DNA of 60,566 nt from an uncultured Bacillota bacterium (GTDB lineage Bacteria; Bacillota_I; Bacilli_A; RF39; UBA660): contig CAMOPK010000004.1 of assembly GCA_946622285.1 (NCBI GenBank), forward strand, positions 1 to 60,566, read 5' to 3'. The number at the start of each line of letters is the position of its first letter. Within the stretch, counting starts at the first letter, position 1. Shown here in pieces: positions 1 through 60,566 of this stretch. The notes under the pieces were generated by a model. It did no database searches and had not been told where the DNA came from. It was given only the letters and a program-made list of their open reading frames with translations. The position numbers were made by a program, and so were the translations under genes.

Positions 1-238
1 TATCTGCACCTATAATATGATGCTCTTCAGTAAAACTTACATCTGTTACACTAGCAATGTCATGAAGAAGAGCTGCTATTGCAACTATTTCTAAATCTGC
101 ACCATATTCACTAGCATATTTTTTTGCTAGTTCATAAACTATTTTTATGTGATGGTCCCATGCTCCTATCCCATATGCATTTGTAGGTTGTTCACATCTA
201 TTTTTTACTTCATTATACATTTTATCTTCAATTGTCAT
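1..238 (-). CDS. HD-domain hydrolase, C-terminus cut by window edge
   Basis: The reverse strand opens with ATG at 238, preceded by AGGAGA, and stays open to base 1, giving about 79 residues. The visible part has paired histidines in WDHH and the metal-binding HD pair in ALLHDIAS, followed by EEHH, the pattern of small HD-superfamily metal-dependent phosphohydrolases (COG1418-like). These hydrolyse nucleotide or other phosphate esters; the substrate cannot be told. A separate HD protein of similar style lies at 44940-45596. The C-terminal half is outside the window. Confidence 0.75.
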   Translation of the reverse strand, partial: MTIEDKMYNEVKNRCEQPTNAYGIGAWDHHIKIVYELAKKYASEYGADLEIVAIAALLHDIASVTDVSFTEEHHIIGAD

Positions 239-372
239 AATATTTCTCCTGCTCCAATTGTTTAACCATCAATACCAAGTATCAAATACAATTTATTTTT
301 AGTTTTATTGATATAAAATGTGTCGGCATATTACAAGCCAGTACTCTAATTTTCCTCAAAAATGAGTATATT

Positions 373-608
373 TTAACCTGTTTTCCTTAATTTATCTTCT
401 TCTACAAATTCTAATTTATTGCTTTTTCCAATATATGGACTAGCTAAATCATTTGGTTTAAAAGTTCCAGTACATTTTGTGGACATAGAACAATATGAAT
501 AGTTTCCAATAATTCCAGCTCCTTCAAGGCAAATTGCATTTCTAACTTCTTCTATATTTTTTGTTGGAACTGTTACGATTATTTTACTTTATTAATATTA
601 AGATTCAT
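373..608 (-). pseudogene. Decayed NIF3/YqfO-like fragment
   Basis: From about 585 down to 373 the reverse strand reads a conserved block containing AICLEGAGIIGNYSYC, then a TGTFKP segment and SPYIGK. This matches the inner domain of NIF3/DUF34 proteins and their small standalone relatives. The ATG at 608 hits a stop after nine codons; adding one base in the A-run near 579 would restore the KIIVTVP start. The frame ends at 373 with KTG, well short of the usual length. An N-terminal frameshift and a missing C-terminus suggest a dead gene, unless there is a sequencing error. Bases 239-372 hold nothing else I can identify. Confidence 0.55.
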
Positions 609-630
609 AATTTTATACCTCTATACTATT

Positions 631-1506
631 TTAGTCATTAAATTCATCACTATGTTCTTTAAAGAATGCATTATATATTTTTACATTATCTAATTCTGTC
701 CATTTTTTAGATTTAACTGGAGTTGTATCCAAATCATAGATTTTAGCATTATCTAATGCCAAAAGAAATGGTGAATGTGTTGCAATAATAAATTGACAAT
801 TATAAAATCTTGCAGATTCCTCAATAAAAGTCTTAAGTTTCAATTGATTTTCAGCCGATAAACTGTTTTCAGGTTCATCTATTATGTATAAAGCATTATC
901 TTCAATTTCATTTTGCCAGAAGTCTAATGCTGTTTCACCATTTGATTCTTGAACTATAGTATTGTTTCTTAATCTTGTTCTTACATATTTGGAAACTGTC
1001 ATTCGATTAGAATCAACTTTATTTTTTAATTCTTCATATTGGTTTAAACCGGAATTATATTTTGTTGATGGAGTATTTTTGTATTCATAATATTCATCTA
1101 TCAAATCATTTTTTCTTCTATTTACATTTGAATTAATGGCTCTTAAATCTAGTAAATAGTCAAATACATCATCACTAGAGATATATTTCATACCTTTACA
1201 TTCACTTTGATGCATCAATTCACAATACTTTTTGCATTCTCTTACATATTGATCAAATAGTTCACTTCGTTTATCAATGTTTCGCTTTGATGCATTAATT
1301 GAATCACAAATGAGATTTAAAAGGGTTGTTTTACCAGAACCATTTCCACCATAAAAAATTGTGATAGGTTCAAAATCTATATTTGAGAATTCTTTTTCTG
1401 AGAAAATTTTTAAAGGATAAAGATTATTATATATATTCATTTTATGCATTATCAGTGGATGTTCTTCATTTTCATCTAGCAATTTGAAACTTTTAAGATA
1501 AATCAT
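631..1506 (-). CDS. AAA-family ATPase (ABC-like, OLD/RecF-type fold)
   Basis: This 291-residue single-domain ATPase has a Walker A motif GGNGSGKTT at residues 53-61, a Walker B in ALYIIDEPENSLS near residue 215, and THSPF near 245. It resembles the short predicted ATPases (COG3910-like) often found alone in Firmicutes. It has no membrane segment, so it is a soluble ATPase rather than a transporter part. ATG at 1506 follows AAAGGAGGAATATT. An extended -10 (TGTTATAAT) just upstream suggests it is monocistronic. The cellular role is unknown; a defence or DNA-repair function is possible but nothing nearby supports it. Confidence 0.75.
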   Translation of the reverse strand: MIYLKSFKLLDENEEHPLIMHKMNIYNNLYPLKIFSEKEFSNIDFEPITIFYGGNGSGKTTLLNLICDSINASKRNIDKRSELFDQYVRECKKYCELMHQSECKGMKYISSDDVFDYLLDLRAINSNVNRRKNDLIDEYYEYKNTPSTKYNSGLNQYEELKNKVDSNRMTVSKYVRTRLRNNTIVQESNGETALDFWQNEIEDNALYIIDEPENSLSAENQLKLKTFIEESARFYNCQFIIATHSPFLLALDNAKIYDLDTTPVKSKKWTELDNVKIYNAFFKEHSDEFND

Positions 1507-1531
1507 AATATTCCTCCTTTAAATCATTTTT

Positions 1532-1540
1532 ATTATAACA
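1532..1540 (-). promoter_or_regulatory. Extended -10 promoter for AAA ATPase
   Basis: Minus-strand TGTTATAAT lies between the alr terminator and the Shine-Dalgarno of the ATPase gene. No clear -35 is visible. Confidence 0.5.
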
Positions 1541-1556
1541 TGTAAATGACAAAAAA

Positions 1557-1577
1557 AGATAGTTTTGTTGACTATCT
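1557..1577 (-). terminator. Rho-independent terminator of the alr operon
   Basis: On the minus strand AGATAGT pairs with ACTATCT across a 7-base loop and is followed by a run of T. The alr stop codon is inside the 5' arm. Confidence 0.8.
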
Positions 1578-2630
1578 CTCTATATAAATTCTAGGTACTC
1601 TTTTTCCTATTGAACATATTACCTCATATGTAATTGTATCTAAATGCTTTGCAATTTCTTTAATATGTTCTATATCCTTTATAATTACAACTTTATCACC
1701 AACAGAAACTTCATCATCTACTTTTACAAATAACATATCCATACAAACGTTTCCAACTATTTTATATGGCTTATCATTTATAAAAACTGTTCTTCCAGTA
1801 TTTTTTCTGATAATTCCATCAGCATATCCTATTGCAATCACTGCAATTTTTTCATTACCTTTTGCCTTATATGCCCCATTATATCCTACTGTTTCATTAG
1901 TAACATCGTTTATTTGTATTACTTCACTATATAAACTAAATGTAGATTTAAATTTAATATCTTTATAATCAATTAACCCATACATTGATATTCCAAGTCT
2001 ACAGCCATTGGCATAGCTTCTTCTTTTAAAATATTCGGTTGCTTCACTTGCACCAACATGAATTATGGGTATTTCATTTAAATTAATATCTGAAGTTATA
2101 TTTTCAAATTTTTCCCATTGCTTTAAAGTTGTAACAGAATCACTTGGATTATATATATGTGTGTAGATTCCTTCTAAATAGAATCTATTTTTTATTTCAT
2201 TATACATTTTATTAAATTCGTCTTTATTATTAACACCTAATCTATTCATACCAGTATTAATCTTTATATGTACTTTTAGATTATCATTACTAATATTTAT
2301 TTTAGATAAATAATCATAGTTATTAATTGTTATCGTTATGTTATTTTTAACACAAATATCAATATATTTTGGATCAATTATACCAAGGCATAATATTGGA
2401 ATATCAGTTATTTCTTTTCTGATTTCTAAAGCTTCATCTAAAGTAGCAGTCACTAAATAATTACATCCTGCATCTATAATTGTTTTAACAACTTTATTAT
2501 CATTGTGTCCATAGCAATCTGCTTTGACAACACCAAAATAATATTTATAATCACTATATCTTTTAATTAATTCTTGAACATTATATTTTATATTATTCAA
2601 ATTGATTTCTACATAAGTATTTCTATACAT
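1572..2630 (-). CDS. alr: Alanine racemase
   Basis: This PLP enzyme converts L-alanine to D-alanine for peptidoglycan. At 352 residues it has normal family length. The PLP lysine is K36 in FGVVKADCYGHN, the phosphate-binding region includes ANGCRLGISMYG, and the opposing catalytic tyrosine is probably in VGYNGAY near residue 250. It is the last gene of an operon running from the HAD gene at 4687, 11 bases after the unknown gene before it, and its stop codon lies inside the terminator. With murC and murT in the window it supports a cell-walled organism. Confidence 0.95.
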   Translation of the reverse strand: MYRNTYVEINLNNIKYNVQELIKRYSDYKYYFGVVKADCYGHNDNKVVKTIIDAGCNYLVTATLDEALEIRKEITDIPILCLGIIDPKYIDICVKNNITITINNYDYLSKINISNDNLKVHIKINTGMNRLGVNNKDEFNKMYNEIKNRFYLEGIYTHIYNPSDSVTTLKQWEKFENITSDINLNEIPIIHVGASEATEYFKRRSYANGCRLGISMYGLIDYKDIKFKSTFSLYSEVIQINDVTNETVGYNGAYKAKGNEKIAVIAIGYADGIIRKNTGRTVFINDKPYKIVGNVCMDMLFVKVDDEVSVGDKVVIIKDIEHIKEIAKHLDTITYEVICSIGKRVPRIYIER

Positions 2631-2641
2631 AAAAGCCCTTC

Positions 2642-3058
2642 TTAGTATTTATATAATATTACATTATTTCTTGCATCTTTAATATTTACTAAAATGTTAC
2701 ATTCAAGTGAATCTAACTTAATATCAAAACATTTTCTTTTATTCATATAACAGACGTCACTATCAATATTTTCAAATTTAAAATTAAGAGCATAAATATC
2801 ATTTTCAATTCTTTTCACATTAGAAATGATCGGCCATATCATAGCTGACTCGTTATTTTCAGATATGCAGTATTCATTGAAATGAATATTTTTAGTTTCA
2901 CCGATTTCTATTGAATTAATATCATTCGTATTAAAATAAATACACACTACGAAGCAATATTTCCCAGATTTATCTGTGACTCTTAAGTTACCATTTATAT
3001 CATATTCTATTTCACTGATTCCAATATCCTCATTATTTAAAATCATCGTATTTTTCAT
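2642..3058 (-). CDS. Unknown protein in alr operon
   Basis: I do not recognise this protein. It has 138 residues from the ATG at 3058. That start is chosen because AGG at 3065-3067 lies six bases upstream, whereas the ATG at 3070 overlaps the Shine-Dalgarno itself. The sequence is acidic, rich in Asn, Ile and Glu, with no signal peptide or membrane segment, and looks like a small all-beta domain. It sits between the hydrolase and alr with almost no spacing, so it is co-transcribed with them. Confidence 0.7.
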   Translation of the reverse strand: MKNTMILNNEDIGISEIEYDINGNLRVTDKSGKYCFVVCIYFNTNDINSIEIGETKNIHFNEYCISENNESAMIWPIISNVKRIENDIYALNFKFENIDSDVCYMNKRKCFDIKLDSLECNILVNIKDARNNVILYKY

Positions 3059-3069
3059 AATATACCTCA

Positions 3070-3801
3070 TTATTTTTCATTTAAAATTTTATTAAATTCT
3101 TCATAATTAGTTATGTTACAAAGATGTCCTGCATTTTTAATTATTTTGATACCATTAATATATTTCTTAGTAAAATTCAAAAAGAGTTTATCTTTTTCAC
3201 CATATATAAGTTTAACATTGTCATATTTTTTTAACAGTTCAATGTTTTTGTTTTTATTTTTCAAGAATGTTGTAATTTCATCAAACCATTTATATAAAAT
3301 ACTTTTATCCATACGTGTTGTAAATTCATAAAAATTCTTTTTGAATGATTTTTCTTCTTTATTGTTTAAAACAAATGCAACTATTAAATGCATATATAAA
3401 GATCTTGGTATAATTTTTTTAATTTTATTTGTTACATAATAGCCAAGTGTTAAAAATTTACTAGAAAATCCATATACAGGTGAAATAAGGTATACCTTTT
3501 CAACGTCTTCACTATATTTTTCTAAATAATTTGTTGTTATCATTGCACCTAAAGAAACACCTAATATATCTATTTTGGTGTTTTTTTCACTTGCAAAGTT
3601 ATGAATTTCGTTAATAACACTTTCGAATGTAGCACCTTTGACACTTGATTCCCTTGTATGACCTGCAAGACGAATACATACAATATTATATTTTTCACTT
3701 AAAACCGGAATTTGTTCATAAAAAAGTTTTTCAGTTCCACCCATTGGATGAATCAAAACAATCCACTTGTTTTTTTTATTATCTATTATATTCTTTATCA
3801 C
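3070..3801 (-). CDS. Alpha/beta-fold hydrolase
   Basis: A 243-residue alpha/beta hydrolase. Family motifs visible are the oxyanion-hole HPMGG near residue 18, the nucleophile elbow GVSLGAM, an Asp in YGEKDKLF and a His in NAGHLCN near the C-terminus, so the Ser-Asp-His triad appears complete. The likely start is GTG at 3801, behind AAAGG, three bases after the stop of the preceding gene. It is an esterase or lipase-like enzyme of unknown substrate and the third gene of the alr operon. Confidence 0.85.
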   Translation of the reverse strand: MIKNIIDNKKNKWIVLIHPMGGTEKLFYEQIPVLSEKYNIVCIRLAGHTRESSVKGATFESVINEIHNFASEKNTKIDILGVSLGAMITTNYLEKYSEDVEKVYLISPVYGFSSKFLTLGYYVTNKIKKIIPRSLYMHLIVAFVLNNKEEKSFKKNFYEFTTRMDKSILYKWFDEITTFLKNKNKNIELLKKYDNVKLIYGEKDKLFLNFTKKYINGIKIIKNAGHLCNITNYEEFNKILNEK

Positions 3802-3804
3802 AGA

Positions 3805-4209
3805 TTAAAACCTTTCTTCTAGTGTTGGATTCCCTTCTTCATCATATATTACTGAAGTTACATTCGACATATATAGAATAGCAAAATCAGGATTATCTAA
3901 TGTATATCCTGCAGCTTCTGCCCATTCAAATTCGCTGATTGCTTTCTTTTTAGCATCAATATTATTGCTATCATCAACTAGTTCACAATTAATTCTAATC
4001 CATTCTACATTGTCATATGCAACAATACATACTTTATTATTAGTAATCATTTGCTTATATACATTTTTCTTTTTGTTAGTTAAAATGTATATTTTTCCAT
4101 CATATTCAAAAGGATCTCCAAATGGTCTTACACTTGGTTTATCTCCATCAATTGTTGCAATATAGTTTACTTGTGTTCTTTCTTTTAAAAATTTAAATGT
4201 TTCTTTCAT
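3805..4209 (-). CDS. Pyridoxamine 5'-phosphate oxidase-family protein
   Basis: A 134-residue split-barrel flavoprotein of the PNPOx-like family. YIATIDGDKPSVRPFGDP near the N-terminus and KKNVYKQMITNNKVCIV are typical of the small FMN- or F420-binding subgroup (COG5015). It probably reduces an unknown small substrate and is not the true PdxH, which is longer. I place the start at 4209 because GGAGGA (4214-4219) precedes it; the upstream in-frame ATG overlaps that ribosome site. Second gene of the operon starting at 4687. Confidence 0.85.
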   Translation of the reverse strand: MKETFKFLKERTQVNYIATIDGDKPSVRPFGDPFEYDGKIYILTNKKKNVYKQMITNNKVCIVAYDNVEWIRINCELVDDSNNIDAKKKAISEFEWAEAAGYTLDNPDFAILYMSNVTSVIYDEEGNPTLEERF

Positions 4210-4228
4210 AAAATCCTCCATATATTTA

Positions 4229-4687
4229 TCAATCTATTAATGCTGTATCTTTTAGTAAGATAATATCATTATTTAATTCTTTTATTTTAGTCAAGTTTTT
4301 AGGATCATCATCAATGACTATTATGATACTATCATCTCGTTCATAGTTTTTCATATAATCTGCTTTTAGTATAGCAGTTTCAATCATATTATTTGCTTCT
4401 CTTGAAAGTATTACTCTATTTTCTTTTTTAAAGAATGGTGCATATTTATCTAACCACCAGTTTTTTTGTTCTATTCCTTCCGACTTTCTTGTTGCAGATA
4501 AAATATATAAATCTACATTTGGTAATTCTGAAATTACTTTTAATTTATTGATGCTATCAAATAATGGCCTTTTTTTATCATAGTTACGTGCTTCTCCAAG
4601 TACATAATCAGCTATTACGCCATCCATATCAACAAATAGTTTTACCTTTTTGTTACCATATTGCTTTAAATATTCTTTTAGATACAT
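4229..4687 (-). CDS. HAD-family phosphatase (5'-nucleotidase, NT5C-like)
   Basis: This 152-residue protein has the HAD motif I LFVDMDGVIADY near residue 20, motif II in YILSAT and motif III/IV in IIVIDDDPKN. The layout resembles the 5'(3')-deoxyribonucleotidase and YqfW group (COG4502). The start at 4687 is preferred because GGTGAT lies seven bases upstream; an upstream ATG at 4705 has no ribosome site and overlaps the promoter. It is the first gene of a five-gene operon ending with alr. Confidence 0.8.
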   Translation of the reverse strand: MYLKEYLKQYGNKKVKLFVDMDGVIADYVLGEARNYDKKRPLFDSINKLKVISELPNVDLYILSATRKSEGIEQKNWWLDKYAPFFKKENRVILSREANNMIETAILKADYMKNYERDDSIIIVIDDDPKNLTKIKELNNDIILLKDTALID

Positions 4688-4707
4688 AATTTCATCACCA
4701 TACAATA

Positions 4708-4716
4708 ATTATAACA
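4708..4716 (-). promoter_or_regulatory. Extended -10 promoter of the HAD-alr operon
   Basis: Minus-strand TGTTATAAT is placed directly after the NUDIX terminator and nine bases before GGTGAT of the first gene, implying a very short 5' UTR. Confidence 0.6.
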
Positions 4717-4717
4717 T

Positions 4718-4743
4718 AAAAAGTAGGACTATTTCCTACTTTT
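4718..4743 (-). terminator. Terminator of the NUDIX gene
   Basis: A perfect 10-bp stem (AAAAGTAGGA with TCCTACTTTT) with a 5-base loop, followed by T on the minus strand. Confidence 0.85.
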
Positions 4744-4753
4744 ATTGTATATG

Positions 4754-5182
4754 TTAATTATCTTTAAAGCCTTCCCACACATTATTAGAAACATCAACTT
4801 TTATTTCTTCAATTATGTGACCAACATTACCTTCTCCTGCATATTTATCTAAATTGAAAAAGTTATCATTTAAATTGATCCATTCCAGTTTGTTAATTTC
4901 TTCAATTAATTCAATATTTTTATTTAAAAAACCATAATATACTTCTAGTTCATAATTAAATGCTAGATATATAGAAGTCATAAAATGTTTTAATTCAATA
5001 TCTTTATTTGTTATACCTGTTTCTTCTAATAATTCACGATATGCTTCACTTAAATGATCTTCATTTTCAATTTTACCGCCAACAAAATTATATTTTCCTT
5101 TATATGGCTCTTTAGTTCGTTTACACATTAAAACTTTGCTAAAATCCATATTAAAAACAGCAATAACATTATACTTTTTCAT
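4754..5182 (-). CDS. NUDIX hydrolase
   Basis: A 142-residue NUDIX hydrolase that splits a nucleoside diphosphate linked to another group. The NUDIX box is intact: GGKIENEDHLSEAYRELL followed by EETGI, with REL and EE metal ligands, near residues 30-52. It is similar to 8-oxo-dGTP diphosphatase (MutT/YtkD-type) proteins, but the substrate cannot be read from sequence. The start at 5182 follows GGTGATTAT; the longer reading from 5218 includes the promoter. Single-gene transcription unit. Confidence 0.85.
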   Translation of the reverse strand: MKKYNVIAVFNMDFSKVLMCKRTKEPYKGKYNFVGGKIENEDHLSEAYRELLEETGITNKDIELKHFMTSIYLAFNYELEVYYGFLNKNIELIEEINKLEWINLNDNFFNLDKYAGEGNVGHIIEEIKVDVSNNVWEGFKDN

Positions 5183-5197
5183 ATAATCACCAAGTAA

Positions 5198-5206
5198 ATT
5201 ATAGCA
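5198..5206 (-). promoter_or_regulatory. Extended -10 promoter for NUDIX gene
   Basis: Minus-strand TGCTATAAT, six bases before the GGTGAT ribosome site and immediately after the upstream terminator. Confidence 0.6.
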
Positions 5207-5208
5207 CG

Positions 5209-5238
5209 AAAAAAGCATTTTATTAAAAAATGCTTTTT
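5209..5238 (-). terminator. Terminator of the yvcK-DMT operon
   Basis: AAAAAGCATTTT pairs with AAAATGCTTTTT on the minus strand; the stop codon of the transporter overlaps its base. Confidence 0.8.
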
Positions 5239-6133
5239 AAATATCGAGAATTGCTAATATAACTATTCCAATTATTGCTATTATCAAAAATATGTACTTT
5301 GGTATAGATAATTTTTCTTTTAAGAAAATACTTGAAAGTAAAAGTGATAATATGCAGTAACTACCTACTATAGAAGCATTTATAGTTGAATTGTCAGCCA
5401 TTGCAAAAACATAAAAGAATTGACCTAATGTTTCAAATATAGCTGCTACCCACATAGTAATGTCTTTTTTAATAGTTATTTTTTCTTTGTGTCTCTTTAA
5501 ATATAATATTCCAAAGATTGCTACTAAAAGAAATGTATATTCATAAGCTACTAAAGCTACATTTTCAGATACGAGTTCAAATTTATCTAAATAAATTGCA
5601 TCTAAAAAAGTTCCTAAACCATCTATTAAGCAGTAAATAATTGGAAATACTATTGCTAATATTTTATTTTTCTTTGTTACCACTACTTTATTATCTTTCT
5701 TCTCAAGTAGAGAAACACCAAAAATACCAATAAAGATTAAAATAAAAGCAATATATGCCTTACCTGGCAATACTTCTTTAAAGAATAATAGTAATAATAA
5801 ACTTGTTATTACCCCACTTGTATTTTGAACTGGACTTGATATTGATAATTCAATATATTTAAGCCCTTTATATCCAATATACATTGATAATATATAACAA
5901 AATGATACCGGTAAATATTTTAAAACATCTATTAAATACTTACCTATATTGCTGAAGTTAATGCCATTATATATGATAAAACCAGTTGCATATAGTCCCA
6001 TGACAATACCGACAACTATAGCAGTTTTTAAATCACTATACTTGTCTTTTTCATTATTTGATTTTTTATAAAATAAGTCAGCTAAGCCCCATAAAAGAAA
6101 ACATAGCAAACTAAAAATTGTACCTATTTTCAT
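5237..6133 (-). CDS. EamA/DMT-family transporter
   Basis: This 298-residue integral membrane protein has about ten hydrophobic segments arranged as two five-helix halves, the drug/metabolite transporter fold. Typical features are LLCFLLWGLADLFYKKS at the N-terminus and LKYIELSISSPVQNTSGVITS at the end of the first half. It probably moves a small metabolite across the membrane; the substrate is unknown. ATG at 6133 follows AGGTGAG, which overlaps the yvcK stop codon, so the two are translationally close. Confidence 0.85.
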   Translation of the reverse strand: MKIGTIFSLLCFLLWGLADLFYKKSNNEKDKYSDLKTAIVVGIVMGLYATGFIIYNGINFSNIGKYLIDVLKYLPVSFCYILSMYIGYKGLKYIELSISSPVQNTSGVITSLLLLLFFKEVLPGKAYIAFILIFIGIFGVSLLEKKDNKVVVTKKNKILAIVFPIIYCLIDGLGTFLDAIYLDKFELVSENVALVAYEYTFLLVAIFGILYLKRHKEKITIKKDITMWVAAIFETLGQFFYVFAMADNSTINASIVGSYCILSLLLSSIFLKEKLSIPKYIFLIIAIIGIVILAILDI

Positions 6134-6141
6134 ATTCTCAC

Positions 6142-7095
6142 CTATTGTTTAAATAAATATGAATAAATATCTAAAGCTAATTTATCGACTTGATGACGAA
6201 TTACCCCTTCAGATATATCCACATAATTATTATGAATAATTTGAACTTTCATTTTTTTTATTTTTTCTTTATCAAATTCAACTTTATCTTTTTGTTCAGC
6301 AACTTTATATTTTTCAATGATGCTATCAGATATTTTTCCATCATTTACAACTACAACATCAACTTTTCTTTTACCTAAATAATTGTTTAAAGCTTTAATG
6401 TGATCGCTGACAGTATAGTTATCAGTTTCTCCAGGTTGTGTCATCATATTACAAACATACATTATTTTAGCATCACTTTTTCGAATTGCTCTTCTCATAT
6501 CAGCATTTAATAAGTTTGGTATTACACTTGTATATAAACTACCCATACTTAAAAGAATTAAATCAGCATTTTCTACTTCTTTTAATACTAATGGATTAGT
6601 TTTAACATCATCTTTATAAAAAACTTTTTTTATGCTTTTATTAGATTCTGTTATGTTATGTTCTCCAATGATTTCACTACCATCTTCCATTATGGCACTT
6701 AAAGTTGCATTATCTTCTGTTAGAGGAAGAACTTTTCCTTTTAAATTAAAGACTTTAGAAAGTGATTCAATTCCATCAGACATATTTCCAGTTATATTTG
6801 CAAGAGCCGTTAGAACTAAATTACCTACGGCATGGCCATTTAAATCACTTGTTGTCTGAAAGCGATAGTTCATGAGTTTTTCAATTAAAGGCTCAGTTTC
6901 AGAAAGCGATGTTATAACTCTTCTAATATCACCGACAGCAATTGTATTAAATTCGGCACGTAATCTACCAGTACTTTTACCATCATCACTTACAGATACA
7001 ACTGCTGTTATATCTAGTGGAAATAGTTTTAGACCTTTTAACAATGTTGACATTCCTGTCCCACCACCGAGTACTACAACTTTCTTGTTTCTCAT
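6142..7095 (-). CDS. yvcK: YvcK/CofD-like gluconeogenesis factor
   Basis: A 317-residue protein of the YvcK family (COG0391). It has the nucleotide-sugar binding start VVVLGGGTGMSTLLKGLK, then SVSDDGKSTGRLR and NGHAVGNL, all family signatures. In other Bacilli YvcK binds UDP-sugars and helps control cell-wall synthesis and carbon use. The start at 7095 is chosen for the AGGTGA at 7101-7106. It usually sits with rapZ and whiA; here those partners are absent and a DMT transporter follows. Confidence 0.93.
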   Translation of the reverse strand: MRNKKVVVLGGGTGMSTLLKGLKLFPLDITAVVSVSDDGKSTGRLRAEFNTIAVGDIRRVITSLSETEPLIEKLMNYRFQTTSDLNGHAVGNLVLTALANITGNMSDGIESLSKVFNLKGKVLPLTEDNATLSAIMEDGSEIIGEHNITESNKSIKKVFYKDDVKTNPLVLKEVENADLILLSMGSLYTSVIPNLLNADMRRAIRKSDAKIMYVCNMMTQPGETDNYTVSDHIKALNNYLGKRKVDVVVVNDGKISDSIIEKYKVAEQKDKVEFDKEKIKKMKVQIIHNNYVDISEGVIRHQVDKLALDIYSYLFKQ

Positions 7096-7152
7096 ATATA
7101 TCACCTAACTTTATATTACCAAATTTTTGGCTTTTTTTCTAGTTTGACCAAA

Positions 7153-7174
7153 AAAAGAGAGCAATCTCTCTTTT
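7153..7174 (-). terminator. Terminator of the HipA-like pair
   Basis: AAAAGAGAG pairs with CTCTCTTTT, followed by more T on the minus strand; the stop codon of the second kinase gene is inside the stem. Confidence 0.85.
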
Positions 7175-8066
7175 ATCTAGTCATTTTTGAAGCTTCTTCT
7201 TGCTTTGATTCAACAAATCTTTTTAAGAAATCGATTCCTTCACTTTCTAATCCAACACCATTACCTGCTCGTTTTTGAAACTCATTAATTATTGGTATAT
7301 AATTGCTATTTATTATTTCGTCCAATATTTTTTTTACAGTTTCGGGATATTCCCATAATAATGCAATTATATTTGCATCCAGACCATCTAATGTTATTGG
7401 TCCAGTACGAAATTCGGGATCTTCAACTGGAATAGCGGGAACCCATATTTTATTATATCTTGAATCAATTCCTTGTTTTGTTGCAGCAAATGAAGACTCA
7501 CTATCAATTATTGGAGCCAATCTAAGTTTGCCATCTGGACCTTGCTCAAATGTAAGGTTTCTAATATTATCATCTAATTGATGAGTAAACCAATCAATTA
7601 CATATTTACGAATAATTTGAGTTTTCAACTCTGGATTATTAGCAGATACAGAGTCTATAAGTTCCATTATCTTTTTTAAAGTAACGCTTGTACTTGCTGT
7701 ATAATATGGATTGCCAAACTGTGGGTATATATGATGTAATGTTGCAAGACTTTCATATCGATATCCATCTTTATGAACATTTGGTGATAATAATCCTTGA
7801 GCACCATTTAGTGTAACAAGCCTATATGACGCAGTTTCGAATCCATGCATATGTAAAACAGCATCAGATAGTAATTCACCTAATACGCGAGCGTCACCTC
7901 TTTGTTTAAAATATTGCAAAACACCATCAATTCGATACCAGTTGTTTTTTTCATCAAAATGTTCGCGGTCAATACCCAAAAGTTTCCCAGCTTCTGCATA
8001 TGTTACTTTTCTTAATCGACTTAATTCAGTTATTCTTTTTTTATTAAAAGTTATATTATAATACAT
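7173..8066 (-). CDS. HipA-like kinase, paralogue 2
   Basis: This 297-residue protein has a HipA/CtkA-type kinase layout. Possible ATP lysine K54 lies in LQYFKQR, GLLSPN follows near residue 102, the catalytic motif is D165-x4-N170 in LDDNIRNLTF, and the metal Asp is D188 in LAPIIDSES. HipA of E. coli has the same D-x4-N and LxPxYD spacing. No HipB-like regulator is visible. It is a diverged duplicate of the preceding gene, eight bases away, so the two are co-transcribed. The target is unknown; it could equally be a phosphoinositide-kinase-like relative. Confidence 0.65.
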   Translation of the reverse strand: MYYNITFNKKRITELSRLRKVTYAEAGKLLGIDREHFDEKNNWYRIDGVLQYFKQRGDARVLGELLSDAVLHMHGFETASYRLVTLNGAQGLLSPNVHKDGYRYESLATLHHIYPQFGNPYYTASTSVTLKKIMELIDSVSANNPELKTQIIRKYVIDWFTHQLDDNIRNLTFEQGPDGKLRLAPIIDSESSFAATKQGIDSRYNKIWVPAIPVEDPEFRTGPITLDGLDANIIALLWEYPETVKKILDEIINSNYIPIINEFQKRAGNGVGLESEGIDFLKRFVESKQEEASKMTR

Positions 8067-8074
8067 TATTTCAC

Positions 8075-8956
8075 CTAAAGAGCGATTATTTTTTCCTTTT
8101 CTTTGCTCTTCTTATTAATTATATCACATAAATAACTAATTGTGCTCATAGGTAAACTAATTTGGCTAGAACTTTTAGCATATTTTTTAAAAATTGCTTC
8201 ATAATCAATACCAAAAATTCGGCTTAATGCCTTTGTTGTTTCTTCAGGATAGTCAAAGTATAATGCAACAATATTAGCATCCAATTCATTATCGAAAAAA
8301 TATGGATTTTTCTTAAAATCTTGATCTTCGTATGGTATTGCAGGTACCCAAATAGATGTATCAGCAAAAGATTCTTTGCTAGTAATACCAAAACATCTCT
8401 CACGATCATATGATGGAGCTAATGCTAATCTATTGTTTTCTGCATCATATTTAAACATTAAGTTATGTGGATTCCCATCAGTTTGAATTGTAACCCACTC
8501 TAACACATATCGATCAATTAGTTCTTGAATTAATTCATTTTTACCAGCAATATTTTGCATAGATAAAAACTCTAATATTTCTTTAAAAGTCATTTGACCT
8601 CTAACATGAAACGGCAATAAATCAACTAAATTATATAAATCATAATATCTATATTTGTCAACATCTTGAAAATTAGACGTTAGTAAACCTTGGCTTCCGT
8701 TTAAATTTACAATTTCGTAGTTTGCAGTTTCAATACCCAAACTATCAACAATGTCTTCGGATATCTTTTCGCCAAATACTCTACCATCTTCTCTTTTTTT
8801 AAAAAAGCATATTGTTCCATCAATTTTATACCAGCTATCTTTTGCAGCTAATAATTGCTTATCAATATTTACTGACTTTAAAACGTCAAAATCAGCTAAT
8901 TTTGATCCTTTTATGCTTCTAATTCCATCAGGATTTACATTACCAAAGTGTAACAT
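8075..8956 (-). CDS. HipA-like kinase, paralogue 1
   Basis: A 293-residue protein that aligns along its whole length with its downstream neighbour: WYKIDGTICFFKKRED, SLGIETANYEIVNLNGSQG, then the catalytic D160-x4-N165 in QTDGNPHNLMF and D184 in LALAPSYDRE. These match the catalytic and metal-binding residues of HipA-fold Ser/Thr kinases. ATG at 8956 follows GGGGTGAGG; the TTG one codon upstream is less likely. A well-formed promoter precedes it. No antitoxin gene is adjacent, so a classic hipBA module is not present. Confidence 0.65.
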   Translation of the reverse strand: MLHFGNVNPDGIRSIKGSKLADFDVLKSVNIDKQLLAAKDSWYKIDGTICFFKKREDGRVFGEKISEDIVDSLGIETANYEIVNLNGSQGLLTSNFQDVDKYRYYDLYNLVDLLPFHVRGQMTFKEILEFLSMQNIAGKNELIQELIDRYVLEWVTIQTDGNPHNLMFKYDAENNRLALAPSYDRERCFGITSKESFADTSIWVPAIPYEDQDFKKNPYFFDNELDANIVALYFDYPEETTKALSRIFGIDYEAIFKKYAKSSSQISLPMSTISYLCDIINKKSKEKEKIIAL

Positions 8957-8983
8957 CAAAACCTCACCCCTTAATTCGCATTG

Positions 8984-9012
8984 ATAATATCATAAGAATT
9001 TAAAATTGTCAA
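8984..9012 (-). promoter_or_regulatory. Sigma-A promoter of HipA-like operon
   Basis: TTGACA, 17-base spacer, TATTAT with a TGA extension, on the minus strand. Confidence 0.75.
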
Positions 9013-9015
9013 AAT

Positions 9016-9039
9016 AAAAAGCAAATTTAATTTGCTTTT
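9016..9039 (-). terminator. Terminator of phosphodiester glycosidase gene
   Basis: AAAAGCAAAT and its complement around TAA, then T-rich on the minus strand; overlaps the stop codon. Confidence 0.75.
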
Positions 9040-10948
9040 ATTTTTCAACGAAATAAATCATATCAGATAATTCACGGCTTCCATAAGTAGTATCAACTTT
9101 AACATAGTTACTTCCGGCCTTTTTATAGAATAAGCAAGTTGAGCCTCCACCATCTAAATTTAAAGCTGTTTTACACCCTAGTTTTTGAAAATATTCACCA
9201 AGTGATTTAAAACCAAAACCAACGTCGCGATTGCCTGTCGAATTTGTGTTTGTAACTAGTATAAAACTATTTTTATCAACTTGGCATATTGCTTGCCTTA
9301 TATTTGGAGTGTTTGATGCTGACATAACTTGGCCATTCCAAACAAGAACTGGACTAAAACCAAATGTATTTAACACTCCATCATTCCTAATCTTTTGAAA
9401 TAATTCTTTATTAAATTGCTTATCAGAAGAAGTAGCACCAGAACGATTATATTTGTAGTATGTTAAATCGCCACTTCTAGTCATACCATATATGAAATAA
9501 TCTCCATCAATACGAAGCTGTTCATTACTCGAGTCTCTTATTACTTTACCATCATGTAAAATTAAAGGTATTTGTGATGTGCCAAACCAATTTGATGGTG
9601 CACTTTTACCAAATTGCGAGCTAACCATTGCACTAGCATTTATTATTACAAATCCTTTTGATGAGTATGAAGGATTAGTTTTTAATAAATAATTTATGAT
9701 ATTCTCTGCTTTTTGAGCATATCTTGGAACTGGCGATGATGCATTTTTTGGTTCTGTTATTGCCATTTTAAATTGAGAATATGCATCTTTTACCCATACA
9801 TAAGTTGTATCATAGTAAGTTCCACCTTTAGTAATCCAATATTTTAAGGTTTGGCTATCATAACTAGCAATCATGTTGTTATCAGTAACAGCGACACTAG
9901 TTGTAGCAGTTTTACCATTGCTTGTTTTGACTGTAATTTTAGCCATACCAATGTTAGTTCCAGTAATAGTACCATCACCTGCAACATTTACAATTCTATT
10001 GTCAGAACTTGACCATGTTAACTTTTTATCAGTTGTATCACTTGGAGTAATAGATGCAACTAATTTATAAGTTCCTCCTTTTGCTACTCTAACAGCGCTT
10101 GTATTAATTGTCACGTTTGATGCAGCTATAACTGGTTCAATTATATTAATATCAATTGATGTTTGTAAATTACCAGCCGTTGCTGTTATAGTTGTATTCC
10201 CTACTTTTTTACCTGTTACTGAGCATCCAAAATCAGTTGATTTAGCAATTGCATTATCGTTACTAGCACTACAACTAGTAATTTCATCTGTTCCACTTAT
10301 TTCTAATTCTTTAGTTTCGCCTACTTTTAAACTCGAAATCTTGGAATCAAATGATATTTCATTAGAATTAACTTTAACATTCAATTTAGTGATATTATTA
10401 CCATTTGTTATTGTAAGAACTGTTAAACCAGGAGTTACTCCATAAATAGTGCCATTTGAAAATGTTGCAATTCTTTCATCATCTATTTTAATATTATATT
10501 TTGAAAGACATAAGTCAGAAACATTTAGATCAAGTTTCTTACTTAAGCCTACATTTAAACTAATTAGATTAGTCGAAAGTTTTATTTCACCACATATATT
10601 AATAAATATATTTTTACTCATATTTGTAGTTTTAATTTCTACTTCCTCAGTTCCTGATTTATTTGCCGTAAAAGGAATTACAACATTATTTCCTCCAGGA
10701 TATGTAATTGATGGACTTGATAAATAACCATACTTATATATTACACGTATATTTTCAGCATCTGTATTTACGTTAATTGTACCATTTTCACCTACAAGTA
10801 ATGATTCTGGTGCAGTAACGTTTAAAATTGAATTTTGATTTTGATTTTTATCACTTTTAGAAGGCAACAATAAAATAATAATTATCACTATAATTATACC
10901 TAATACAATATACATTATAATCTTAGATTTATTATTGTCACTTTCCAT
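9038..10948 (-). CDS. Membrane-anchored phosphodiester glycosidase with Ig-like domains
   Basis: A 636-residue surface protein. Residues 10-28 form one membrane anchor (IIMYIVLGIIIVIIIILLL). The middle has bacterial Ig-like repeats, one clearly BIG2-type near residues 275-355 (LTWSSSDNRIVNVAGDGTIT). The C-terminal 250 residues are a phosphodiester glycosidase (NAGPA/DUF2233) domain with NLDGGGSTCLF near residue 600. That family removes sugars from phosphodiester-linked glycans. It probably trims extracellular or wall polymers. Start follows GAGGTTTAAC. Single gene. Confidence 0.85.
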   Translation of the reverse strand: MESDNNKSKIIMYIVLGIIIVIIIILLLPSKSDKNQNQNSILNVTAPESLLVGENGTINVNTDAENIRVIYKYGYLSSPSITYPGGNNVVIPFTANKSGTEEVEIKTTNMSKNIFINICGEIKLSTNLISLNVGLSKKLDLNVSDLCLSKYNIKIDDERIATFSNGTIYGVTPGLTVLTITNGNNITKLNVKVNSNEISFDSKISSLKVGETKELEISGTDEITSCSASNDNAIAKSTDFGCSVTGKKVGNTTITATAGNLQTSIDINIIEPVIAASNVTINTSAVRVAKGGTYKLVASITPSDTTDKKLTWSSSDNRIVNVAGDGTITGTNIGMAKITVKTSNGKTATTSVAVTDNNMIASYDSQTLKYWITKGGTYYDTTYVWVKDAYSQFKMAITEPKNASSPVPRYAQKAENIINYLLKTNPSYSSKGFVIINASAMVSSQFGKSAPSNWFGTSQIPLILHDGKVIRDSSNEQLRIDGDYFIYGMTRSGDLTYYKYNRSGATSSDKQFNKELFQKIRNDGVLNTFGFSPVLVWNGQVMSASNTPNIRQAICQVDKNSFILVTNTNSTGNRDVGFGFKSLGEYFQKLGCKTALNLDGGGSTCLFYKKAGSNYVKVDTTYGSRELSDMIYFVEK

Positions 10949-11007
10949 GTTAAACCTCTTATTCTCTATAGTTTAGTATAACATATAATGATAATAAATT
11001 AAAGAAA

Positions 11008-11028
11008 AAGAGCACAATATGTGCTCTT
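11008..11028 (-). terminator. Terminator of the ABC-2 operon
   Basis: AAGAGCAC pairs with GTGCTCTT across a 5-base loop, then T-rich; contains the permease stop codon. Confidence 0.85.
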
Positions 11029-11821
11029 AAATTCTAGCAATCATTAAGTTACTTGATGAGTATCTTTTTAAACCTTTATAGAATACTAGGAATGCTAATA
11101 ATACAATAATTATTGTGAAACCAAGTACAATTAATAATTTAACTAAATTGAATTCAGTTAAAACTTGTATTGGTAAATATGTTGCTATTCCTACTGGTAC
11201 TAAAGTATAAAGTAATAACTTAACTGCACCTTTAAATATTCCATCAGGATAAGTAGCAAAGTTGGTCATCAAGTTATTACCAGTTTCGGCAATAACATCT
11301 GTTTTTTGAAACCAGAAACTTAAACTATTTAATATGACAGAAATAGCAGTTACTATTAATCCACCTAATATACCAAATAATGTATATAAGAAAAATGTAC
11401 CAAATGAAAATCCATATATGAATAGAATAATATAGCCATATAAGATATCACCTAAAGCAGATGGTGAAACATCCGTTGTTATAGCAGAGATTAAAACGTT
11501 TTTAGGTTGTACCAAGAAACTATCTAATTTCCCATTGTTAATAATATTTGACAATGAAAATGCTTTTGCAAAAAAGAATCTTGAAACACCATAAGTCATA
11601 GCAGCTAGTCCCCACAATAGTAAGACTTGTTTTAAAGTATAACCGCCAATATTATCACGAATTGAAAATAAAACAACCCATTGAATAATAAAACTTGCAT
11701 TATTTAATACCATGAAAACTACATTACTTGTGAATGTTGCTTTATTTAACATTTCACGCATTAAAGCATATTTAATTGATAATGCAGTAATTCTTGTTTG
11801 ATTTTTAACCGCCGTTAACAT
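11027..11821 (-). CDS. ABC-2 type permease (COG3694-like)
   Basis: A 264-residue membrane protein with six predicted helices. It matches the ABC2_membrane_6 family, which works with a second permease and an ATPase as an exporter. FLVQPKNVLISAI and TYPDGIFKG are typical of this family. Its start at 11821 overlaps the end of the other permease by 17 bases, and GGGGTG within that gene serves as ribosome site. The substrate is unknown; such three-part exporters carry peptides, sugars or antibiotics. Confidence 0.85.
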   Translation of the reverse strand: MLTAVKNQTRITALSIKYALMREMLNKATFTSNVVFMVLNNASFIIQWVVLFSIRDNIGGYTLKQVLLLWGLAAMTYGVSRFFFAKAFSLSNIINNGKLDSFLVQPKNVLISAITTDVSPSALGDILYGYIILFIYGFSFGTFFLYTLFGILGGLIVTAISVILNSLSFWFQKTDVIAETGNNLMTNFATYPDGIFKGAVKLLLYTLVPVGIATYLPIQVLTEFNLVKLLIVLGFTIIIVLLAFLVFYKGLKRYSSSNLMIARI

Positions 11822-12596
11822 TTAGATTTTTCACCCCTTTCTTGTACATTAAAGCACATAATAGATATGCTAATATTAAATATATTAATTGAAACAATAA
11901 TATATTTAAAAATGTATCAAGATTAAAATTAACAAATAATCTTGCTGGTCCATATGTTGTTACATATACTGGACTATAATTTAATATTGGTTGAATAGCT
12001 TTTGGAAAATATTCAATTGGAAATATTGTTCCAAATATTAAAATTAATTTGCTATATAACCAATATATTGGGCTTGAATCTTCAATTCTAAATGATAATA
12101 AGCCAATGCATATGACAAGTAAACTACTTATAACTATTGCTATAAAACTTATTAAAATAAGTGCTAATATTTCTAAAATGCTCAAGCTTGGGAACATTCC
12201 TAAGAACAAGTATCCCATTATCATTGCAAGAATCGTATAAACGATTGCTTTAATGAACATTTCACCTAAGTGACTTGCAAGTGAATAACCAATATAACTA
12301 TATGGTTTGTTGATATTATAGGCGATATTGCCCCCTCTTACATCCTCACTTATCTTACTACAAAATTTTCTACCACCTGATACACTCCACAAGATTTCAG
12401 TGAAAATTACGTACCATACCATTTGATTCATCGTGTATCCATTTATTATTTCCGATGAATCACTATAAAGATAGCGATACAAATTGAATAGAATGAATAA
12501 CATTATTAAATATCCAATAAAACCTACAAAAATATTAAATGTATATTGCAAATTAGACATCAATTCTGACTTGAATATAAATATATACTTTTTCAT
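11805..12596 (-). CDS. ABC-2 type permease (COG4587-like)
   Basis: A 263-residue membrane protein with six hydrophobic stretches, starting MKKYIFIFKSELMSNLQYTF. The motif SGGRKFCSKISEDVRGGNIAY and the FGTIFPIEYFPKAIQPIL segment are typical of the partner permease of the COG4586/4587/3694 exporters. It starts one base after the ATPase stop codon and overlaps the next permease, so all three genes form a tight operon. Confidence 0.85.
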   Translation of the reverse strand: MKKYIFIFKSELMSNLQYTFNIFVGFIGYLIMLFILFNLYRYLYSDSSEIINGYTMNQMVWYVIFTEILWSVSGGRKFCSKISEDVRGGNIAYNINKPYSYIGYSLASHLGEMFIKAIVYTILAMIMGYLFLGMFPSLSILEILALILISFIAIVISSLLVICIGLLSFRIEDSSPIYWLYSKLILIFGTIFPIEYFPKAIQPILNYSPVYVTTYGPARLFVNFNLDTFLNILLFQLIYLILAYLLCALMYKKGVKNLNVNGG

Positions 12597-12597
12597 A

Positions 12598-13575
12598 TTA
12601 AATGCCTTCTTTATAAATTGTACTAATAATATCTTCTAAAGGTATATTTGATATATTAATGTCAACAATGTTTTCTGGATTTAATAATTTCAATGCATCA
12701 GTGACACTTTTTTTAGTAATGTCAACTTCAATTTTTAAGTTATATCCCTTATCCTTTAGGATTGTTATTCCTTCTTCATTATCTAGATTAACTTTTTCTC
12801 TCATTTTAACTTCGACAATCTTTTTATTTAGATAGTGATATTTTAAATTTTCCATTGAATCATCTAATACAATTTTTCCATCATTAATTATGATTACTCT
12901 TTTACATAGTTTTTCGATATCTCCAACATCGTGGCTAGTTAAAAAGATAGTAGTTTTATATTCTTTGTTCATTCGTTTGATTAGAGTCCTTATATTTTCT
13001 TTAACAACAGGGTCAAGTCCAATAGTAGGTTCATCTAAAAATAATACTTTTGGTTCGTGAATTAATGATGCTACGATCTCGCATCTAATTCTTTGACCTA
13101 AGCTTAAATTACGAACTGGAGTATTAATGAATTCAGATAATTCAAACACTTCGTTGAATTCTTCGATTTTCTTTTCAACAGCAGCTTCTGGAATATCATA
13201 AATAGCTCCAAAGAATTTAAAGTTATCATAAGGTGTCAAATGTGTCCAGAGTTGTTCCTTTTGACCAAATACTGTTCCAATTTGATAAGCTAATTTTTTA
13301 CGATTAACTACTGGATTTATGTCTAAGACATTGACTTCACCCTTATTTGGATAAAGGATGCCTGTTAACATTTTAATAGTTGTACTTTTACCTGCTCCAT
13401 TTGGGCCGATAAAAGCAATTATTTCGCCTTTTTCAACTTCAAAACTAATGTTATTAACGGCACGTACTACCTTATATTTAGGTTTGAAAATTGACTTTAT
13501 ACTACCTTTTAATCCTTTTTCTTTTAACTTAACTTTAAATGTTTTTGATAAGTTTTTAACTGTGATAATTGCCAT
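12598..13575 (-). CDS. ABC exporter ATP-binding protein (COG4586-like)
   Basis: A 325-residue ATPase with Walker A GPNGAGKST at residues 57-65, Q-loop in TVFGQKEQLW, signature LSLGQ, Walker B VLFLDEPTIGLD and H-loop TSHD. The long N-terminal insertion before the P-loop (FKPKYKVVRAVNNIS) is characteristic of COG4586. It drives the two permeases that follow. The start at 13575 follows a very strong AAAGGAGGGGAG; the in-frame GTG/ATG codons upstream lie in the promoter palindrome. Confidence 0.9.
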   Translation of the reverse strand: MAIITVKNLSKTFKVKLKEKGLKGSIKSIFKPKYKVVRAVNNISFEVEKGEIIAFIGPNGAGKSTTIKMLTGILYPNKGEVNVLDINPVVNRKKLAYQIGTVFGQKEQLWTHLTPYDNFKFFGAIYDIPEAAVEKKIEEFNEVFELSEFINTPVRNLSLGQRIRCEIVASLIHEPKVLFLDEPTIGLDPVVKENIRTLIKRMNKEYKTTIFLTSHDVGDIEKLCKRVIIINDGKIVLDDSMENLKYHYLNKKIVEVKMREKVNLDNEEGITILKDKGYNLKIEVDITKKSVTDALKLLNPENIVDINISNIPLEDIISTIYKEGI

Positions 13576-13597
13576 AAATCTCCCCTCCTTTGGCATA

Positions 13598-13623
13598 TGA
13601 TATAATCCTATCAAATTATATCA
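13598..13623 (-). promoter_or_regulatory. Palindromic operator over -10 of ABC operon
   Basis: A perfect 9-bp inverted repeat, TGATATAAT and ATTATATCA, separated by 8 bases. The left arm contains the -10 TATAAT with TGA extension, so a dimeric repressor could block the promoter here. AT-richness could also produce this by chance. Confidence 0.45.
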
Positions 13624-13644
13624 AATGTGACTTAAAATGGATAC

Positions 13645-13675
13645 AAAAAAAGTCACAAAAATTAATTTCGTGACT
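13645..13675 (-). terminator. Terminator of small RNA / amylase transcript
   Basis: GTCACGAAA and TTTGTGAC form a stem followed by seven T on the minus strand. Confidence 0.8.
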
Positions 13676-13737
13676 CCAATATTCTTGTGTAGGTCTTTCA
13701 CCCGGGATAGCTCGTATAACTTATATCCCCTCACTTG
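13645..13737 (-). ncRNA. Unassigned structured small RNA (or attenuator leader)
   Basis: A promoter of perfect consensus (13743-13771) fires into about 92 bases that end at the terminator at 13645-13675. Before the terminator the RNA can fold: outer stem GUGAGG with CCUACAC (one bulge), inner hairpin GGGAUA with UAUCCC, and a small GGGU/ACCU hairpin with GAAAG loop. The region is clearly more GC-rich than its surroundings and has no open frame. It does not match the riboswitch classes I could recall with confidence; a guanidine-IV-like element is only a guess. It could be a trans-acting RNA or a leader of the ABC operon. Confidence 0.6.
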
Positions 13738-13742
13738 CCAAA

Positions 13743-13771
13743 ATTATAAATCCTTATCTTTCGTTTGTCAA
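13743..13771 (-). promoter_or_regulatory. Perfect consensus sigma-A promoter inside amylase 3' end
   Basis: TTGACA, exactly 17 bases, TATAAT on the minus strand. The -35 lies in the last codons of the amylase gene. The predicted start is near 13736. Confidence 0.85.
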
Positions 13772-15628
13772 CACTTTTTTTAGTACAATACCACCATATG
13801 ATTCTAAATGCTCTCTAGTTGAATCTTTTAATTTATATAAAACGGGAATATTTTCATACTCACCAGGTAATATTAATTTAACTTCATGATCACTTCTACT
13901 TATTACTGCCAAGTATTCTTCATTATCAGTAGTTCTTTTAAACATCATATATTCTTCATTAATATCTATTAATTCGACATCAGCATTTTCTAAAGCTGAT
14001 TCCTTTTTTCTAATTCGCCCAATCATTTGAAATAAATTTAACAAATCAGTATCTTGTTTACTCCAAGTATATGGTCTTCTATTAGCTAAATTACCCATTC
14101 CTTGCATACCAATTTCATCGCCATAAAAAATGGAAAGAATTCCTGGGAAGAAAGCTAATGTATAAATATATGAAGCATAAATCTCCTTGGCTCTTTTATA
14201 TTGTTCTTCTGTTAATCTATATTCTTGCTGCCAGGTGCGATCATCACTATTCAAGTTCCAAGCCCACTGGCCATAATATTGAAATTCATTACTACCAAAA
14301 ATGTTAATTGCACGAGTTATATCATGAGTTGAAGTAAAATTCATCAAACTATTAATTGTTTCTTTTGGATATTCAGTAATTATTTCGTTAATAACATTTC
14401 TTAAAGTATTTATATCAGCATATTTATAATAACGAATTAAAGCATTTATTAATTGATAATTCATTACACTATCCATAGCTTTTCCTGATTCAATATATCT
14501 TCTGTTCTTACGCATTGGATTTTCCCATACTTCGCCAAGGATAAAGCCATCCTTTTTATTCCTTTTCACCGCTTTTCTAATGCCTTCAATAAATTCATCA
14601 GTTAGTTCATCAGCAACATCTAATCTTAAGCCATCTATTCCAAGCGAAAACCACTGGTCAATAATGCCGCCTACTCCGTATATATATTCCTGCCAATCTT
14701 TAGAATCACCATCACATACAGGTAATGTTGGTATTCCCCACCAATGGTCAAAATAGGTTTTACCATTAGCAAAGCGTTTATGATAAAATGAGTAATATCT
14801 AGAATCAGGTCCTTGGAAAGCACCTTTTTCCTTAAAATTTCCATATTCATTAAAATACTTGCTATCATTTCCTGTATGATTAAAAACTGCATCTAAAACT
14901 ATTTTAATACCTAATTCATGAGCTTTATTGCATAACTCTCTTAAATCTTCTTTAGTTCCAGCATATGGATCAATCACCTCATAATCAGCAGTGTCATAGC
15001 GGTGATTTGATTGTGATAAAACTATTGGGCTTAAATATATAATAGATACACCTAAAGAATTAAGATAATCTAGTTTTTCAGTAATTCCTTTTAAATCACC
15101 ACCATAAAAATCCGTATTCCATCTTCCATTATTATCTGGTCCAATTATTACATCCTCGTCCCAAGAATTATGAATAATTCTATTAGGTAACTGTTCTAAA
15201 CTTTTATTACTTTCACGATTAAATCTATCAACAAAAATATGATACATTATTTTCCCTTGAGCCCATTTTGGAACTTCAAAGTTAACACTTAGTTTCCACA
15301 TCTCGCTTTTAGATATTGAGTTTGAATCTTCTTGATTTTTATTTTTTAAATAAATAAAATTATGATTAGATTCAAAAGAAAAATAATAATGATACAAAGC
15401 TTTAGTTGGAAGATCAATTACCTCTTCAAAACAAACAAATCCATTTTCATTTTTAACATGTTTTAGTTGAAAAGCTCTTCTTTCAGAATTAGTTTCAACT
15501 ATAAATTTCATTCTTTCAATCCACCCAAGGCTCATTGGCACTTTAATTTCAACTTTATATTTAGCACCACCATCATAAGTAGACAGTTTTTCTAGCTCAA
15601 ATTTAACATCTTTTAATAATTCATTCAT
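13754..15628 (-). CDS. GH13 alpha-amylase (neopullulanase/cyclomaltodextrinase type)
   Basis: A 624-residue glycoside hydrolase that cuts alpha-glucans. An N-terminal beta domain (about 1-125) is followed by the GH13 barrel. Conserved regions are DAVFNHTGND, the nucleophile in GIDGLRLDVADE, the acid/base Glu in FILGEVWENP and the third carboxylate in NFTSTHD. HRYDTADYEVIDP is typical of the neopullulanase subfamily. There is no signal peptide, so it probably degrades imported maltodextrins in the cytoplasm. AGGAGG precedes the ATG at 15628. Confidence 0.92.
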   Translation of the reverse strand: MNELLKDVKFELEKLSTYDGGAKYKVEIKVPMSLGWIERMKFIVETNSERRAFQLKHVKNENGFVCFEEVIDLPTKALYHYYFSFESNHNFIYLKNKNQEDSNSISKSEMWKLSVNFEVPKWAQGKIMYHIFVDRFNRESNKSLEQLPNRIIHNSWDEDVIIGPDNNGRWNTDFYGGDLKGITEKLDYLNSLGVSIIYLSPIVLSQSNHRYDTADYEVIDPYAGTKEDLRELCNKAHELGIKIVLDAVFNHTGNDSKYFNEYGNFKEKGAFQGPDSRYYSFYHKRFANGKTYFDHWWGIPTLPVCDGDSKDWQEYIYGVGGIIDQWFSLGIDGLRLDVADELTDEFIEGIRKAVKRNKKDGFILGEVWENPMRKNRRYIESGKAMDSVMNYQLINALIRYYKYADINTLRNVINEIITEYPKETINSLMNFTSTHDITRAINIFGSNEFQYYGQWAWNLNSDDRTWQQEYRLTEEQYKRAKEIYASYIYTLAFFPGILSIFYGDEIGMQGMGNLANRRPYTWSKQDTDLLNLFQMIGRIRKKESALENADVELIDINEEYMMFKRTTDNEEYLAVISRSDHEVKLILPGEYENIPVLYKLKDSTREHLESYGGIVLKKVLTNER

Positions 15629-15657
15629 AAAACCTCCTATTTTCTCTATTATAACAT

Positions 15658-15683
15658 AAAAGACAATGCGATTGCATTGTCTT
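15658..15683 (-). terminator. Terminator of acyltransferase-like gene
   Basis: AAGACAATGC pairs with GCATTGTCTT on the minus strand, followed by TT. Confidence 0.8.
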
Positions 15684-15691
15684 AATATTCA

Positions 15692-16543
15692 TTAAAAATC
15701 TATTTTCTTTGATGCGTCTTCTTCTAACATTTCTGGATGGTCAAAAAGATATTGTAATAGTTTTAATGATTTAATTAAATAGAAGCCATCTGCTGCTCTT
15801 TCATCATAGTTAGCACCTAATACAAACATCTTTCTTGTTTGTTTTTTGCCATCTATAATCACTTCTTCATCTTTAATTTCACCAATAGTAGCTAAACCAC
15901 TAGAGATACCAAATTCATTAATATTATGATGAATAGCATCAAATTTGAATGATCCTAGATTTGATAATATTAAACTACTGTAGTAAATATTATCATCTGC
16001 TAAGAAATCAGGTAAATAACCTATTTTATCCATCCATTTAAAGAAACCAACTACGGGTACTCTGATAATATTAGGTAATTTAGCTAATATATCCATAGCA
16101 CTGTTAGCACCTTTTTTATCAACGTTTTCAGCATCTTTTCTTATTTTCTCGACTTTATCAGTTATTTTTTTACTAATTGTATTTATATTATCATTTGGTT
16201 CAATTTTACATTGAATCATCATTTCTTCCGATTTATCATTAAATGCTACTTTAGCAACAAATGCAAATGTAACATCAGTATGTTCATAAATTCTTCTATT
16301 TTTAACAAAATAGTTTAAAACTGGTCTATTATAAAAAACTTTACCCAATGCCGCCATAAAAGCATGGAAAAAAGTAATATGATTTCCTTCATCTTTTCTC
16401 TTTTCTAAATATTTCATTAATTCAGTTACATCATATTTCGGACTTGCATATAAATAACTTTCCTGTCTAGTTTTGCGAATATCGCAATTTAATTGCATCA
16501 TTCCTGTAACATTTTTAACACGTTTTCCAAATTTCTTTTTCAT
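15692..16543 (-). CDS. CAT/E2-fold acyltransferase-like protein, catalytic His missing
   Basis: A 283-residue protein resembling the catalytic domain of 2-oxoacid dehydrogenase E2 and chloramphenicol acetyltransferase. The fold signature is seen in ITFFHAFMAALGKVF and SSLILSNLGSF. The active-site motif, normally DHRxxDG, reads DERAADG, so the catalytic His is Glu here. There is no lipoyl domain. It may bind but not transfer acyl groups, or use another chemistry. ATG at 16543 follows GAGGTG and an extended -10 TGATATAAT. Confidence 0.7.
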   Translation of the reverse strand: MKKKFGKRVKNVTGMMQLNCDIRKTRQESYLYASPKYDVTELMKYLEKRKDEGNHITFFHAFMAALGKVFYNRPVLNYFVKNRRIYEHTDVTFAFVAKVAFNDKSEEMMIQCKIEPNDNINTISKKITDKVEKIRKDAENVDKKGANSAMDILAKLPNIIRVPVVGFFKWMDKIGYLPDFLADDNIYYSSLILSNLGSFKFDAIHHNINEFGISSGLATIGEIKDEEVIIDGKKQTRKMFVLGANYDERAADGFYLIKSLKLLQYLFDHPEMLEEDASKKIDF

Positions 16544-16584
16544 TCTTACACCTCAATTAAATTAATTATATCATAAATCCATAT

Positions 16585-16615
16585 AAAAAGACATTATTTA
16601 ATTAATGCCTTTTTT
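16585..16615 (-). terminator. Terminator of coiled-coil membrane protein gene
   Basis: AAAAAGGCATT pairs with AATGTCTTTTT (one G-U) on the minus strand; the stop codon is in the loop side of the 5' arm. Confidence 0.75.
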
Positions 16616-17767
16616 ATCTCGTTCCATTACTTTAACTTTGCTTTTTTCTAAAGATTCTAACATCTTATTTAATTCACGTTTTTTCTTAGCTAATCCGCTT
16701 TCTAAAACTTCTATTTCTTTTAATTTTTTAGAAAGTTCTGGAATTTTATAATCATATATTTTTAATTTATATTTTAAATGATCTAACTTATCTAATATAT
16801 CTTCAAGTAAAAAATCTGATGATTTTAATGATTTTAATGCACTTTCAATATCACTCATTGATATTTCATAATCTCTTATTTCTTTAGAAGGTGTTACACT
16901 AAAATGATTATTAAAACGTTTCATAGATTTTTTTAGCAAATTAGTTCCTAATGTTAATGATCTTGAATTTGAAAATGGTATTGTTAACAAACCTATTCCA
17001 ATTCCAATAGTATTACTAATAAGTGATATTAAATCTAGAAAACCAAAACTTCTATCACTGATAACTGTATATTTATTTATTTCGCGAAGAATTCTTTCAA
17101 GTTCTTCTTTTTGTTTATCTAATGCTTTAGTAAGCTTATCACTTGCTTTTTTATCCTGCTTTATACTATAGTCAACATCTTGACCTAGAATTAAATCTTT
17201 TTCTAATTCAGCAACTTTGTAAATTTTTTTAACATGTTCTTCAGCTTTAACACGATCGCTTAATAATGCTTCTTTAGTACTTTCACTTATATTGCAATCA
17301 AATAGTTCAGTAGAATTTGTTTTTATTTCAGTATAATCTTTAACTAAAGCATCACTTATTTCAGAAACTGGAATATTATATTTTTTACTTATTTCATCTT
17401 TAACATCACTTTTATGAGTTTCTTCTTTTGGTTCTTCTGCTATTCCCTTTTTTCTTCTTACTCGTTCAGTTAAAATTGGTTCAACCGTTTCTTCTTTTGA
17501 ATCTTTTTTTAATTCAAAATTTGATTCACTACCAACGCCACTATATAAAATAGTATTATTTGTTTTCAAACTTTTATCTAATACTATTCTAGCTGGATTA
17601 TAAAAAAATAAATACATTTTATTAATTTCAGATAATCTCATCGCATTTATATTATAGAAATTAAGTCTTAGTTTTTTTTGCCTAGAAATGCGCATTAGAA
17701 TGTTTAAAAATCTTAAACGATCTTTTAAACTTCCTCTTGCATCACCATCTGATTCAGTATCAAACAT
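16598..17767 (-). CDS. Unknown coiled-coil protein with central hydrophobic segment
   Basis: I do not recognise this 389-residue protein. It is strongly charged and helical, with Lys/Glu-rich coiled-coil stretches near residues 195-235 and 325-385. One hydrophobic stretch of about 30 residues (LISLISNTIGIGIGLLTIPF) lies near 245-265. There is no signal peptide. It may be a membrane-associated scaffold. ATG at 17767 is preceded by GGTGAT. It is preceded by a terminator and so is probably transcribed alone. Confidence 0.6.
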   Translation of the reverse strand: MFDTESDGDARGSLKDRLRFLNILMRISRQKKLRLNFYNINAMRLSEINKMYLFFYNPARIVLDKSLKTNNTILYSGVGSESNFELKKDSKEETVEPILTERVRRKKGIAEEPKEETHKSDVKDEISKKYNIPVSEISDALVKDYTEIKTNSTELFDCNISESTKEALLSDRVKAEEHVKKIYKVAELEKDLILGQDVDYSIKQDKKASDKLTKALDKQKEELERILREINKYTVISDRSFGFLDLISLISNTIGIGIGLLTIPFSNSRSLTLGTNLLKKSMKRFNNHFSVTPSKEIRDYEISMSDIESALKSLKSSDFLLEDILDKLDHLKYKLKIYDYKIPELSKKLKEIEVLESGLAKKKRELNKMLESLEKSKVKVMERDKKGIN

Positions 17768-17813
17768 AAAATCACCAAAGACAATTTTAACAAAAAAGTT
17801 TTTTAAAGTAAAT

Positions 17814-17841
17814 AAAGAGTAGTGTTAATACACTACTCTTT
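17814..17841 (-). terminator. Terminator of riboswitch-linked gene
   Basis: A perfect 12-bp stem, AAAGAGTAGTGT with ACACTACTCTTT, loop ATTA. It overlaps the stop codon; the T tail is short. Confidence 0.8.
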
Positions 17842-18390
17842 TGTAATTTTTCTTACTTTTGTTGGTTCTTCTGGAACAATTCTATATGTACTTTCAAAAT
17901 CTCTTTTAGAAATTCCATACATATCGTCTGGGTTAGTAATGTTAATATAGCCACCACGACCAATTATCATTTCTTTACCCCATTGTTCTAAAATGATGTC
18001 TTCTTGAATTTCAACAAAAATTTGAACTGAACCAGTTGGTTTATATATTCCTTCACCCATTTCTGGATTTGGAACATATTTTGCATGAAATACTGAATCA
18101 TTAATAATCCAAGTATTATCATGTCCATGAGCGTCAATTACAACTCTACCTTCTTCGTCAATTTTAGTTACTACATATCCTGATTTACCTGTTTTTTCAT
18201 CTAGTGTTACAAAATCAACTTTTTCTTGGATAGGCTCACCAGCTTTTTCAGACCATGTAATTACCTTTTCCCCTACTTTTCCTTGTCTAGCAAAGATACA
18301 ATTCTTTTTCTCAGCTTTAATTGGTTTAACATAGCCTAATAATTCTTTAACATATTTAGTAACATCAACTCTTCTTGGTTGACTTTCCAT
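17833..18390 (-). CDS. Unknown protein under candidate riboswitch control
   Basis: A 185-residue soluble protein I cannot assign. Near the C-terminus, GGYINITNPDDMYGISKRDF followed by ESTYRIVPE resembles domains found in small bacterial proteins that bind or cap other proteins, but this is weak. It has no membrane segment or catalytic motif. ATG at 18390 is chosen because AAGGGGGGTG stands right before it; a longer TTG reading to 18459 runs through the leader terminator and is rejected. It is a single-gene unit behind the leader at 18441-18549. Confidence 0.65.
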   Translation of the reverse strand: MESQPRRVDVTKYVKELLGYVKPIKAEKKNCIFARQGKVGEKVITWSEKAGEPIQEKVDFVTLDEKTGKSGYVVTKIDEEGRVVIDAHGHDNTWIINDSVFHAKYVPNPEMGEGIYKPTGSVQIFVEIQEDIILEQWGKEMIIGRGGYINITNPDDMYGISKRDFESTYRIVPEEPTKVRKITKE

Positions 18391-18440
18391 TTTTTCACCC
18401 CCCTTCAAACTGAAAAGGGATCTTTGAATAGAGGTGAAAA

Positions 18441-18549
18441 AAACAAGACCTTTATTCAAAGTCTTGTTCTATTAAGTTTAACCCGAGATATTAATCCGGT
18501 TTGACGAATTAAACCATCTTTCGATGTGAACTACTCCCTTTTCTTGGGT
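18441..18549 (-). promoter_or_regulatory. Candidate yybP-ykoY-type (Mn2+) riboswitch with terminator
   Basis: The transcribed leader contains AAAGGGAGUAG, a hairpin ACAUC-GAAA-GAUG(G), a stem UUAAUUC/GGAUUAA whose loop reads GUCAAACC, and then ACAAGACUUU. In the same order these are the L1, P2, L3 and closing elements of manganese-sensing yybP-ykoY RNAs as I recall them. ACAAGACUUU is also the 5' arm of the terminator at 18443-18468, so aptamer folding would prevent termination and switch the gene ON. The P1 match is weak (about four pairs) and the P4 region is unclear. Confidence 0.45.
18443..18468 (-). terminator. Leader terminator in candidate riboswitch
   Basis: AACAAGACUUU pairs with AAAGGUCUUGUU and is followed by a run of U, about 50 bases before the start codon. 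A competing pairing of CUUUGAAUA with UAUUCAAAG (18421-18429) exists downstream. Confidence 0.8.
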
Positions 18550-18553
18550 AGGT

Positions 18554-18582
18554 ATATTATCATAAAATAGCAAATTCGTCAA
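18554..18582 (-). promoter_or_regulatory. Sigma-A promoter of riboswitch leader
   Basis: TTGACG, 17-base spacer, TAATAT with TGA extension, on the minus strand. The predicted start is near 18549. Confidence 0.7.
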
Positions 18583-18603
18583 ATTGATTCATTATAAAAA
18601 AGC

Positions 18604-18629
18604 AAAAGAAGTAGTTATCTACTTCTTTT
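18604..18629 (-). terminator. murC terminator
   Basis: AAAAGAAGTAG pairs with CTACTTCTTTT; the murC stop codon overlaps the stem. Confidence 0.85.
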
Positions 18630-19932
18630 CTTCTGCCAATAATTTTTCATATTTATCTTCATAAACATAAATTGCTTTACTACTCATAAATAAGATAACA
18701 GCGTTTTTATGTTTTAATAATTTATCTACTTCATCTAAAGTAATATGCTCACAATTATCGCATTTATCCATGACATCTTTATATGTAACATCATCATATC
18801 CTTCTTCAGGACGATCAGTATAGATATCTGTTATATATGCTTTATCAGCAATATTTAAAGCATCAGCAAATTCTTGTGCAAATATTTTTGCTCTTGATAA
18901 TGTATGAATCATTAAGACAGCAACAATTTCTTTACCTGGATATTTTTGACGAGCTGCTTTAATAGTTACTTTTACTTCTGTTGGATGATGTGCGTAATCA
19001 TCAATTGTAATGATATCTCCATCATTTAATACTTTTTCTTTAAATCTTCTTTTTGCACCTTCAAATGTTTTTAAATACTTAGCAACTTCCTTAGCATCTA
19101 ATCTTTCATAATAGCATACTCCAATTACAGCTAATGCGTTTAATAACATATGTTTACCATAAAGTGGTAAATCAAAGTGACCATAATAATTGTCTTCTAC
19201 AAAAACATCAAAGTCAGTTCCTTCATCATGGTATTCAACATTTCTAGCTTGAATATCATTATCATCATCTAAACCATAGAAAAATATTGGTGGCTTAACT
19301 TCTAATGAATGTGTATATGGATCATCGCCACAAGCAATTATCATTTTTTCAGCCTTGTTAGCATATTCTTGATATGCATCAATTACATCTGAAATATCTT
19401 TGTAATAATCCATATGATCTAGTTCAATATTAGTTATAATTGCATAATATGGTGTATATGCTAAGAAATGTCTTTGCCATTCGCACGCTTCTAAAGCAAA
19501 GTATTTATTATCTTTATCACCATATCCAGTTCCATCACCTATCAAGTAATTACAACCAGTTATATTTTTTAATACATGAGATAACATTGATGTAGTCGTT
19601 GTTTTTCCATGACAACCAGCAATTGTAATGGTTTCGAATTTTTCAGTTAATTTAGCAATCATTTCTTGATAACTATATATTTTTAAACCTAATTCTTTCG
19701 CTCTTACAACTTCTTCATGATCATCTTTAAAAGCATTACCTTTAACAATAATCATATCTTCTTTTATGTTATCTGCACTAAAAGGCAAAATTGTAATTCC
19801 AAGTTCTCTTAAACCATCTTCGGTAAAAAGATGTTCTTCAATATCACTACCTTGGACATCCATACCTAGTCCATGTAAAATTGAAGCAAGTGACGCCATT
19901 CCTGACCCCTTTATTCCTATAAAATGATACAT
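18619..19932 (-). CDS. murC: UDP-N-acetylmuramate--L-alanine ligase
   Basis: This cytoplasmic enzyme adds L-Ala to UDP-MurNAc using ATP, the first stem-peptide step of peptidoglycan. At 437 residues it is normal length. The N-terminal Rossmann motif is FIGIKGSGMASLA, the ATP P-loop is GCHGKTTTTSM near residue 110, NIELDHMDYY lies in the central domain and DDYAHHPTEV in the C-terminal domain. It stands alone and is not in a dcw cluster. Confidence 0.96.
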   Translation of the reverse strand: MYHFIGIKGSGMASLASILHGLGMDVQGSDIEEHLFTEDGLRELGITILPFSADNIKEDMIIVKGNAFKDDHEEVVRAKELGLKIYSYQEMIAKLTEKFETITIAGCHGKTTTTSMLSHVLKNITGCNYLIGDGTGYGDKDNKYFALEACEWQRHFLAYTPYYAIITNIELDHMDYYKDISDVIDAYQEYANKAEKMIIACGDDPYTHSLEVKPPIFFYGLDDDNDIQARNVEYHDEGTDFDVFVEDNYYGHFDLPLYGKHMLLNALAVIGVCYYERLDAKEVAKYLKTFEGAKRRFKEKVLNDGDIITIDDYAHHPTEVKVTIKAARQKYPGKEIVAVLMIHTLSRAKIFAQEFADALNIADKAYITDIYTDRPEEGYDDVTYKDVMDKCDNCEHITLDEVDKLLKHKNAVILFMSSKAIYVYEDKYEKLLAEEKK

Positions 19933-20014
19933 TTATTATCACTCCAATTCTTCATTAATATTATACAATAACTTAATAAAATAGTGCAAGACATTAGATT
20001 AAATTTTAAAAGAA

Positions 20015-20041
20015 AAGAACAAATAGAATATATTTGTTCTT
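20015..20041 (-). terminator. Terminator of the CotH-VTC-DUF4956 operon
   Basis: AAGAACAAATA pairs with TATTTGTTCTT, then T-rich on the minus strand. Confidence 0.8.
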
Positions 20042-20708
20042 AATCACCAAATTCATTTTGATATGAAATAAGTGCTACTGTAGTAAATATTTTATTTTCT
20101 TGGAATGGTTTCATGAAACTTGTGTTTTCATTTTTTACTTCAACTTCATAGGTTGCTTCAATAATATCTTTTGTTAAAGTTCTTGTTTTTAATTTTTTCT
20201 TTGGTAAACTCTTTAACATTGAAGCAACTTCTTCATCATACTTCATATCATATTTTAAAACGAATAGATATTTAGCTTTTCCTTTAAAGTTAAATGAAAA
20301 TCCTAAGAAATATAAAACTCCTAAAATAATTGAACCAACAATAGCTATTACATATAATCCAGCACCTGCCATAATACCTGCTGAAATACCCCAGAACATA
20401 AATCCTGTATCAACTGGTTCTTTTACAGCTGTACGGAAACGTACAATTGAAAGAGCTCCAACCATACCTAATGATAATGATAGATTGGCATTAACTGTCC
20501 TAATAATCAATGCTGTAACCATTGCAAGCATCATTACACATAGTGTAAATGTTTTTGAATATAAAACTCCAGAATAAGTCTTTTTATAAACAAAAATTAT
20601 GAATAAACTAACAACAAAGGCTGTTGCTAATGAAAGAGCCATATCAACAACTGATAAAGTTCCTGTAAACTGATTTGCGATACTGTCTTTTATAATACCT
20701 AAAAACAT
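20040..20708 (-). CDS. DUF4956 membrane protein
   Basis: A 222-residue membrane protein of the DUF4956 family. It has four hydrophobic segments in residues 20-140 and the diagnostic block LGMVGALSIVRFRTAVKEPV. The C-terminal 80 residues are soluble. Genes of this family are commonly next to VTC-domain and CotH genes, as here, and the protein may form part of a membrane polyphosphate or surface-phosphorylation system. Its biochemical role is not established. It starts 12 bases after the VTC gene. Confidence 0.88.
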   Translation of the reverse strand: MFLGIIKDSIANQFTGTLSVVDMALSLATAFVVSLFIIFVYKKTYSGVLYSKTFTLCVMMLAMVTALIIRTVNANLSLSLGMVGALSIVRFRTAVKEPVDTGFMFWGISAGIMAGAGLYVIAIVGSIILGVLYFLGFSFNFKGKAKYLFVLKYDMKYDEEVASMLKSLPKKKLKTRTLTKDIIEATYEVEVKNENTSFMKPFQENKIFTTVALISYQNEFGD

Positions 20709-20719
20709 ATTTTACCTCC

Positions 20720-21403
20720 TTATTTAGCTGCACGACAAAGTGCAAATTTTGAAACCGCTTGTCTAAATGATGGAATTGTCATTAAAATCATACTTATGTG
20801 TTCTGGTAAGTAGTCATTAAACTTTACTTCTAAAACAACTTGATTTGGATCCTGAACACTACGAGTACTTAATTTGCTGTCAAACAAATCGTAGTTATAG
20901 ACTCCACTTCTAATATTGAAGTCAAATGTCACGCGAACGTCACTTACTGGATATGTTAAAGCAAGTCTTTTATATTCAACAATAACAGATGGTTTTAAAT
21001 TTTTTATTTTCATATCTTTTATAAATTCATTATATAATTTATCATTAGTAAATGCAATATTATCAATATCACCATTAACAATCTCATAAAATTGAGATTT
21101 TGATATTTTGGTTTGATCTTTGGAAGTCATATTCTCATGTTTTAATTTGCGTTCTAATCTTATAAATGAGTCATTATAGTCGTAAACTCTAATGCGATAT
21201 TTAGTTCGATATAAAACTCCATCTAATTTTTCAAAATAGGCAGTTGAATCCAAATCGTCAAAGTATAAACTACTTATTGTATATCCACCCATTCCACCAT
21301 TTGCAAGAGCATCAACTGACATTACAGTTAACAAGCTTTCTTTTAATGCATAAGCTTGTTTTTTATTTATAATATACTTTAATTCATAACGATATCTTCT
21401 CAT
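20720..21403 (-). CDS. VTC-domain polyphosphate polymerase-like protein
   Basis: A 227-residue protein consisting of one VTC domain, the tunnel-shaped fold that makes polyphosphate from ATP in yeast Vtc4. Visible basic tunnel motifs are RYRYELKYIINKKQAY, KYRIRVYD, RLERKLKHE and VEYKRLALTY, plus an acidic LEVKFND near the end. No SPX domain is fused. The start overlaps the CotH stop by four bases. The bacterial partners suggest membrane-linked use of the product. Confidence 0.85.
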   Translation of the reverse strand: MRRYRYELKYIINKKQAYALKESLLTVMSVDALANGGMGGYTISSLYFDDLDSTAYFEKLDGVLYRTKYRIRVYDYNDSFIRLERKLKHENMTSKDQTKISKSQFYEIVNGDIDNIAFTNDKLYNEFIKDMKIKNLKPSVIVEYKRLALTYPVSDVRVTFDFNIRSGVYNYDLFDSKLSTRSVQDPNQVVLEVKFNDYLPEHISMILMTIPSFRQAVSKFALCRAAK

Positions 21404-24306
21404 AAATCACCAAAGTACCTTTCTACTTCAGCACTCGACATTTTGAAGAATGACTTTGCTTGTGAAATCATATATTTTTTTCTATTCTTTGCATAATTTT
21501 TCAAATACTTAATTTCAGTTTCAAACATACTTGGTGAAAAACCATATCGCTTATAATGTCGCTCAACTTCTGGCTTATATATCTTATATAGCTCATCAAT
21601 CTGTTTTATAACACGTTCCTCATTCCAAATATTCTTTAATTGATAATGTAATCTTTCTAAATAAAGTGTTCTGAATTCACTATTTTTAAGTAATGATCTT
21701 AAAATAGTTGTTGAATAAGCACCTTTCATTCCATTGGGATCAGTTGAGAATGTATAATAATTAAAATCAACATTATAAATTGCATTGTCTAAATCGAAAT
21801 AAATCATATGCCATCTATTACCATCAAAATTGGTATTTTGATAATATCTAGTATTTACAATGTCATAATTAGCTACCCAAGTTTCAGCAATCCAAAAATC
21901 AGCTATATCTTGAACGTTGACTAATGTTTTAACATAATCATAGTTAGTCTTTAATGACATGTTATGAGAACTCAAATAGTTGATTAAACTAACTAAATTC
22001 TTTGATGAACCTGTTCTAACTTCCCAGTCAATTTTAACGATATTGGTATTAGTATCATCAGCAATAACATTTTGATTATTTTGAATCAAAAAGCGATCTG
22101 ATCTTTCACGAATGTTATAGAATCCATAATAATTACCATTTATATATAAAACTACTGGATGATAAGCTTGAACCAAAACTGATGTTTGTTTATCTAAAAG
22201 TGATGTTGCAAGAACATCTCGAAATATTTCTGGGGTTGTTGATGGACCATTTCTTGGTTGAGTAGTGCCTGATCTTAAAAGTAAAGTATCAAAACTACTA
22301 TAATCTCTAGTATCAAAAACTTGATAATTTAACTTCCCAGATCCAGTTGAACGCTTAAATTTTAAAGCATAACCATTAGCAATTCCGTATGCACGTGCAT
22401 TACCACCAAACAATTTTAGTTCACAAGGAATTTGAAAACTATCACCATCTTGTTCGTAAAGTTCAGCATAAGCAGTTTTGCTAACGCCTCTTACATAACG
22501 GTTAGCTTGTAAATTTCTGAAATCCGCCGGATCCATACTTAACATAAATACATCGACTGAATGATTCTCATTGATAATATATGTATAAGTTTGTATTTCA
22601 CTTTTATATTTACTATTTTCTAAACCCATTGTTTTAATTACTGTAGTTTTATTTAAAGAAATAGGACCATTATATACTCTAGAATTTGTTGTTGGTCTTG
22701 AACCGTCCAAAGTATAATAAATGGTCCCTTGAGCACTTAAATTAACTTCGAGTGTTTTTATGTTATTATAAATACCTGATTTTACTGAGGATATTGGAGC
22801 ATATGATATTTCTCTTCTACCCGTTCCATTTTCTGCATATGGTGTTGCAGTAGCATAGTAATAAAAACCATAACTACCACGACCGAAACTATAATTGTTT
22901 GGTACACCTGATATATACATAGAATCAATTATTTTATTATTTTTTGTTAAATATAATGATTCAGTTTCAGATATTTTAAAATTTGCATGTTTATATTTTG
23001 TTGTTGTTAAATCTGGATCTCCAGATGCCATGACTATATAATATTCGCCTTTTTTTAGAGTCACTTTTGGTAACTGAAATTTAGTCATATTGTCGGTATT
23101 TGTTGTTAAATAGTATTCATTTAAATTTATATCTTCTTTGGAATTATTATATAATTCAATCCAATCATAATATCTACTACCATTATGAGGTAAATATGAT
23201 TGATTATAATTCATTACTTCATTAATAATTAGAGTTTTGGGCTTTTCTAAATATTTTTTTGCAAATGAATCAATTCCTTTTTCACTATTAGAATATCCTG
23301 GACTTACAATGCCAGTCTTTTCGTATTTATTATTTAAGTAAACTAAAGCCGTTCCATTAGCTAGTTTTTCATATTCAAGTTTACTAACAATTTTCCCGGA
23401 TTTTGATAGAACTGCTACACCACTTTCACTATTTAGTTTAAAGTTGGCATGATATTCAGAACTTATTTCAAGATTTTTACCGGATGTAAATATTGCAAAC
23501 GATTCACCTGAACTTAATGTTTTATTTGGTAACTTATATGCAAATGGATTAGTCAATGAATTACCTAGTGTATATTCACTTAAGTTAATTCTTTCATTAC
23601 TCACGTTCGTAATTTCAATAAATCCAGAATAATCATTGGCTTTTGTTAAGAAGTTTCCTTTGTTTCTTGGCAATATTTCAGTAATAATTATTTTATTATC
23701 TAAGGCTTCAAGACTCTTATAATATTCAGTTAAGCCTTCCTTAGTATTTGCATAACCTGGAGTTGGTTCCAAACCGCGTTGCCATTTGCCATTTGTATCA
23801 CGAAACATTACTTCATTTTTATTTAAAGCAATGGTTGTAACACCATCAATTATTTTTCCAGCAGCATTTACTAAAATTACATCTTCACCGCCAGAACTTT
23901 TAAGTTTAAAGTTAGCATAAAGTCCATCGTGATTTAAACCGGCTAGGTTAACAATCACATAACTATTTGCATCTACATATGTATCAGGAAATACCCATTT
24001 AAAGTTCTTTTTATTATCAGATAATGCATAATTTTTTAGATTTATTTCATGATCTTTACCATTATATATTTCAATCCAATCGAAACAGTTACCTGATGTA
24101 TCAGAATATGCACCTTTATTAGATGACATAATTTCTGTTATAAGTACTTTATTTGTGCTCATTTCACCATTTTCTTCTAATTCTTTTTCTTCAAGAATTA
24201 ATTTTTCATTTTGAAAAAGCATTGTAGCAAAAAGACTTAAGGCAACTATAGCAATAGAAACAATTAAGAATAATGAATTCTTCTTTATTGCTTTTTTGTT
24301 AATCAT
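21400..24306 (-). CDS. CotH-family kinase with three lamin-tail domains
   Basis: A 968-residue surface protein. An N-terminal membrane segment (residues 9-28) is followed by three lamin-tail domains, each beginning like VLITEIMSSNKG or IIITEILPRNKG (about 50-130, 205-280, 355-430). Next comes a chitobiase-type beta domain (GTIYYTLDGSRPTT) and the C-terminal CotH kinase-like domain with LLLRSGTTQPRNG and MIYFDLDNAIYNVD. CotH is a secreted protein kinase in Bacillus spores. First gene of the operon with VTC and DUF4956. Start follows GAGGTGATTAA. Confidence 0.9.
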   Translation of the reverse strand: MINKKAIKKNSLFLIVSIAIVALSLFATMLFQNEKLILEEKELEENGEMSTNKVLITEIMSSNKGAYSDTSGNCFDWIEIYNGKDHEINLKNYALSDNKKNFKWVFPDTYVDANSYVIVNLAGLNHDGLYANFKLKSSGGEDVILVNAAGKIIDGVTTIALNKNEVMFRDTNGKWQRGLEPTPGYANTKEGLTEYYKSLEALDNKIIITEILPRNKGNFLTKANDYSGFIEITNVSNERINLSEYTLGNSLTNPFAYKLPNKTLSSGESFAIFTSGKNLEISSEYHANFKLNSESGVAVLSKSGKIVSKLEYEKLANGTALVYLNNKYEKTGIVSPGYSNSEKGIDSFAKKYLEKPKTLIINEVMNYNQSYLPHNGSRYYDWIELYNNSKEDINLNEYYLTTNTDNMTKFQLPKVTLKKGEYYIVMASGDPDLTTTKYKHANFKISETESLYLTKNNKIIDSMYISGVPNNYSFGRGSYGFYYYATATPYAENGTGRREISYAPISSVKSGIYNNIKTLEVNLSAQGTIYYTLDGSRPTTNSRVYNGPISLNKTTVIKTMGLENSKYKSEIQTYTYIINENHSVDVFMLSMDPADFRNLQANRYVRGVSKTAYAELYEQDGDSFQIPCELKLFGGNARAYGIANGYALKFKRSTGSGKLNYQVFDTRDYSSFDTLLLRSGTTQPRNGPSTTPEIFRDVLATSLLDKQTSVLVQAYHPVVLYINGNYYGFYNIRERSDRFLIQNNQNVIADDTNTNIVKIDWEVRTGSSKNLVSLINYLSSHNMSLKTNYDYVKTLVNVQDIADFWIAETWVANYDIVNTRYYQNTNFDGNRWHMIYFDLDNAIYNVDFNYYTFSTDPNGMKGAYSTTILRSLLKNSEFRTLYLERLHYQLKNIWNEERVIKQIDELYKIYKPEVERHYKRYGFSPSMFETEIKYLKNYAKNRKKYMISQAKSFFKMSSAEVERYFGDL

Positions 24307-24383
24307 TTAATCACCTCAAGTCTACTATTTAATTATATCATACTATAATCTAATTTATCATTGAATTTAATAATTTTACATAA

Positions 24384-26288
24384 TTAAATTTCATAATTAT
24401 CTTCAAGAGAAAATTCAACATTTTCTTCAATCCACTCTTTACGTGGTTCTACTTTATCACCCATTAAAACGCTTACTCGTTTTTCTGCTAAAGCTGCATC
24501 AACAATGCTAACTTTAATCAAATTACGTTTTTCTGGATCCATAGTAGTTTCCCATAGTTGCTCACTGTTCATTTCACCAAGACCTTTATATCTTTGAACA
24601 ACACATTTATTTTTAAATTCGCTTTGGGCACTTTCTTTTTCTTCATCTGTCCATGCATATTTGACATTTTTACCATTACTTACTTTATATAATGGAGGCA
24701 TTGCAATAAATAGTTTCCCAGCCTCAATTAATGGTTTCATATAACGATAAAAGAATGTTAGAAGAAGTATTTGAATATGTGCACCATCATCATCAGCATC
24801 GGTCATTATGATTACTTTATCGTAATTTGACTCAGTAACATCAAAATCACTACCACATCCAGCTCCAACTGTATAAATAATGGTATTAATTTCTTCATTT
24901 TTAAGAATTTCTTCCATTCTTGTTTTTTCAGCATTAATAACTTTACCTCTTAAAGGAAGTATTGCTTGAAATTTACGATCTCTACCTTGCTTTGCAGATC
25001 CACCGGCTGAATCTCCTTCGACTAAGAATAATTCATTCTTTGCTGGATTTTTAAGTTGAGCTGGTGTTAATTTCCCGCTTAAAAGTCTTTCTTTTTTACC
25101 TTTATCGGTTCCCTTACGTGCTTCGTCACGAGCTTTTCTAGCTGCTTCACGAACAATCTTACTCTTTAACATTTTATTAACAACATTTGTTGCAATCTCT
25201 TTATTTTCTTCTAAAAAGTATGCTAATTTTTCAGTAACAATACTATCTACTGCGTTTCTTGCTTCTGGAGTACCTAATTTAGATTTGGTCTGACCTTCAA
25301 ATTGTAATAATGATTCTGGAATTTGCAAACTTAAAATTGCAGTTAAACCTTCTCTAGTATCAGTTCCTTCAAATGTCTTATCTTTATCTTTTAATAATTT
25401 ATTTGTCTTAGCATAGTCATTAAAAACTCTTGTTAAAGCAGATTTAAATCCAACTTCATGACTACCACCATCAGTTGTTTTTACATTATTAACAAAAGAT
25501 ATAATGTTTTCAGAATATGTATCAGTATATTGAAAAGCTACATCAACTTTGATTCCATCTTTTATTCCTTCAAAACTTACAACTGGATGAATATTATCTT
25601 TATCTTCATCTAGATATTCAACAAAACTTTTTAGTCCATTATCATAGTGATAAATTTCTTGTTTTTTCTCGGCTTCATCATATACTTCGACAGTTAAATC
25701 TTTAAGTAGGAACGCATCTTCTTGCATTCTTTCACATATCGTTGAAAATGAAAAAGTGTTATTTCCAAATATTTCATGATCAGGATAAAATCTAACTTTT
25801 GTTCCTGTTTTACTCGTTTTATCCATTTTCTTAAGTGGTACTGCTACTTTCCCACCATTTTCAAAACGAATATAGTATTCATAACCATCACGCTTAATAG
25901 TTACTTCCATCCATTTACTTAAAGCATTTACAACAGATGCACCTACACCGTGTAATCCACCAGATACTTTATAACCGCTGGTTTCAAATTTACCACCAGC
26001 ATGTAATACTGTATAAATTACTTCTGGTGTAGACATACCACTTGAATGCATACCAACTGGTACTCCACGCCCTTCATCTTCAACAGATACACTGCCATCT
26101 GCATAAATGATTATTTTGATTTTATGTCCGAATCCATTGATAACTTCATCAATAGCATTGTCAACTATTTCCCATACAAGGTGATGTAATCCTCTTTTGT
26201 CAGTTGAACCAATATACATACCTGGACGCTTTCTTACGGCATCTAACCCCTCTAGTATCTTTATTGAACTTTCATCATACTTTACCAT
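24384..26288 (-). CDS. parE: DNA topoisomerase IV subunit B
   Basis: A 634-residue type IIA topoisomerase ATPase subunit. The GHKL region has RKRPGMYIGSTDKRGLHH and EIVDNAIDEV, and the toprim region has LVEGDSAGGSAKQG and MTDADDDGAHI. I favour ParE over GyrB because of QTKSKLGTPEARNAVD and GKLTPAQLKNPAKNELF, which match Gram-positive ParE. It lacks the usual neighbour parC, as the CotH gene follows. Start follows AGGTGATATC and an extended -10. Confidence 0.88.
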   Translation of the reverse strand: MVKYDESSIKILEGLDAVRKRPGMYIGSTDKRGLHHLVWEIVDNAIDEVINGFGHKIKIIIYADGSVSVEDEGRGVPVGMHSSGMSTPEVIYTVLHAGGKFETSGYKVSGGLHGVGASVVNALSKWMEVTIKRDGYEYYIRFENGGKVAVPLKKMDKTSKTGTKVRFYPDHEIFGNNTFSFSTICERMQEDAFLLKDLTVEVYDEAEKKQEIYHYDNGLKSFVEYLDEDKDNIHPVVSFEGIKDGIKVDVAFQYTDTYSENIISFVNNVKTTDGGSHEVGFKSALTRVFNDYAKTNKLLKDKDKTFEGTDTREGLTAILSLQIPESLLQFEGQTKSKLGTPEARNAVDSIVTEKLAYFLEENKEIATNVVNKMLKSKIVREAARKARDEARKGTDKGKKERLLSGKLTPAQLKNPAKNELFLVEGDSAGGSAKQGRDRKFQAILPLRGKVINAEKTRMEEILKNEEINTIIYTVGAGCGSDFDVTESNYDKVIIMTDADDDGAHIQILLLTFFYRYMKPLIEAGKLFIAMPPLYKVSNGKNVKYAWTDEEKESAQSEFKNKCVVQRYKGLGEMNSEQLWETTMDPEKRNLIKVSIVDAALAEKRVSVLMGDKVEPRKEWIEENVEFSLEDNYEI

Positions 26289-26303
26289 GATATCACCTAT
26301 ATA

Positions 26304-26312
26304 ATTATAACA
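26304..26312 (-). promoter_or_regulatory. Extended -10 promoter of parE
   Basis: Minus-strand TGTTATAAT, five bases before AGGTGAT of parE. Confidence 0.6.
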
Positions 26313-26336
26313 AAAAAATGTAAAATTTCAAATAAA

Positions 26337-26361
26337 AAAAGACATTTCTTTAATGTCTTTT
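26337..26361 (-). terminator. Terminator of surface phosphodiesterase gene
   Basis: AAAAGACATT pairs with AATGTCTTTT and is followed by more T on the minus strand. Confidence 0.85.
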
Positions 26362-26369
26362 ATTTATTA

Positions 26370-28025
26370 TCATCTTTTTTCACCAAATAATTCACCTGGA
26401 ACTTTGGCAGTAAAATGACTTGGCTTATCAACACCTAGCGCATAAAGTGCAATCGCTGCAACGTCTCGATTTCTAACACTACTATTTAATGTTACTTTAT
26501 TTACTGAATGCCCGGCTACAGCAACTATTACAGAGGATTCTTCAACAGTATGACCACCATGTCCTTTGGTTGTTTCACCATGATCAGCAACAACAATAAA
26601 TAAGCTATCTTTCATCAATCCTTTGCTATTAATGGCATCATATATTCTACCCATTCTTTTATCCGCTGTCACTGCAGCATTATAATACTCATTACTGAAT
26701 CCGCCGTGTGCATGAGCATTATGATCAACTTCATCAAAATGGATAAACATAAGCGTTGGTGTATTACTACTTTTAATATATTCAATAGCTTTATTAGTAA
26801 TTGTCTCGTCTGACCCATTACTATATAGTTTTACTCCTATATCATTTTCAATAATTCCAATATTTATTGGACTCCAACTAGATGTTGAAACCAAATTAGC
26901 TTTTGGATACTTCTTATATGTGTAATAAAAAATTGAAAGGTTTTTATTTTTAGATGTATGCCTATTATTAGCAATTGAATCATTAGTATAGCCATGTACA
27001 TTATAGGCAACTCCAGTTAAAATTGATCCCCAATTCTGTGCACTTATTGTTATATATTCACATTGTGCATTATGGCGATATGCATAATTTTTAAATATGC
27101 GGTCAAAGTTTGGTGAACTAACTTTATTAAATGTTGCACCAAGACCATCAATTCCAAGTATAAATACATGTTTATAAGCACCAAAACTATTATATTTTGT
27201 AACTTCAATTTCGCATGTTGCTTCTTTATTTCCATCATCTGTTACTACTTTGATAGTTGTTTTGCCAATTTTTTTAGCTGTTACTTTCCCATTTTGATTA
27301 ACTGATGCTATTGATGCATCTCCTGTAGACCAAATTAAATCCTTATTTGTAGCATCACTTGGTGTTATTGTTGCAACTAAATTTTCAGTAGCACCTACAT
27401 ACATTTTAATGCTTGTTTTATTTAAATTAATACTTTCAACTGATGTATTAACAATTATTCTACATGTTACTTTTACTTTTCCTAGTTCATCGGTAATAAT
27501 TATGCGAGTTACACCATCACTTTTTGCTGTTACGACTCCATTTGCATCTACTGTTGCAATGTTTTCATCGTCACTTTTATATATCAATTTTTTTGAAGTT
27601 GCATCTGTAGGTACTATCGTCGTTTTTATAGTTGCTTTATTACCAACACTCAAATTAATATCATTTTTTGCTAATTCAATTCTTTGAATTTCTTTTTCGA
27701 TTACAACTACCTTACAAGTAGTATTATCATTTCCTTTTGAAACAATTATACTTGCTTCTCCTTTAGCAATTCCTCTTATAGTGCCATCGTTTGAAACAGT
27801 TACTATGTTCTCATTACTACTACTCCAAGTAACACTACTATTATCGGTATTATTTACTTTGAGAGTCATTTGATCGCCAACAAAAAGAACTACAGAACTA
27901 CGATTTAGGCTAATCGCATTAGAAGTAGTTTTAGCAAACAACAAGAGATACAATACTATAGCTATAATAACTAGAATAACTATGATTGAAATACTATAAA
28001 GTAAGCTAGATCTGTCATCTTTCAT
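26370..28025 (-). CDS. Membrane-anchored type I phosphodiesterase with Ig-like repeats
   Basis: A 551-residue surface enzyme. One N-terminal membrane segment is followed by three BIG2-type domains (VTWSSSNENIVTVSNDGTI, LIYKSDDENIATVD, LIWSTGDASIASVN) to about residue 280. The rest is an alkaline-phosphatase-fold phosphodiesterase with FILGIDGLGATF, nucleophile region SAQNWGSILTG, FIHFDEVDHNAHAHGG and VVADHGETTKGHGGH metal ligands. It probably cleaves phosphodiesters outside the cell. ATG at 28025 is preferred over the GTG at 28037. Confidence 0.85.
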   Translation of the reverse strand: MKDDRSSLLYSISIIVILVIIAIVLYLLLFAKTTSNAISLNRSSVVLFVGDQMTLKVNNTDNSSVTWSSSNENIVTVSNDGTIRGIAKGEASIIVSKGNDNTTCKVVVIEKEIQRIELAKNDINLSVGNKATIKTTIVPTDATSKKLIYKSDDENIATVDANGVVTAKSDGVTRIIITDELGKVKVTCRIIVNTSVESINLNKTSIKMYVGATENLVATITPSDATNKDLIWSTGDASIASVNQNGKVTAKKIGKTTIKVVTDDGNKEATCEIEVTKYNSFGAYKHVFILGIDGLGATFNKVSSPNFDRIFKNYAYRHNAQCEYITISAQNWGSILTGVAYNVHGYTNDSIANNRHTSKNKNLSIFYYTYKKYPKANLVSTSSWSPINIGIIENDIGVKLYSNGSDETITNKAIEYIKSSNTPTLMFIHFDEVDHNAHAHGGFSNEYYNAAVTADKRMGRIYDAINSKGLMKDSLFIVVADHGETTKGHGGHTVEESSVIVAVAGHSVNKVTLNSSVRNRDVAAIALYALGVDKPSHFTAKVPGELFGEKR

Positions 28026-28085
28026 TTCACACCGCACCTATTATAATAATTATATGTTAGGTATATATAAAAGTCAATGTAATAA

Positions 28086-28105
28086 AAAAAGCCCGAAGGC
28101 TTTTT
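28086..28105 (-). terminator. Terminator of M23 peptidase gene
   Basis: AAAAAGCC-TTCG-GGCTTTTT with further T on the minus strand; one of the most GC-rich terminators in the window. Confidence 0.9.
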
Positions 28106-29327
28106 AATATTTTGTTATACGATCTTTAAATCTAGTTCCTACTTTAGGAAAATTAACCATTGTTGCAGGATTAAACTGTGATGCTTTAGCTTTGGCCCAA
28201 GTAGTGAACATACCTTCAGATAACCCGAAGTGTAAGTGTTGACCATTAGTACATCTATCATATGTTTCAATTGATGGATTTCCACCCATATAACCTATGA
28301 CTGTATTCTTATCAACAATTTGTCCTTTTTCAACTAAAATTTTTCTTAAATGCATATAAATTGAAGTATAGTATTTTCCTTTTATGTTGTGACTTATAAA
28401 TACTACTTGACCACCACAACTCCAGTGATTTGGACTCTTAATTATTCCAACTACTCTACCAGAACCTGCTGAATAAATAGGAACAGCAGAACCATACTGA
28501 CTTAAATCCATTCCTTTATGGAAATCGCATACTTTTTGTCCACGTAACCAATAGCATCTATTACCCCAACCATATGAAATATAAGCAGTTTCTAAAGGCC
28601 TATATAATGCTGTTGATGGTGGCAATAACTTTTGCCCACACACATCAAGATCATCGTCAAGTTTACAACCTAAATCAACATAAAATTGATATGTTTGTTT
28701 TTGTAATTTTACTTCTTCTTCTAAAGTTGGTTCAGCATCTTCAATTTCTCTTAAACCTGCAGATAATTTTGAATATTCCTTTTCAAGTTCGCCTCTTTTA
28801 TTGATAAGATCTTGTTGCCTTTTTTCTAAATCAGCTTTTGCCTTATTATTATCATCAATCATTTGATTATATTTATCAATCAAACTATCATTATATTTTG
28901 AAAGCTGTTCTGCAACGGCAATACGATATATCAAATCAGAAAAGTTTTCTGCACCAAATATATATTCAAGATAAGCATTATTTCCTTTTGTCTTTTGAAC
29001 AAAATTCATTAATCTCTTAATTTCTTCTTTTTTAGCAATTATTTCTTTATCATATTCGGCTATTTCTTTATTTAAAGCTTCAATCTTCTTTAAAATACCA
29101 TCAACTTCAACTAATGTATTGTAAACAGTATTCTTAACATTTTTCATTTCTTGTTCTGTTTCAGCTTGCTTATTTCGATTGTTTTTTAAATTTCTTTCCG
29201 CTTCCTCTACGGCATTTTTAATGTCGCGTAAAGTTTTAGCTTGAACGTTTTCAACTGACACCAAAAAAATTGCCATTGAAAATATAGAAATTATAAATAT
29301 GCTTAATCCTTTTTTTAGTGTTTTCAT
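28104..29327 (-). CDS. Secreted M23 endopeptidase with coiled coil
   Basis: A 407-residue murein hydrolase. A signal peptide (residues 1-30) precedes a long coiled coil (about 30-205) of the EnvC/CwlO type. The C-terminal LytM/M23 domain keeps zinc ligands in FHKGMDLS and NGQHLHFGLSEG. It probably cuts stem-peptide crosslinks during growth or division, with the coiled coil acting in regulation by a membrane partner such as FtsEX. It starts two bases after the preceding peptidase gene. Confidence 0.9.
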   Translation of the reverse strand: MKTLKKGLSIFIISIFSMAIFLVSVENVQAKTLRDIKNAVEEAERNLKNNRNKQAETEQEMKNVKNTVYNTLVEVDGILKKIEALNKEIAEYDKEIIAKKEEIKRLMNFVQKTKGNNAYLEYIFGAENFSDLIYRIAVAEQLSKYNDSLIDKYNQMIDDNNKAKADLEKRQQDLINKRGELEKEYSKLSAGLREIEDAEPTLEEEVKLQKQTYQFYVDLGCKLDDDLDVCGQKLLPPSTALYRPLETAYISYGWGNRCYWLRGQKVCDFHKGMDLSQYGSAVPIYSAGSGRVVGIIKSPNHWSCGGQVVFISHNIKGKYYTSIYMHLRKILVEKGQIVDKNTVIGYMGGNPSIETYDRCTNGQHLHFGLSEGMFTTWAKAKASQFNPATMVNFPKVGTRFKDRITKY

Positions 29328-29328
29328 A

Positions 29329-29961
29329 TTACTCCTTTAATCTTTTTCTTATTTCTTTATATCTCGGACAATATTTAGATACCAAATTCCAAAAATCCTT
29401 TGAATGATTAAAAAATACTAAATGTGATAGTTCATGAATTATTACATAATCAATTTCTTCGATTCCATATTTAAATAATTCAGAATTTAAAGTAACTCTT
29501 ATATCTTTTCGATTGCATACTCCCCAACGAGTTTTCATCTTTCTAATTCTTAAACTTGGAAATTTAATTTTTTCTTCGAACAAATCATAATTGTATTTTA
29601 GTCTTGTTTCAAATAATTTTTTTGTTTCTTTTTTTATTAATAAATCGTATTTAGAAATCGAATCAAGATATATCTTCTTATTTTGATAGTCAATTTCTTC
29701 CATATTATTCATAGTAATTATATCATATTTCTCGCCTAGAATTATGTGATTTTTACCGTTTTCTTCTTTTTTACTTATTCTTGCTATATTTTTTCTTAAA
29801 AATTCTTGATTTTGATCAAGCATTTTTAATATTTGCTTATTAGTTACAAAATATGAAGTTGAAACTGAAATTACATTGCCTTTAAATCTAATATATGTAT
29901 TTTTATTAGACTTTCTTGTAATTTCAACTGGATAATCTTTACCATCAAGTACGTAATTCAT
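29329..29961 (-). CDS. YgjP-like (DUF45/M48-type) zinc metallopeptidase
   Basis: A 210-residue protein of the YgjP/UPF family. The zinc motif is YVIIHELSHLVFFNHSKDF, with a second His in FFNHS, and RWGVCNRKDIRVTLN is the usual conserved stretch before it. Substrates are unknown. The start at 29961 follows GGTGG; the upstream ATG lacks a ribosome site. It forms a short operon with the M23 gene. Confidence 0.88.
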   Translation of the reverse strand: MNYVLDGKDYPVEITRKSNKNTYIRFKGNVISVSTSYFVTNKQILKMLDQNQEFLRKNIARISKKEENGKNHIILGEKYDIITMNNMEEIDYQNKKIYLDSISKYDLLIKKETKKLFETRLKYNYDLFEEKIKFPSLRIRKMKTRWGVCNRKDIRVTLNSELFKYGIEEIDYVIIHELSHLVFFNHSKDFWNLVSKYCPRYKEIRKRLKE

Positions 29962-29992
29962 ATTACCACCCATATAATTATACTACAAAATA

Positions 29993-30015
29993 AAAAACAG
30001 ATAAAATCTGTTTTT
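29993..30015 (-). terminator. Terminator of unknown gene 30022-30438
   Basis: AAAAACAGAT pairs with ATCTGTTTTT on the minus strand, followed by T. Confidence 0.85.
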
Positions 30016-30021
30016 ATGTAA

Positions 30022-30438
30022 TTATTGTCTTAATTTACTTGCTACAAAGTCATAACCTGTTTCAGCTTTATATGCATTTAATAGTTCTTCACGATTACTA
30101 ACAGGAACCACTTCATCAATACCAAGAATTGGTCTTTCATCAACAATATTTCCACTAGCATCATATGATATAGCATGCTTACATGTTTTATATTCTTCTG
30201 GAACTTCTGAATTAAAAAGATGTTTAACTTGTTCAAATTCTACTACTTTACCAACAAATATCATTTTTTCATAATCTGTTTTAAATTCTTCATCAGTAGT
30301 TGAATAAGCAAATCTAAAACCAGTTACTTCTTCTGGATTAGCAATTATTTCTTCTAAATGATCATCACTAGGTTTAAAAGTTCCTTCTGTTAATTTTAAA
30401 AAGTTATTTCTTTGAATTGAAAAATAGTTTAATCTCAT
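30022..30438 (-). CDS. Unknown small acidic protein
   Basis: I do not recognise this 138-residue protein. It is acidic and soluble, starting MRLNYFSIQRNNFLKLTEG, and has no membrane segment or known catalytic motif. ATG at 30438 is preceded by GGTGAT and an extended -10 (TGATATAAT at 30455-30463), so it is transcribed alone. It lies downstream of ssb without a terminator between, so some co-transcription is possible. Confidence 0.65.
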   Translation of the reverse strand: MRLNYFSIQRNNFLKLTEGTFKPSDDHLEEIIANPEEVTGFRFAYSTTDEEFKTDYEKMIFVGKVVEFEQVKHLFNSEVPEEYKTCKHAISYDASGNIVDERPILGIDEVVPVSNREELLNAYKAETGYDFVASKLRQ

Positions 30439-30495
30439 TTTTATCACCATACTAATTATATCACATATGCATAAATATTAAAACTTTTATTAAAA

Positions 30496-30825
30496 CTATT
30501 CTTCCGGTCTTTTACTTGATAGAAATGTTACTTTCTCAGCAACTAACTCCATAATATGTTGGTTATGATCTTCAGCTTCAATTGTCCTCGTTTGAAGTCT
30601 TCCTTTAATTCCGACTAAATCACCTTTTTTAACATATTCAACTGTATTTTCGGCAACACCTTTCCAAAGAACACATGAAATAAAATCGGTATCATATTCT
30701 CCATTTATGTTTTTATAACTTCTTGGAACTGCTAATGTTAAATTAGTAACTTTATTGCCATTTTCAGTTTGATTAAGTTCAGGATCTCGAACCACTCTTC
30801 CTACAATTACTGATTGATTTAACAT
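30496..30825 (-). CDS. ssb: Single-stranded DNA-binding protein, no acidic tail
   Basis: A 109-residue OB-fold protein. MLNQSVIVGRVVRDPEL, VTNLTLAVPRSYKN and DFISCVLWKGVAENTVEYVKKGDLV are typical of bacterial SSB. The usual flexible linker and acidic DDxIPF tail, which recruit replication proteins, are absent: it ends SSKRPEE. It may therefore be a second SSB of SsbB type. It is not next to rpsF or rpsR. AAAGGAGG precedes the start. Confidence 0.9.
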   Translation of the reverse strand: MLNQSVIVGRVVRDPELNQTENGNKVTNLTLAVPRSYKNINGEYDTDFISCVLWKGVAENTVEYVKKGDLVGIKGRLQTRTIEAEDHNQHIMELVAEKVTFLSSKRPEE

Positions 30826-30914
30826 ATTTTCCTCCTTTCAACGAAATAAAGTTTATCATCTTAAAAACTCTAAAGCAAAAGAAAGAAAAATAGATTCTTT
30901 TTATTCAAAATATC

Positions 30915-30951
30915 AAAAAAACTTATTCTTTTTATAAAAAATAAGTTTTTT
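30915..30951 (-). terminator. Terminator of uracil permease gene
   Basis: AAAAAACTTATT pairs with AATAAGTTTTTT on the minus strand, with T following. The rest of 30826-31000 is AT-rich with no gene. Confidence 0.75.
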
Positions 30952-31000
30952 GAATTTAATTTGATCTATTTGTCTTAAAATTATATAAATTTTATTTTTT

Positions 31001-32287
31001 TTAATTCTTTTTTGTTTTTGGAAGAATTAGATTTAATATAATTCCAGATATAGCAGCTAAACTCATTCCTGATATCGAAATATTAATATCACCTGTTTTA
31101 AGTGAAATAACTGCTCCACCAAGACCTAATACTAACATTGTCGATGCAATTATTACATTACGAATATCTTCAAAGTCAATTTGATTTTGAACTAATACTT
31201 TAAGTCCATTTACTGATATAAATCCATATAGAAGTAATGAGATTCCTCCTAATACAGGATCAGGTATTGTAGATAAAATTCCTGTAATTGGTCCAAAGAA
31301 ACTAATTATGATTGCCAATATTGCTGCTAATCCAATTACTTTAACTGATGCTACTTTCGTCATACCAACTACTGAAGTATTTTCGCCATAAGTTGTATTA
31401 GCAGGACCACCAAGTAAACCAGCAACACTTGTTGCAAGACCATCACCTAGTAAAGTTCTTTCTAAACCTGGTTCATTTATCAAATCCTTTTTGATGATTG
31501 TCCCAAGTGCCATATGGTCCCCAATATGTTCTGCTATTGTAACTAGCGCAATCGGTACAATTGTTAAAACCCCTTTTAAACTTAATGCATAATCCTTAAA
31601 TGGAATAACGAATTTTGGTATTGAAAAAACCTTTCCATCTAAAGCAGATTTAATATCTACCATTCCAAGAATAATTGATAAAATATATCCTGTTGCAATA
31701 CCAATTAGGAAAGGAATTACTTTCATAAATCCTTTAGCTTTTGTTGCTGTTATAATGGTTACCATAAATGATACTACTGCAACAAGTAGCGCTTTTTTAG
31801 AAAATACATCACCATTGATTCCAATTGATGATATTGCTGATGGAGCTAAGCCTAAACCAATAACCATTATCATTGGTCCAATAACAATTGGTGGTATCAA
31901 TTTGTTAATCCATTTTTTACCAAATAGTTTAATTAATAATGCAAATAGCATATAAACAACACCAACAAGGAATATTCCCATTCCTACACTTGATGCTCCA
32001 CCTGCTAAATAAGCATATGCAATTGGTGAAACAAATGCAAAGCTTGATCCAAGATAAACTGGTGATTTACCTTTTGTACAGATCAAATAAATGAGTGTTC
32101 CTATTCCACTTGTAAATAGTGCAACTGGAATAGTTAGGACTTCAGCTCCTGCTATTTTGTTAACCCAAATTGGAACTAAAATAGTTGCACCAAACATTGC
32201 CAAAACATGTTGCAGTGCTAAGATGATCATTTTTCCTTTTGGTGGTACTTCATGAACATCATAAAGTAAATAATTGTCTTTTTTCAT
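31001..32287 (-). CDS. uraA: Uracil permease
   Basis: A 428-residue membrane transporter of the NCS2 nucleobase family with about 14 helices. GLLGGPANTTYGENTSVVG is the NCS2 motif in its uracil (UraA/PyrP) form, and the preceding TIAEHIGDH contains the conserved Glu/His used in uracil binding. It imports uracil by proton symport for salvage with Upp (46277). The start at 32287 follows GAGGGAGGA. A leader peptide and terminator precede it (32321-32444). It is also known as pyrP. Confidence 0.93.
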   Translation of the reverse strand: MKKDNYLLYDVHEVPPKGKMIILALQHVLAMFGATILVPIWVNKIAGAEVLTIPVALFTSGIGTLIYLICTKGKSPVYLGSSFAFVSPIAYAYLAGGASSVGMGIFLVGVVYMLFALLIKLFGKKWINKLIPPIVIGPMIMVIGLGLAPSAISSIGINGDVFSKKALLVAVVSFMVTIITATKAKGFMKVIPFLIGIATGYILSIILGMVDIKSALDGKVFSIPKFVIPFKDYALSLKGVLTIVPIALVTIAEHIGDHMALGTIIKKDLINEPGLERTLLGDGLATSVAGLLGGPANTTYGENTSVVGMTKVASVKVIGLAAILAIIISFFGPITGILSTIPDPVLGGISLLLYGFISVNGLKVLVQNQIDFEDIRNVIIASTMLVLGLGGAVISLKTGDINISISGMSLAAISGIILNLILPKTKKN

Positions 32288-32320
32288 ATATCCTCCCTCT
32301 AACAATTATCATTTAATTAC

Positions 32321-32353
32321 AAAATAAAACACCAATTATAAAAATTGATGTTT
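32321..32353 (-). terminator. Leader attenuator terminator before uracil permease
   Basis: AAACATCAATT pairs with AATTGGTGTTT over a 5-base loop, followed by TTATTTT. Its 5' arm starts inside the leader-peptide stop codon. The hairpin is almost the same as the one before upp. Confidence 0.75.
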
Positions 32354-32444
32354 ATTTAATAATTAATAAGAATGATAAAACAACGAAAACAACGCTTTTC
32401 TTTAACGAACAAATAGTAATAAATGCGTTATTCATACGTGTCAT
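32352..32444 (-). CDS. Leader peptide of uracil permease
   Basis: A 30-codon reading frame, MTRMNNAFITICSLKKSVVF and then ten further residues rich in Val, Leu, Phe and Ile. It has AAGGTGA seven bases before its ATG. The second half is U-rich (GTT, TTC, TTA, ATT codons). The stop codon overlaps the attenuator stem. Leader-peptide coding is inferred from the ribosome site, position and the matching layout before upp; no homology is claimed. Confidence 0.65.
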   Translation of the reverse strand: MTRMNNAFITICSLKKSVVFVVLSFLLIIK

Positions 32445-32461
32445 ATTTTATCACCTTAATA

Positions 32462-32490
32462 AGAATAGCATACCTACTTTATTTTGGCAA
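32462..32490 (-). promoter_or_regulatory. Promoter of uracil permease leader
   Basis: TTGCCA, 17-base spacer, TATTCT with TGC extension, on the minus strand. The expected transcript start falls on the ribosome site of the leader peptide. Confidence 0.65.
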
Positions 32491-32497
32491 GTGATTT

Positions 32498-33808
32498 TTA
32501 AAAATAATTTTTCATTAGTTGATTAAGCTCAACTGCATATTCCATTGGAAGTTCTTCTTTAAATTTTTCTATGAAGCCCATAATTAATAATTCTTTAGCT
32601 TTTTCTTCAGTAATTCCTCTACTCATTAAATAGAATAGTTTTTCTTCACTTATTCTAGAAACAGTCGCTTCATGCTCGATTGTAGAACTAGATGATGCAT
32701 TAATATTTTTAGGTATTGTGTCACTCTTAGATTTTTCATCTAAAATCATTGTGTCACACTTAACAAATGCTTTTGAGTTATTTGCTTTACTACTTATATT
32801 AACTGTTCCTCTATATGTAGCATTTCCACCATTTAAAGCAATTGATTTACTAATAATTGAACTTGTAGTATATGGAGCTAAATGAATCATTTTAGCACCA
32901 GCGTCTTGAATTTGATCAACTGAAGCAACTGCTATTGAAATACAGTTTCCATTGGCAAATGGTCCATTTAAGATACAACTTGGATATTTCATATTGATTC
33001 CAGAACCAACATTTCCATCAATCCATTCCATTGTTCCAGATTCTTCAACTATTGCTCTTTTAGTAACCAAGTTATATACATCTTTCGACCAATTTTGAAT
33101 CGTTGTATAACGACATTTTGCATTTTTCATTACATATATTTCAACAACTGCTGCATGAAGTGAATCACTAGTATAAGTTGGTGCTGTACATCCTTCCATA
33201 TAGTGCAAACTACTATTTTCATCTACAACAATAATTGTTCTTTCAAATTGACCCATATTTTTAGTATTTATTCTGAAATAACTTTGAAGTGGTCGATCAA
33301 TTGTTGTATTAGGCGGAATATAAATAAATGTTCCACCGCTCCATACTGCTCCATTTAAAGCTGTGTATTTATTTTCATCATATTTAACTAAGTTATTAAA
33401 ATACTTTTTAAATAAATCAGGGTATTTCTTTAAAGCTGTATCAGTATCACAAAAGATAACATTTTTTGCTTCTAGTTCTTCAAGCATACTATGATAAATA
33501 ACTTCGCTTTCATATTGAGCCTTAACTCCGTCTAAATATTTCTTTTCGGCATCAATAAGACCTATTTTATTGAATGTATCAGTTATTTCACATGGAAGCT
33601 TATTCCAATCATCTTTAATACCATCAACTACTTTTTTATAGTAATTAATTTTATTAAAATCTATTTTTAATTCCGGTCCGAATGTTGGATTTGAAAGCTC
33701 TAAAAATTTCTTATAAGCATTTATTCTAAAATCTAGCATCCATTTTGGTTCACCTTTAATATGTGATATTTCACGTATTTTTGCTTGTGAAAGACCAAGT
33801 TCTTTCAT
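32498..33808 (-). CDS. sufB: Fe-S cluster assembly scaffold SufB
   Basis: A 436-residue SufB. The beta-helix core carries GGTFIYIPPNTTIDRPLQSY, HYMEGCTAPTYTSDSLHA, GSGINMKYPSCIL and the C-terminal SRGITEEKAKELLIMGF. SufB, with SufC and SufD, receives sulfur and assembles Fe-S clusters. It follows sufU by four bases. No sufC, sufD or sufS is adjacent, unlike the usual sufCDSUB operon. Confidence 0.95.
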   Translation of the reverse strand: MKELGLSQAKIREISHIKGEPKWMLDFRINAYKKFLELSNPTFGPELKIDFNKINYYKKVVDGIKDDWNKLPCEITDTFNKIGLIDAEKKYLDGVKAQYESEVIYHSMLEELEAKNVIFCDTDTALKKYPDLFKKYFNNLVKYDENKYTALNGAVWSGGTFIYIPPNTTIDRPLQSYFRINTKNMGQFERTIIVVDENSSLHYMEGCTAPTYTSDSLHAAVVEIYVMKNAKCRYTTIQNWSKDVYNLVTKRAIVEESGTMEWIDGNVGSGINMKYPSCILNGPFANGNCISIAVASVDQIQDAGAKMIHLAPYTTSSIISKSIALNGGNATYRGTVNISSKANNSKAFVKCDTMILDEKSKSDTIPKNINASSSSTIEHEATVSRISEEKLFYLMSRGITEEKAKELLIMGFIEKFKEELPMEYAVELNQLMKNYF

Positions 33809-33812
33809 ATTA

Positions 33813-34238
33813 TCACTTTCCTAATTCATCTATTATTTTCTTAATTCCCCACCATGGAAGAAGCGCACATTTCTTTCTATTTGGTTGCTTTGCAATATCT
33901 GAATATACAATAGCATCTTCTAATATTTCAGCATCATATTCTTCTTCATTAATCATTTTTTCATAGTTATTATATATTTCAATTGCTTCTTCAATTGTTT
34001 TTCCGATTAAAGTATTTATTAATATTGATGTTGCACTTGTGCAAATTGCGCATGCTTCTCCATCAAAGCGAATATCTTTTATAACATCATTTTCAACTTT
34101 TACCATTAAGTTAATTTCATCAATGCAAGATTCATTATTCATATTAACTTTTATATAACTATCATCATCGATTAGTCCCCTATTAGTAGGATTTTGATAG
34201 TTTTCTAAAATAATTGTTCTTTTTAAGTCTTGATTCAT
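33813..34238 (-). CDS. sufU: SufU sulfur-transfer protein
   Basis: A 141-residue SufU/IscU-like protein that takes persulfide sulfur from the SufS desulfurase. Three zinc/active cysteines are in NNESCIDEI, GEACAICTSA and NRKKCALLPWW, and the Gram-positive insertion between the second and third is present. YQNPTNRGLID is typical of SufU. Start at 34238 is chosen for GGTGATTTAT, with TATAAT boxes at about 34256. First gene of a two-gene operon with sufB. Confidence 0.93.
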   Translation of the reverse strand: MNQDLKRTIILENYQNPTNRGLIDDDSYIKVNMNNESCIDEINLMVKVENDVIKDIRFDGEACAICTSATSILINTLIGKTIEEAIEIYNNYEKMINEEEYDAEILEDAIVYSDIAKQPNRKKCALLPWWGIKKIIDELGK

Positions 34239-34294
34239 ATAAATCACCATGAATAATTATATTATAATTATTGCGTTTAAGCAAGAAATTATAA

Positions 34295-34326
34295 TAAAAA
34301 AGCATTAATGTTTAATGCTTTTTTTC
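34295..34326 (-). terminator. Terminator of amidase gene
   Basis: AAAAAAAGCATTAA pairs with TTAATGCTTTTTT on the minus strand; overlaps the end of the gene. Confidence 0.85.
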
Positions 34327-36104
34327 TTTTTCTTTGATAAATTTAATACTCGATATAATAAATAGATAACAGTCAAATAAAGAAGTACTTTAATCATTAT
34401 TAAAAATATGGATTTATTTAATGTTTTTGTTTCTTCATCATAAATGTAACCGACACTTTTAAGGGCTCCAATAGTATTTTTATAAATATTTCCGGCTTCT
34501 TCACTTTTGTTTTCAAAATCATTATAGTTTTGAAAATACGCTTTTATTTCTTCTTTCTGACCTTTTAATACTAAATAATTTAATATATAGCCTTTATTAT
34601 TTAATAAAGCCTCATACAATCCTTTTAAATTATTAACACTATCTGGGATAGTATAAAGTGCTGGAGCAATATCTGGAAGCTTATAATTATGATTTAATTT
34701 TTCATATTCGTAAATTATTTCATATAATTTATTTTCACTATTCTTAGCTCCCATAAACTCAATTCCATATGCTACTCCACTACTATCAAATCCAAGTGGA
34801 ACTGAAACTGCTGGAAGACCTAATACAGGTGCAATTTTATAGCTATTTCCACCACTATTAGATTCGCCTATCCTTAACACTTTTCCTGTATGTGTTGGAT
34901 AAATAAATGCATCAACATTATACTTAGTAATTACATTATTTATAGTTTTTCTAAAATTTGATTTTTGTGTTTCAATAGTATCTATATAGCTTATAGAAAC
35001 ATTACACCTGTTATAGTTTTCCCATAAACTATACGTGTTTGTATTTGCTGAAGCTAAATCATAAAATGTTTTAATTTTACTAGACGTATTTTTGATATAT
35101 TTATTAAATGCATAACACATTGTCCAGCCACCCATAGTACTATTCCCAATATATTCATAGTCACTTGAGTAAACATTATTCAAATGAATTATATTTGCTC
35201 CCGCTTCTTCAAGTTTTTTTACGCTGTTATTAAACATTGTTTTAATTTCATTATAAGTACTACTTGGCATAAATTGGTCAAGCACAACAATATTTTTTCC
35301 ACTTAATGAATTATCTTCAGGAATATTATAGTCTTTTGATGACATGGCATTCATTAAAAGAATATTTTCTTTTACTGTTTTAGTAATTGGTCCTACTGCA
35401 TCACGAGTTATATCATATGCAAATATTCCTTTTGTTTCAATCAAATTAAGCGTTGGTCTAAAACCTATTACATTATTAGCTGCAGCTGGCGCTCTTAGTG
35501 ATGAATTTGTATCTGTTCCAAGCGCAAATGGTGCATATCTAGCTGCTACTGCAACAGCACTACCTCCAGATGAACCATATGATGAATAATCTAAATTATA
35601 AGCATTGTGCACAGTTCCATAGTAACTTACTGAGCTACTTGATGAAAAAGCGAATTCACTCATATTTGATTTAGCAATAACAATCATACCTTTTTCTTTT
35701 AACTTTTTAATGACAGTAGCATCTTCATTTGGGTATGAATCGGATAGCGCTTTTGATCCAACTGTTGTGGGCATGCCATTGACATCAATATTGTCTTTAA
35801 CGATAATTGGCATACACCACAGTATATTTGATCTTCCATTTTTTTTAAATTCTATATCACAATTTTTTGCTTCTTCAATAGCTTTCTCATTAATAGTTAT
35901 TATTGCTTTATATTTTACATCATATGCATCTATGCGATCTAAATAAAGTTTAATTAAAAGTTCATACGTCAAATAACCCTTATCAATTGCTTCTTGAATC
36001 TCATAAACATCCATAGTAGTAATATCAATTGGTGCTTCATTGTAAGCTTTAATATTTGAAATAAAAAATATTAAAAAAACTAGAATTATTTTTATTTTCT
36101 TCAT
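34305..36104 (-). CDS. Secreted, C-terminally anchored amidase-signature hydrolase
   Basis: A 599-residue amidase-signature enzyme with an N-terminal signal peptide and a C-terminal membrane segment plus KKKKKSIKH tail, so the catalytic domain is held outside the cell. Catalytic Lys is in IVKDNIDVNG, the cis-Ser/Ser pair in YGSSGGSAVA and GTDTNSSLRAPAA (usually GSDTGGS). A linker of about 100 residues follows the amidase domain. Substrate unknown; an envelope or dietary amide is possible. GatA, by contrast, is cytoplasmic and has no anchor. Confidence 0.88.
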   Translation of the reverse strand: MKKIKIILVFLIFFISNIKAYNEAPIDITTMDVYEIQEAIDKGYLTYELLIKLYLDRIDAYDVKYKAIITINEKAIEEAKNCDIEFKKNGRSNILWCMPIIVKDNIDVNGMPTTVGSKALSDSYPNEDATVIKKLKEKGMIVIAKSNMSEFAFSSSSSVSYYGTVHNAYNLDYSSYGSSGGSAVAVAARYAPFALGTDTNSSLRAPAAANNVIGFRPTLNLIETKGIFAYDITRDAVGPITKTVKENILLMNAMSSKDYNIPEDNSLSGKNIVVLDQFMPSSTYNEIKTMFNNSVKKLEEAGANIIHLNNVYSSDYEYIGNSTMGGWTMCYAFNKYIKNTSSKIKTFYDLASANTNTYSLWENYNRCNVSISYIDTIETQKSNFRKTINNVITKYNVDAFIYPTHTGKVLRIGESNSGGNSYKIAPVLGLPAVSVPLGFDSSGVAYGIEFMGAKNSENKLYEIIYEYEKLNHNYKLPDIAPALYTIPDSVNNLKGLYEALLNNKGYILNYLVLKGQKEEIKAYFQNYNDFENKSEEAGNIYKNTIGALKSVGYIYDEETKTLNKSIFLIMIKVLLYLTVIYLLYRVLNLSKKKKKSIKH

Positions 36105-36191
36105 TATTTCACCATATTAATAATAACATGAATTTTAATTTTTTAAAATATGTTTTAATTTATACAAAAATACAAAATACTAAAATATATG

Positions 36192-36200
36192 TGTTATAAT
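36192..36200 (+). promoter_or_regulatory. Extended -10 promoter of murT-gatD
   Basis: TGTTATAAT, seven bases before GAGGTG of murT. No strong -35. Confidence 0.6.
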
Positions 36201-36217
36201 TATTTTGAGGTGTAAAA

Positions 36218-37549
36218 ATGAAAATATTTACAATTTTAGTAGCCAAAATAATTATATTAATTGGAAAAATATTAAAGCGTGGTTCTGTTCTACCTGGAAA
36301 TATTGCTCTTAGAATAGACAAAAACATTCTTTCTAAATTAGAAATGCCAAAAATAGTTATTGCTGTTACTGGTTCTTCTGGAAAAGGAAGTACAACATCA
36401 CTTATTGCAAACTCACTTCGTGATTTAAATTATAAAGTAACTCATAATATTTCTGGTTCAAATTTGAATACAGGAATTTTAACTACAATATTAGAAGATA
36501 CAACAATTACAGGTAAAGTTAAAACTGATGCTGTTGTTGTAGAATGTGATGAGAGATTTGCAAAATTTGTCTTTCCAGCAATTAAACCAGCTTTCGTTGT
36601 TGTAACAAATATTACACGTGATCAACCGCCAAGACAAGGCAACTTTGATATCGTTTATAATGAAATTAAAAAAGCAATTACTAACGATATGACATTAGTA
36701 CTTAATGCTGATGATCCATATTTGCAAAAGTTTGCGCTTAGTTTTGATAAAATAGTTTACTATTCTGTTGATAAAAATGAATATTCAAGCAAAGAACAAT
36801 TATTTCAAAACCTTAATTTAATATATTGTCCACGTTGCAATACTAAATTAGATTATAAATATTTACATTTTGAAAACATTGGATATTATGAATGTAAAAA
36901 TTGCCATTTAAAACATCCAGATAGTAAATTTGAAGTAACAGATATTAATTATAATGAATGTGAAATAAAAATTAATAAAAATAATGTTAAAATACCTTTT
37001 CCTATGTTATTTGCAATATACAATACTTTAGCTGCCTATAGTGTTTTATCACTTATAGGTATCGATGAAAATAAAGTAACAGAACTTATAAATAACAATA
37101 CTAAACCTAATGTAAAACAATATAATGCTATAAATTGGGATAATAGAACTGTCTATGTTTTAAATAACAAGAACGAAAATAGTACGACATTTAATCATTC
37201 TCTATTATTGTTAGATCGAGATAAAGATGCTAAAACTGTAATTATTGGATGGAAAGAAATAAGCCGTAGATATAAATTTAATGATCTATCTTGGCTTTAT
37301 GATATTGATTTTGAAATATTAAATAGGCATAAAATTGAAAATCTTGTTTGCGTTGGTGTGCAAAGATATGACATCGCAACTAGATTAAAAATTGCTGATT
37401 TAGATATTAATAAAATAAAATGTTTTGAAACTTTGGAAGAAGCAACAAAATTCTTAAAATGTTCAACTAAAGAAAATATATATGCAATATTAAATTTTGA
37501 TTATGTTGATCCATTTACAAAATTGATTAAGGAGGAAGAAAATGATTAA
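36218..37549 (+). CDS. murT: Lipid II isoglutaminyl synthase subunit MurT
   Basis: A 443-residue Mur-ligase-like protein. The N-terminus is hydrophobic, the P-loop is VTGSSGKGSTTS near residues 50-62, and NITRDQPPRQGN follows. A zinc ribbon of the MurT type is inserted around 205-230 (CPRC, then CKNC), and the C-terminal DUF1727 domain has the conserved NDLSWLYDIDFE. MurT activates the D-Glu of lipid II for amidation with GatD. The usual KNPAG-like motif reads NKNENS here. It overlaps gatD by eight bases. Confidence 0.92.
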   Translation: MKIFTILVAKIIILIGKILKRGSVLPGNIALRIDKNILSKLEMPKIVIAVTGSSGKGSTTSLIANSLRDLNYKVTHNISGSNLNTGILTTILEDTTITGKVKTDAVVVECDERFAKFVFPAIKPAFVVVTNITRDQPPRQGNFDIVYNEIKKAITNDMTLVLNADDPYLQKFALSFDKIVYYSVDKNEYSSKEQLFQNLNLIYCPRCNTKLDYKYLHFENIGYYECKNCHLKHPDSKFEVTDINYNECEIKINKNNVKIPFPMLFAIYNTLAAYSVLSLIGIDENKVTELINNNTKPNVKQYNAINWDNRTVYVLNNKNENSTTFNHSLLLLDRDKDAKTVIIGWKEISRRYKFNDLSWLYDIDFEILNRHKIENLVCVGVQRYDIATRLKIADLDINKIKCFETLEEATKFLKCSTKENIYAILNFDYVDPFTKLIKEEEND

Positions 37550-38270
37550 GATTGCTCATTTATATTACGACTTAATGAATTTATATGGTGATAATGGTAA
37601 TATTAAAGCATTAAAGCAAGCATTAGAAAGTCAAGGTGTTAAAACTAAAATTGATTATCTAAGTGTTAATGATGAAATTGACTTCGATGATTATGATTTA
37701 TTCTATATTGGGCCAGGAACATTCAATAATGAAAAAATTGTTTTAAATTACTTATTTAAGTATCGAGAAAGCATAAAAAAAGCTTTCTATGATAAAAAGT
37801 TTTTTCTTATAACTGGTAATGCTTTAGAAATGTTTGGTCAACGAATTATAGATGGTGATAATGAAATTGAAGGCATTGGTATTCTTGATTTTACTGCTAC
37901 TAAGCAAGCACATAATATCGTAAGCGAAGTTTATGCTAGATGCGAATTTTTAGAAAGCGAATCCTTAGTTTTAGGTTTTAAAAATCAAGATAGTACACTT
38001 GATACAAAGGAAAAATTATTCTTAGAAATCATTAGGGGTGACGGCATTAATAAAGAGACTCAAAATGAGGGAATTATTTCAAAGAACTTTATTGGCACTT
38101 ATATGCTTGGCCCAATACTTGTTAGAAACCCCGATTTGCTTATTTTATTAACACACAAGCTAATTGATTCAAAGTATGAAAATTTTGATTACAAACCATT
38201 TAATCTTGAATTTGAAATTAAAGCACATGATGAATATATTAAATTGTACTTTGACCCAAATTGGGAATAA
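37542..38270 (+). CDS. gatD: GatD-like glutamine amidotransferase subunit, active site lost
   Basis: A 242-residue GatD by context and fold: DLMNLYGDNGNIKALKQ, IEGIGILDF and FIGTYMLGPILVRN match GatD end to end. However, the nucleophile Cys of the CGG elbow (C94 in S. aureus) is Thr91 in FFLITGNALEMFGQ. The catalytic His of GTYLHGP (H189) is Leu189, and the GFENH His is Gln149. It therefore cannot act as a glutaminase in the usual way. AAGGAGGAAG precedes the start inside murT. It might supply structure only. Confidence 0.85.
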   Translation: MIKIAHLYYDLMNLYGDNGNIKALKQALESQGVKTKIDYLSVNDEIDFDDYDLFYIGPGTFNNEKIVLNYLFKYRESIKKAFYDKKFFLITGNALEMFGQRIIDGDNEIEGIGILDFTATKQAHNIVSEVYARCEFLESESLVLGFKNQDSTLDTKEKLFLEIIRGDGINKETQNEGIISKNFIGTYMLGPILVRNPDLLILLTHKLIDSKYENFDYKPFNLEFEIKAHDEYIKLYFDPNWE

Positions 38271-38300
38271 AAAAAATCTACATCAATTTGTAGATTTTTT
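38271..38300. terminator. Bidirectional terminator between gatD and flippase gene
   Basis: AAAAAATCTAC pairs with GTAGATTTTTT. It serves gatD (plus) and the flippase gene (minus), whose stop codon overlaps it. Confidence 0.85.
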
Positions 38301-39941
38301 TAATTTTAGTTTTATTAATAATTGTTTGAATAATAATTTTGAATCAATTTTGAAAATTCTATCTATTAAATTATATCTATAAGATGTAATTATATAAATT
38401 GCTCCACCTACTACACCATATAACGCTGATAATAAGAAATAATTCAATTTGCTTGTTTCAATATCAACTGGGATAAATAATGCCATTATTTTTAATGAAA
38501 CAAACATAATTAAAGAAATCAAAATTGATTTTAAAATTGGATTAAAGCTCTGTCTATAATTCAAATGATATTTTTTAGATTGTATTACAGCAATTACTAT
38601 TGTTGTTATTGTATGTAAGATTAAATTTAGTACAATTGGTGCATATTGTGCTTTTATTCCAATTGCAGCAAATAAATTCATAAATGGAACATTTAGCACT
38701 GCTTTAAGAATAAAACTACCAAATAAAGCCGATAATGCCAATTTAGTATTTCCCATTATCTGAGCAGAATCAATCGAAATTGAATAAAAACTAAATGTTA
38801 ATGCTTGGAAAATGTACAAACTAAATAAAGCTATTCCAAGTTCATTACTACCATAAAACATATTCCATACCGGTCCTGCAAGTAAATGAAGTCCTAATAC
38901 CATTGGTAAATTGACAAACATGATAATTTGAAAGCTTTGATTAATTTTATCATTTACATCTTTCATATCACCTTTAATGTGACTACTAGCAATATTTGGA
39001 ATCAACGATAGTGTTAACCCAGATACAAAGGCAATAATAATCATATTTAATTTTGAACCCCATGTAGAGATAACACTTAACACATATTCAGATTCTGCCA
39101 ATGTATAACCAAGTTTTGTTAACGTTGCATTTATTGTAAATGTATCAACTAATGAATAAATTGATCTAACGAAATCAATAATTACAAATGGCAAGGCAAC
39201 TAAAATAATTCTTTTTAATATAGATTTTCTTGTATTACCTCTCTCTGCTTCGGTTTTTTTAGCATCTATATTGAATAATTCTTTATTATGATTCTTCTTA
39301 ATTTTTAAATATAAATATGCAACAAGTGATCCAAATGTTGCACCAAATGTTGCAACACCAACTACTACTGGTGTTTTTAAATGAAATACTTTGGAAGCAA
39401 TATAACTACCAATTATAATAAAAGATACACGAGCTAATTGCTCAATAACATTAGATATTGCATATTGCTTTAAGTATTTATGACCATTTAAATATCCTTT
39501 TATTGTTGATAAGAATGGAACCATTATTAACGCTGCTGATATTGTTCTTATTACTAAAGCAACATCATCAATAGTATTTCCACCTTCAATTTCACCAATA
39601 ATTAAATATGCAATTGGTTTTGCAAATATCATTAATAAAACAAATGAAACAACACCAATTGTAACCATCAAATTTCTAACAATTTTATATGCTTGTTGTT
39701 TTGACCAATGATAATTTAAGGTATTATATTCACTTATTATTTTGCTCATTGCAACAGGAATACCTTGACTTGAAAGAGTCAAGAATAGTGAATATATTGT
39801 ATATGCATATGCATACAATGCTCCTCCACTATCACCTATTATTGCATAGAATGGAATAACATATAAAAGTCCAACAATTTTGCATAATATTATACAAAAT
39901 GTTGAGAAAAAAGCTCCACTTAGAAATCCTGTCTTCTTCAT
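38283..39941 (-). CDS. MurJ/YtgP-like lipid flippase (MOP superfamily)
   Basis: A 552-residue membrane protein with about 14 helices. The N-terminus FLSGAFFSTFCIILCKIVGL and GIPVAMSKIISEY are typical of the Bacillus YtgP/SpoVB branch of MOP exporters. In other Firmicutes members flip lipid II across the membrane. Which role this one has is inference, but the nearby murT-gatD fits peptidoglycan. The start at 39941 follows GGAGGC. It is convergent with gatD. Confidence 0.88.
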   Translation of the reverse strand: MKKTGFLSGAFFSTFCIILCKIVGLLYVIPFYAIIGDSGGALYAYAYTIYSLFLTLSSQGIPVAMSKIISEYNTLNYHWSKQQAYKIVRNLMVTIGVVSFVLLMIFAKPIAYLIIGEIEGGNTIDDVALVIRTISAALIMVPFLSTIKGYLNGHKYLKQYAISNVIEQLARVSFIIIGSYIASKVFHLKTPVVVGVATFGATFGSLVAYLYLKIKKNHNKELFNIDAKKTEAERGNTRKSILKRIILVALPFVIIDFVRSIYSLVDTFTINATLTKLGYTLAESEYVLSVISTWGSKLNMIIIAFVSGLTLSLIPNIASSHIKGDMKDVNDKINQSFQIIMFVNLPMVLGLHLLAGPVWNMFYGSNELGIALFSLYIFQALTFSFYSISIDSAQIMGNTKLALSALFGSFILKAVLNVPFMNLFAAIGIKAQYAPIVLNLILHTITTIVIAVIQSKKYHLNYRQSFNPILKSILISLIMFVSLKIMALFIPVDIETSKLNYFLLSALYGVVGGAIYIITSYRYNLIDRIFKIDSKLLFKQLLIKLKLKKSTN

Positions 39942-40014
39942 ACATGCCTCCAACTTTATAAATTATACCATATTTTCAATGGTTTTTAAAAGGTTTTTAT
40001 ATAAAGTAATGAAA

Positions 40015-40036
40015 AAAGAAACTATTTAGTTTCTTT
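40015..40036 (-). terminator. Terminator of ATP-grasp gene
   Basis: AAAGAAACTA pairs with TAGTTTCTTT, T-rich after, on the minus strand; contains the stop codon. Confidence 0.85.
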
Positions 40037-40960
40037 AAACATCTCAATAATAGCATCTTTATATATTTTTTTAGCTATTTCACGGCCATTCGCTACAAAA
40101 TTAGGGTACTTAGTTATTGAAACTCCGCTATTTATTTCCATAACCATATATTCGTTATCTTCTGTTTCAATGACATCAATACTACAAAATTTAAGTGAAC
40201 TTGCATTATAAGCTTCTTTAGCTATTTCAATTGCTTTTTTTCTACTATCTTCATTAACATTTTGTAATACTCTAGCACCTCTAGCTAAATTAAATTGCCA
40301 TCCGTATTCAATTTTTTCATCTTTTTTAGGAATATAATTTAAATCAATATCTTTATTAAAAAAACTTTTTTCATTATTAAAATAATATGGATTAAATTCA
40401 ATTAATAGTTCACGTACACTTTTTTTACCATCGCCTACTATAATTGGTCTTTCTTTACCAAAGGTTAATTCCAAATTACCATTTAAGAATATTACACGAT
40501 ATTCTGTTTTTATTTTATAAAATGGACACATACTTACTGAATGGTTGCTAATAAATAATTTATCAAACGTTTTCTTTAATGTATCAACATCATTAATGTG
40601 ATATACATCAATGCCTGTTGTTCCATTATTTGGTTTTAAGACAATATCTTTGTTATTTGCATAAAAATAATTTAAAGCTGATTCAAATCCACCATTATCT
40701 TTAGCATAATCTGCTATATCTTTATTTTTATATAATATTTGGTGTTTGATGATTGGAACATTCCTAATTTTCATAAGTTCATATAATGCATATTTGTCAT
40801 CTGCTATAAGACTTGGTCCTTGTTCATTAATTGAAAACTTATATCCGTTGATAATTTTAGAAACTCCATTTTTTTCAAGAAGAATACACCAATCTTTTGA
40901 AAATAATGTGCATTTAATACCTAATTCATTCGCGATTTCTTTAATTAGTTCTTGAAACAT
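40022..40960 (-). CDS. ATP-grasp ligase (RimK/cyanophycin synthetase-like)
   Basis: A 313-residue ATP-grasp enzyme. Family features: IVLKPNNGTTGIDVYH (P-loop-like), EYRVIFLNGNLELTFGKERP, and the metal site FCSIDVIETEDNEYMVMEINS. It would form a carboxylate-amine bond using ATP. The closest pattern is the C-terminal region of cyanophycin-synthetase-like and RimK proteins; the substrate is not known. ATG at 40960 follows GGTGATTATT. Single gene. Confidence 0.82.
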   Translation of the reverse strand: MFQELIKEIANELGIKCTLFSKDWCILLEKNGVSKIINGYKFSINEQGPSLIADDKYALYELMKIRNVPIIKHQILYKNKDIADYAKDNGGFESALNYFYANNKDIVLKPNNGTTGIDVYHINDVDTLKKTFDKLFISNHSVSMCPFYKIKTEYRVIFLNGNLELTFGKERPIIVGDGKKSVRELLIEFNPYYFNNEKSFFNKDIDLNYIPKKDEKIEYGWQFNLARGARVLQNVNEDSRKKAIEIAKEAYNASSLKFCSIDVIETEDNEYMVMEINSGVSITKYPNFVANGREIAKKIYKDAIIEMFKETK

Positions 40961-41008
40961 AATAATCACCAAAAATAATTATATCATTTACTGCAATTAA
41001 GTAAACAA

Positions 41009-41034
41009 AAACTGATAACTTTTGTTATCAGTTT
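41009..41034 (-). terminator. Terminator of GNAT-like gene
   Basis: AAACTGATAAC pairs with GTTATCAGTTT on the minus strand, followed by T. Confidence 0.85.
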
Positions 41035-41731
41035 AACAACTTCTTTTATGTTTTGCTAGAACACTTGTTACTTTTTCTTCTGCTAGTTTTTCATCAAATA
41101 ACTCATATATTACATGGGCATGAGATGCGCCTTGAAGCGGTATTATTACCTTATCTAGTTCATAATAACCAGCGGTATTATGAAGAACTACGTAATTATC
41201 TGTTTTATATATATTTGTTCCAATAAAACTTCTTTCGTGATTTGGAGACTTGAATTTCAGATATTTCGTTCTATTTGAAAAATCTGGATCTCTTAGTAAT
41301 GTTATTAATGCATCACTAGTTCTATATAAACGCATATCATCTATTTCAAAACCAAATTTTTTTAACATATATATTAAAAACGGTTTCTTTTGTTTATGAT
41401 GGGCCCCAAGTTCTTCAACGCCATTATTTAAGCAAACGTCAATCCAACTTGAAAGTAATAACGATGACATATCTAATCCACGGAATTCAGGATTAACGGC
41501 CATTCCAATGAAATCACTTCTTTTTGTTTCAAAATCCAAATAAAAATAGATATATCCTTGTAATCTTAATTCGCCATTTATATATGCAAAAGCACTTATG
41601 TAAAACTTCGGTTTATGTGATCCATCATCAACTGCTCTTTTTAAATATAATAGTTGATTGAATTCTCCTGAAAAGTAACTATCAGAGTACAAGCTTCGTT
41701 TATCTACCTCTAATTTTTTAAATATATCCAT
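41033..41731 (-). CDS. GNAT-like acetyltransferase with C-terminal extension
   Basis: A 232-residue protein. Residues 40-135 look like a GNAT domain: IGMAVNPEFRGLDMSSLLL is the acetyl-CoA region and YMLKKFGFEIDD the usual C-terminal strand. The remaining 100 residues (from about 135) are not recognised. Start at 41731 is chosen for AAGGGGTTG and a promoter at 41758-41785. It is separated by a terminator from the accessory operon upstream. Confidence 0.6.
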   Translation of the reverse strand: MDIFKKLEVDKRSLYSDSYFSGEFNQLLYLKRAVDDGSHKPKFYISAFAYINGELRLQGYIYFYLDFETKRSDFIGMAVNPEFRGLDMSSLLLSSWIDVCLNNGVEELGAHHKQKKPFLIYMLKKFGFEIDDMRLYRTSDALITLLRDPDFSNRTKYLKFKSPNHERSFIGTNIYKTDNYVVLHNTAGYYELDKVIIPLQGASHAHVIYELFDEKLAEEKVTSVLAKHKRSC

Positions 41732-41757
41732 ATTATCAACCCCTTGATATGTATTCG

Positions 41758-41785
41758 ATAATATCACAATTATTTTTTTTGTCAA
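41758..41785 (-). promoter_or_regulatory. Sigma-A promoter of GNAT-like gene
   Basis: TTGACA, 16-base spacer, TATTAT with TGA extension, on the minus strand. Confidence 0.7.
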
Positions 41786-41788
41786 ATC

Positions 41789-41815
41789 AAAAAAGAGCTA
41801 ATTTAGTTCTTTTTT
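41789..41815 (-). terminator. Terminator of the accessory operon
   Basis: AAAAAGAACTAA and TTAGCTCTTTTTT form a stem with one mismatch on the minus strand; contains the stop codon region. Confidence 0.7.
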
Positions 41816-42573
41816 ATAAGTAAAATTGAATTTTCATCTTCAGAAATATCAAAAGTTGTTCTTTCTAAAGCAGGTCCATAAGAAGTTACATAGAGTTTTT
41901 TCCCTACTGACCCACTTGATGCCATTAATTCTTTTTCATATTCAGTTAATTTTATTCCATCAAACATATGATTTTCTAATGCATCTTTAGTTGCTCGAAC
42001 TAATTCGCCGTCACCACGAACATGTAAACAATCACTATGTTCTGAATAATCTAAGCGATAGTCTCCACTGCGACTAAATAGTGCAAAACCATCAGCTAAA
42101 CGCGCAATAAGTTTTAAATCATCTGATGTTAGATCATTTTGGTTTTCATATCTATATATTGATGATGAAAGAATTTCATCAAATAAATTACCAAATATAT
42201 CTTGCATATCTTGATTTACAACTGCTCTATGTTTACTTTTTTCTATTTTATATTGACTACCTGATAATACAATATTACCTTTTTTATCACGCATCGGATA
42301 GTCATCATCTATTCCCCATATGTAAGTACCAAAAACATATTTTCTAAGATAATTTATTTTTCCTCTTAATGTTCTAGGATTATCATCATAAACACAAACT
42401 ATTTCTGGTTTATCACTCATATCATGAGGACGTACTACAGAATATCTTGCACGAGATACACTTCTATCTGCTGATATATCTGTTAATAGGCCTAACACTT
42501 CTAATTTTCCTTGCAATTTAACATATTCAGATCGTAATCCCATTAATACATCTATTGTTCTATATTTTGTCAT
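41803..42573 (-). CDS. Unknown protein of accessory operon
   Basis: I cannot assign this 256-residue soluble protein. It starts MTKYRTIDVLMGLRSEYVKL, has an acidic C-terminus and contains no membrane segment or clear catalytic motif. The basic, Arg-rich middle (RTLRGKINYLRKYVFG) could bind nucleic acid, but this is only an impression. It begins inside the end of the HAD gene region, with GAGGTGAT, so it is translated with it. Confidence 0.6.
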   Translation of the reverse strand: MTKYRTIDVLMGLRSEYVKLQGKLEVLGLLTDISADRSVSRARYSVVRPHDMSDKPEIVCVYDDNPRTLRGKINYLRKYVFGTYIWGIDDDYPMRDKKGNIVLSGSQYKIEKSKHRAVVNQDMQDIFGNLFDEILSSSIYRYENQNDLTSDDLKLIARLADGFALFSRSGDYRLDYSEHSDCLHVRGDGELVRATKDALENHMFDGIKLTEYEKELMASSGSVGKKLYVTSYGPALERTTFDISEDENSILLIKKN

Positions 42574-42581
42574 ATAGGATA

Positions 42582-43112
42582 TCACCTCGTTAATATTTTA
42601 ACAGCTTCTTCAGTATTACTCAAATTAATATAATCGTGAGTAATAACTGTATTATTTGGAAAATGATCTTTTAAGCCAATTAAATCATCTAAAACTACAA
42701 ATTTATCAATTGGATATCTTCTTAATGAATCTTTAATTTCTAATGCGCGTCTCTCAACGAATGGCATACTTCGATCTAAAATTATATTGTCTGCATGCCA
42801 ATAAGTATTTAAAGAGTGAATTGCCAATAGATCATGTATTTTACGTGGGCGCTTTTCATCTCGCCAATCAGTTGAAGCAATTATTCTTGCACCTGTAGTA
42901 TCTAAAATATATTTTAATCTAGCTACTGCTTGTTCTTCCCAATCATAATATGTTGCTAAAACATCAATAATATTATATTGTGAAAAATCAACATTATGCT
43001 TCTTTGATAACTCTGCAACCAAGGCTTTTGCTCTTTTATCAATTTCATAAAAATGTTCTTCTGCAGAATATGGTTGTAAAACGCCATCAATGTCTAAAAA
43101 AACAGCTTTCAT
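42582..43112 (-). CDS. HAD phosphatase of the Swiss-army-knife RNA-repair type
   Basis: A 176-residue HAD-fold protein with motif I AVFLDIDGVLQPYS, motif II in RIIASTDWRD and acidic motif IV in KFVVLDDLIGLK. The LDIDGVLQ / STDWR pair matches PF18143-like HAD domains linked to RNA repair. It could be a polynucleotide 3'-phosphatase; there is no ligase or kinase next to it. Middle gene of the operon from 44125, two bases after the repeat protein. Confidence 0.7.
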   Translation of the reverse strand: MKAVFLDIDGVLQPYSAEEHFYEIDKRAKALVAELSKKHNVDFSQYNIIDVLATYYDWEEQAVARLKYILDTTGARIIASTDWRDEKRPRKIHDLLAIHSLNTYWHADNIILDRSMPFVERRALEIKDSLRRYPIDKFVVLDDLIGLKDHFPNNTVITHDYINLSNTEEAVKILTR

Positions 43113-43114
43113 AA

Positions 43115-44125
43115 TTAATTACCTGTTGGTGCCTGTATCATTTTTACGTAGCCTTGATCACTTAATTGTTTATCAGTTAAACCAAGTTTGCTAGCTATTC
43201 GCTCAATTGCGGCTTTTTCCTCTTCAAGGGCTAATCCAGCTTTACTACCAGTTTCTTCACCATAATAATGCTTCATGAACTCTATTGATTTCTTTTCTTT
43301 TGCTTCTTCAAAAGTCAAAAGTGAATATAAAAATTCTTCGTTTGTTTCACAAGATTTTTCTTTAGTTTCAGACATTATTATTGCTGATGGAAGCATATCA
43401 AACTCACTAGCATGATCCATAATGTATTCGGCTACTCTATAGTTATTTGTTTCAAAAGCCAAAGCTAATACATTACCTAATCTTCCGCTTGGTAATAAAT
43501 AATCATTACTTCTATAGTAACTATTATCACCTAAAAGTTTTCTTAATATACTTAAATCACCATCATTATATAATTCAAATGCTGATAATACTTGTACAGT
43601 ATCACAATATCTTTCGTTATCAAATAATGATTTGCTTAACATATCAATACTTTTCTTCGTTTTAAATTTTGCTGAAGAGCCAGGTAGAATTATTTCACTT
43701 AAACCATTTGATATAAAACTTGCAGCATCTGACTCATATGGTTCATCGCATTTAGTTAATAATGAATATAACATTTGATCTGCTAATGACCAATTATCTT
43801 CACCTTCATTAAATACTACAACATCAGTAGTTAAATTTAATTCTTTTGCATATTTAATTAACTCAGCTGCTGCTTTATAGCAATGCAATTCTAATGCTAA
43901 AGCAATAGCGTTTCCTTTTCTTCCACTTGGTAGTATTACCTCTTCGCTCATATTTGCTAAAAGATGTAATAGTTGTTTTGATTTGTCTTCTGAATAAATT
44001 TTAATGTATGTTTTTCCTTTATATCCAGAAACAATCAACTCATATCGTTCAATACTTTTTGCTAAATCCATACTTTGTTCAAATATGGTTGCATTTTTTC
44101 TAATTATTGCTTGTGTTAAACTCAC
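43115..44125 (-). CDS. Unknown repeat protein with internal duplication
   Basis: A 336-residue soluble protein of unknown function. Two related segments are visible: LPSGRKGNAIALALE near residue 65 and LPSGRLGNVLALAFE near 215, each followed by about 55 residues ending in YSLLT. The helical pattern resembles degenerate ankyrin repeats, suggesting a protein-binding scaffold. The start is GTG at 44125 behind AAAGGAGG. First gene of the operon with a consensus promoter. Confidence 0.65.
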   Translation of the reverse strand: MSLTQAIIRKNATIFEQSMDLAKSIERYELIVSGYKGKTYIKIYSEDKSKQLLHLLANMSEEVILPSGRKGNAIALALELHCYKAAAELIKYAKELNLTTDVVVFNEGEDNWSLADQMLYSLLTKCDEPYESDAASFISNGLSEIILPGSSAKFKTKKSIDMLSKSLFDNERYCDTVQVLSAFELYNDGDLSILRKLLGDNSYYRSNDYLLPSGRLGNVLALAFETNNYRVAEYIMDHASEFDMLPSAIIMSETKEKSCETNEEFLYSLLTFEEAKEKKSIEFMKHYYGEETGSKAGLALEEEKAAIERIASKLGLTDKQLSDQGYVKMIQAPTGN

Positions 44126-44164
44126 AATTTTGCCTCCTTTAATAAGCCTTTTTCTTGGTTTTGT

Positions 44165-44193
44165 ATTGTACTACAACACATATACTATGTCAA
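44165..44193 (-). promoter_or_regulatory. Sigma-A promoter of accessory operon
   Basis: TTGACA, 17-base spacer, TACAAT on the minus strand, between the tRNA terminator and the repeat-protein gene. Confidence 0.8.
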
Positions 44194-44200
44194 ACAAAAA

Positions 44201-44222
44201 GTTACGATCATGTAATCGTAAC
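44201..44222 (-). terminator. Terminator of tRNA-Gly(CCC)
   Basis: GTTACGAT pairs with ATCGTAAC over six bases and is followed by five T on the minus strand. Confidence 0.85.
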
Positions 44223-44232
44223 TATAATACAA

Positions 44233-44307
44233 TTGGAGCAAATAACGGGAATCGAACCCGCACCCTAAGCTTGGGAAGCTCATGTTCTACCGTTAAACTA
44301 TATCTGC
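44233..44307 (-). tRNA. tRNA-Gly (anticodon CCC)
   Basis: A full cloverleaf: acceptor GCAGATA/TATTTGC, D stem GTTT/GAAC with GG in the loop, anticodon stem TGAGC/GCTTA around TTCCCAA, T stem GCGGG/CCCGT around TTCGATT, discriminator T and an encoded CCA. Reads GGG codons. Confidence 0.93.
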
Positions 44308-44315
44308 ACAACTCA

Positions 44316-44344
44316 ATAGTAACACATTTATTATTTTTTTTCAA
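44316..44344 (-). promoter_or_regulatory. Promoter of tRNA-Gly(CCC)
   Basis: TTGAAA, 17-base spacer, TACTAT on the minus strand. Confidence 0.65.
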
Positions 44345-44355
44345 TTATTATTTTG

Positions 44356-44383
44356 TTGACAAATAATATAAAAAGAGTATAAT
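44356..44383 (+). promoter_or_regulatory. Promoter of tRNA-Gly(UCC)
   Basis: TTGACA, 16-base spacer, TATAAT, 17 bases before the tRNA. Confidence 0.8.
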
Positions 44384-44400
44384 TAAAGATGCTTACCAAT

Positions 44401-44474
<74 letters not shown>

Positions 44475-44483
44475 TTAAGTATT

Positions 44484-44510
44484 AAAAAACAACCATAATG
44501 GTTGTTTTTT
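44484..44510. terminator. Bidirectional terminator, tRNA-Gly(UCC) and gene 44511
   Basis: AAAAAACAACC-ATAAT-GGTTGTTTTTT, with T runs on both sides; serves the tRNA on plus and the unknown gene on minus. Confidence 0.85.
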
Positions 44511-44879
44511 TTAATCTTTCTTTATTCCTCCAAAGTTCCCACTAACGGCTCTGTTTTTATTATCAACATATGTTTCAGAAAAACTTACTAAATATTGACC
44601 ATATCGTAGATCAATATCTTCCATGCTAAAGTGACTCTCTTTTACTAATTTTACTGGGATTTCATAAATTGAAAGAGTTTTTTTATAAAGTTTATCTGAA
44701 ACACATTCCACTCGTGATACAGTTACAATATAGTAATCATTTTCTAGATCACCATTTGTACAATAAGCAACTTTTATACTGTCGCCACCTATTTTAACTA
44801 TTCTACGTGATCCTGTTGACAAAGAACCTGCGATAAATATTGCTGTTCTCAATTGCTGTAGTTTTCTTTTTAAGTCCAT
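44511..44879 (-). CDS. Unknown small basic protein
   Basis: I do not recognise this 122-residue soluble protein. It begins MDLKRKLQQLRTAIFIAGSL, has mixed alpha/beta character, and ends SGNFGGIKKD. ATG at 44879 follows AGGAGA. Single gene between a 60-base gap and the terminator it shares with tRNA-Gly(UCC). Confidence 0.6.
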   Translation of the reverse strand: MDLKRKLQQLRTAIFIAGSLSTGSRRIVKIGGDSIKVAYCTNGDLENDYYIVTVSRVECVSDKLYKKTLSIYEIPVKLVKESHFSMEDIDLRYGQYLVSFSETYVDNKNRAVSGNFGGIKKD

Positions 44880-44939
44880 CTTTGATTCTCCTCATTTTTA
44901 ATTTAACATTAAGTTATTATATTGTCAATGCCAATACAA

Positions 44940-45596
44940 TTAATGTTTAAAATCCCATTCATCTAAAAATTCTTTGATGAAATTTTTCATAAATTCTACA
45001 CGTTCTTTGGCTAACTTTTTACCAGTAGCAGTGTTCATATTATCGGCTAATTTAAATAATTTATGATAGCAATGATGAATTGATGATTCATCGTCACCTT
45101 TTGCTTCAGAATAATCATCATTAGTATTTAATGGAACGTCTTCATACATAGGTATACCATGAGCTCCACCATAGACAAATAATCTACCTAATCCGATTGC
45201 TCCAATGGCATCCATATTATCAGCATCTTGCAATATTAATGCATTAATGTCAGTAACATGTGTTTCACTCCAACTATACTCTTCATGGTGCTCTATTGCA
45301 TAGCATATTTTATCTTTTTGTTCTTCTGTAAGATCAACATGTGATAATATTTCTCTTACTTTTGGTAGTGAATCTTTAGGTGATACAAACTTACCTATCT
45401 CATTTTGCATTATTCGATGCACATCATGTAAAAATGCAGATATTCCAACAATTATTTCATCTCCACCTTCTTTTGATGCAATATAAAGTGCTATTTCTTT
45501 TGTACGTTCCAAATGAGTTATATCGTGACCACTTGAATCTTTTTCAAATAATTTAATCACATAAGGTCTTAATTCTTCTATATATTTTTCTATCAT
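44940..45596 (-). CDS. HD-domain phosphohydrolase
   Basis: A 218-residue HD-superfamily hydrolase. Metal ligands are visible in GHDITHLERT, SAFLHDVHR, AIEHHEEYSW and LQDADNMDAIGAIG, the pattern of YedJ/YpgQ-type proteins that hydrolyse (d)NTPs or similar. Its ATG overlaps the stop of the upstream gene (ATGA), so they are coupled. It is the second gene of a two-gene unit. Confidence 0.88.
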   Translation of the reverse strand: MIEKYIEELRPYVIKLFEKDSSGHDITHLERTKEIALYIASKEGGDEIIVGISAFLHDVHRIMQNEIGKFVSPKDSLPKVREILSHVDLTEEQKDKICYAIEHHEEYSWSETHVTDINALILQDADNMDAIGAIGLGRLFVYGGAHGIPMYEDVPLNTNDDYSEAKGDDESSIHHCYHKLFKLADNMNTATGKKLAKERVEFMKNFIKEFLDEWDFKH

Positions 45597-46093
45597 TTAC
45601 TACCATCCTTTTCATTAAAATCAACTTCAAAATGAATAAATAAATTATCTTCTGGCATAAAGAGTTTAATTATAAAAATATTCTTTTCTTTTTTAAATAC
45701 TTTTGCTTCTGCTAATTTTCTATACATATCATTTATGTCATTTTTAGCATATCTAAAATCAAAGAACAAATGTGGCTCATCGCCTATTTGCAAAGCTGGT
45801 CCATCAAAAAATATAAATTTGCTTACGTCAACTGGCTTTTTTGAATATTTATTTAATTCATCTAAACCTAGTTGGAGTTCAAATTCAAACCATACATCTT
45901 TATTATCTTTAGTTTTACCAGTTATTTCAAATGTTATACATGGCTTTACTTCTTCTCTATCTTTTTTACCATCTTTATAATGAACAACAAAAAAGTTTCC
46001 GAATTCATAAGATAAATTTAATTTAGTTATGTCTTCATTATTAATTTCGAAAGCTGAATTATAAACATGTAATTCTTGTAATACTTTAGTCAT
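45593..46093 (-). CDS. Unknown protein coupled to HD hydrolase
   Basis: A 166-residue soluble protein I cannot assign. It starts MTKVLQELHVYNSAFEINNE and alternates charged and aromatic residues in a beta-rich pattern (VWFEFELQLGL, PHLFFDFRY). Start codon follows GAGGTAATAAC. Overlapping stop/start with the HD gene suggests a shared function. Confidence 0.62.
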   Translation of the reverse strand: MTKVLQELHVYNSAFEINNEDITKLNLSYEFGNFFVVHYKDGKKDREEVKPCITFEITGKTKDNKDVWFEFELQLGLDELNKYSKKPVDVSKFIFFDGPALQIGDEPHLFFDFRYAKNDINDMYRKLAEAKVFKKEKNIFIIKLFMPEDNLFIHFEVDFNEKDGSK

Positions 46094-46137
46094 GTTATTA
46101 CCTCATTTCAATATTATTATATCATAAAAATTTTTGA

Positions 46138-46166
46138 TTGATTATTTTTACATTATATGATAATAT
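46138..46166 (+). promoter_or_regulatory. Promoter of the upp leader
   Basis: TTGATT, 17-base spacer, TAATAT with TGA extension. The transcript would start near 46173, at the leader-peptide ribosome site. Confidence 0.6.
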
Positions 46167-46183
46167 TTACTTAGGTGATGACT

Positions 46184-46234
46184 ATGATAATTAAAAATAC
46201 TAATAGTTTTGATTATTGTGGTCTGTTTTTTTAA
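46184..46234 (+). CDS. Leader peptide of upp
   Basis: Sixteen codons, MIIKNTNSFDYCGLFF, with AGGTGA five bases before the ATG. The frame ends CTG TTT TTT TAA, a run of seven T that reaches the stop codon, and the stop is the first part of the attenuator stem. The layout copies the uracil-permease leader. There is no homology evidence for the peptide itself. Confidence 0.7.
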   Translation: MIIKNTNSFDYCGLFF

Positions 46235-46265
46235 CACTAATTCTTATAGAATTGGTGTTTTTTTT
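46233..46265 (+). terminator. Attenuator terminator before upp
   Basis: AACACTAATTC pairs with GAATTGGTGTT over TTATA (11 bp, one G-U) and is followed by T, immediately before the upp Shine-Dalgarno. The stop codon of the leader peptide forms its base. Confidence 0.85.
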
Positions 46266-46276
46266 AGGAGGTAAAT

Positions 46277-46903
46277 ATGAAAGAAATAATTTTAAATCAC
46301 CCAATGATTAAACACAAAATATCAGTGTTAAGAAGTAAGGACACAAGTACAAAAGAATTTCGTGAATTAATATCCGAAATATCCATGATTCTTTGTTATG
46401 AAGCATTCAAAAATGAAGAATTAACTGAATATGAAGTTGAAACACCAATAGCAAAAACTACTGGCTATAAAATTGATGAAAATAATTATGCTTTTGTACC
46501 AATTTTAAGAGCTGGTATGGGAATGATTGACGGCGTATTAAGAGTTATGCCAACTGCTAAAATTGGTCATATAGGTTTATATAGAAATGAAGAAACATTG
46601 GAACCAGTAAAATATTTTTCTAAATTTCCAAAAGGAATTGAAAATAAAGAAGTAATTTTACTTGACCCAATGCTTGCAACAGGTGGATCTGGTTCTGCTG
46701 CAATTACACTATTAAAACAAGATGGTGTTAAAAAAATAAAATTTCTCTCAATTATTGCAGCACCAGAAGGAATTGAAAGAATAAAAAAAGATCACCCAGA
46801 TGTACAAGTTTATGCCGCACAACTTGATGATCATTTAAATGAAAATGGTTATATCGTTCCAGGCTTAGGTGATGCCGGTGATAGAATTTATGGAACAAAA
46901 TAA
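46277..46903 (+). CDS. upp: Uracil phosphoribosyltransferase
   Basis: This 208-residue enzyme joins uracil and PRPP to give UMP. Conserved segments are FVPILRAGMGMIDG, the PRPP loop VILLDPMLATGGS, IKFLSIIAAPEGI and the uracil-binding GYIVPGLGDAGDRIYGT at the end. AGGAGG precedes the start. With the uracil permease it forms the salvage route. The gene is preceded by a leader peptide and terminator, so it is probably regulated by attenuation. Confidence 0.96.
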   Translation: MKEIILNHPMIKHKISVLRSKDTSTKEFRELISEISMILCYEAFKNEELTEYEVETPIAKTTGYKIDENNYAFVPILRAGMGMIDGVLRVMPTAKIGHIGLYRNEETLEPVKYFSKFPKGIENKEVILLDPMLATGGSGSAAITLLKQDGVKKIKFLSIIAAPEGIERIKKDHPDVQVYAAQLDDHLNENGYIVPGLGDAGDRIYGTK

Positions 46904-46929
46904 AACAAGACAATTAAAGTCTTGTTTTT
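46902..46929. terminator. Bidirectional terminator between upp and gene 46914
   Basis: AAAACAAGAC pairs with GTCTTGTTTT; serves upp on plus and the small gene on minus, whose stop codon is inside it. Confidence 0.85.
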
Positions 46930-47189
46930 AATTCATTTGTTACAGGTGCAAAGCCTGTACCTCTTCTAGCTTTCATCTCAGCTCTTACAATTGCTTTTTG
47001 TCTTTCCTTATTTCTACGTTTAATTTTTGCAAATAATTCTGGATCTGTTTGATCTACACCATACATCATAGCTACTAATTCTAAGCACTTAAGATGATTT
47101 AATGGTAAATCTGTAAGAAATTTGTCTTGTCTTTCAGTATCAAGACTTGCTGCTCTTTCTAATAATTCTTTAATTGTTAATGATTCCAT
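46914..47189 (-). CDS. Unknown small basic protein
   Basis: A 91-residue soluble protein of unknown function, helical and Lys/Arg-rich at the C-terminus (IKRRNKERQKAIVRAEMKAR). The N-terminus reads MESLTIKELLERAASLDTER. It may bind nucleic acid or ribosomes, but there is no motif. AAGGGG precedes its start. Confidence 0.6.
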   Translation of the reverse strand: MESLTIKELLERAASLDTERQDKFLTDLPLNHLKCLELVAMMYGVDQTDPELFAKIKRRNKERQKAIVRAEMKARRGTGFAPVTNELKTRL

Positions 47190-47244
47190 ATGTTTTTTCC
47201 CCTTGGTGAAACATATTATATCAATTATTCTCTAGATGTCAATT

Positions 47245-47271
47245 AAAAAAACTGATTAATATCAGTTTTTT
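47245..47271 (-). terminator. Terminator of the YugP-like gene
   Basis: AAAAAACTGAT and its complement ATCAGTTTTTT with T following, on the minus strand. Confidence 0.82.
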
Positions 47272-47938
47272 ATCTTCTTCTTCTATTTCCAAAAATAAGA
47301 ACTAGTCTTAATATTTGAAGAGCCGTATTAGCAACAGATGCAACATAAGTATAGGCTGCTGCCTTTAAAACCTTTTTTGCACCTTTAGTTTCGTCTTTTG
47401 TTAGAAATCCATTATTCAATTCTTTTAATGCTCTTCTAGATGCATCAAACTCAACTGGTAATGTTACAAGTTCAAAGAAAAGAATAACACATTCAAGCAA
47501 AATGCCTAAATAAATTAATTCAATCCATGAAGTTAATGCACCAATTAAAATTGCTAAGTAACCTGCATATGATGAAAAATTAACAATAGGAACTAACGAA
47601 CTTCTAAACTTTAATGGTTTATATCCAACTTTATGTTGAATTGCATGACCACATTCATGAGCAGCTACCGAAGCTGCTGTTATTGTAGAAGTAGCATATA
47701 CTTCTTCAGATAAATTTACAGTTTTAGTACTTGGGTTATAATGGTCAGAAAGTAAACCACTAGTCATTTGAATTTTAACATCAGCTAAACCATTTCTATC
47801 TAAAATCTTTCTTGCTATTTCTGATCCTTTTAAATTAGAAGATGACTTATGTTCCAAATATGTTCTATATTTCGACTTAATTGATAATTGTGCAATTAAT
47901 GTTATTAAAAATGCAACAATAGCTAAACTATAATACAT
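47270..47938 (-). CDS. YugP-family zinc metallopeptidase
   Basis: A 222-residue membrane peptidase of the YugP/Zn_peptidase_2 family. An N-terminal anchor is followed by the zinc motif SVAAHECGHAIQHK near residue 93, then two or three more hydrophobic segments and LPVEFDASRRALKEL, which carries the third ligand region. The substrate is unknown. AAGGGT precedes the start, one base after the RDD gene. Confidence 0.9.
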   Translation of the reverse strand: MYYSLAIVAFLITLIAQLSIKSKYRTYLEHKSSSNLKGSEIARKILDRNGLADVKIQMTSGLLSDHYNPSTKTVNLSEEVYATSTITAASVAAHECGHAIQHKVGYKPLKFRSSLVPIVNFSSYAGYLAILIGALTSWIELIYLGILLECVILFFELVTLPVEFDASRRALKELNNGFLTKDETKGAKKVLKAAAYTYVASVANTALQILRLVLIFGNRRRR

Positions 47939-47939
47939 A

Positions 47940-48554
47940 TTATTCGACCCTTCTTTCTTTTGGTACTAATATTACTTTAGAACCAACAATTATATCATGT
48001 AATCCACGATTATCATTGCGCATTGAAACCATGATAATAATTGTTACCTCAATTACAAGTGATACAATTGCTAGTGCGTTTGTTACTAAGATATAATGCT
48101 TTTTAGAAATAATAAGTATTAATAATACCTTTAATGCATTTATCCATGTTTCATGCAATATAATAGTACGAAGTAAATACTTAGGTAAACTTAAATCATT
48201 TGATATTTTTATACTTGTTATTTTTTTACCAAGAGTTTGTCCGCCATTATATTTTTGAAAAACTGCAAAGTAAGTGACTGTTAATACAATTGATATTATT
48301 GTACCATAAATATTATTCTTATCTAATTTATAATTAACTTCTTCAAGTTTTGTTTTATATTCTTTAAGGCTTTTTTTATCTTTAATATTTTTAATGTTTG
48401 CTCTATAGTCTTCATAGAATTCATTATATTCTTTATATACCTCTTCATATTTTTTTAATTGAGGATTTAAATAACTAATGCTTGCTAACATTGAGGAAGC
48501 AAAAACTATAATTAATGTATCAATAATATAAGCAATTACTCTTCGAATTACCAA
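47940..48554 (-). CDS. RDD-family membrane protein
   Basis: A 204-residue membrane protein with an RDD domain: RRVIAYIIDTLIIVF at the N-terminus, NGGQTLGKKITSIKI in the middle and the C-terminal NRGLHDIIVGSKVILV. A coiled, charged loop lies at about 45-80. I prefer TTG at 48554, behind AAAAGAG and a matching -10 (TATAGA), because the ATG at 48584 has no ribosome site; this is not certain. Role unknown. Confidence 0.75.
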   Translation of the reverse strand: MVIRRVIAYIIDTLIIVFASSMLASISYLNPQLKKYEEVYKEYNEFYEDYRANIKNIKDKKSLKEYKTKLEEVNYKLDKNNIYGTIISIVLTVTYFAVFQKYNGGQTLGKKITSIKISNDLSLPKYLLRTIILHETWINALKVLLILIISKKHYILVTNALAIVSLVIEVTIIIMVSMRNDNRGLHDIIVGSKVILVPKERRVE

Positions 48555-48609
48555 TTTAATCAACTCTTTTCTATATAATATCATAACATATTTGACAATT
48601 TTTTCAATT

Positions 48610-48631
48610 AAAAAGAAGCTATTGCTTCTTT
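48610..48631 (-). terminator. Terminator of AIM24-like gene
   Basis: AAAGAAGC pairs with GCTTCTTT, with T following on the minus strand; overlaps the stop codon. Confidence 0.82.
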
Positions 48632-49481
48632 ATTTTTTGCTTAATAGATTTACAACACTTGAAGCTGTATCTGATGATGTTTGCTTTGGCATATAAGGAT
48701 AAAGGATGTTAGCTGTTTTACTTACTGGCATTGATTGCATCACAACTCTTCCTGGACCAGTTACGATTGTATTAAATAAACCTTCACCACCTAAGAAAAT
48801 ATTTTTTAATCCTTTAACTGTTTCAACATCAATTTGACAGCTTGCATCCATCATTACTAAGTGTCCTGTACTTATTATCATTCTTTCTCCTGGTTGCAAA
48901 TATCTTTCTTCCATGCTTCCATCAATTTCAATAAATACTTTACCATTACCAGACATTCTTTGCATAATGAATCCTTCACCAGCAAATAGACCTACGCCTA
49001 TTTTTTTGTTGAAATGAACTGATACTTCTACTCCGGCTGTTCCAGCTAGAAATGCACTTTTTTGACATATTAATTCTTTGCCTGGAGCAATATCAAGTGC
49101 CATTATTGCACCTGGAAAACTAGATGAAAAAGCAATGGTTTGATTATCAGCTTGAGCAGTATAAATATTTTGAAATAATCTTTCTCCTGTAAACATCCTA
49201 GAGAATACTTTACCTACACCACCATTTGATGTGGTATCCATGGTAATACCATCTGACTTCCACGCCATTGATCCGCCTTCACATATTATTTGTTGACCTC
49301 TTGAAAGGTTTAAAACAACATAAGGCAAGTTATTACCTTTAATTTCATATTTTATTTCTTGAATTGGAGTATTATTATTTTGTGCTTGTCCATTCCCGAG
49401 TGGTGTTCCACAATTACCACAAAATTGACTTCCGATATTATTTTGTGCACCACAGTTTGGGCAAAATGTTCCATTATTCAT
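48630..49481 (-). CDS. AIM24/TIGR00266-family protein with zinc ribbon
   Basis: A 283-residue soluble protein. An N-terminal zinc ribbon (FCPNCGAQN, then FCGNCGTPLG) leads into the beta-rich AIM24 domain with ICEGGSMAWKSDGI, FLAGTAGVEVSVHFNKK and FLGGEGLFNTIVTGPG. In bacteria this family has no proven function; it is often near membrane or stress genes. Start follows TAGGAGGATAGATAAT. Single gene. Confidence 0.88.
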   Translation of the reverse strand: MNNGTFCPNCGAQNNIGSQFCGNCGTPLGNGQAQNNNTPIQEIKYEIKGNNLPYVVLNLSRGQQIICEGGSMAWKSDGITMDTTSNGGVGKVFSRMFTGERLFQNIYTAQADNQTIAFSSSFPGAIMALDIAPGKELICQKSAFLAGTAGVEVSVHFNKKIGVGLFAGEGFIMQRMSGNGKVFIEIDGSMEERYLQPGERMIISTGHLVMMDASCQIDVETVKGLKNIFLGGEGLFNTIVTGPGRVVMQSMPVSKTANILYPYMPKQTSSDTASSVVNLLSKK

Positions 49482-49535
49482 ATTATCTATCCTCCTAATT
49501 TAAAGTATATCATTTATATATTTCTTAAGCAATAA

Positions 49536-49560
49536 AAAAAGGAATAAATATATTCCTTTT
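49536..49560 (-). terminator. smc terminator
   Basis: AAAAGGAATA pairs with TATTCCTTTT with further T on the minus strand; includes the smc stop. Confidence 0.83.
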
Positions 49561-52504
49561 ATTTTATATCACTGAGCCTTACACTTACTAGTTTACTAAC
49601 ACCAGATTCTTGCATTGTTATACCATATAAAGTATCTGCATATTCCATTGTTTTTTTCTTATGTGTAATTATTATAAATTGTGTATTTGCTTTTAGTTTG
49701 GTTATATATTCTCCAAATGTACTAACATTTACATCATCTAAAGCAGCTTCTACTTCGTCTAAAATACAAAATGATGTTTGTTTAGTTTTTAAAATTGCAA
49801 ACAATAACGAAATTGCAGTTAATGTTTTTTCACCACCTGAAAGAAGTGAAATACTTGTTAATTTTTTACCAGGAGGTGATGCTACAATTTCAACACCAGT
49901 TTCTAAAATATTCTTAGGATCAGTGAATACTAAATCTGCTGTACCACCTTTAAATAATTCTTTAAATACTTCTTTAAAGTTTTCACGAACAATTTTAAAT
50001 GTCTCTTTAAAATCTTTAGCCATTTGATCGTCCATCTCTTTAATTATTTCAAGTAAAATATTTTCAGCATTAGTTAAGTCATTACGCTGAGCAAGTAAAA
50101 ATTCATATCTTTCACTCACACGTTTATATTCTTCAATTGCTCCAACATTAACTTCACCTAATTCTTTAAGCGTTCTTCTAAGCTTATTTACTTTACTTCT
50201 AGATGACTCAATATCAATTAATGGATCACTCTTTTCTAATGCAAGTTCATAAGTCATATTATAATTTTCACTTAATGTTTTCAATGCATTATCAATCTTT
50301 ACTTCCAAACGATTAGATGTAACTTCTAAGTCTTTAAGATTATTCATCTCATTTCGATAAGATTCATTATTCAATCTAATATTTGCTTCTTTTTCGGAAA
50401 TAATATCATTAAATTCATCACGTTTTAATTTTAAATTATTATATTCTTGTTCTAGTTTTTCTTTTTCTTTTAATAATTCGTAATATTCATTTAATGCTTC
50501 TGTTTCTTCTTTAGATATATCATTTTTCAAAATATTATTGGAACTTGTTATTTCACTTGTAACAGCATTAATTTGCTCATATAAACTATTAACACTATCT
50601 TTAGAAATTTTTATTTTTTCAGTTAATTCCAATTTTTCTTTATTGATTACATAAAGACTATCTTCATATTCTTGGTATTTAGAATCTAAAGAATTTATTT
50701 CTTCTTCTAAATTTTTAATTCTTTCCTCATATTTTGCTGCTTCTTTTTCTTTATCAGCTAGTTCTTGTTTATCTGTCCAAGTATTTCTTGTCTTAGCGAG
50801 TTCGCCACCAGTTATTGAACCACCAACATGAACTATTTCACCTGAAAGAGAAACTATTTTATATTGATAATTAATGTATGTTGCTAAAGAATTAGCAGTT
50901 TTAATATCTTCAACTACTAAAACTGTACCAAGTTGATTAAATATAATGTCAGAATAAATTTTATCACATTTAACTAAATTAGCAGCAACATCTATAAAAC
51001 CAGGTTGTTTGCGTAAATAATTTAATCGGCTAATATCTATATTTTTTGGTTTAATAACATTTAATGGAAAGAATGTAACACGACCAAATTTATTCTCTTT
51101 TAAATATTTAATTGCCGCCTCTGCCGATTTTTGATCATCAACAATGATGTTGTTAATTGCAGCACCTAAAGCTGTTGTAACAGCTGTTAAATACTCTGGT
51201 GCAACCGAAATAATATTACCAACAGTGTCATTAATTCCTTTTAAACGTGGATTATTCAAAATATTTCTAACTGCTAATGGTAAAGAACCATTATTTTCGA
51301 TACTTACTTCTAAATCATTAATACGATTTTTAGTGACATTCAAGTTGTAGTGTACTTTATTAATTTCACTTTCTACTTCTTGCTTTCTTTTTCTTATTTC
51401 TTCGATCTTTGATGATTCTTTAGCTGCTTTTGCTTCTAAACCAACTAATAATTCTTGATCAGTATCAACTTTAAGTTCATAGCTTGCAACTTGATTTTTA
51501 AGTTTTAACTCTTCTTCTTTTAATGAGACAACATTTTTATGAATTTCATCAGTTGAAAATTCATATTTCTTTCTTTCAAGAATAATTTGTTTACGACTAT
51601 TAGCTTTTTCAACTTTTGATGTCATTTCAAGAATATCTTGATTCATTTTACTCATATCTTGATCAAGCTTCATCAACTCATTTTTTTCTTTTGCAACACT
51701 TGCTTCATCAGCAGATGAGGATGATGTTATTTTGATGAGTTCATCATTTAATACTTTTATTTTTGCATTTGCTTGTTCATATTGTTCATTAAAACTCTTG
51801 ATATCATGAGCAAGCATTGATACTTCTATTCCGGATAATTCTTCTTTAGCAGAAACATATATTTCAGCTTTTTCTTTAGCTTCTTTCAATGGTTCTACTT
51901 GAGATTCTAATTCTGCAATAATATCATTAACACGAGTTATATTGTCATGTGTACGATCAAGTTTTTTAATTGCGTCTTCTTTTCTTCTTTTATATTTTAA
52001 AACATTTGCTGCTTCTTCAAATATTACACGTCTTTCACTTGATTTTGCATTTAATATTTCATCTACTCTACCTTGAGAAATAATATTAAAGCTTTCTTTT
52101 GCTATACCACTATCTAGAAGAATATCAGTTATGTCTTTTAAACGACATTTTTCATTATTTAAAAAATATTCATTCGTACCATCACGATATACTCTTCTTT
52201 TAATTGAAACTTCATTAAAGTCAAGCGGTAATGAATGATCAGTATTATCAAATATAAGGGTTACTGATGCAACATTTAATGGTTCTCTTGATTTTGAACC
52301 AGAAAATATTACGTCAGTCATTGAACCATCACCTCGAAGACTCTTAACTGATTGTTCACCTAATACCCAACGGATTGCATCGACAATATTACTTTTTCCA
52401 GATCCATTTGGACCTACTATCCCCGTAATTTTATCTTCTAAATCTATTTGAATTTTATTGGCAAACGATTTAAATCCATTTGCTTTGATTGTTTTTAAGT
52501 ACAT
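49559..52504 (-). CDS. smc: Chromosome segregation ATPase SMC, short form
   Basis: A 981-residue SMC that organises and separates chromosomes with ScpA/ScpB. Walker A GPNGSGKSN is at residues 31-39, hinge sequence (KGINDTVGNIISV and VTFFPLN) near 410-480, signature LLSGGEKTLTA near 880 and Walker B CILDEVEAALDD after it. Both coiled arms are shorter than in the usual 1150-1190-residue bacterial SMC. ATG at 52504 follows GGGTTGATAATT. rnc and ftsY are not adjacent. Confidence 0.95.
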   Translation of the reverse strand: MYLKTIKANGFKSFANKIQIDLEDKITGIVGPNGSGKSNIVDAIRWVLGEQSVKSLRGDGSMTDVIFSGSKSREPLNVASVTLIFDNTDHSLPLDFNEVSIKRRVYRDGTNEYFLNNEKCRLKDITDILLDSGIAKESFNIISQGRVDEILNAKSSERRVIFEEAANVLKYKRRKEDAIKKLDRTHDNITRVNDIIAELESQVEPLKEAKEKAEIYVSAKEELSGIEVSMLAHDIKSFNEQYEQANAKIKVLNDELIKITSSSSADEASVAKEKNELMKLDQDMSKMNQDILEMTSKVEKANSRKQIILERKKYEFSTDEIHKNVVSLKEEELKLKNQVASYELKVDTDQELLVGLEAKAAKESSKIEEIRKRKQEVESEINKVHYNLNVTKNRINDLEVSIENNGSLPLAVRNILNNPRLKGINDTVGNIISVAPEYLTAVTTALGAAINNIIVDDQKSAEAAIKYLKENKFGRVTFFPLNVIKPKNIDISRLNYLRKQPGFIDVAANLVKCDKIYSDIIFNQLGTVLVVEDIKTANSLATYINYQYKIVSLSGEIVHVGGSITGGELAKTRNTWTDKQELADKEKEAAKYEERIKNLEEEINSLDSKYQEYEDSLYVINKEKLELTEKIKISKDSVNSLYEQINAVTSEITSSNNILKNDISKEETEALNEYYELLKEKEKLEQEYNNLKLKRDEFNDIISEKEANIRLNNESYRNEMNNLKDLEVTSNRLEVKIDNALKTLSENYNMTYELALEKSDPLIDIESSRSKVNKLRRTLKELGEVNVGAIEEYKRVSERYEFLLAQRNDLTNAENILLEIIKEMDDQMAKDFKETFKIVRENFKEVFKELFKGGTADLVFTDPKNILETGVEIVASPPGKKLTSISLLSGGEKTLTAISLLFAILKTKQTSFCILDEVEAALDDVNVSTFGEYITKLKANTQFIIITHKKKTMEYADTLYGITMQESGVSKLVSVRLSDIK

Positions 52505-52555
52505 AATTATCAACCCTACTTTATAAGTATACTATATTTGAGCTTATAAAACAAG

Positions 52556-52583
52556 AAAAAAGCAACTATTGATAGTTGCTTTT
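52556..52583 (-). terminator. Terminator of rhomboid gene
   Basis: AAAAGCAACTAT pairs with ATAGTTGCTTTT and is followed by T on the minus strand. Confidence 0.83.
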
Positions 52584-53772
52584 AACGGAAAAATCCAATA
52601 TAAACTAGAAATGTTAAATATATTATTAATAGCACATTTCCATTTATCATATCAGTCTTAGTTGATTTATATTTAACACCTAATGCTTGTAATGCTAAAA
52701 ATCCACCAATTAATCCACCAATATGGGCTGCATTACTGATTGAATCTACTGCAAGTCCAATTGCTAGGTTAATTAAAATCAATGGAATTATTTGAGACTT
52801 GATAACTGTTCCAAGGTATACTCTATAATGATATCCAAAATATAGTAACGCGCCTAAAAGGCCAAATATAGCACCAGATGCTCCTGCACCATATTTGCTT
52901 GGATCAGCAAATGATAATGCAAGTAATTCTGCCGAAATTGCACTTATTAAATAAATTGCTGTAAATTTTACTTTTCCAACATAGCTTTCAACTTGAGATC
53001 CAATGACATAAAGTGCATATGAATTAAATAATAAATGTAATAATCCAATATGATTAAATGTTGCTGTAATTAAGCGCCAATATTCACCATTTAAAACTCT
53101 TTCAGGTTTCATGCCACCAAAAAGTTTTAAAGCTGCATTTGAATTACCCAAAAGTGATTCAATTATTCCATTACCATTTTTTAAATTATATAAAAAAGTA
53201 AGTATAAATATAATTGCATTAATTACTAATATTGAATAAGTAATATATGGTCTTTTTGGTTTGAAAACATCCTCTGCTTTTTTGGCATTAACCTCTGTTT
53301 TTGCAGTAATATCACCTGTAATTTTAGCAAATAATTCCATACCTTTTTCAGCAAATTTAGTTTTGTTAATTATATCCGGAAAACTATCTGTAATAAAATT
53401 ATATTTCTTTAAATCAGACATTTTCTTTATATCAGCGCACATAATATTTTCATCAATTTCAAGCTTTTTAAGTTCAACATTTTCACCTAAATTTATAAAT
53501 AAACTCAATGTATTTATAGATGGTGAAAGTGTTTTTTTACTTATACTATGCATAATTTGTTTTGTTTTATATAAGTCTACTTGAAATTGTTCATTATTAT
53601 GAATATAGTTAGAAACTATTCTTACAATTTTATAATCATTATCAAAGTTTTCTAACCAAATTTCATTATTAGCTCCATGTAATACAATTGGTGTATAGTT
53701 TTCTTCAGTAATGAAATAATGCAATAATTTCATTACTAATTCATCTTCTCTAGATGTTATTGATTTAGCCAT
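52582..53772 (-). CDS. Rhomboid intramembrane serine protease
   Basis: A 396-residue protein. Residues 1-170 are a soluble N-terminal domain; the rest has seven membrane helices. Conserved rhomboid motifs: HIGLLHLLFNSYALYVIG, the catalytic Ser in GAGASGAIFGLLGA and the catalytic His in SNAAHIGGLIGGF. It cleaves transmembrane segments of unknown partners, like YqgP of Bacillus. GGAGG precedes its start, one base after the pseudouridine synthase gene. Confidence 0.92.
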   Translation of the reverse strand: MAKSITSREDELVMKLLHYFITEENYTPIVLHGANNEIWLENFDNDYKIVRIVSNYIHNNEQFQVDLYKTKQIMHSISKKTLSPSINTLSLFINLGENVELKKLEIDENIMCADIKKMSDLKKYNFITDSFPDIINKTKFAEKGMELFAKITGDITAKTEVNAKKAEDVFKPKRPYITYSILVINAIIFILTFLYNLKNGNGIIESLLGNSNAALKLFGGMKPERVLNGEYWRLITATFNHIGLLHLLFNSYALYVIGSQVESYVGKVKFTAIYLISAISAELLALSFADPSKYGAGASGAIFGLLGALLYFGYHYRVYLGTVIKSQIIPLILINLAIGLAVDSISNAAHIGGLIGGFLALQALGVKYKSTKTDMINGNVLLIIYLTFLVYIGFFR

Positions 53773-53773
53773 T

Positions 53774-54670
53774 CTATACCTCCGCTTTAAATTTTTCTAA
53801 TATATTTTTAAATTCTTCTGGTAATTCACATGTAAATGTCATCTTTTCTTTAGTAGTTGGATGAATAAATTCGAGTTTTTTTGCATGCAAAACTTGACCT
53901 GTTTCGTCTATTTTAGAATAATTTCCATAGACTGGATCATTAACTACTGGATGATTTATATAATTCATGTGAACTCTTATTTGATGAGTTCTACCTGTTT
54001 CTAATTTGATTTCTAATAATGTTGTTCTTTTATATCTATCTAATACTTTAAAGTTAGTAACTGCTTTTTTACCACTAGCAACTACAGCCATTTTCTTTCT
54101 ATCTTTTGGATCTCTTCCAATTGGTGCATCGATTGTACCTGTATCTTCTTTAATTACACCCCAAACTAATGCTTCATATGTTCTTTTTATGTTCTTAGAA
54201 GCAAGTTCAGTTGCTAGAAATTCATGTGCTTTGTTGTTCTTAGCAATTACAAGAAGTCCAGTTGTAAAAGCATCAATACGATGAACTATTCCTGGACGAA
54301 ATTCACCATTAATATTGCTTAATTCATTTGAATAATAAGATAATGCATTAGCTAATGTATGATTATAATTTCCTGGTGCAGGATGAACTACTAAACCATT
54401 AGGTTTATTAATAACTAAAATGTCATTATCTTCATAAACTATATCTAAATCCATCTTTTCTGGTTCAAGATGGTTTTCAGTTTCGACGTATTCAAACTCG
54501 ATTTCATCATCTAATCTTACTTTATAGCTACTTTTTTCTTTTTTGCCATTAACTAAGACATTACCATCTTTAATTAATGATTGAATCTTACTTCTACTTA
54601 CATCGCTCTTTAAAGAAAGATAATTATCTAAACGCATATCATCATTTATTTCTACTTTGAATTTTTGCAT
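53774..54670 (-). CDS. RluD-type 23S rRNA pseudouridine synthase
   Basis: A 298-residue RluA-family enzyme. The N-terminal S4 domain (VSRSKIQSLIKDGNVLVNG) precedes the catalytic domain with GIVHRIDAFTTGLLVIAKN, whose Asp is the catalytic residue, and RTHQIRVHMNYI. The usual ...TSGL is TTGL. It probably modifies 23S rRNA like RluD. It overlaps lspA by 29 bases. Two adjacent ATG codons are possible starts (54673 or 54670); I choose the one with better ribosome-site spacing. Confidence 0.92.
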   Translation of the reverse strand: MQKFKVEINDDMRLDNYLSLKSDVSRSKIQSLIKDGNVLVNGKKEKSSYKVRLDDEIEFEYVETENHLEPEKMDLDIVYEDNDILVINKPNGLVVHPAPGNYNHTLANALSYYSNELSNINGEFRPGIVHRIDAFTTGLLVIAKNNKAHEFLATELASKNIKRTYEALVWGVIKEDTGTIDAPIGRDPKDRKKMAVVASGKKAVTNFKVLDRYKRTTLLEIKLETGRTHQIRVHMNYINHPVVNDPVYGNYSKIDETGQVLHAKKLEFIHPTTKEKMTFTCELPEEFKNILEKFKAEV

Positions 54671-55118
54671 CATGTTCCTCCTTTAAAGATTTAATAACTA
54701 GAATAATCATGGAAATAACAATTAAAGTATCTGCAATATTAAAAATTGGATAATCGTACCCAAATATATTGAAATCAAGATAGTCAATTACATAACCTAA
54801 CCTTATTCTATCAATCATATTACCAATTATTCCAGCAATAAGCATGCTCATTAAAATCTTATCTATTTTAGTTAATTTTTTTCCTTTTATAAAACAAAAA
54901 TATATTATTACTAAAGAGATAATTGCAATAATAATTAAAAATAATGATTGATTATTTAAAATGCTCCAAGCTGCTCCATAGTTGTGAGCATTAGTGATAC
55001 TAAAAAAATTAGCAATTATTTCTTTGCTTTCATTCAAAGGCAATTTGTTATCAATAATAATCTTTACTAATTGATCAAATATAATCAAAACAATTGATAA
55101 TATTGAAATAATTAACAT
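54642..55118 (-). CDS. lspA: Signal peptidase II
   Basis: A 158-residue membrane aspartic protease with four helices that removes signal peptides from prolipoproteins. Catalytic Asp residues are in GNMIDRIRLG and FNIADTLIV, and NAHNYGAAWSIL is the conserved N-terminal box. Its substrates here include the lipoproteins FMN-binding protein and ApbE. Extended -10 TGATATAAT and AGGTGAT precede it. Confidence 0.94.
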   Translation of the reverse strand: MLIISILSIVLIIFDQLVKIIIDNKLPLNESKEIIANFFSITNAHNYGAAWSILNNQSLFLIIIAIISLVIIYFCFIKGKKLTKIDKILMSMLIAGIIGNMIDRIRLGYVIDYLDFNIFGYDYPIFNIADTLIVISMIILVIKSLKEEHDAKIQSRNK

Positions 55119-55135
55119 TAAATATCACCTTATAC

Positions 55136-55144
55136 ATTATATCA
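55136..55144 (-). promoter_or_regulatory. Extended -10 promoter of lspA
   Basis: Minus-strand TGATATAAT, six bases before AGGTGAT. Confidence 0.6.
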
Positions 55145-55176
55145 AAAAAAGCAGCAAATGACTACTTTGAAAAGAA

Positions 55177-55200
55177 AAAATAGTACATAAGTACTATTTT
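55177..55200 (-). terminator. Terminator of the flavinylation operon
   Basis: AAAATAGTAC pairs with GTACTATTTT on the minus strand with more T after it. A second weaker hairpin lies at about 55149-55167. Confidence 0.8.
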
Positions 55201-55673
55201 GCTTTTGCTAATGCTGTATCTACAGCTTTCATTAAATCTACAACCTTAATTGTTGCACCTGTGAATCCATCTAATTTAGATCCTTCAGCATCATATTTAA
55301 CCCATTCAATACCTTGGTCTTCTACAATCTTATCTTCAATTGCTTTAATTTGCTCATACCATTCTGCTCCACCAGCTATAGTTCCAATATTTGCTGATGT
55401 TGCTTTCATACCATAAGCATCACCTAAAGTCTTTTTAGTAGTATATACTTCATCTTTCATATAAGTTGTATCAATGAAACAACTCTTAATAAATCCATTT
55501 GCATCTACATAAATAACTGCTGTTGCAACGTCCTTTTGGCCACTATATTCATATTCATAAGTACCAAAGTAAGTACCTTCTTTATAGTTGCCTTTTTTGC
55601 CTTCTTCTTTAGCAACTTCGCAACCAGTTAAAAACAATAATAATGCGATTAAAACTAATGTATATTTTTTCAT
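55194..55673 (-). CDS. FMN-binding lipoprotein
   Basis: A 159-residue lipoprotein. The signal ends in a lipobox (FLTGCEVAK). The FMN_bind domain has the flavinylation motif DGFTGATIKV near residue 138, the Thr that ApbE modifies with FMN. It resembles a single-domain version of PplA, which carries electrons outside the cell in Listeria. Last gene of a five-gene operon led by apbE. Confidence 0.9.
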   Translation of the reverse strand: MKKYTLVLIALLLFLTGCEVAKEEGKKGNYKEGTYFGTYEYEYSGQKDVATAVIYVDANGFIKSCFIDTTYMKDEVYTTKKTLGDAYGMKATSANIGTIAGGAEWYEQIKAIEDKIVEDQGIEWVKYDAEGSKLDGFTGATIKVVDLMKAVDTALAKAK

Positions 55674-55674
55674 A

Positions 55675-55923
55675 TTATTCCTCCTCTGCTGTTACCCAGA
55701 AACCACCAAACATAAATCCTTTACGGCTAGTACGTTTATATTCGATGTATTTCCAACCGAAACTTGTATACTCAGTTACATTTCCATCTGAATAAGTTTT
55801 TGTCTCTTCCTTTAATACTACTAATGGTTTTTGGTTTTTAGTGGCACGATAATAATCATATGCCATCAATCCAACCCAAGCAATTAAGATGATTGTGATT
55901 ATTGCTGAAATAACTTTTTTCAT
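55675..55923 (-). CDS. Small membrane protein of flavinylation operon
   Basis: An 82-residue protein I do not recognise. One N-terminal membrane segment (ISAIITIILIAWVGLMAYDY) is followed by a 55-residue outer or inner tail with SFGWKYIEYKRTSRKG. Start at 55923 is chosen for GGAGGAGAAAAA. It is between the Gx transporter and FMN lipoprotein genes, so it may help to assemble or anchor the redox protein. Confidence 0.75.
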   Translation of the reverse strand: MKKVISAIITIILIAWVGLMAYDYYRATKNQKPLVVLKEETKTYSDGNVTEYTSFGWKYIEYKRTSRKGFMFGGFWVTAEEE

Positions 55924-55963
55924 TTTTTCTCCTCCATATTCTATAAACATTCTACTACAAATA

Positions 55964-56464
55964 TTATTTTTTTTCAAGAAAATTAGTTAAAGACTTTTTA
56001 CTAATATAGCCAATTAATAATCCTGTTGGGACTGCAAATAATATTAAAACTGGTAAATAATATAATATATTAGCATTTTTAACAAACAGTATTGCTATAA
56101 GTATTTGACCTATAGTATGAAAAATTGAGCCAATAATACTTACGCCTATAATAGAAAAAATCTTAATCTTCTTGAATATAAACATTGCAATTAAACTAAA
56201 AATAGCACCACTTATACTAAAGAAAAATGTAATATTAAAAAGTCCAGTTCTAAGAATTCCGACAATAAAAATTCTTGCAATTGAAACAAATACTGCCTCT
56301 TTAATACCATATGCATATAATGCTATCATAATCGCAATATTTGCAAGGCCAATTTTAAGACCAGGAATTATTCCATTGAATATTGGTATTAAACTTTCAA
56401 CGATACTTAATACAATCGAAAGAGAAAGCAATATTGAAAGTCTTGTTATTTTTTTTATTTCCAT
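55964..56464 (-). CDS. Gx transporter / heptaprenyl diphosphate synthase component I family
   Basis: A 166-residue membrane protein with about five helices. GIIPGLKIGLANIAIMIALY and GILRTGLFNITFFFSISGA match PF07456 proteins, which accompany NusG-II domain proteins and flavinylated lipoproteins in predicted extracellular electron-transfer loci. Despite the family name it need not make prenyl diphosphates. AGGTGAAAT precedes its start, eight bases after the upstream gene. Confidence 0.88.
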   Translation of the reverse strand: MEIKKITRLSILLSLSIVLSIVESLIPIFNGIIPGLKIGLANIAIMIALYAYGIKEAVFVSIARIFIVGILRTGLFNITFFFSISGAIFSLIAMFIFKKIKIFSIIGVSIIGSIFHTIGQILIAILFVKNANILYYLPVLILFAVPTGLLIGYISKKSLTNFLEKK

Positions 56465-56471
56465 ATTTCAC

Positions 56472-56831
56472 CTACAATGTTGCATCTAAATCATTATTAG
56501 ATGTTATTTTAATAACTATTTTATTTGGCAAACAAACAATAGTTTCGTATGATTCTTTTATATATCCTTGTTTACTACATAAATGTTTTTCACTTGTTTC
56601 TTCAACAACTTTTATTTTTCCATTACCTGCTTTTATTTTAACATTACCATTATACCCTTTTACATTGTAATCCTGTTCTTCACCAGATAAATCTATTGTT
56701 AAAATAACTTGATTTTCATAGTAAACATTTGCAACTTTATTGGATTTTACAGATGTTAGTTTAAATAGTAGTAATATAATTAACAAAATTGGAACCAAAA
56801 AAACAATTAATAATTTATCATTCTTATTCAT
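56472..56831 (-). CDS. NusG domain II-containing membrane protein
   Basis: A 119-residue protein with an N-terminal membrane anchor (LLIVFLVPILLIILLLF) and an outer NusG domain II. SKQGYIKESYETIVCLPNK contains the two Cys-flanked family motif (HLCSKQG and VCLPN). Such proteins occur beside Gx transporters and are thought to serve redox or membrane assembly. It overlaps apbE by eight bases. Confidence 0.88.
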   Translation of the reverse strand: MNKNDKLLIVFLVPILLIILLLFKLTSVKSNKVANVYYENQVILTIDLSGEEQDYNVKGYNGNVKIKAGNGKIKVVEETSEKHLCSKQGYIKESYETIVCLPNKIVIKITSNNDLDATL

Positions 56832-57792
56832 AGTTTTTTATTCCTTCTGTTGTTACAACCTTATCATCTACTGTATACCAAATAACATCGACTTCTAAAT
56901 CTTTAATAAGTTTTTTACCTTCTTCTATTGGCATTAGAAATAAACATGTAGATAGTGTATCTGCTAATCCACTATCTTTTGTAATAATAGTAACACTTTT
57001 AAAGTAATTTGCTGGATACATCGTATTATAGTCAATTATATGATGATAGTTTTTACCTTCGTAGGTATAGAATCTTTCATAACCACCGCTTGTGACTACA
57101 CTTTTATTATTTAATTTTAAAACTTTATATATTTCTTTTGTTTGATCTGGTTTTTCCAAGCCTATTTTAAACTTGTCATTATTATAGTGATCTCCTACTA
57201 AAACATTACCGCCTGCGTTAATAATAAATTTATTTACTTTATTCTCTCTTAGATATTCTCCAACTTTTTCAGTTGCATATCCTTTAGCAATAGCTCCAAG
57301 ATCAATGCTAGGGTGATTATTTGATAGCTCACATTTATCATTTAAAATTATAGGATTTATTTTATTTTTTGCTTCATTTAATTCTTCAAGAGTTGGAATT
57401 CCTTCACCTTTTTCACGATAGTTTTTCCAAACATCTAAAATATTGGACATATTAATATTAAAGCTTCCATTAGTCTTTTTATTATAGTCAAGACCAAGTT
57501 TAATCATATTACAAAGTTTTGAATCAAGTTTAATTATTTCATCAGTACTATCATTATTTTTTAAATAATAAACGTTTTTTAAACCTTCGTATTCATGATA
57601 TCTATCTGCAAGTTCATGATATTCTTTATAAATTTTATCAACTTCTTTAAAAATGCTATCAGTATTTTCAGCATCATATATTTTTACATTGATATAGGTA
57701 TCCATATAAAAAAAGTTATGAGAATCAACTTTACTATTTGAACATCCTGTTATAAATAATAAGATAAGTATTAATTTTAATACTCTTTTCAT
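56824..57792 (-). CDS. apbE: FAD:protein FMN transferase ApbE
   Basis: A 322-residue lipoprotein enzyme that attaches FMN from FAD to Thr in DxTGAT motifs, such as the one in the operon's lipoprotein. Lipobox ILLFITGCSN, start of domain FFYMDTYINVKIYD, conserved SIDLGAIAKGYATEKV and NAGGNVLVGD are present. The start at 57792 is chosen for GGTGAT. First gene of the operon. Confidence 0.95.
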   Translation of the reverse strand: MKRVLKLILILLFITGCSNSKVDSHNFFYMDTYINVKIYDAENTDSIFKEVDKIYKEYHELADRYHEYEGLKNVYYLKNNDSTDEIIKLDSKLCNMIKLGLDYNKKTNGSFNINMSNILDVWKNYREKGEGIPTLEELNEAKNKINPIILNDKCELSNNHPSIDLGAIAKGYATEKVGEYLRENKVNKFIINAGGNVLVGDHYNNDKFKIGLEKPDQTKEIYKVLKLNNKSVVTSGGYERFYTYEGKNYHHIIDYNTMYPANYFKSVTIITKDSGLADTLSTCLFLMPIEEGKKLIKDLEVDVIWYTVDDKVVTTEGIKNYE

Positions 57793-57823
57793 CTTTATCA
57801 CCAGTATTTATTATAGCAAAAAT

Positions 57824-57846
57824 AAAAGAGTTTAAAAACTCTTTTT
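57824..57846 (-). terminator. queH terminator
   Basis: AAAAAGAGTTT pairs with AAACTCTTTT, then TTTTTG on the minus strand; the queH stop overlaps. Confidence 0.83.
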
Positions 57847-58438
57847 AATTATTTTTTGAATATATACAACCACAATATACTTGACGATATAAGTCATACA
57901 TTTTAGAAAGCTCAATACTTCTTTTATAGCCATTATTCTTTTTAAAATCACTTGGCAAATATTTAATATTATATTTTTTTTCTAATTCTAGCCCAATTTC
58001 ATTTATAAGTTCAGCATTTTTATATGGACTTACTGTTAAAGTGGTTGCAAAATAATCATATTTATTAGAAAGTGCATATTTTGCACTTTCTTCTAAACGA
58101 TATTGATAGCATAAATGACATCTTTCCCCACCTTCTTTTTCAGATGCATAAGAAGAAGCCATCTTATAAAATTTTTCTTGATCAAATTCAGGTTTTATTA
58201 CTTCAATATATTCCAAATTCATTCCTTTTAACAACTTAGCAAATTGATCATATCTCTTATTATATTCATCTAAGTCACTCATATTTGGATTGAAATAATA
58301 AATTGTAATATCAAAATATTCATGTAAAAGTTCTAAAACATAACTAGAACAAGGGGCACAACAAGCATGCAAAAGTAATCTTGGTTTCTTATCAAATGAC
58401 TTAATTATTTCAAACATTTTTAAATGATAATTATTCAT
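57845..58438 (-). CDS. queH: Epoxyqueuosine reductase QueH
   Basis: A 197-residue QueH (DUF208), which does the last step of queuosine formation in tRNA using an Fe-S cluster. Conserved LLHACCAPCSSYVLE, GGERCHLCYQYR and the C-terminal VYCGCIYS supply the cysteines. The other genes for queuosine are not in this window, so salvage is possible. Start ATG at 58438 overlaps the LtaS-like gene by eight bases. Confidence 0.92.
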   Translation of the reverse strand: MNNYHLKMFEIIKSFDKKPRLLLHACCAPCSSYVLELLHEYFDITIYYFNPNMSDLDEYNKRYDQFAKLLKGMNLEYIEVIKPEFDQEKFYKMASSYASEKEGGERCHLCYQYRLEESAKYALSNKYDYFATTLTVSPYKNAELINEIGLELEKKYNIKYLPSDFKKNNGYKRSIELSKMYDLYRQVYCGCIYSKNN

Positions 58439-60524
58439 TTGTTTCAACCTTTTCTGTTGTTACTCTTGTCTCAACTATTTCAGTTATAGCACCAGTTTCT
58501 TCATTTTTATCAAGTGGTTCTGCTGGCTTATACTTTTTTAGAACTTTATTTAAATATACAAAATAATTGTTTTTTATTGCTAATGCACTCATTTTCATAT
58601 CTAGAGTAAGACCATTATTTATTTTTTTTATGTCTTCAATTTTATAATAATTATCATAATATTTGACATTACTATTAGCAGCATTATAATATGCATGCTC
58701 ATTTTTCCAAGAACCATCAGCAAATACTATTCTACTTTCATAATCATTTGCCAAAGCATCATGTCCAAGATATAATCTTGGGTCATAATCAAGATTAAAC
58801 AAATTGGCAAGAGTTGGAGTTAAATTCATATATGTTGTATATTGAGTATATTCAGTTGGTTTTAAACTTGGATTATAAATAACAAATGGTGTTTTTTCAG
58901 CAAGTGAATCGTTTGTGACATTATAACCTAAAACTTTTTCTATATTTGCTTTTGCTAAGCCATACGGATAATGATCGGCAAATAAAACAATAACTGTATC
59001 ATCAAGTAAGTTTCGTTCTTCCAAGCCTTTCATTAAGATACCAAGACTATTATCTAATACTTTTAATTTAGACATATATCTTTTTGTTGTAATATTATAT
59101 TTAGTATCTTTAAACTCATTTAAATATAAATCACCATATGGACTTGAGAACGAATATGGTTGATGTGAACTAACTGTTGTAAGCCATGTCATAAATTTAG
59201 TGTTATCATCATATTTATCGATGATAGTTAAAAACTTCTTCATGAAATCTTCATCACTAGCCCATTTTCCATATTCATAATAAAATGGAATTTTTAATTC
59301 TTGAACGCCATAATATTTTTTACTTCCCATATTAGTATGAATAGTACTTCTACGATAATATCCTTCTGTATAATTATGCATTGAAGTTGTTTCATACCCA
59401 CTATTATTAAACAGATTAAATATTGCTTCATAATAAGTGTTAGTTTTATATTTATTTGCAGTACAAGAATCATTAATTGAATATAAACTAATCATTCCAC
59501 TCATTTCATTGTTTCCTGTTGCACAACTATTTCTAGGAGAATAATGATTAGCGAAATGCCATCCATTAGTATAAAGTTTATAAAAGTTTGGGTAAAATTC
59601 TTCATTAATCATAATGTCATTGACTGATTCCATCATGATTACTATCAAATTCTTATTTTCAAATAATCCTGTATAATCGTTTTTGTCAGTTATATCTCGA
59701 TTTATGAAATATTTATTTAAATTATTGTATGTTGAATTCTTTTCGTTTGTAATTGCATCTTTCCAAGCACGATCATCAATAAGTCTTGTGTTATCTGTAA
59801 TTTCTTCACTTTTTTCTTTTAAAGGTTCTTCAATTTTAATTTCTTCCTCTTCTGCTTTAGGTAAAATCAAAGATTTAATGTCTAAAACTCCATAACCTAT
59901 AGTACCAAATTCCATGATTGTAATACTAGGAACAGATGGATTCTTAACAAGTTCAATATTACTAACTTGTTGAAGATTATTTTGCATGAAATTAGCTGTA
60001 AGTGTATATCTATAAGTAAAACTTAAGGTTATTAATGCTACTGATACAAAAATTAAATAGAATGCACTTTTCTTTGCAAATTCGAAATATTTAATTTTCT
60101 TTCTAAAGATAATTAATAGAACTACTGTTATGATTAAAGGAATAAATATTACCCAATAATATAAAGGAAGACTAGTTAAAAATTCAATTATATAATCAGT
60201 AACTGCACCTAATTGACTTGATGCTCCAAAAGACATATATACTCCAAGATAAGTAATAAATCCTATTTGGGCGAATGTATACATTGAAAAAATAACTGCT
60301 ATTAGTATTGCAAGAATCTTAGATATTTTTTCATTTAATGCACTTATTAATAGTGAAATAATAATTGCTACTACATTTAAACCTAAAAAGATGCGTAAAG
60401 AAGCCCAACTAAAAACAGCAAAATTACTTAATACTCGAAATATTAATTCTGCTAAAAATAGATTTATTAATAATATTAAATAGTTAAATAAAAATTTACT
60501 GAAATATGTCGCCTTTTTATTCAT
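58431..60524 (-). CDS. LtaS-family sulfatase-like membrane enzyme
   Basis: A 697-residue protein with five membrane helices in the first 175 residues, a linker with Glu/Lys-rich segment, and an outer sulfatase-fold domain from about 260. Motifs are LIVIMMESVND, the Thr of NSCATGNNEMSG that would form the phosphoglycerol intermediate, and VIVLFADHYPYG. It resembles lipoteichoic acid synthases. The tail after residue 650 is Glu/Thr-rich. An extended -10 lies at 60543-60551. Confidence 0.9.
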   Translation of the reverse strand: MNKKATYFSKFLFNYLILLINLFLAELIFRVLSNFAVFSWASLRIFLGLNVVAIIISLLISALNEKISKILAILIAVIFSMYTFAQIGFITYLGVYMSFGASSQLGAVTDYIIEFLTSLPLYYWVIFIPLIITVVLLIIFRKKIKYFEFAKKSAFYLIFVSVALITLSFTYRYTLTANFMQNNLQQVSNIELVKNPSVPSITIMEFGTIGYGVLDIKSLILPKAEEEEIKIEEPLKEKSEEITDNTRLIDDRAWKDAITNEKNSTYNNLNKYFINRDITDKNDYTGLFENKNLIVIMMESVNDIMINEEFYPNFYKLYTNGWHFANHYSPRNSCATGNNEMSGMISLYSINDSCTANKYKTNTYYEAIFNLFNNSGYETTSMHNYTEGYYRRSTIHTNMGSKKYYGVQELKIPFYYEYGKWASDEDFMKKFLTIIDKYDDNTKFMTWLTTVSSHQPYSFSSPYGDLYLNEFKDTKYNITTKRYMSKLKVLDNSLGILMKGLEERNLLDDTVIVLFADHYPYGLAKANIEKVLGYNVTNDSLAEKTPFVIYNPSLKPTEYTQYTTYMNLTPTLANLFNLDYDPRLYLGHDALANDYESRIVFADGSWKNEHAYYNAANSNVKYYDNYYKIEDIKKINNGLTLDMKMSALAIKNNYFVYLNKVLKKYKPAEPLDKNEETGAITEIVETRVTTEKVETNE

Positions 60525-60542
60525 AACATCACGTCCATACTG

Positions 60543-60551
60543 ATTATATCA
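60543..60551 (-). promoter_or_regulatory. Extended -10 promoter of LtaS-like gene
   Basis: Minus-strand TGATATAAT shortly before GACGTGATG of the LtaS-like gene. Confidence 0.55.
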
Positions 60552-60566
60552 TAAAATATTAAAAAG

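Follow-up and report, generated by a model that had tools for sequence, protein, structure and literature searches.

Bacilli are taught to control their pyrimidine genes via PyrR. In the E. coli pyrE (rph-pyrE) attenuator, where coupling depends on UTP, the terminator comes shortly after the stop codon of an upstream frame; that upstream frame is a full gene, whereas the leaders described here carry a short frame. E. coli pyrBI, with its leader gene pyrL, combines a leader frame, a U-rich stretch and a terminator, without an antiterminator, ahead of a pyrimidine gene, and termination is prevented when a ribosome follows closely on the polymerase (PMC5021804, PMC4824070). In this short leader, the coupling of translation to transcription is brought about by transcriptional pausing (PMC4824070), and tight coupling across the leader is required to prevent the terminator (PMC5021804). 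In E. coli the ribosome represses terminators that lie near a stop codon, an effect that is lost beyond about 27 nt (PMC4824070).

Translated leader frames upstream of genes have also been described for vmlR and other attenuators of Firmicutes (PMC9226507) and for uORFC-13-1 before aroF in Acholeplasma (PMC8632094); vmlR relies on ribosome stalling and an antiterminator, and no antiterminator was found here. Control of upp by UTP is itself on record in E. coli, where, in the account of the work cited in PMC6245113, it acts at initiation through UTP-sensitive start-site selection and reiterative transcription, with a T tract at the start, whereas in the present leaders about 50 nt or more separate the start from the U-run downstream.

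The window analysed (the whole stretch of DNA, 60,566 nt) contains two leaders, before upp and before uraA, which together with their relatives share with pyrBI a frame with SD and start codon, a terminator at the frame end before the structural gene, a U-rich stretch and the lack of an antiterminator. They differ from pyrBI in occurring in another class, and in preceding genes of uracil import and salvage (uraA, upp and one prs) and none of the carbamoyltransferase-family loci examined, while pyrBI encodes aspartate carbamoyltransferase. Their frames, of 16-45 codons, are mostly shorter than the leader gene of pyrBI, which has 135 bp. Most of these frames stop at the stem base, whereas the pyrBI frame runs through the terminator, and the leaders have a helix, P2, and often a second one, P1. 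The comparison suggests that the leaders work like that of pyrBI; descent from pyrBI is not indicated. In the open-access literature, outside which most subscription papers fall, we found no description of such a leader in Bacilli, and as far as that literature goes the kind of mechanism is known from E. coli and its occurrence in this little-studied group of gut Bacilli is new.

Two leaders in one window

The gene upstream of upp (minus strand, 5' side ending at 46093) is divergent from it, so that upp transcripts from an intergenic promoter must cross the hairpin described below. Reading of the sequence and a consensus scan place a probable promoter at 46134-46164 on the plus strand, as are all features of this leader, with TTGATT at 46134-46139 and either TATGAT at 46156-46161 or GATAAT at 46159-46164. 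These boxes, which would fit the promoter named by the initial annotation, are weak evidence, as promoter-like sites upstream of upp occur at chance level in the consensus scan (7 found, 6.6 expected). The rest of the anatomy could be read directly as that annotation had given it: an SD, AGGTGAT (46173-46179), precedes a frame of 16 codons (46184-46234; MIIKNTNSFDYCGLFF), which starts with ATG at 46184 and ends CTG TTT TTT TAA, its stop codon (46232-46234) lying at the base of a terminator before the SD of upp. The terminator exceeds chance (1 found, 0.2 expected in a scan of the upstream region); its stem (46233-46259), given earlier as 11 bp, has 12 pairs as scanned. Its T8 tail occupies 46258-46265, and the terminator ends 7 nt ahead of the upp SD (AGGAGG, 46266-46271), which is followed by upp itself (46277-46903; the two span 46266-46903), encoding uracil phosphoribosyltransferase (TIGR01091 upp match, 287 bits). 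Dinucleotide shuffling of the DNA upstream of upp produced an SD and a frame of 14-45 codons ending at the upp hairpin in only 18 of 5000 cases.

Two features had escaped the initial annotation. One is a hairpin of 17 pairs inside the frame, P2 (46180-46223), in which folding pairs the leader start (46180-46196) with a later part of the frame (46207-46223). The fold of the upp leader has a z-score of -4.1, and a further computation for P2 gave values of -3.0 to -4.2. Between P2 and the terminator lies a run of seven U (46226-46232), a putative site of polymerase pausing.

The other is a second copy of the whole arrangement in the same window (32470-32287, minus strand), ahead of a uraA/pyrP-like gene of the NCS2 family (31001-32287, minus), whose best NCBIfam match is the uracil permease model, with a score under that model's cut-off. 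Here an extended -10-like sequence, TGCTATTCT (32462-32470), and an SD, AAGGTGAT (32450-32457), precede a frame of 30 codons, MTRMNNAFITICSLKKSVVFVVLSFLLIIK (32352-32444), whose last third is U-rich. Its stop codon overlaps the base of an intrinsic terminator, AAACATCAATTTTTATAATTGGTGTTT (32327-32353), and the SD of uraA comes after that terminator. The sequence AATTGGTGTTT is common to the 3' arm and tail of both terminators of the window. The two genes, each with its own leader, are 14 kb apart in this window and adjacent in many family members.

Conservation, composition and specificity of the leader

The initial annotation had anticipated that a comparison of upp upstream regions would bear on the leader, and that comparison did not support conservation at upp itself: the upp homologues with 73-77% identity and upstream DNA have neither frame nor hairpin. 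The closest upp homologue (L030) ends at a contig edge in its upstream region, and a search of 291 family genomes with the upp leader DNA returned AT-rich noise only, so that among the nearest upp genes and the family genomes searched no homologue of the upp leader itself was detected. The terminator just before upp in genome G152 (L014) is accompanied by a 20-codon frame ending in the stem, with an SD abutting the ATG. In many family members uraA and upp form an operon, the DNA upstream of upp reading into the end of uraA, and we therefore compared the upstream regions of uraA.

The same anatomy, defined as an SD and a frame of 14-45 codons with its stop at -8 to +28 from the stem start, recurs in the family: of 30 upstream regions with a terminator, 27 show it, whereas shuffles gave an expectation of 0.60. 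The 30 regions comprise 29 before uraA plus the upp region of the window, which was scored against its inner hairpin and so counts as a miss; for uraA alone the figure is 27 of 29, one of the misses being L147, where the leader frame runs through the terminator. A stop codon at -1 from the stem start, which thus overlaps the stem base, is the largest class. An additional locus with the arrangement (L248) lies beyond the 30 regions, and some uraA regions (L144, L153 and L163) have no terminator or only a poor frame. In these comparisons, conservation is seen ahead of uraA or of the uraA-upp operon, not at upp itself.

In the family leaders the U fraction climbs towards the terminator: it is 0.27 at a distance of 60-70 nt from the stem and about 0.60 over the final 30 nt. 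At codon positions 1, 2 and 3, T makes up 0.39, 0.59 and 0.70 of the last ten leader codons, compared with 0.12, 0.33 and 0.29 in codons 2-9 and 0.21, 0.32 and 0.42 in the genes of the window; the enrichment at the leader ends thus includes third codon positions.

The window has 111 permissive terminators, and a leader scan of these gave separate short frames at upp and uraA only, its two other matches lying inside genes. At the carbamoyltransferase-family loci, 114 terminators yielded four chance-like matches and no convincing leader. With the exception of a single prs, the arrangement is thus nearly restricted to uracil genes. The prs case, in G152 (L029, 705-798), has the same architecture before the PRPP synthetase gene, with an SD, a U-rich frame (MRKLNFDICCFLSNNIFIH) and a stop within the terminator stem; it was not seen before prs in the six other loci inspected. 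The product of prs makes PRPP, the co-substrate of Upp.

A proposed mechanism and its alternatives

We consider it probable that the upp and uraA leaders are a conserved translation-coupled transcription attenuator, like that of pyrBI, with low UTP as the trigger. The translated-leader logic that the initial annotation had proposed, with a U-rich end, a ribosome-covered stem and a role in pyrimidine salvage, gains strong support from the family count, the U gradient, the lack of an antiterminator and the searches for PyrR described below, which found none here. The regulation itself, pausing as its sensor and UTP as its signal are what we infer, the last from the U-rich stretch and the genes controlled.

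Transcripts would start a few bases ahead of the leader SD. When the polymerase moves fast through the U-rich leader end, the ribosome would lag behind, P2 would fold and the terminator would form, so that uraA or upp is not transcribed. When UTP is scarce, the polymerase would slow in the U-rich stretch and the pioneer ribosome would catch up; on reaching the stop codon in the base of the stem, this ribosome would cover the 5' arm and the polymerase would read through. Given the size of the ribosome footprint, a terminating ribosome at a stop codon in the stem base would cover the whole 5' arm of the terminator.

Such a switch needs a close-following ribosome and so implies coupled transcription and translation in this family. 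In B. subtilis, runaway transcription has been reported, in which the polymerase outpaces the ribosome (PMC9226507, PMC7858274), and, if it held in this family, the mechanism would be defeated. An expressome has been observed in Mycoplasma pneumoniae (PMC9226507), and in coupling this family would have to resemble that organism, not B. subtilis. The leader would then serve as a natural marker by which coupling in uncultured bacteria can be recognised from sequence.

An alternative that we regard as unlikely, though worth serious attention, keeps the translation-coupled attenuator and changes its signal: it would respond to the general state of translation or coupling (ribosome supply, ppGpp or NusG-type pausing), which the uracil genes merely follow. 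The anatomy requires only a ribosome at the stop codon, one leader precedes prs, and TTNTTT, a motif that causes NusG-dependent pausing in B. subtilis (PMC9226507), occurs in 24 of 28 leaders. The motif is, however, no commoner than base composition predicts (1.5 observed against 2.0 expected), and both the near-confinement of the leader to uracil genes and the U enrichment that reaches third codon positions argue against this alternative.

Whether a ribosome at the stem base is called for depends on the RNA structure of the leaders, which we assessed by permutation of pairing partners. As a positive control, the terminators' own arms beat swapped arms completely. For the leader and the 5' arm of the terminator, by contrast, swapped arms equalled or beat the true pairing in 4913 of 5000 permutations; with no sign of an antiterminator, the ribosome itself would have to cover the stem. 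The lack of antiterminator pairing also speaks against an amino-acid leader attenuator of the trp type, as does the lack of a shared regulatory codon run, none being found among the leaders. Two other helices covary, in that for each of them none of 20000 permutations with swapped partners equalled the true partners. In the family, P2 pairs the frame start with the U-rich end of the frame, and this end could serve P2 pairing rather than pausing. The pause in E. coli pyrL was not hairpin-stabilised in a 2022 in vitro study (PMC9291695), so that P2 need not be a pause hairpin. P1 is long-range, pairing the ribosome site of the leader with a segment after the terminator, just before the uraA SD, over up to about 16 bp (for example at L166, L157, L143 and L145). 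In many loci a -10-like box lies about 16-23 nt ahead of the leader ATG, which would make the transcript's 5' end part of P1.

These helices lend themselves to a different reading, in which control is exerted through initiation of leader translation and RNA structure, with P1 and P2 as sensing parts, perhaps bound by a protein. The covariation and the significance of P1 in 19 of 28 loci fit that reading, which we nevertheless hold to be improbable: P1 can form only once the polymerase is past the terminator, too late to decide termination, both loci of the window have a weak P1 or none, and an Rfam scan of the leader gave no credible match. P1 may find a place within the UTP-responsive attenuator preferred above. 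We suggest, tentatively, a self-closing switch in most family members, in which P1 would seal the 5' end of the mRNA after the terminator has been passed and so limit leader translation to the time when termination is decided. Combined with a stop codon at the stem, it would amount to a UTP switch that evolved independently of pyrBI, in a lineage of Bacilli whose transcription and translation have stayed coupled.

The frame might also be a small-protein gene with its own terminator, uraA and upp being expressed by leakage without regulation. It has a good SD and ATG, and apparent true small genes with terminators do occur in related loci: L005, L030 and L032 carry related frames of 28-36 codons, membrane-protein-like and each followed by a terminator, which are probably a small-protein gene. 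For the leaders we find this very hard to maintain, because their stop codon abuts the stem repeatedly before the same gene and their peptides diverge even between close relatives, whereas the frames remain open and their position and U-richness are kept; between L009 and L033, compensating +2/-2 indels keep the leader frame open. This pattern suggests that translation of the leader matters and its peptide product does not.

Pyrimidine control across the class

Leaders of the same kind precede uraA in other families of the class, in f6 (2 of 2) and in some genomes of f5, f16 and f25; they are absent from f9, f12, f19 and f22, save for scattered chance-like matches. PyrR motifs occur in two further families, f3 and f8, before uraA among other places. 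PyrR attenuation (RF00515), known from Bacilli, resembles the present leaders in placing a terminator before pyrimidine genes, but it needs both PyrR and its RNA site, and neither was found here: the motif was found neither in the 13 family genomes searched nor in this genome, in keeping with the earlier statement that no PyrR site was seen, and none of the PF00156 genes found here, namely hpt, a prs-like gene and upp, encodes PyrR. With no alternative pairing to the terminator either, and the frame as frequent as reported above, an attenuator of the PyrR or riboswitch type with a frame there by chance is scarcely credible.

No PF02729 gene, and hence no aspartate carbamoyltransferase, was found in this genome (G000), so that de novo pyrimidine synthesis appears absent; with an assembly completeness of 88%, this and the other absences from the genome are provisional. 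The organism may obtain its pyrimidines by salvage, and the leaders suggest how small genomes in which neither aspartate carbamoyltransferase nor PyrR is detected could match uracil uptake to demand.

Two other observations concern permease genes. In f12, eight loci (L196, L216, L221, L222, L237, L245, L246 and L249) share a terminator that is nearly the same in all of them, TTCTATGTCTTTCGACTTAGAA, ahead of uraA, but no leader frame there is convincing; Rfam gave no match in a scan with L196 and L221 among its loci, and this terminator is perhaps another attenuator. At L174 (2933-3034), a purine riboswitch lies close to a permease gene whose sequence matches uraA, which suggests that this permease is a purine transporter.
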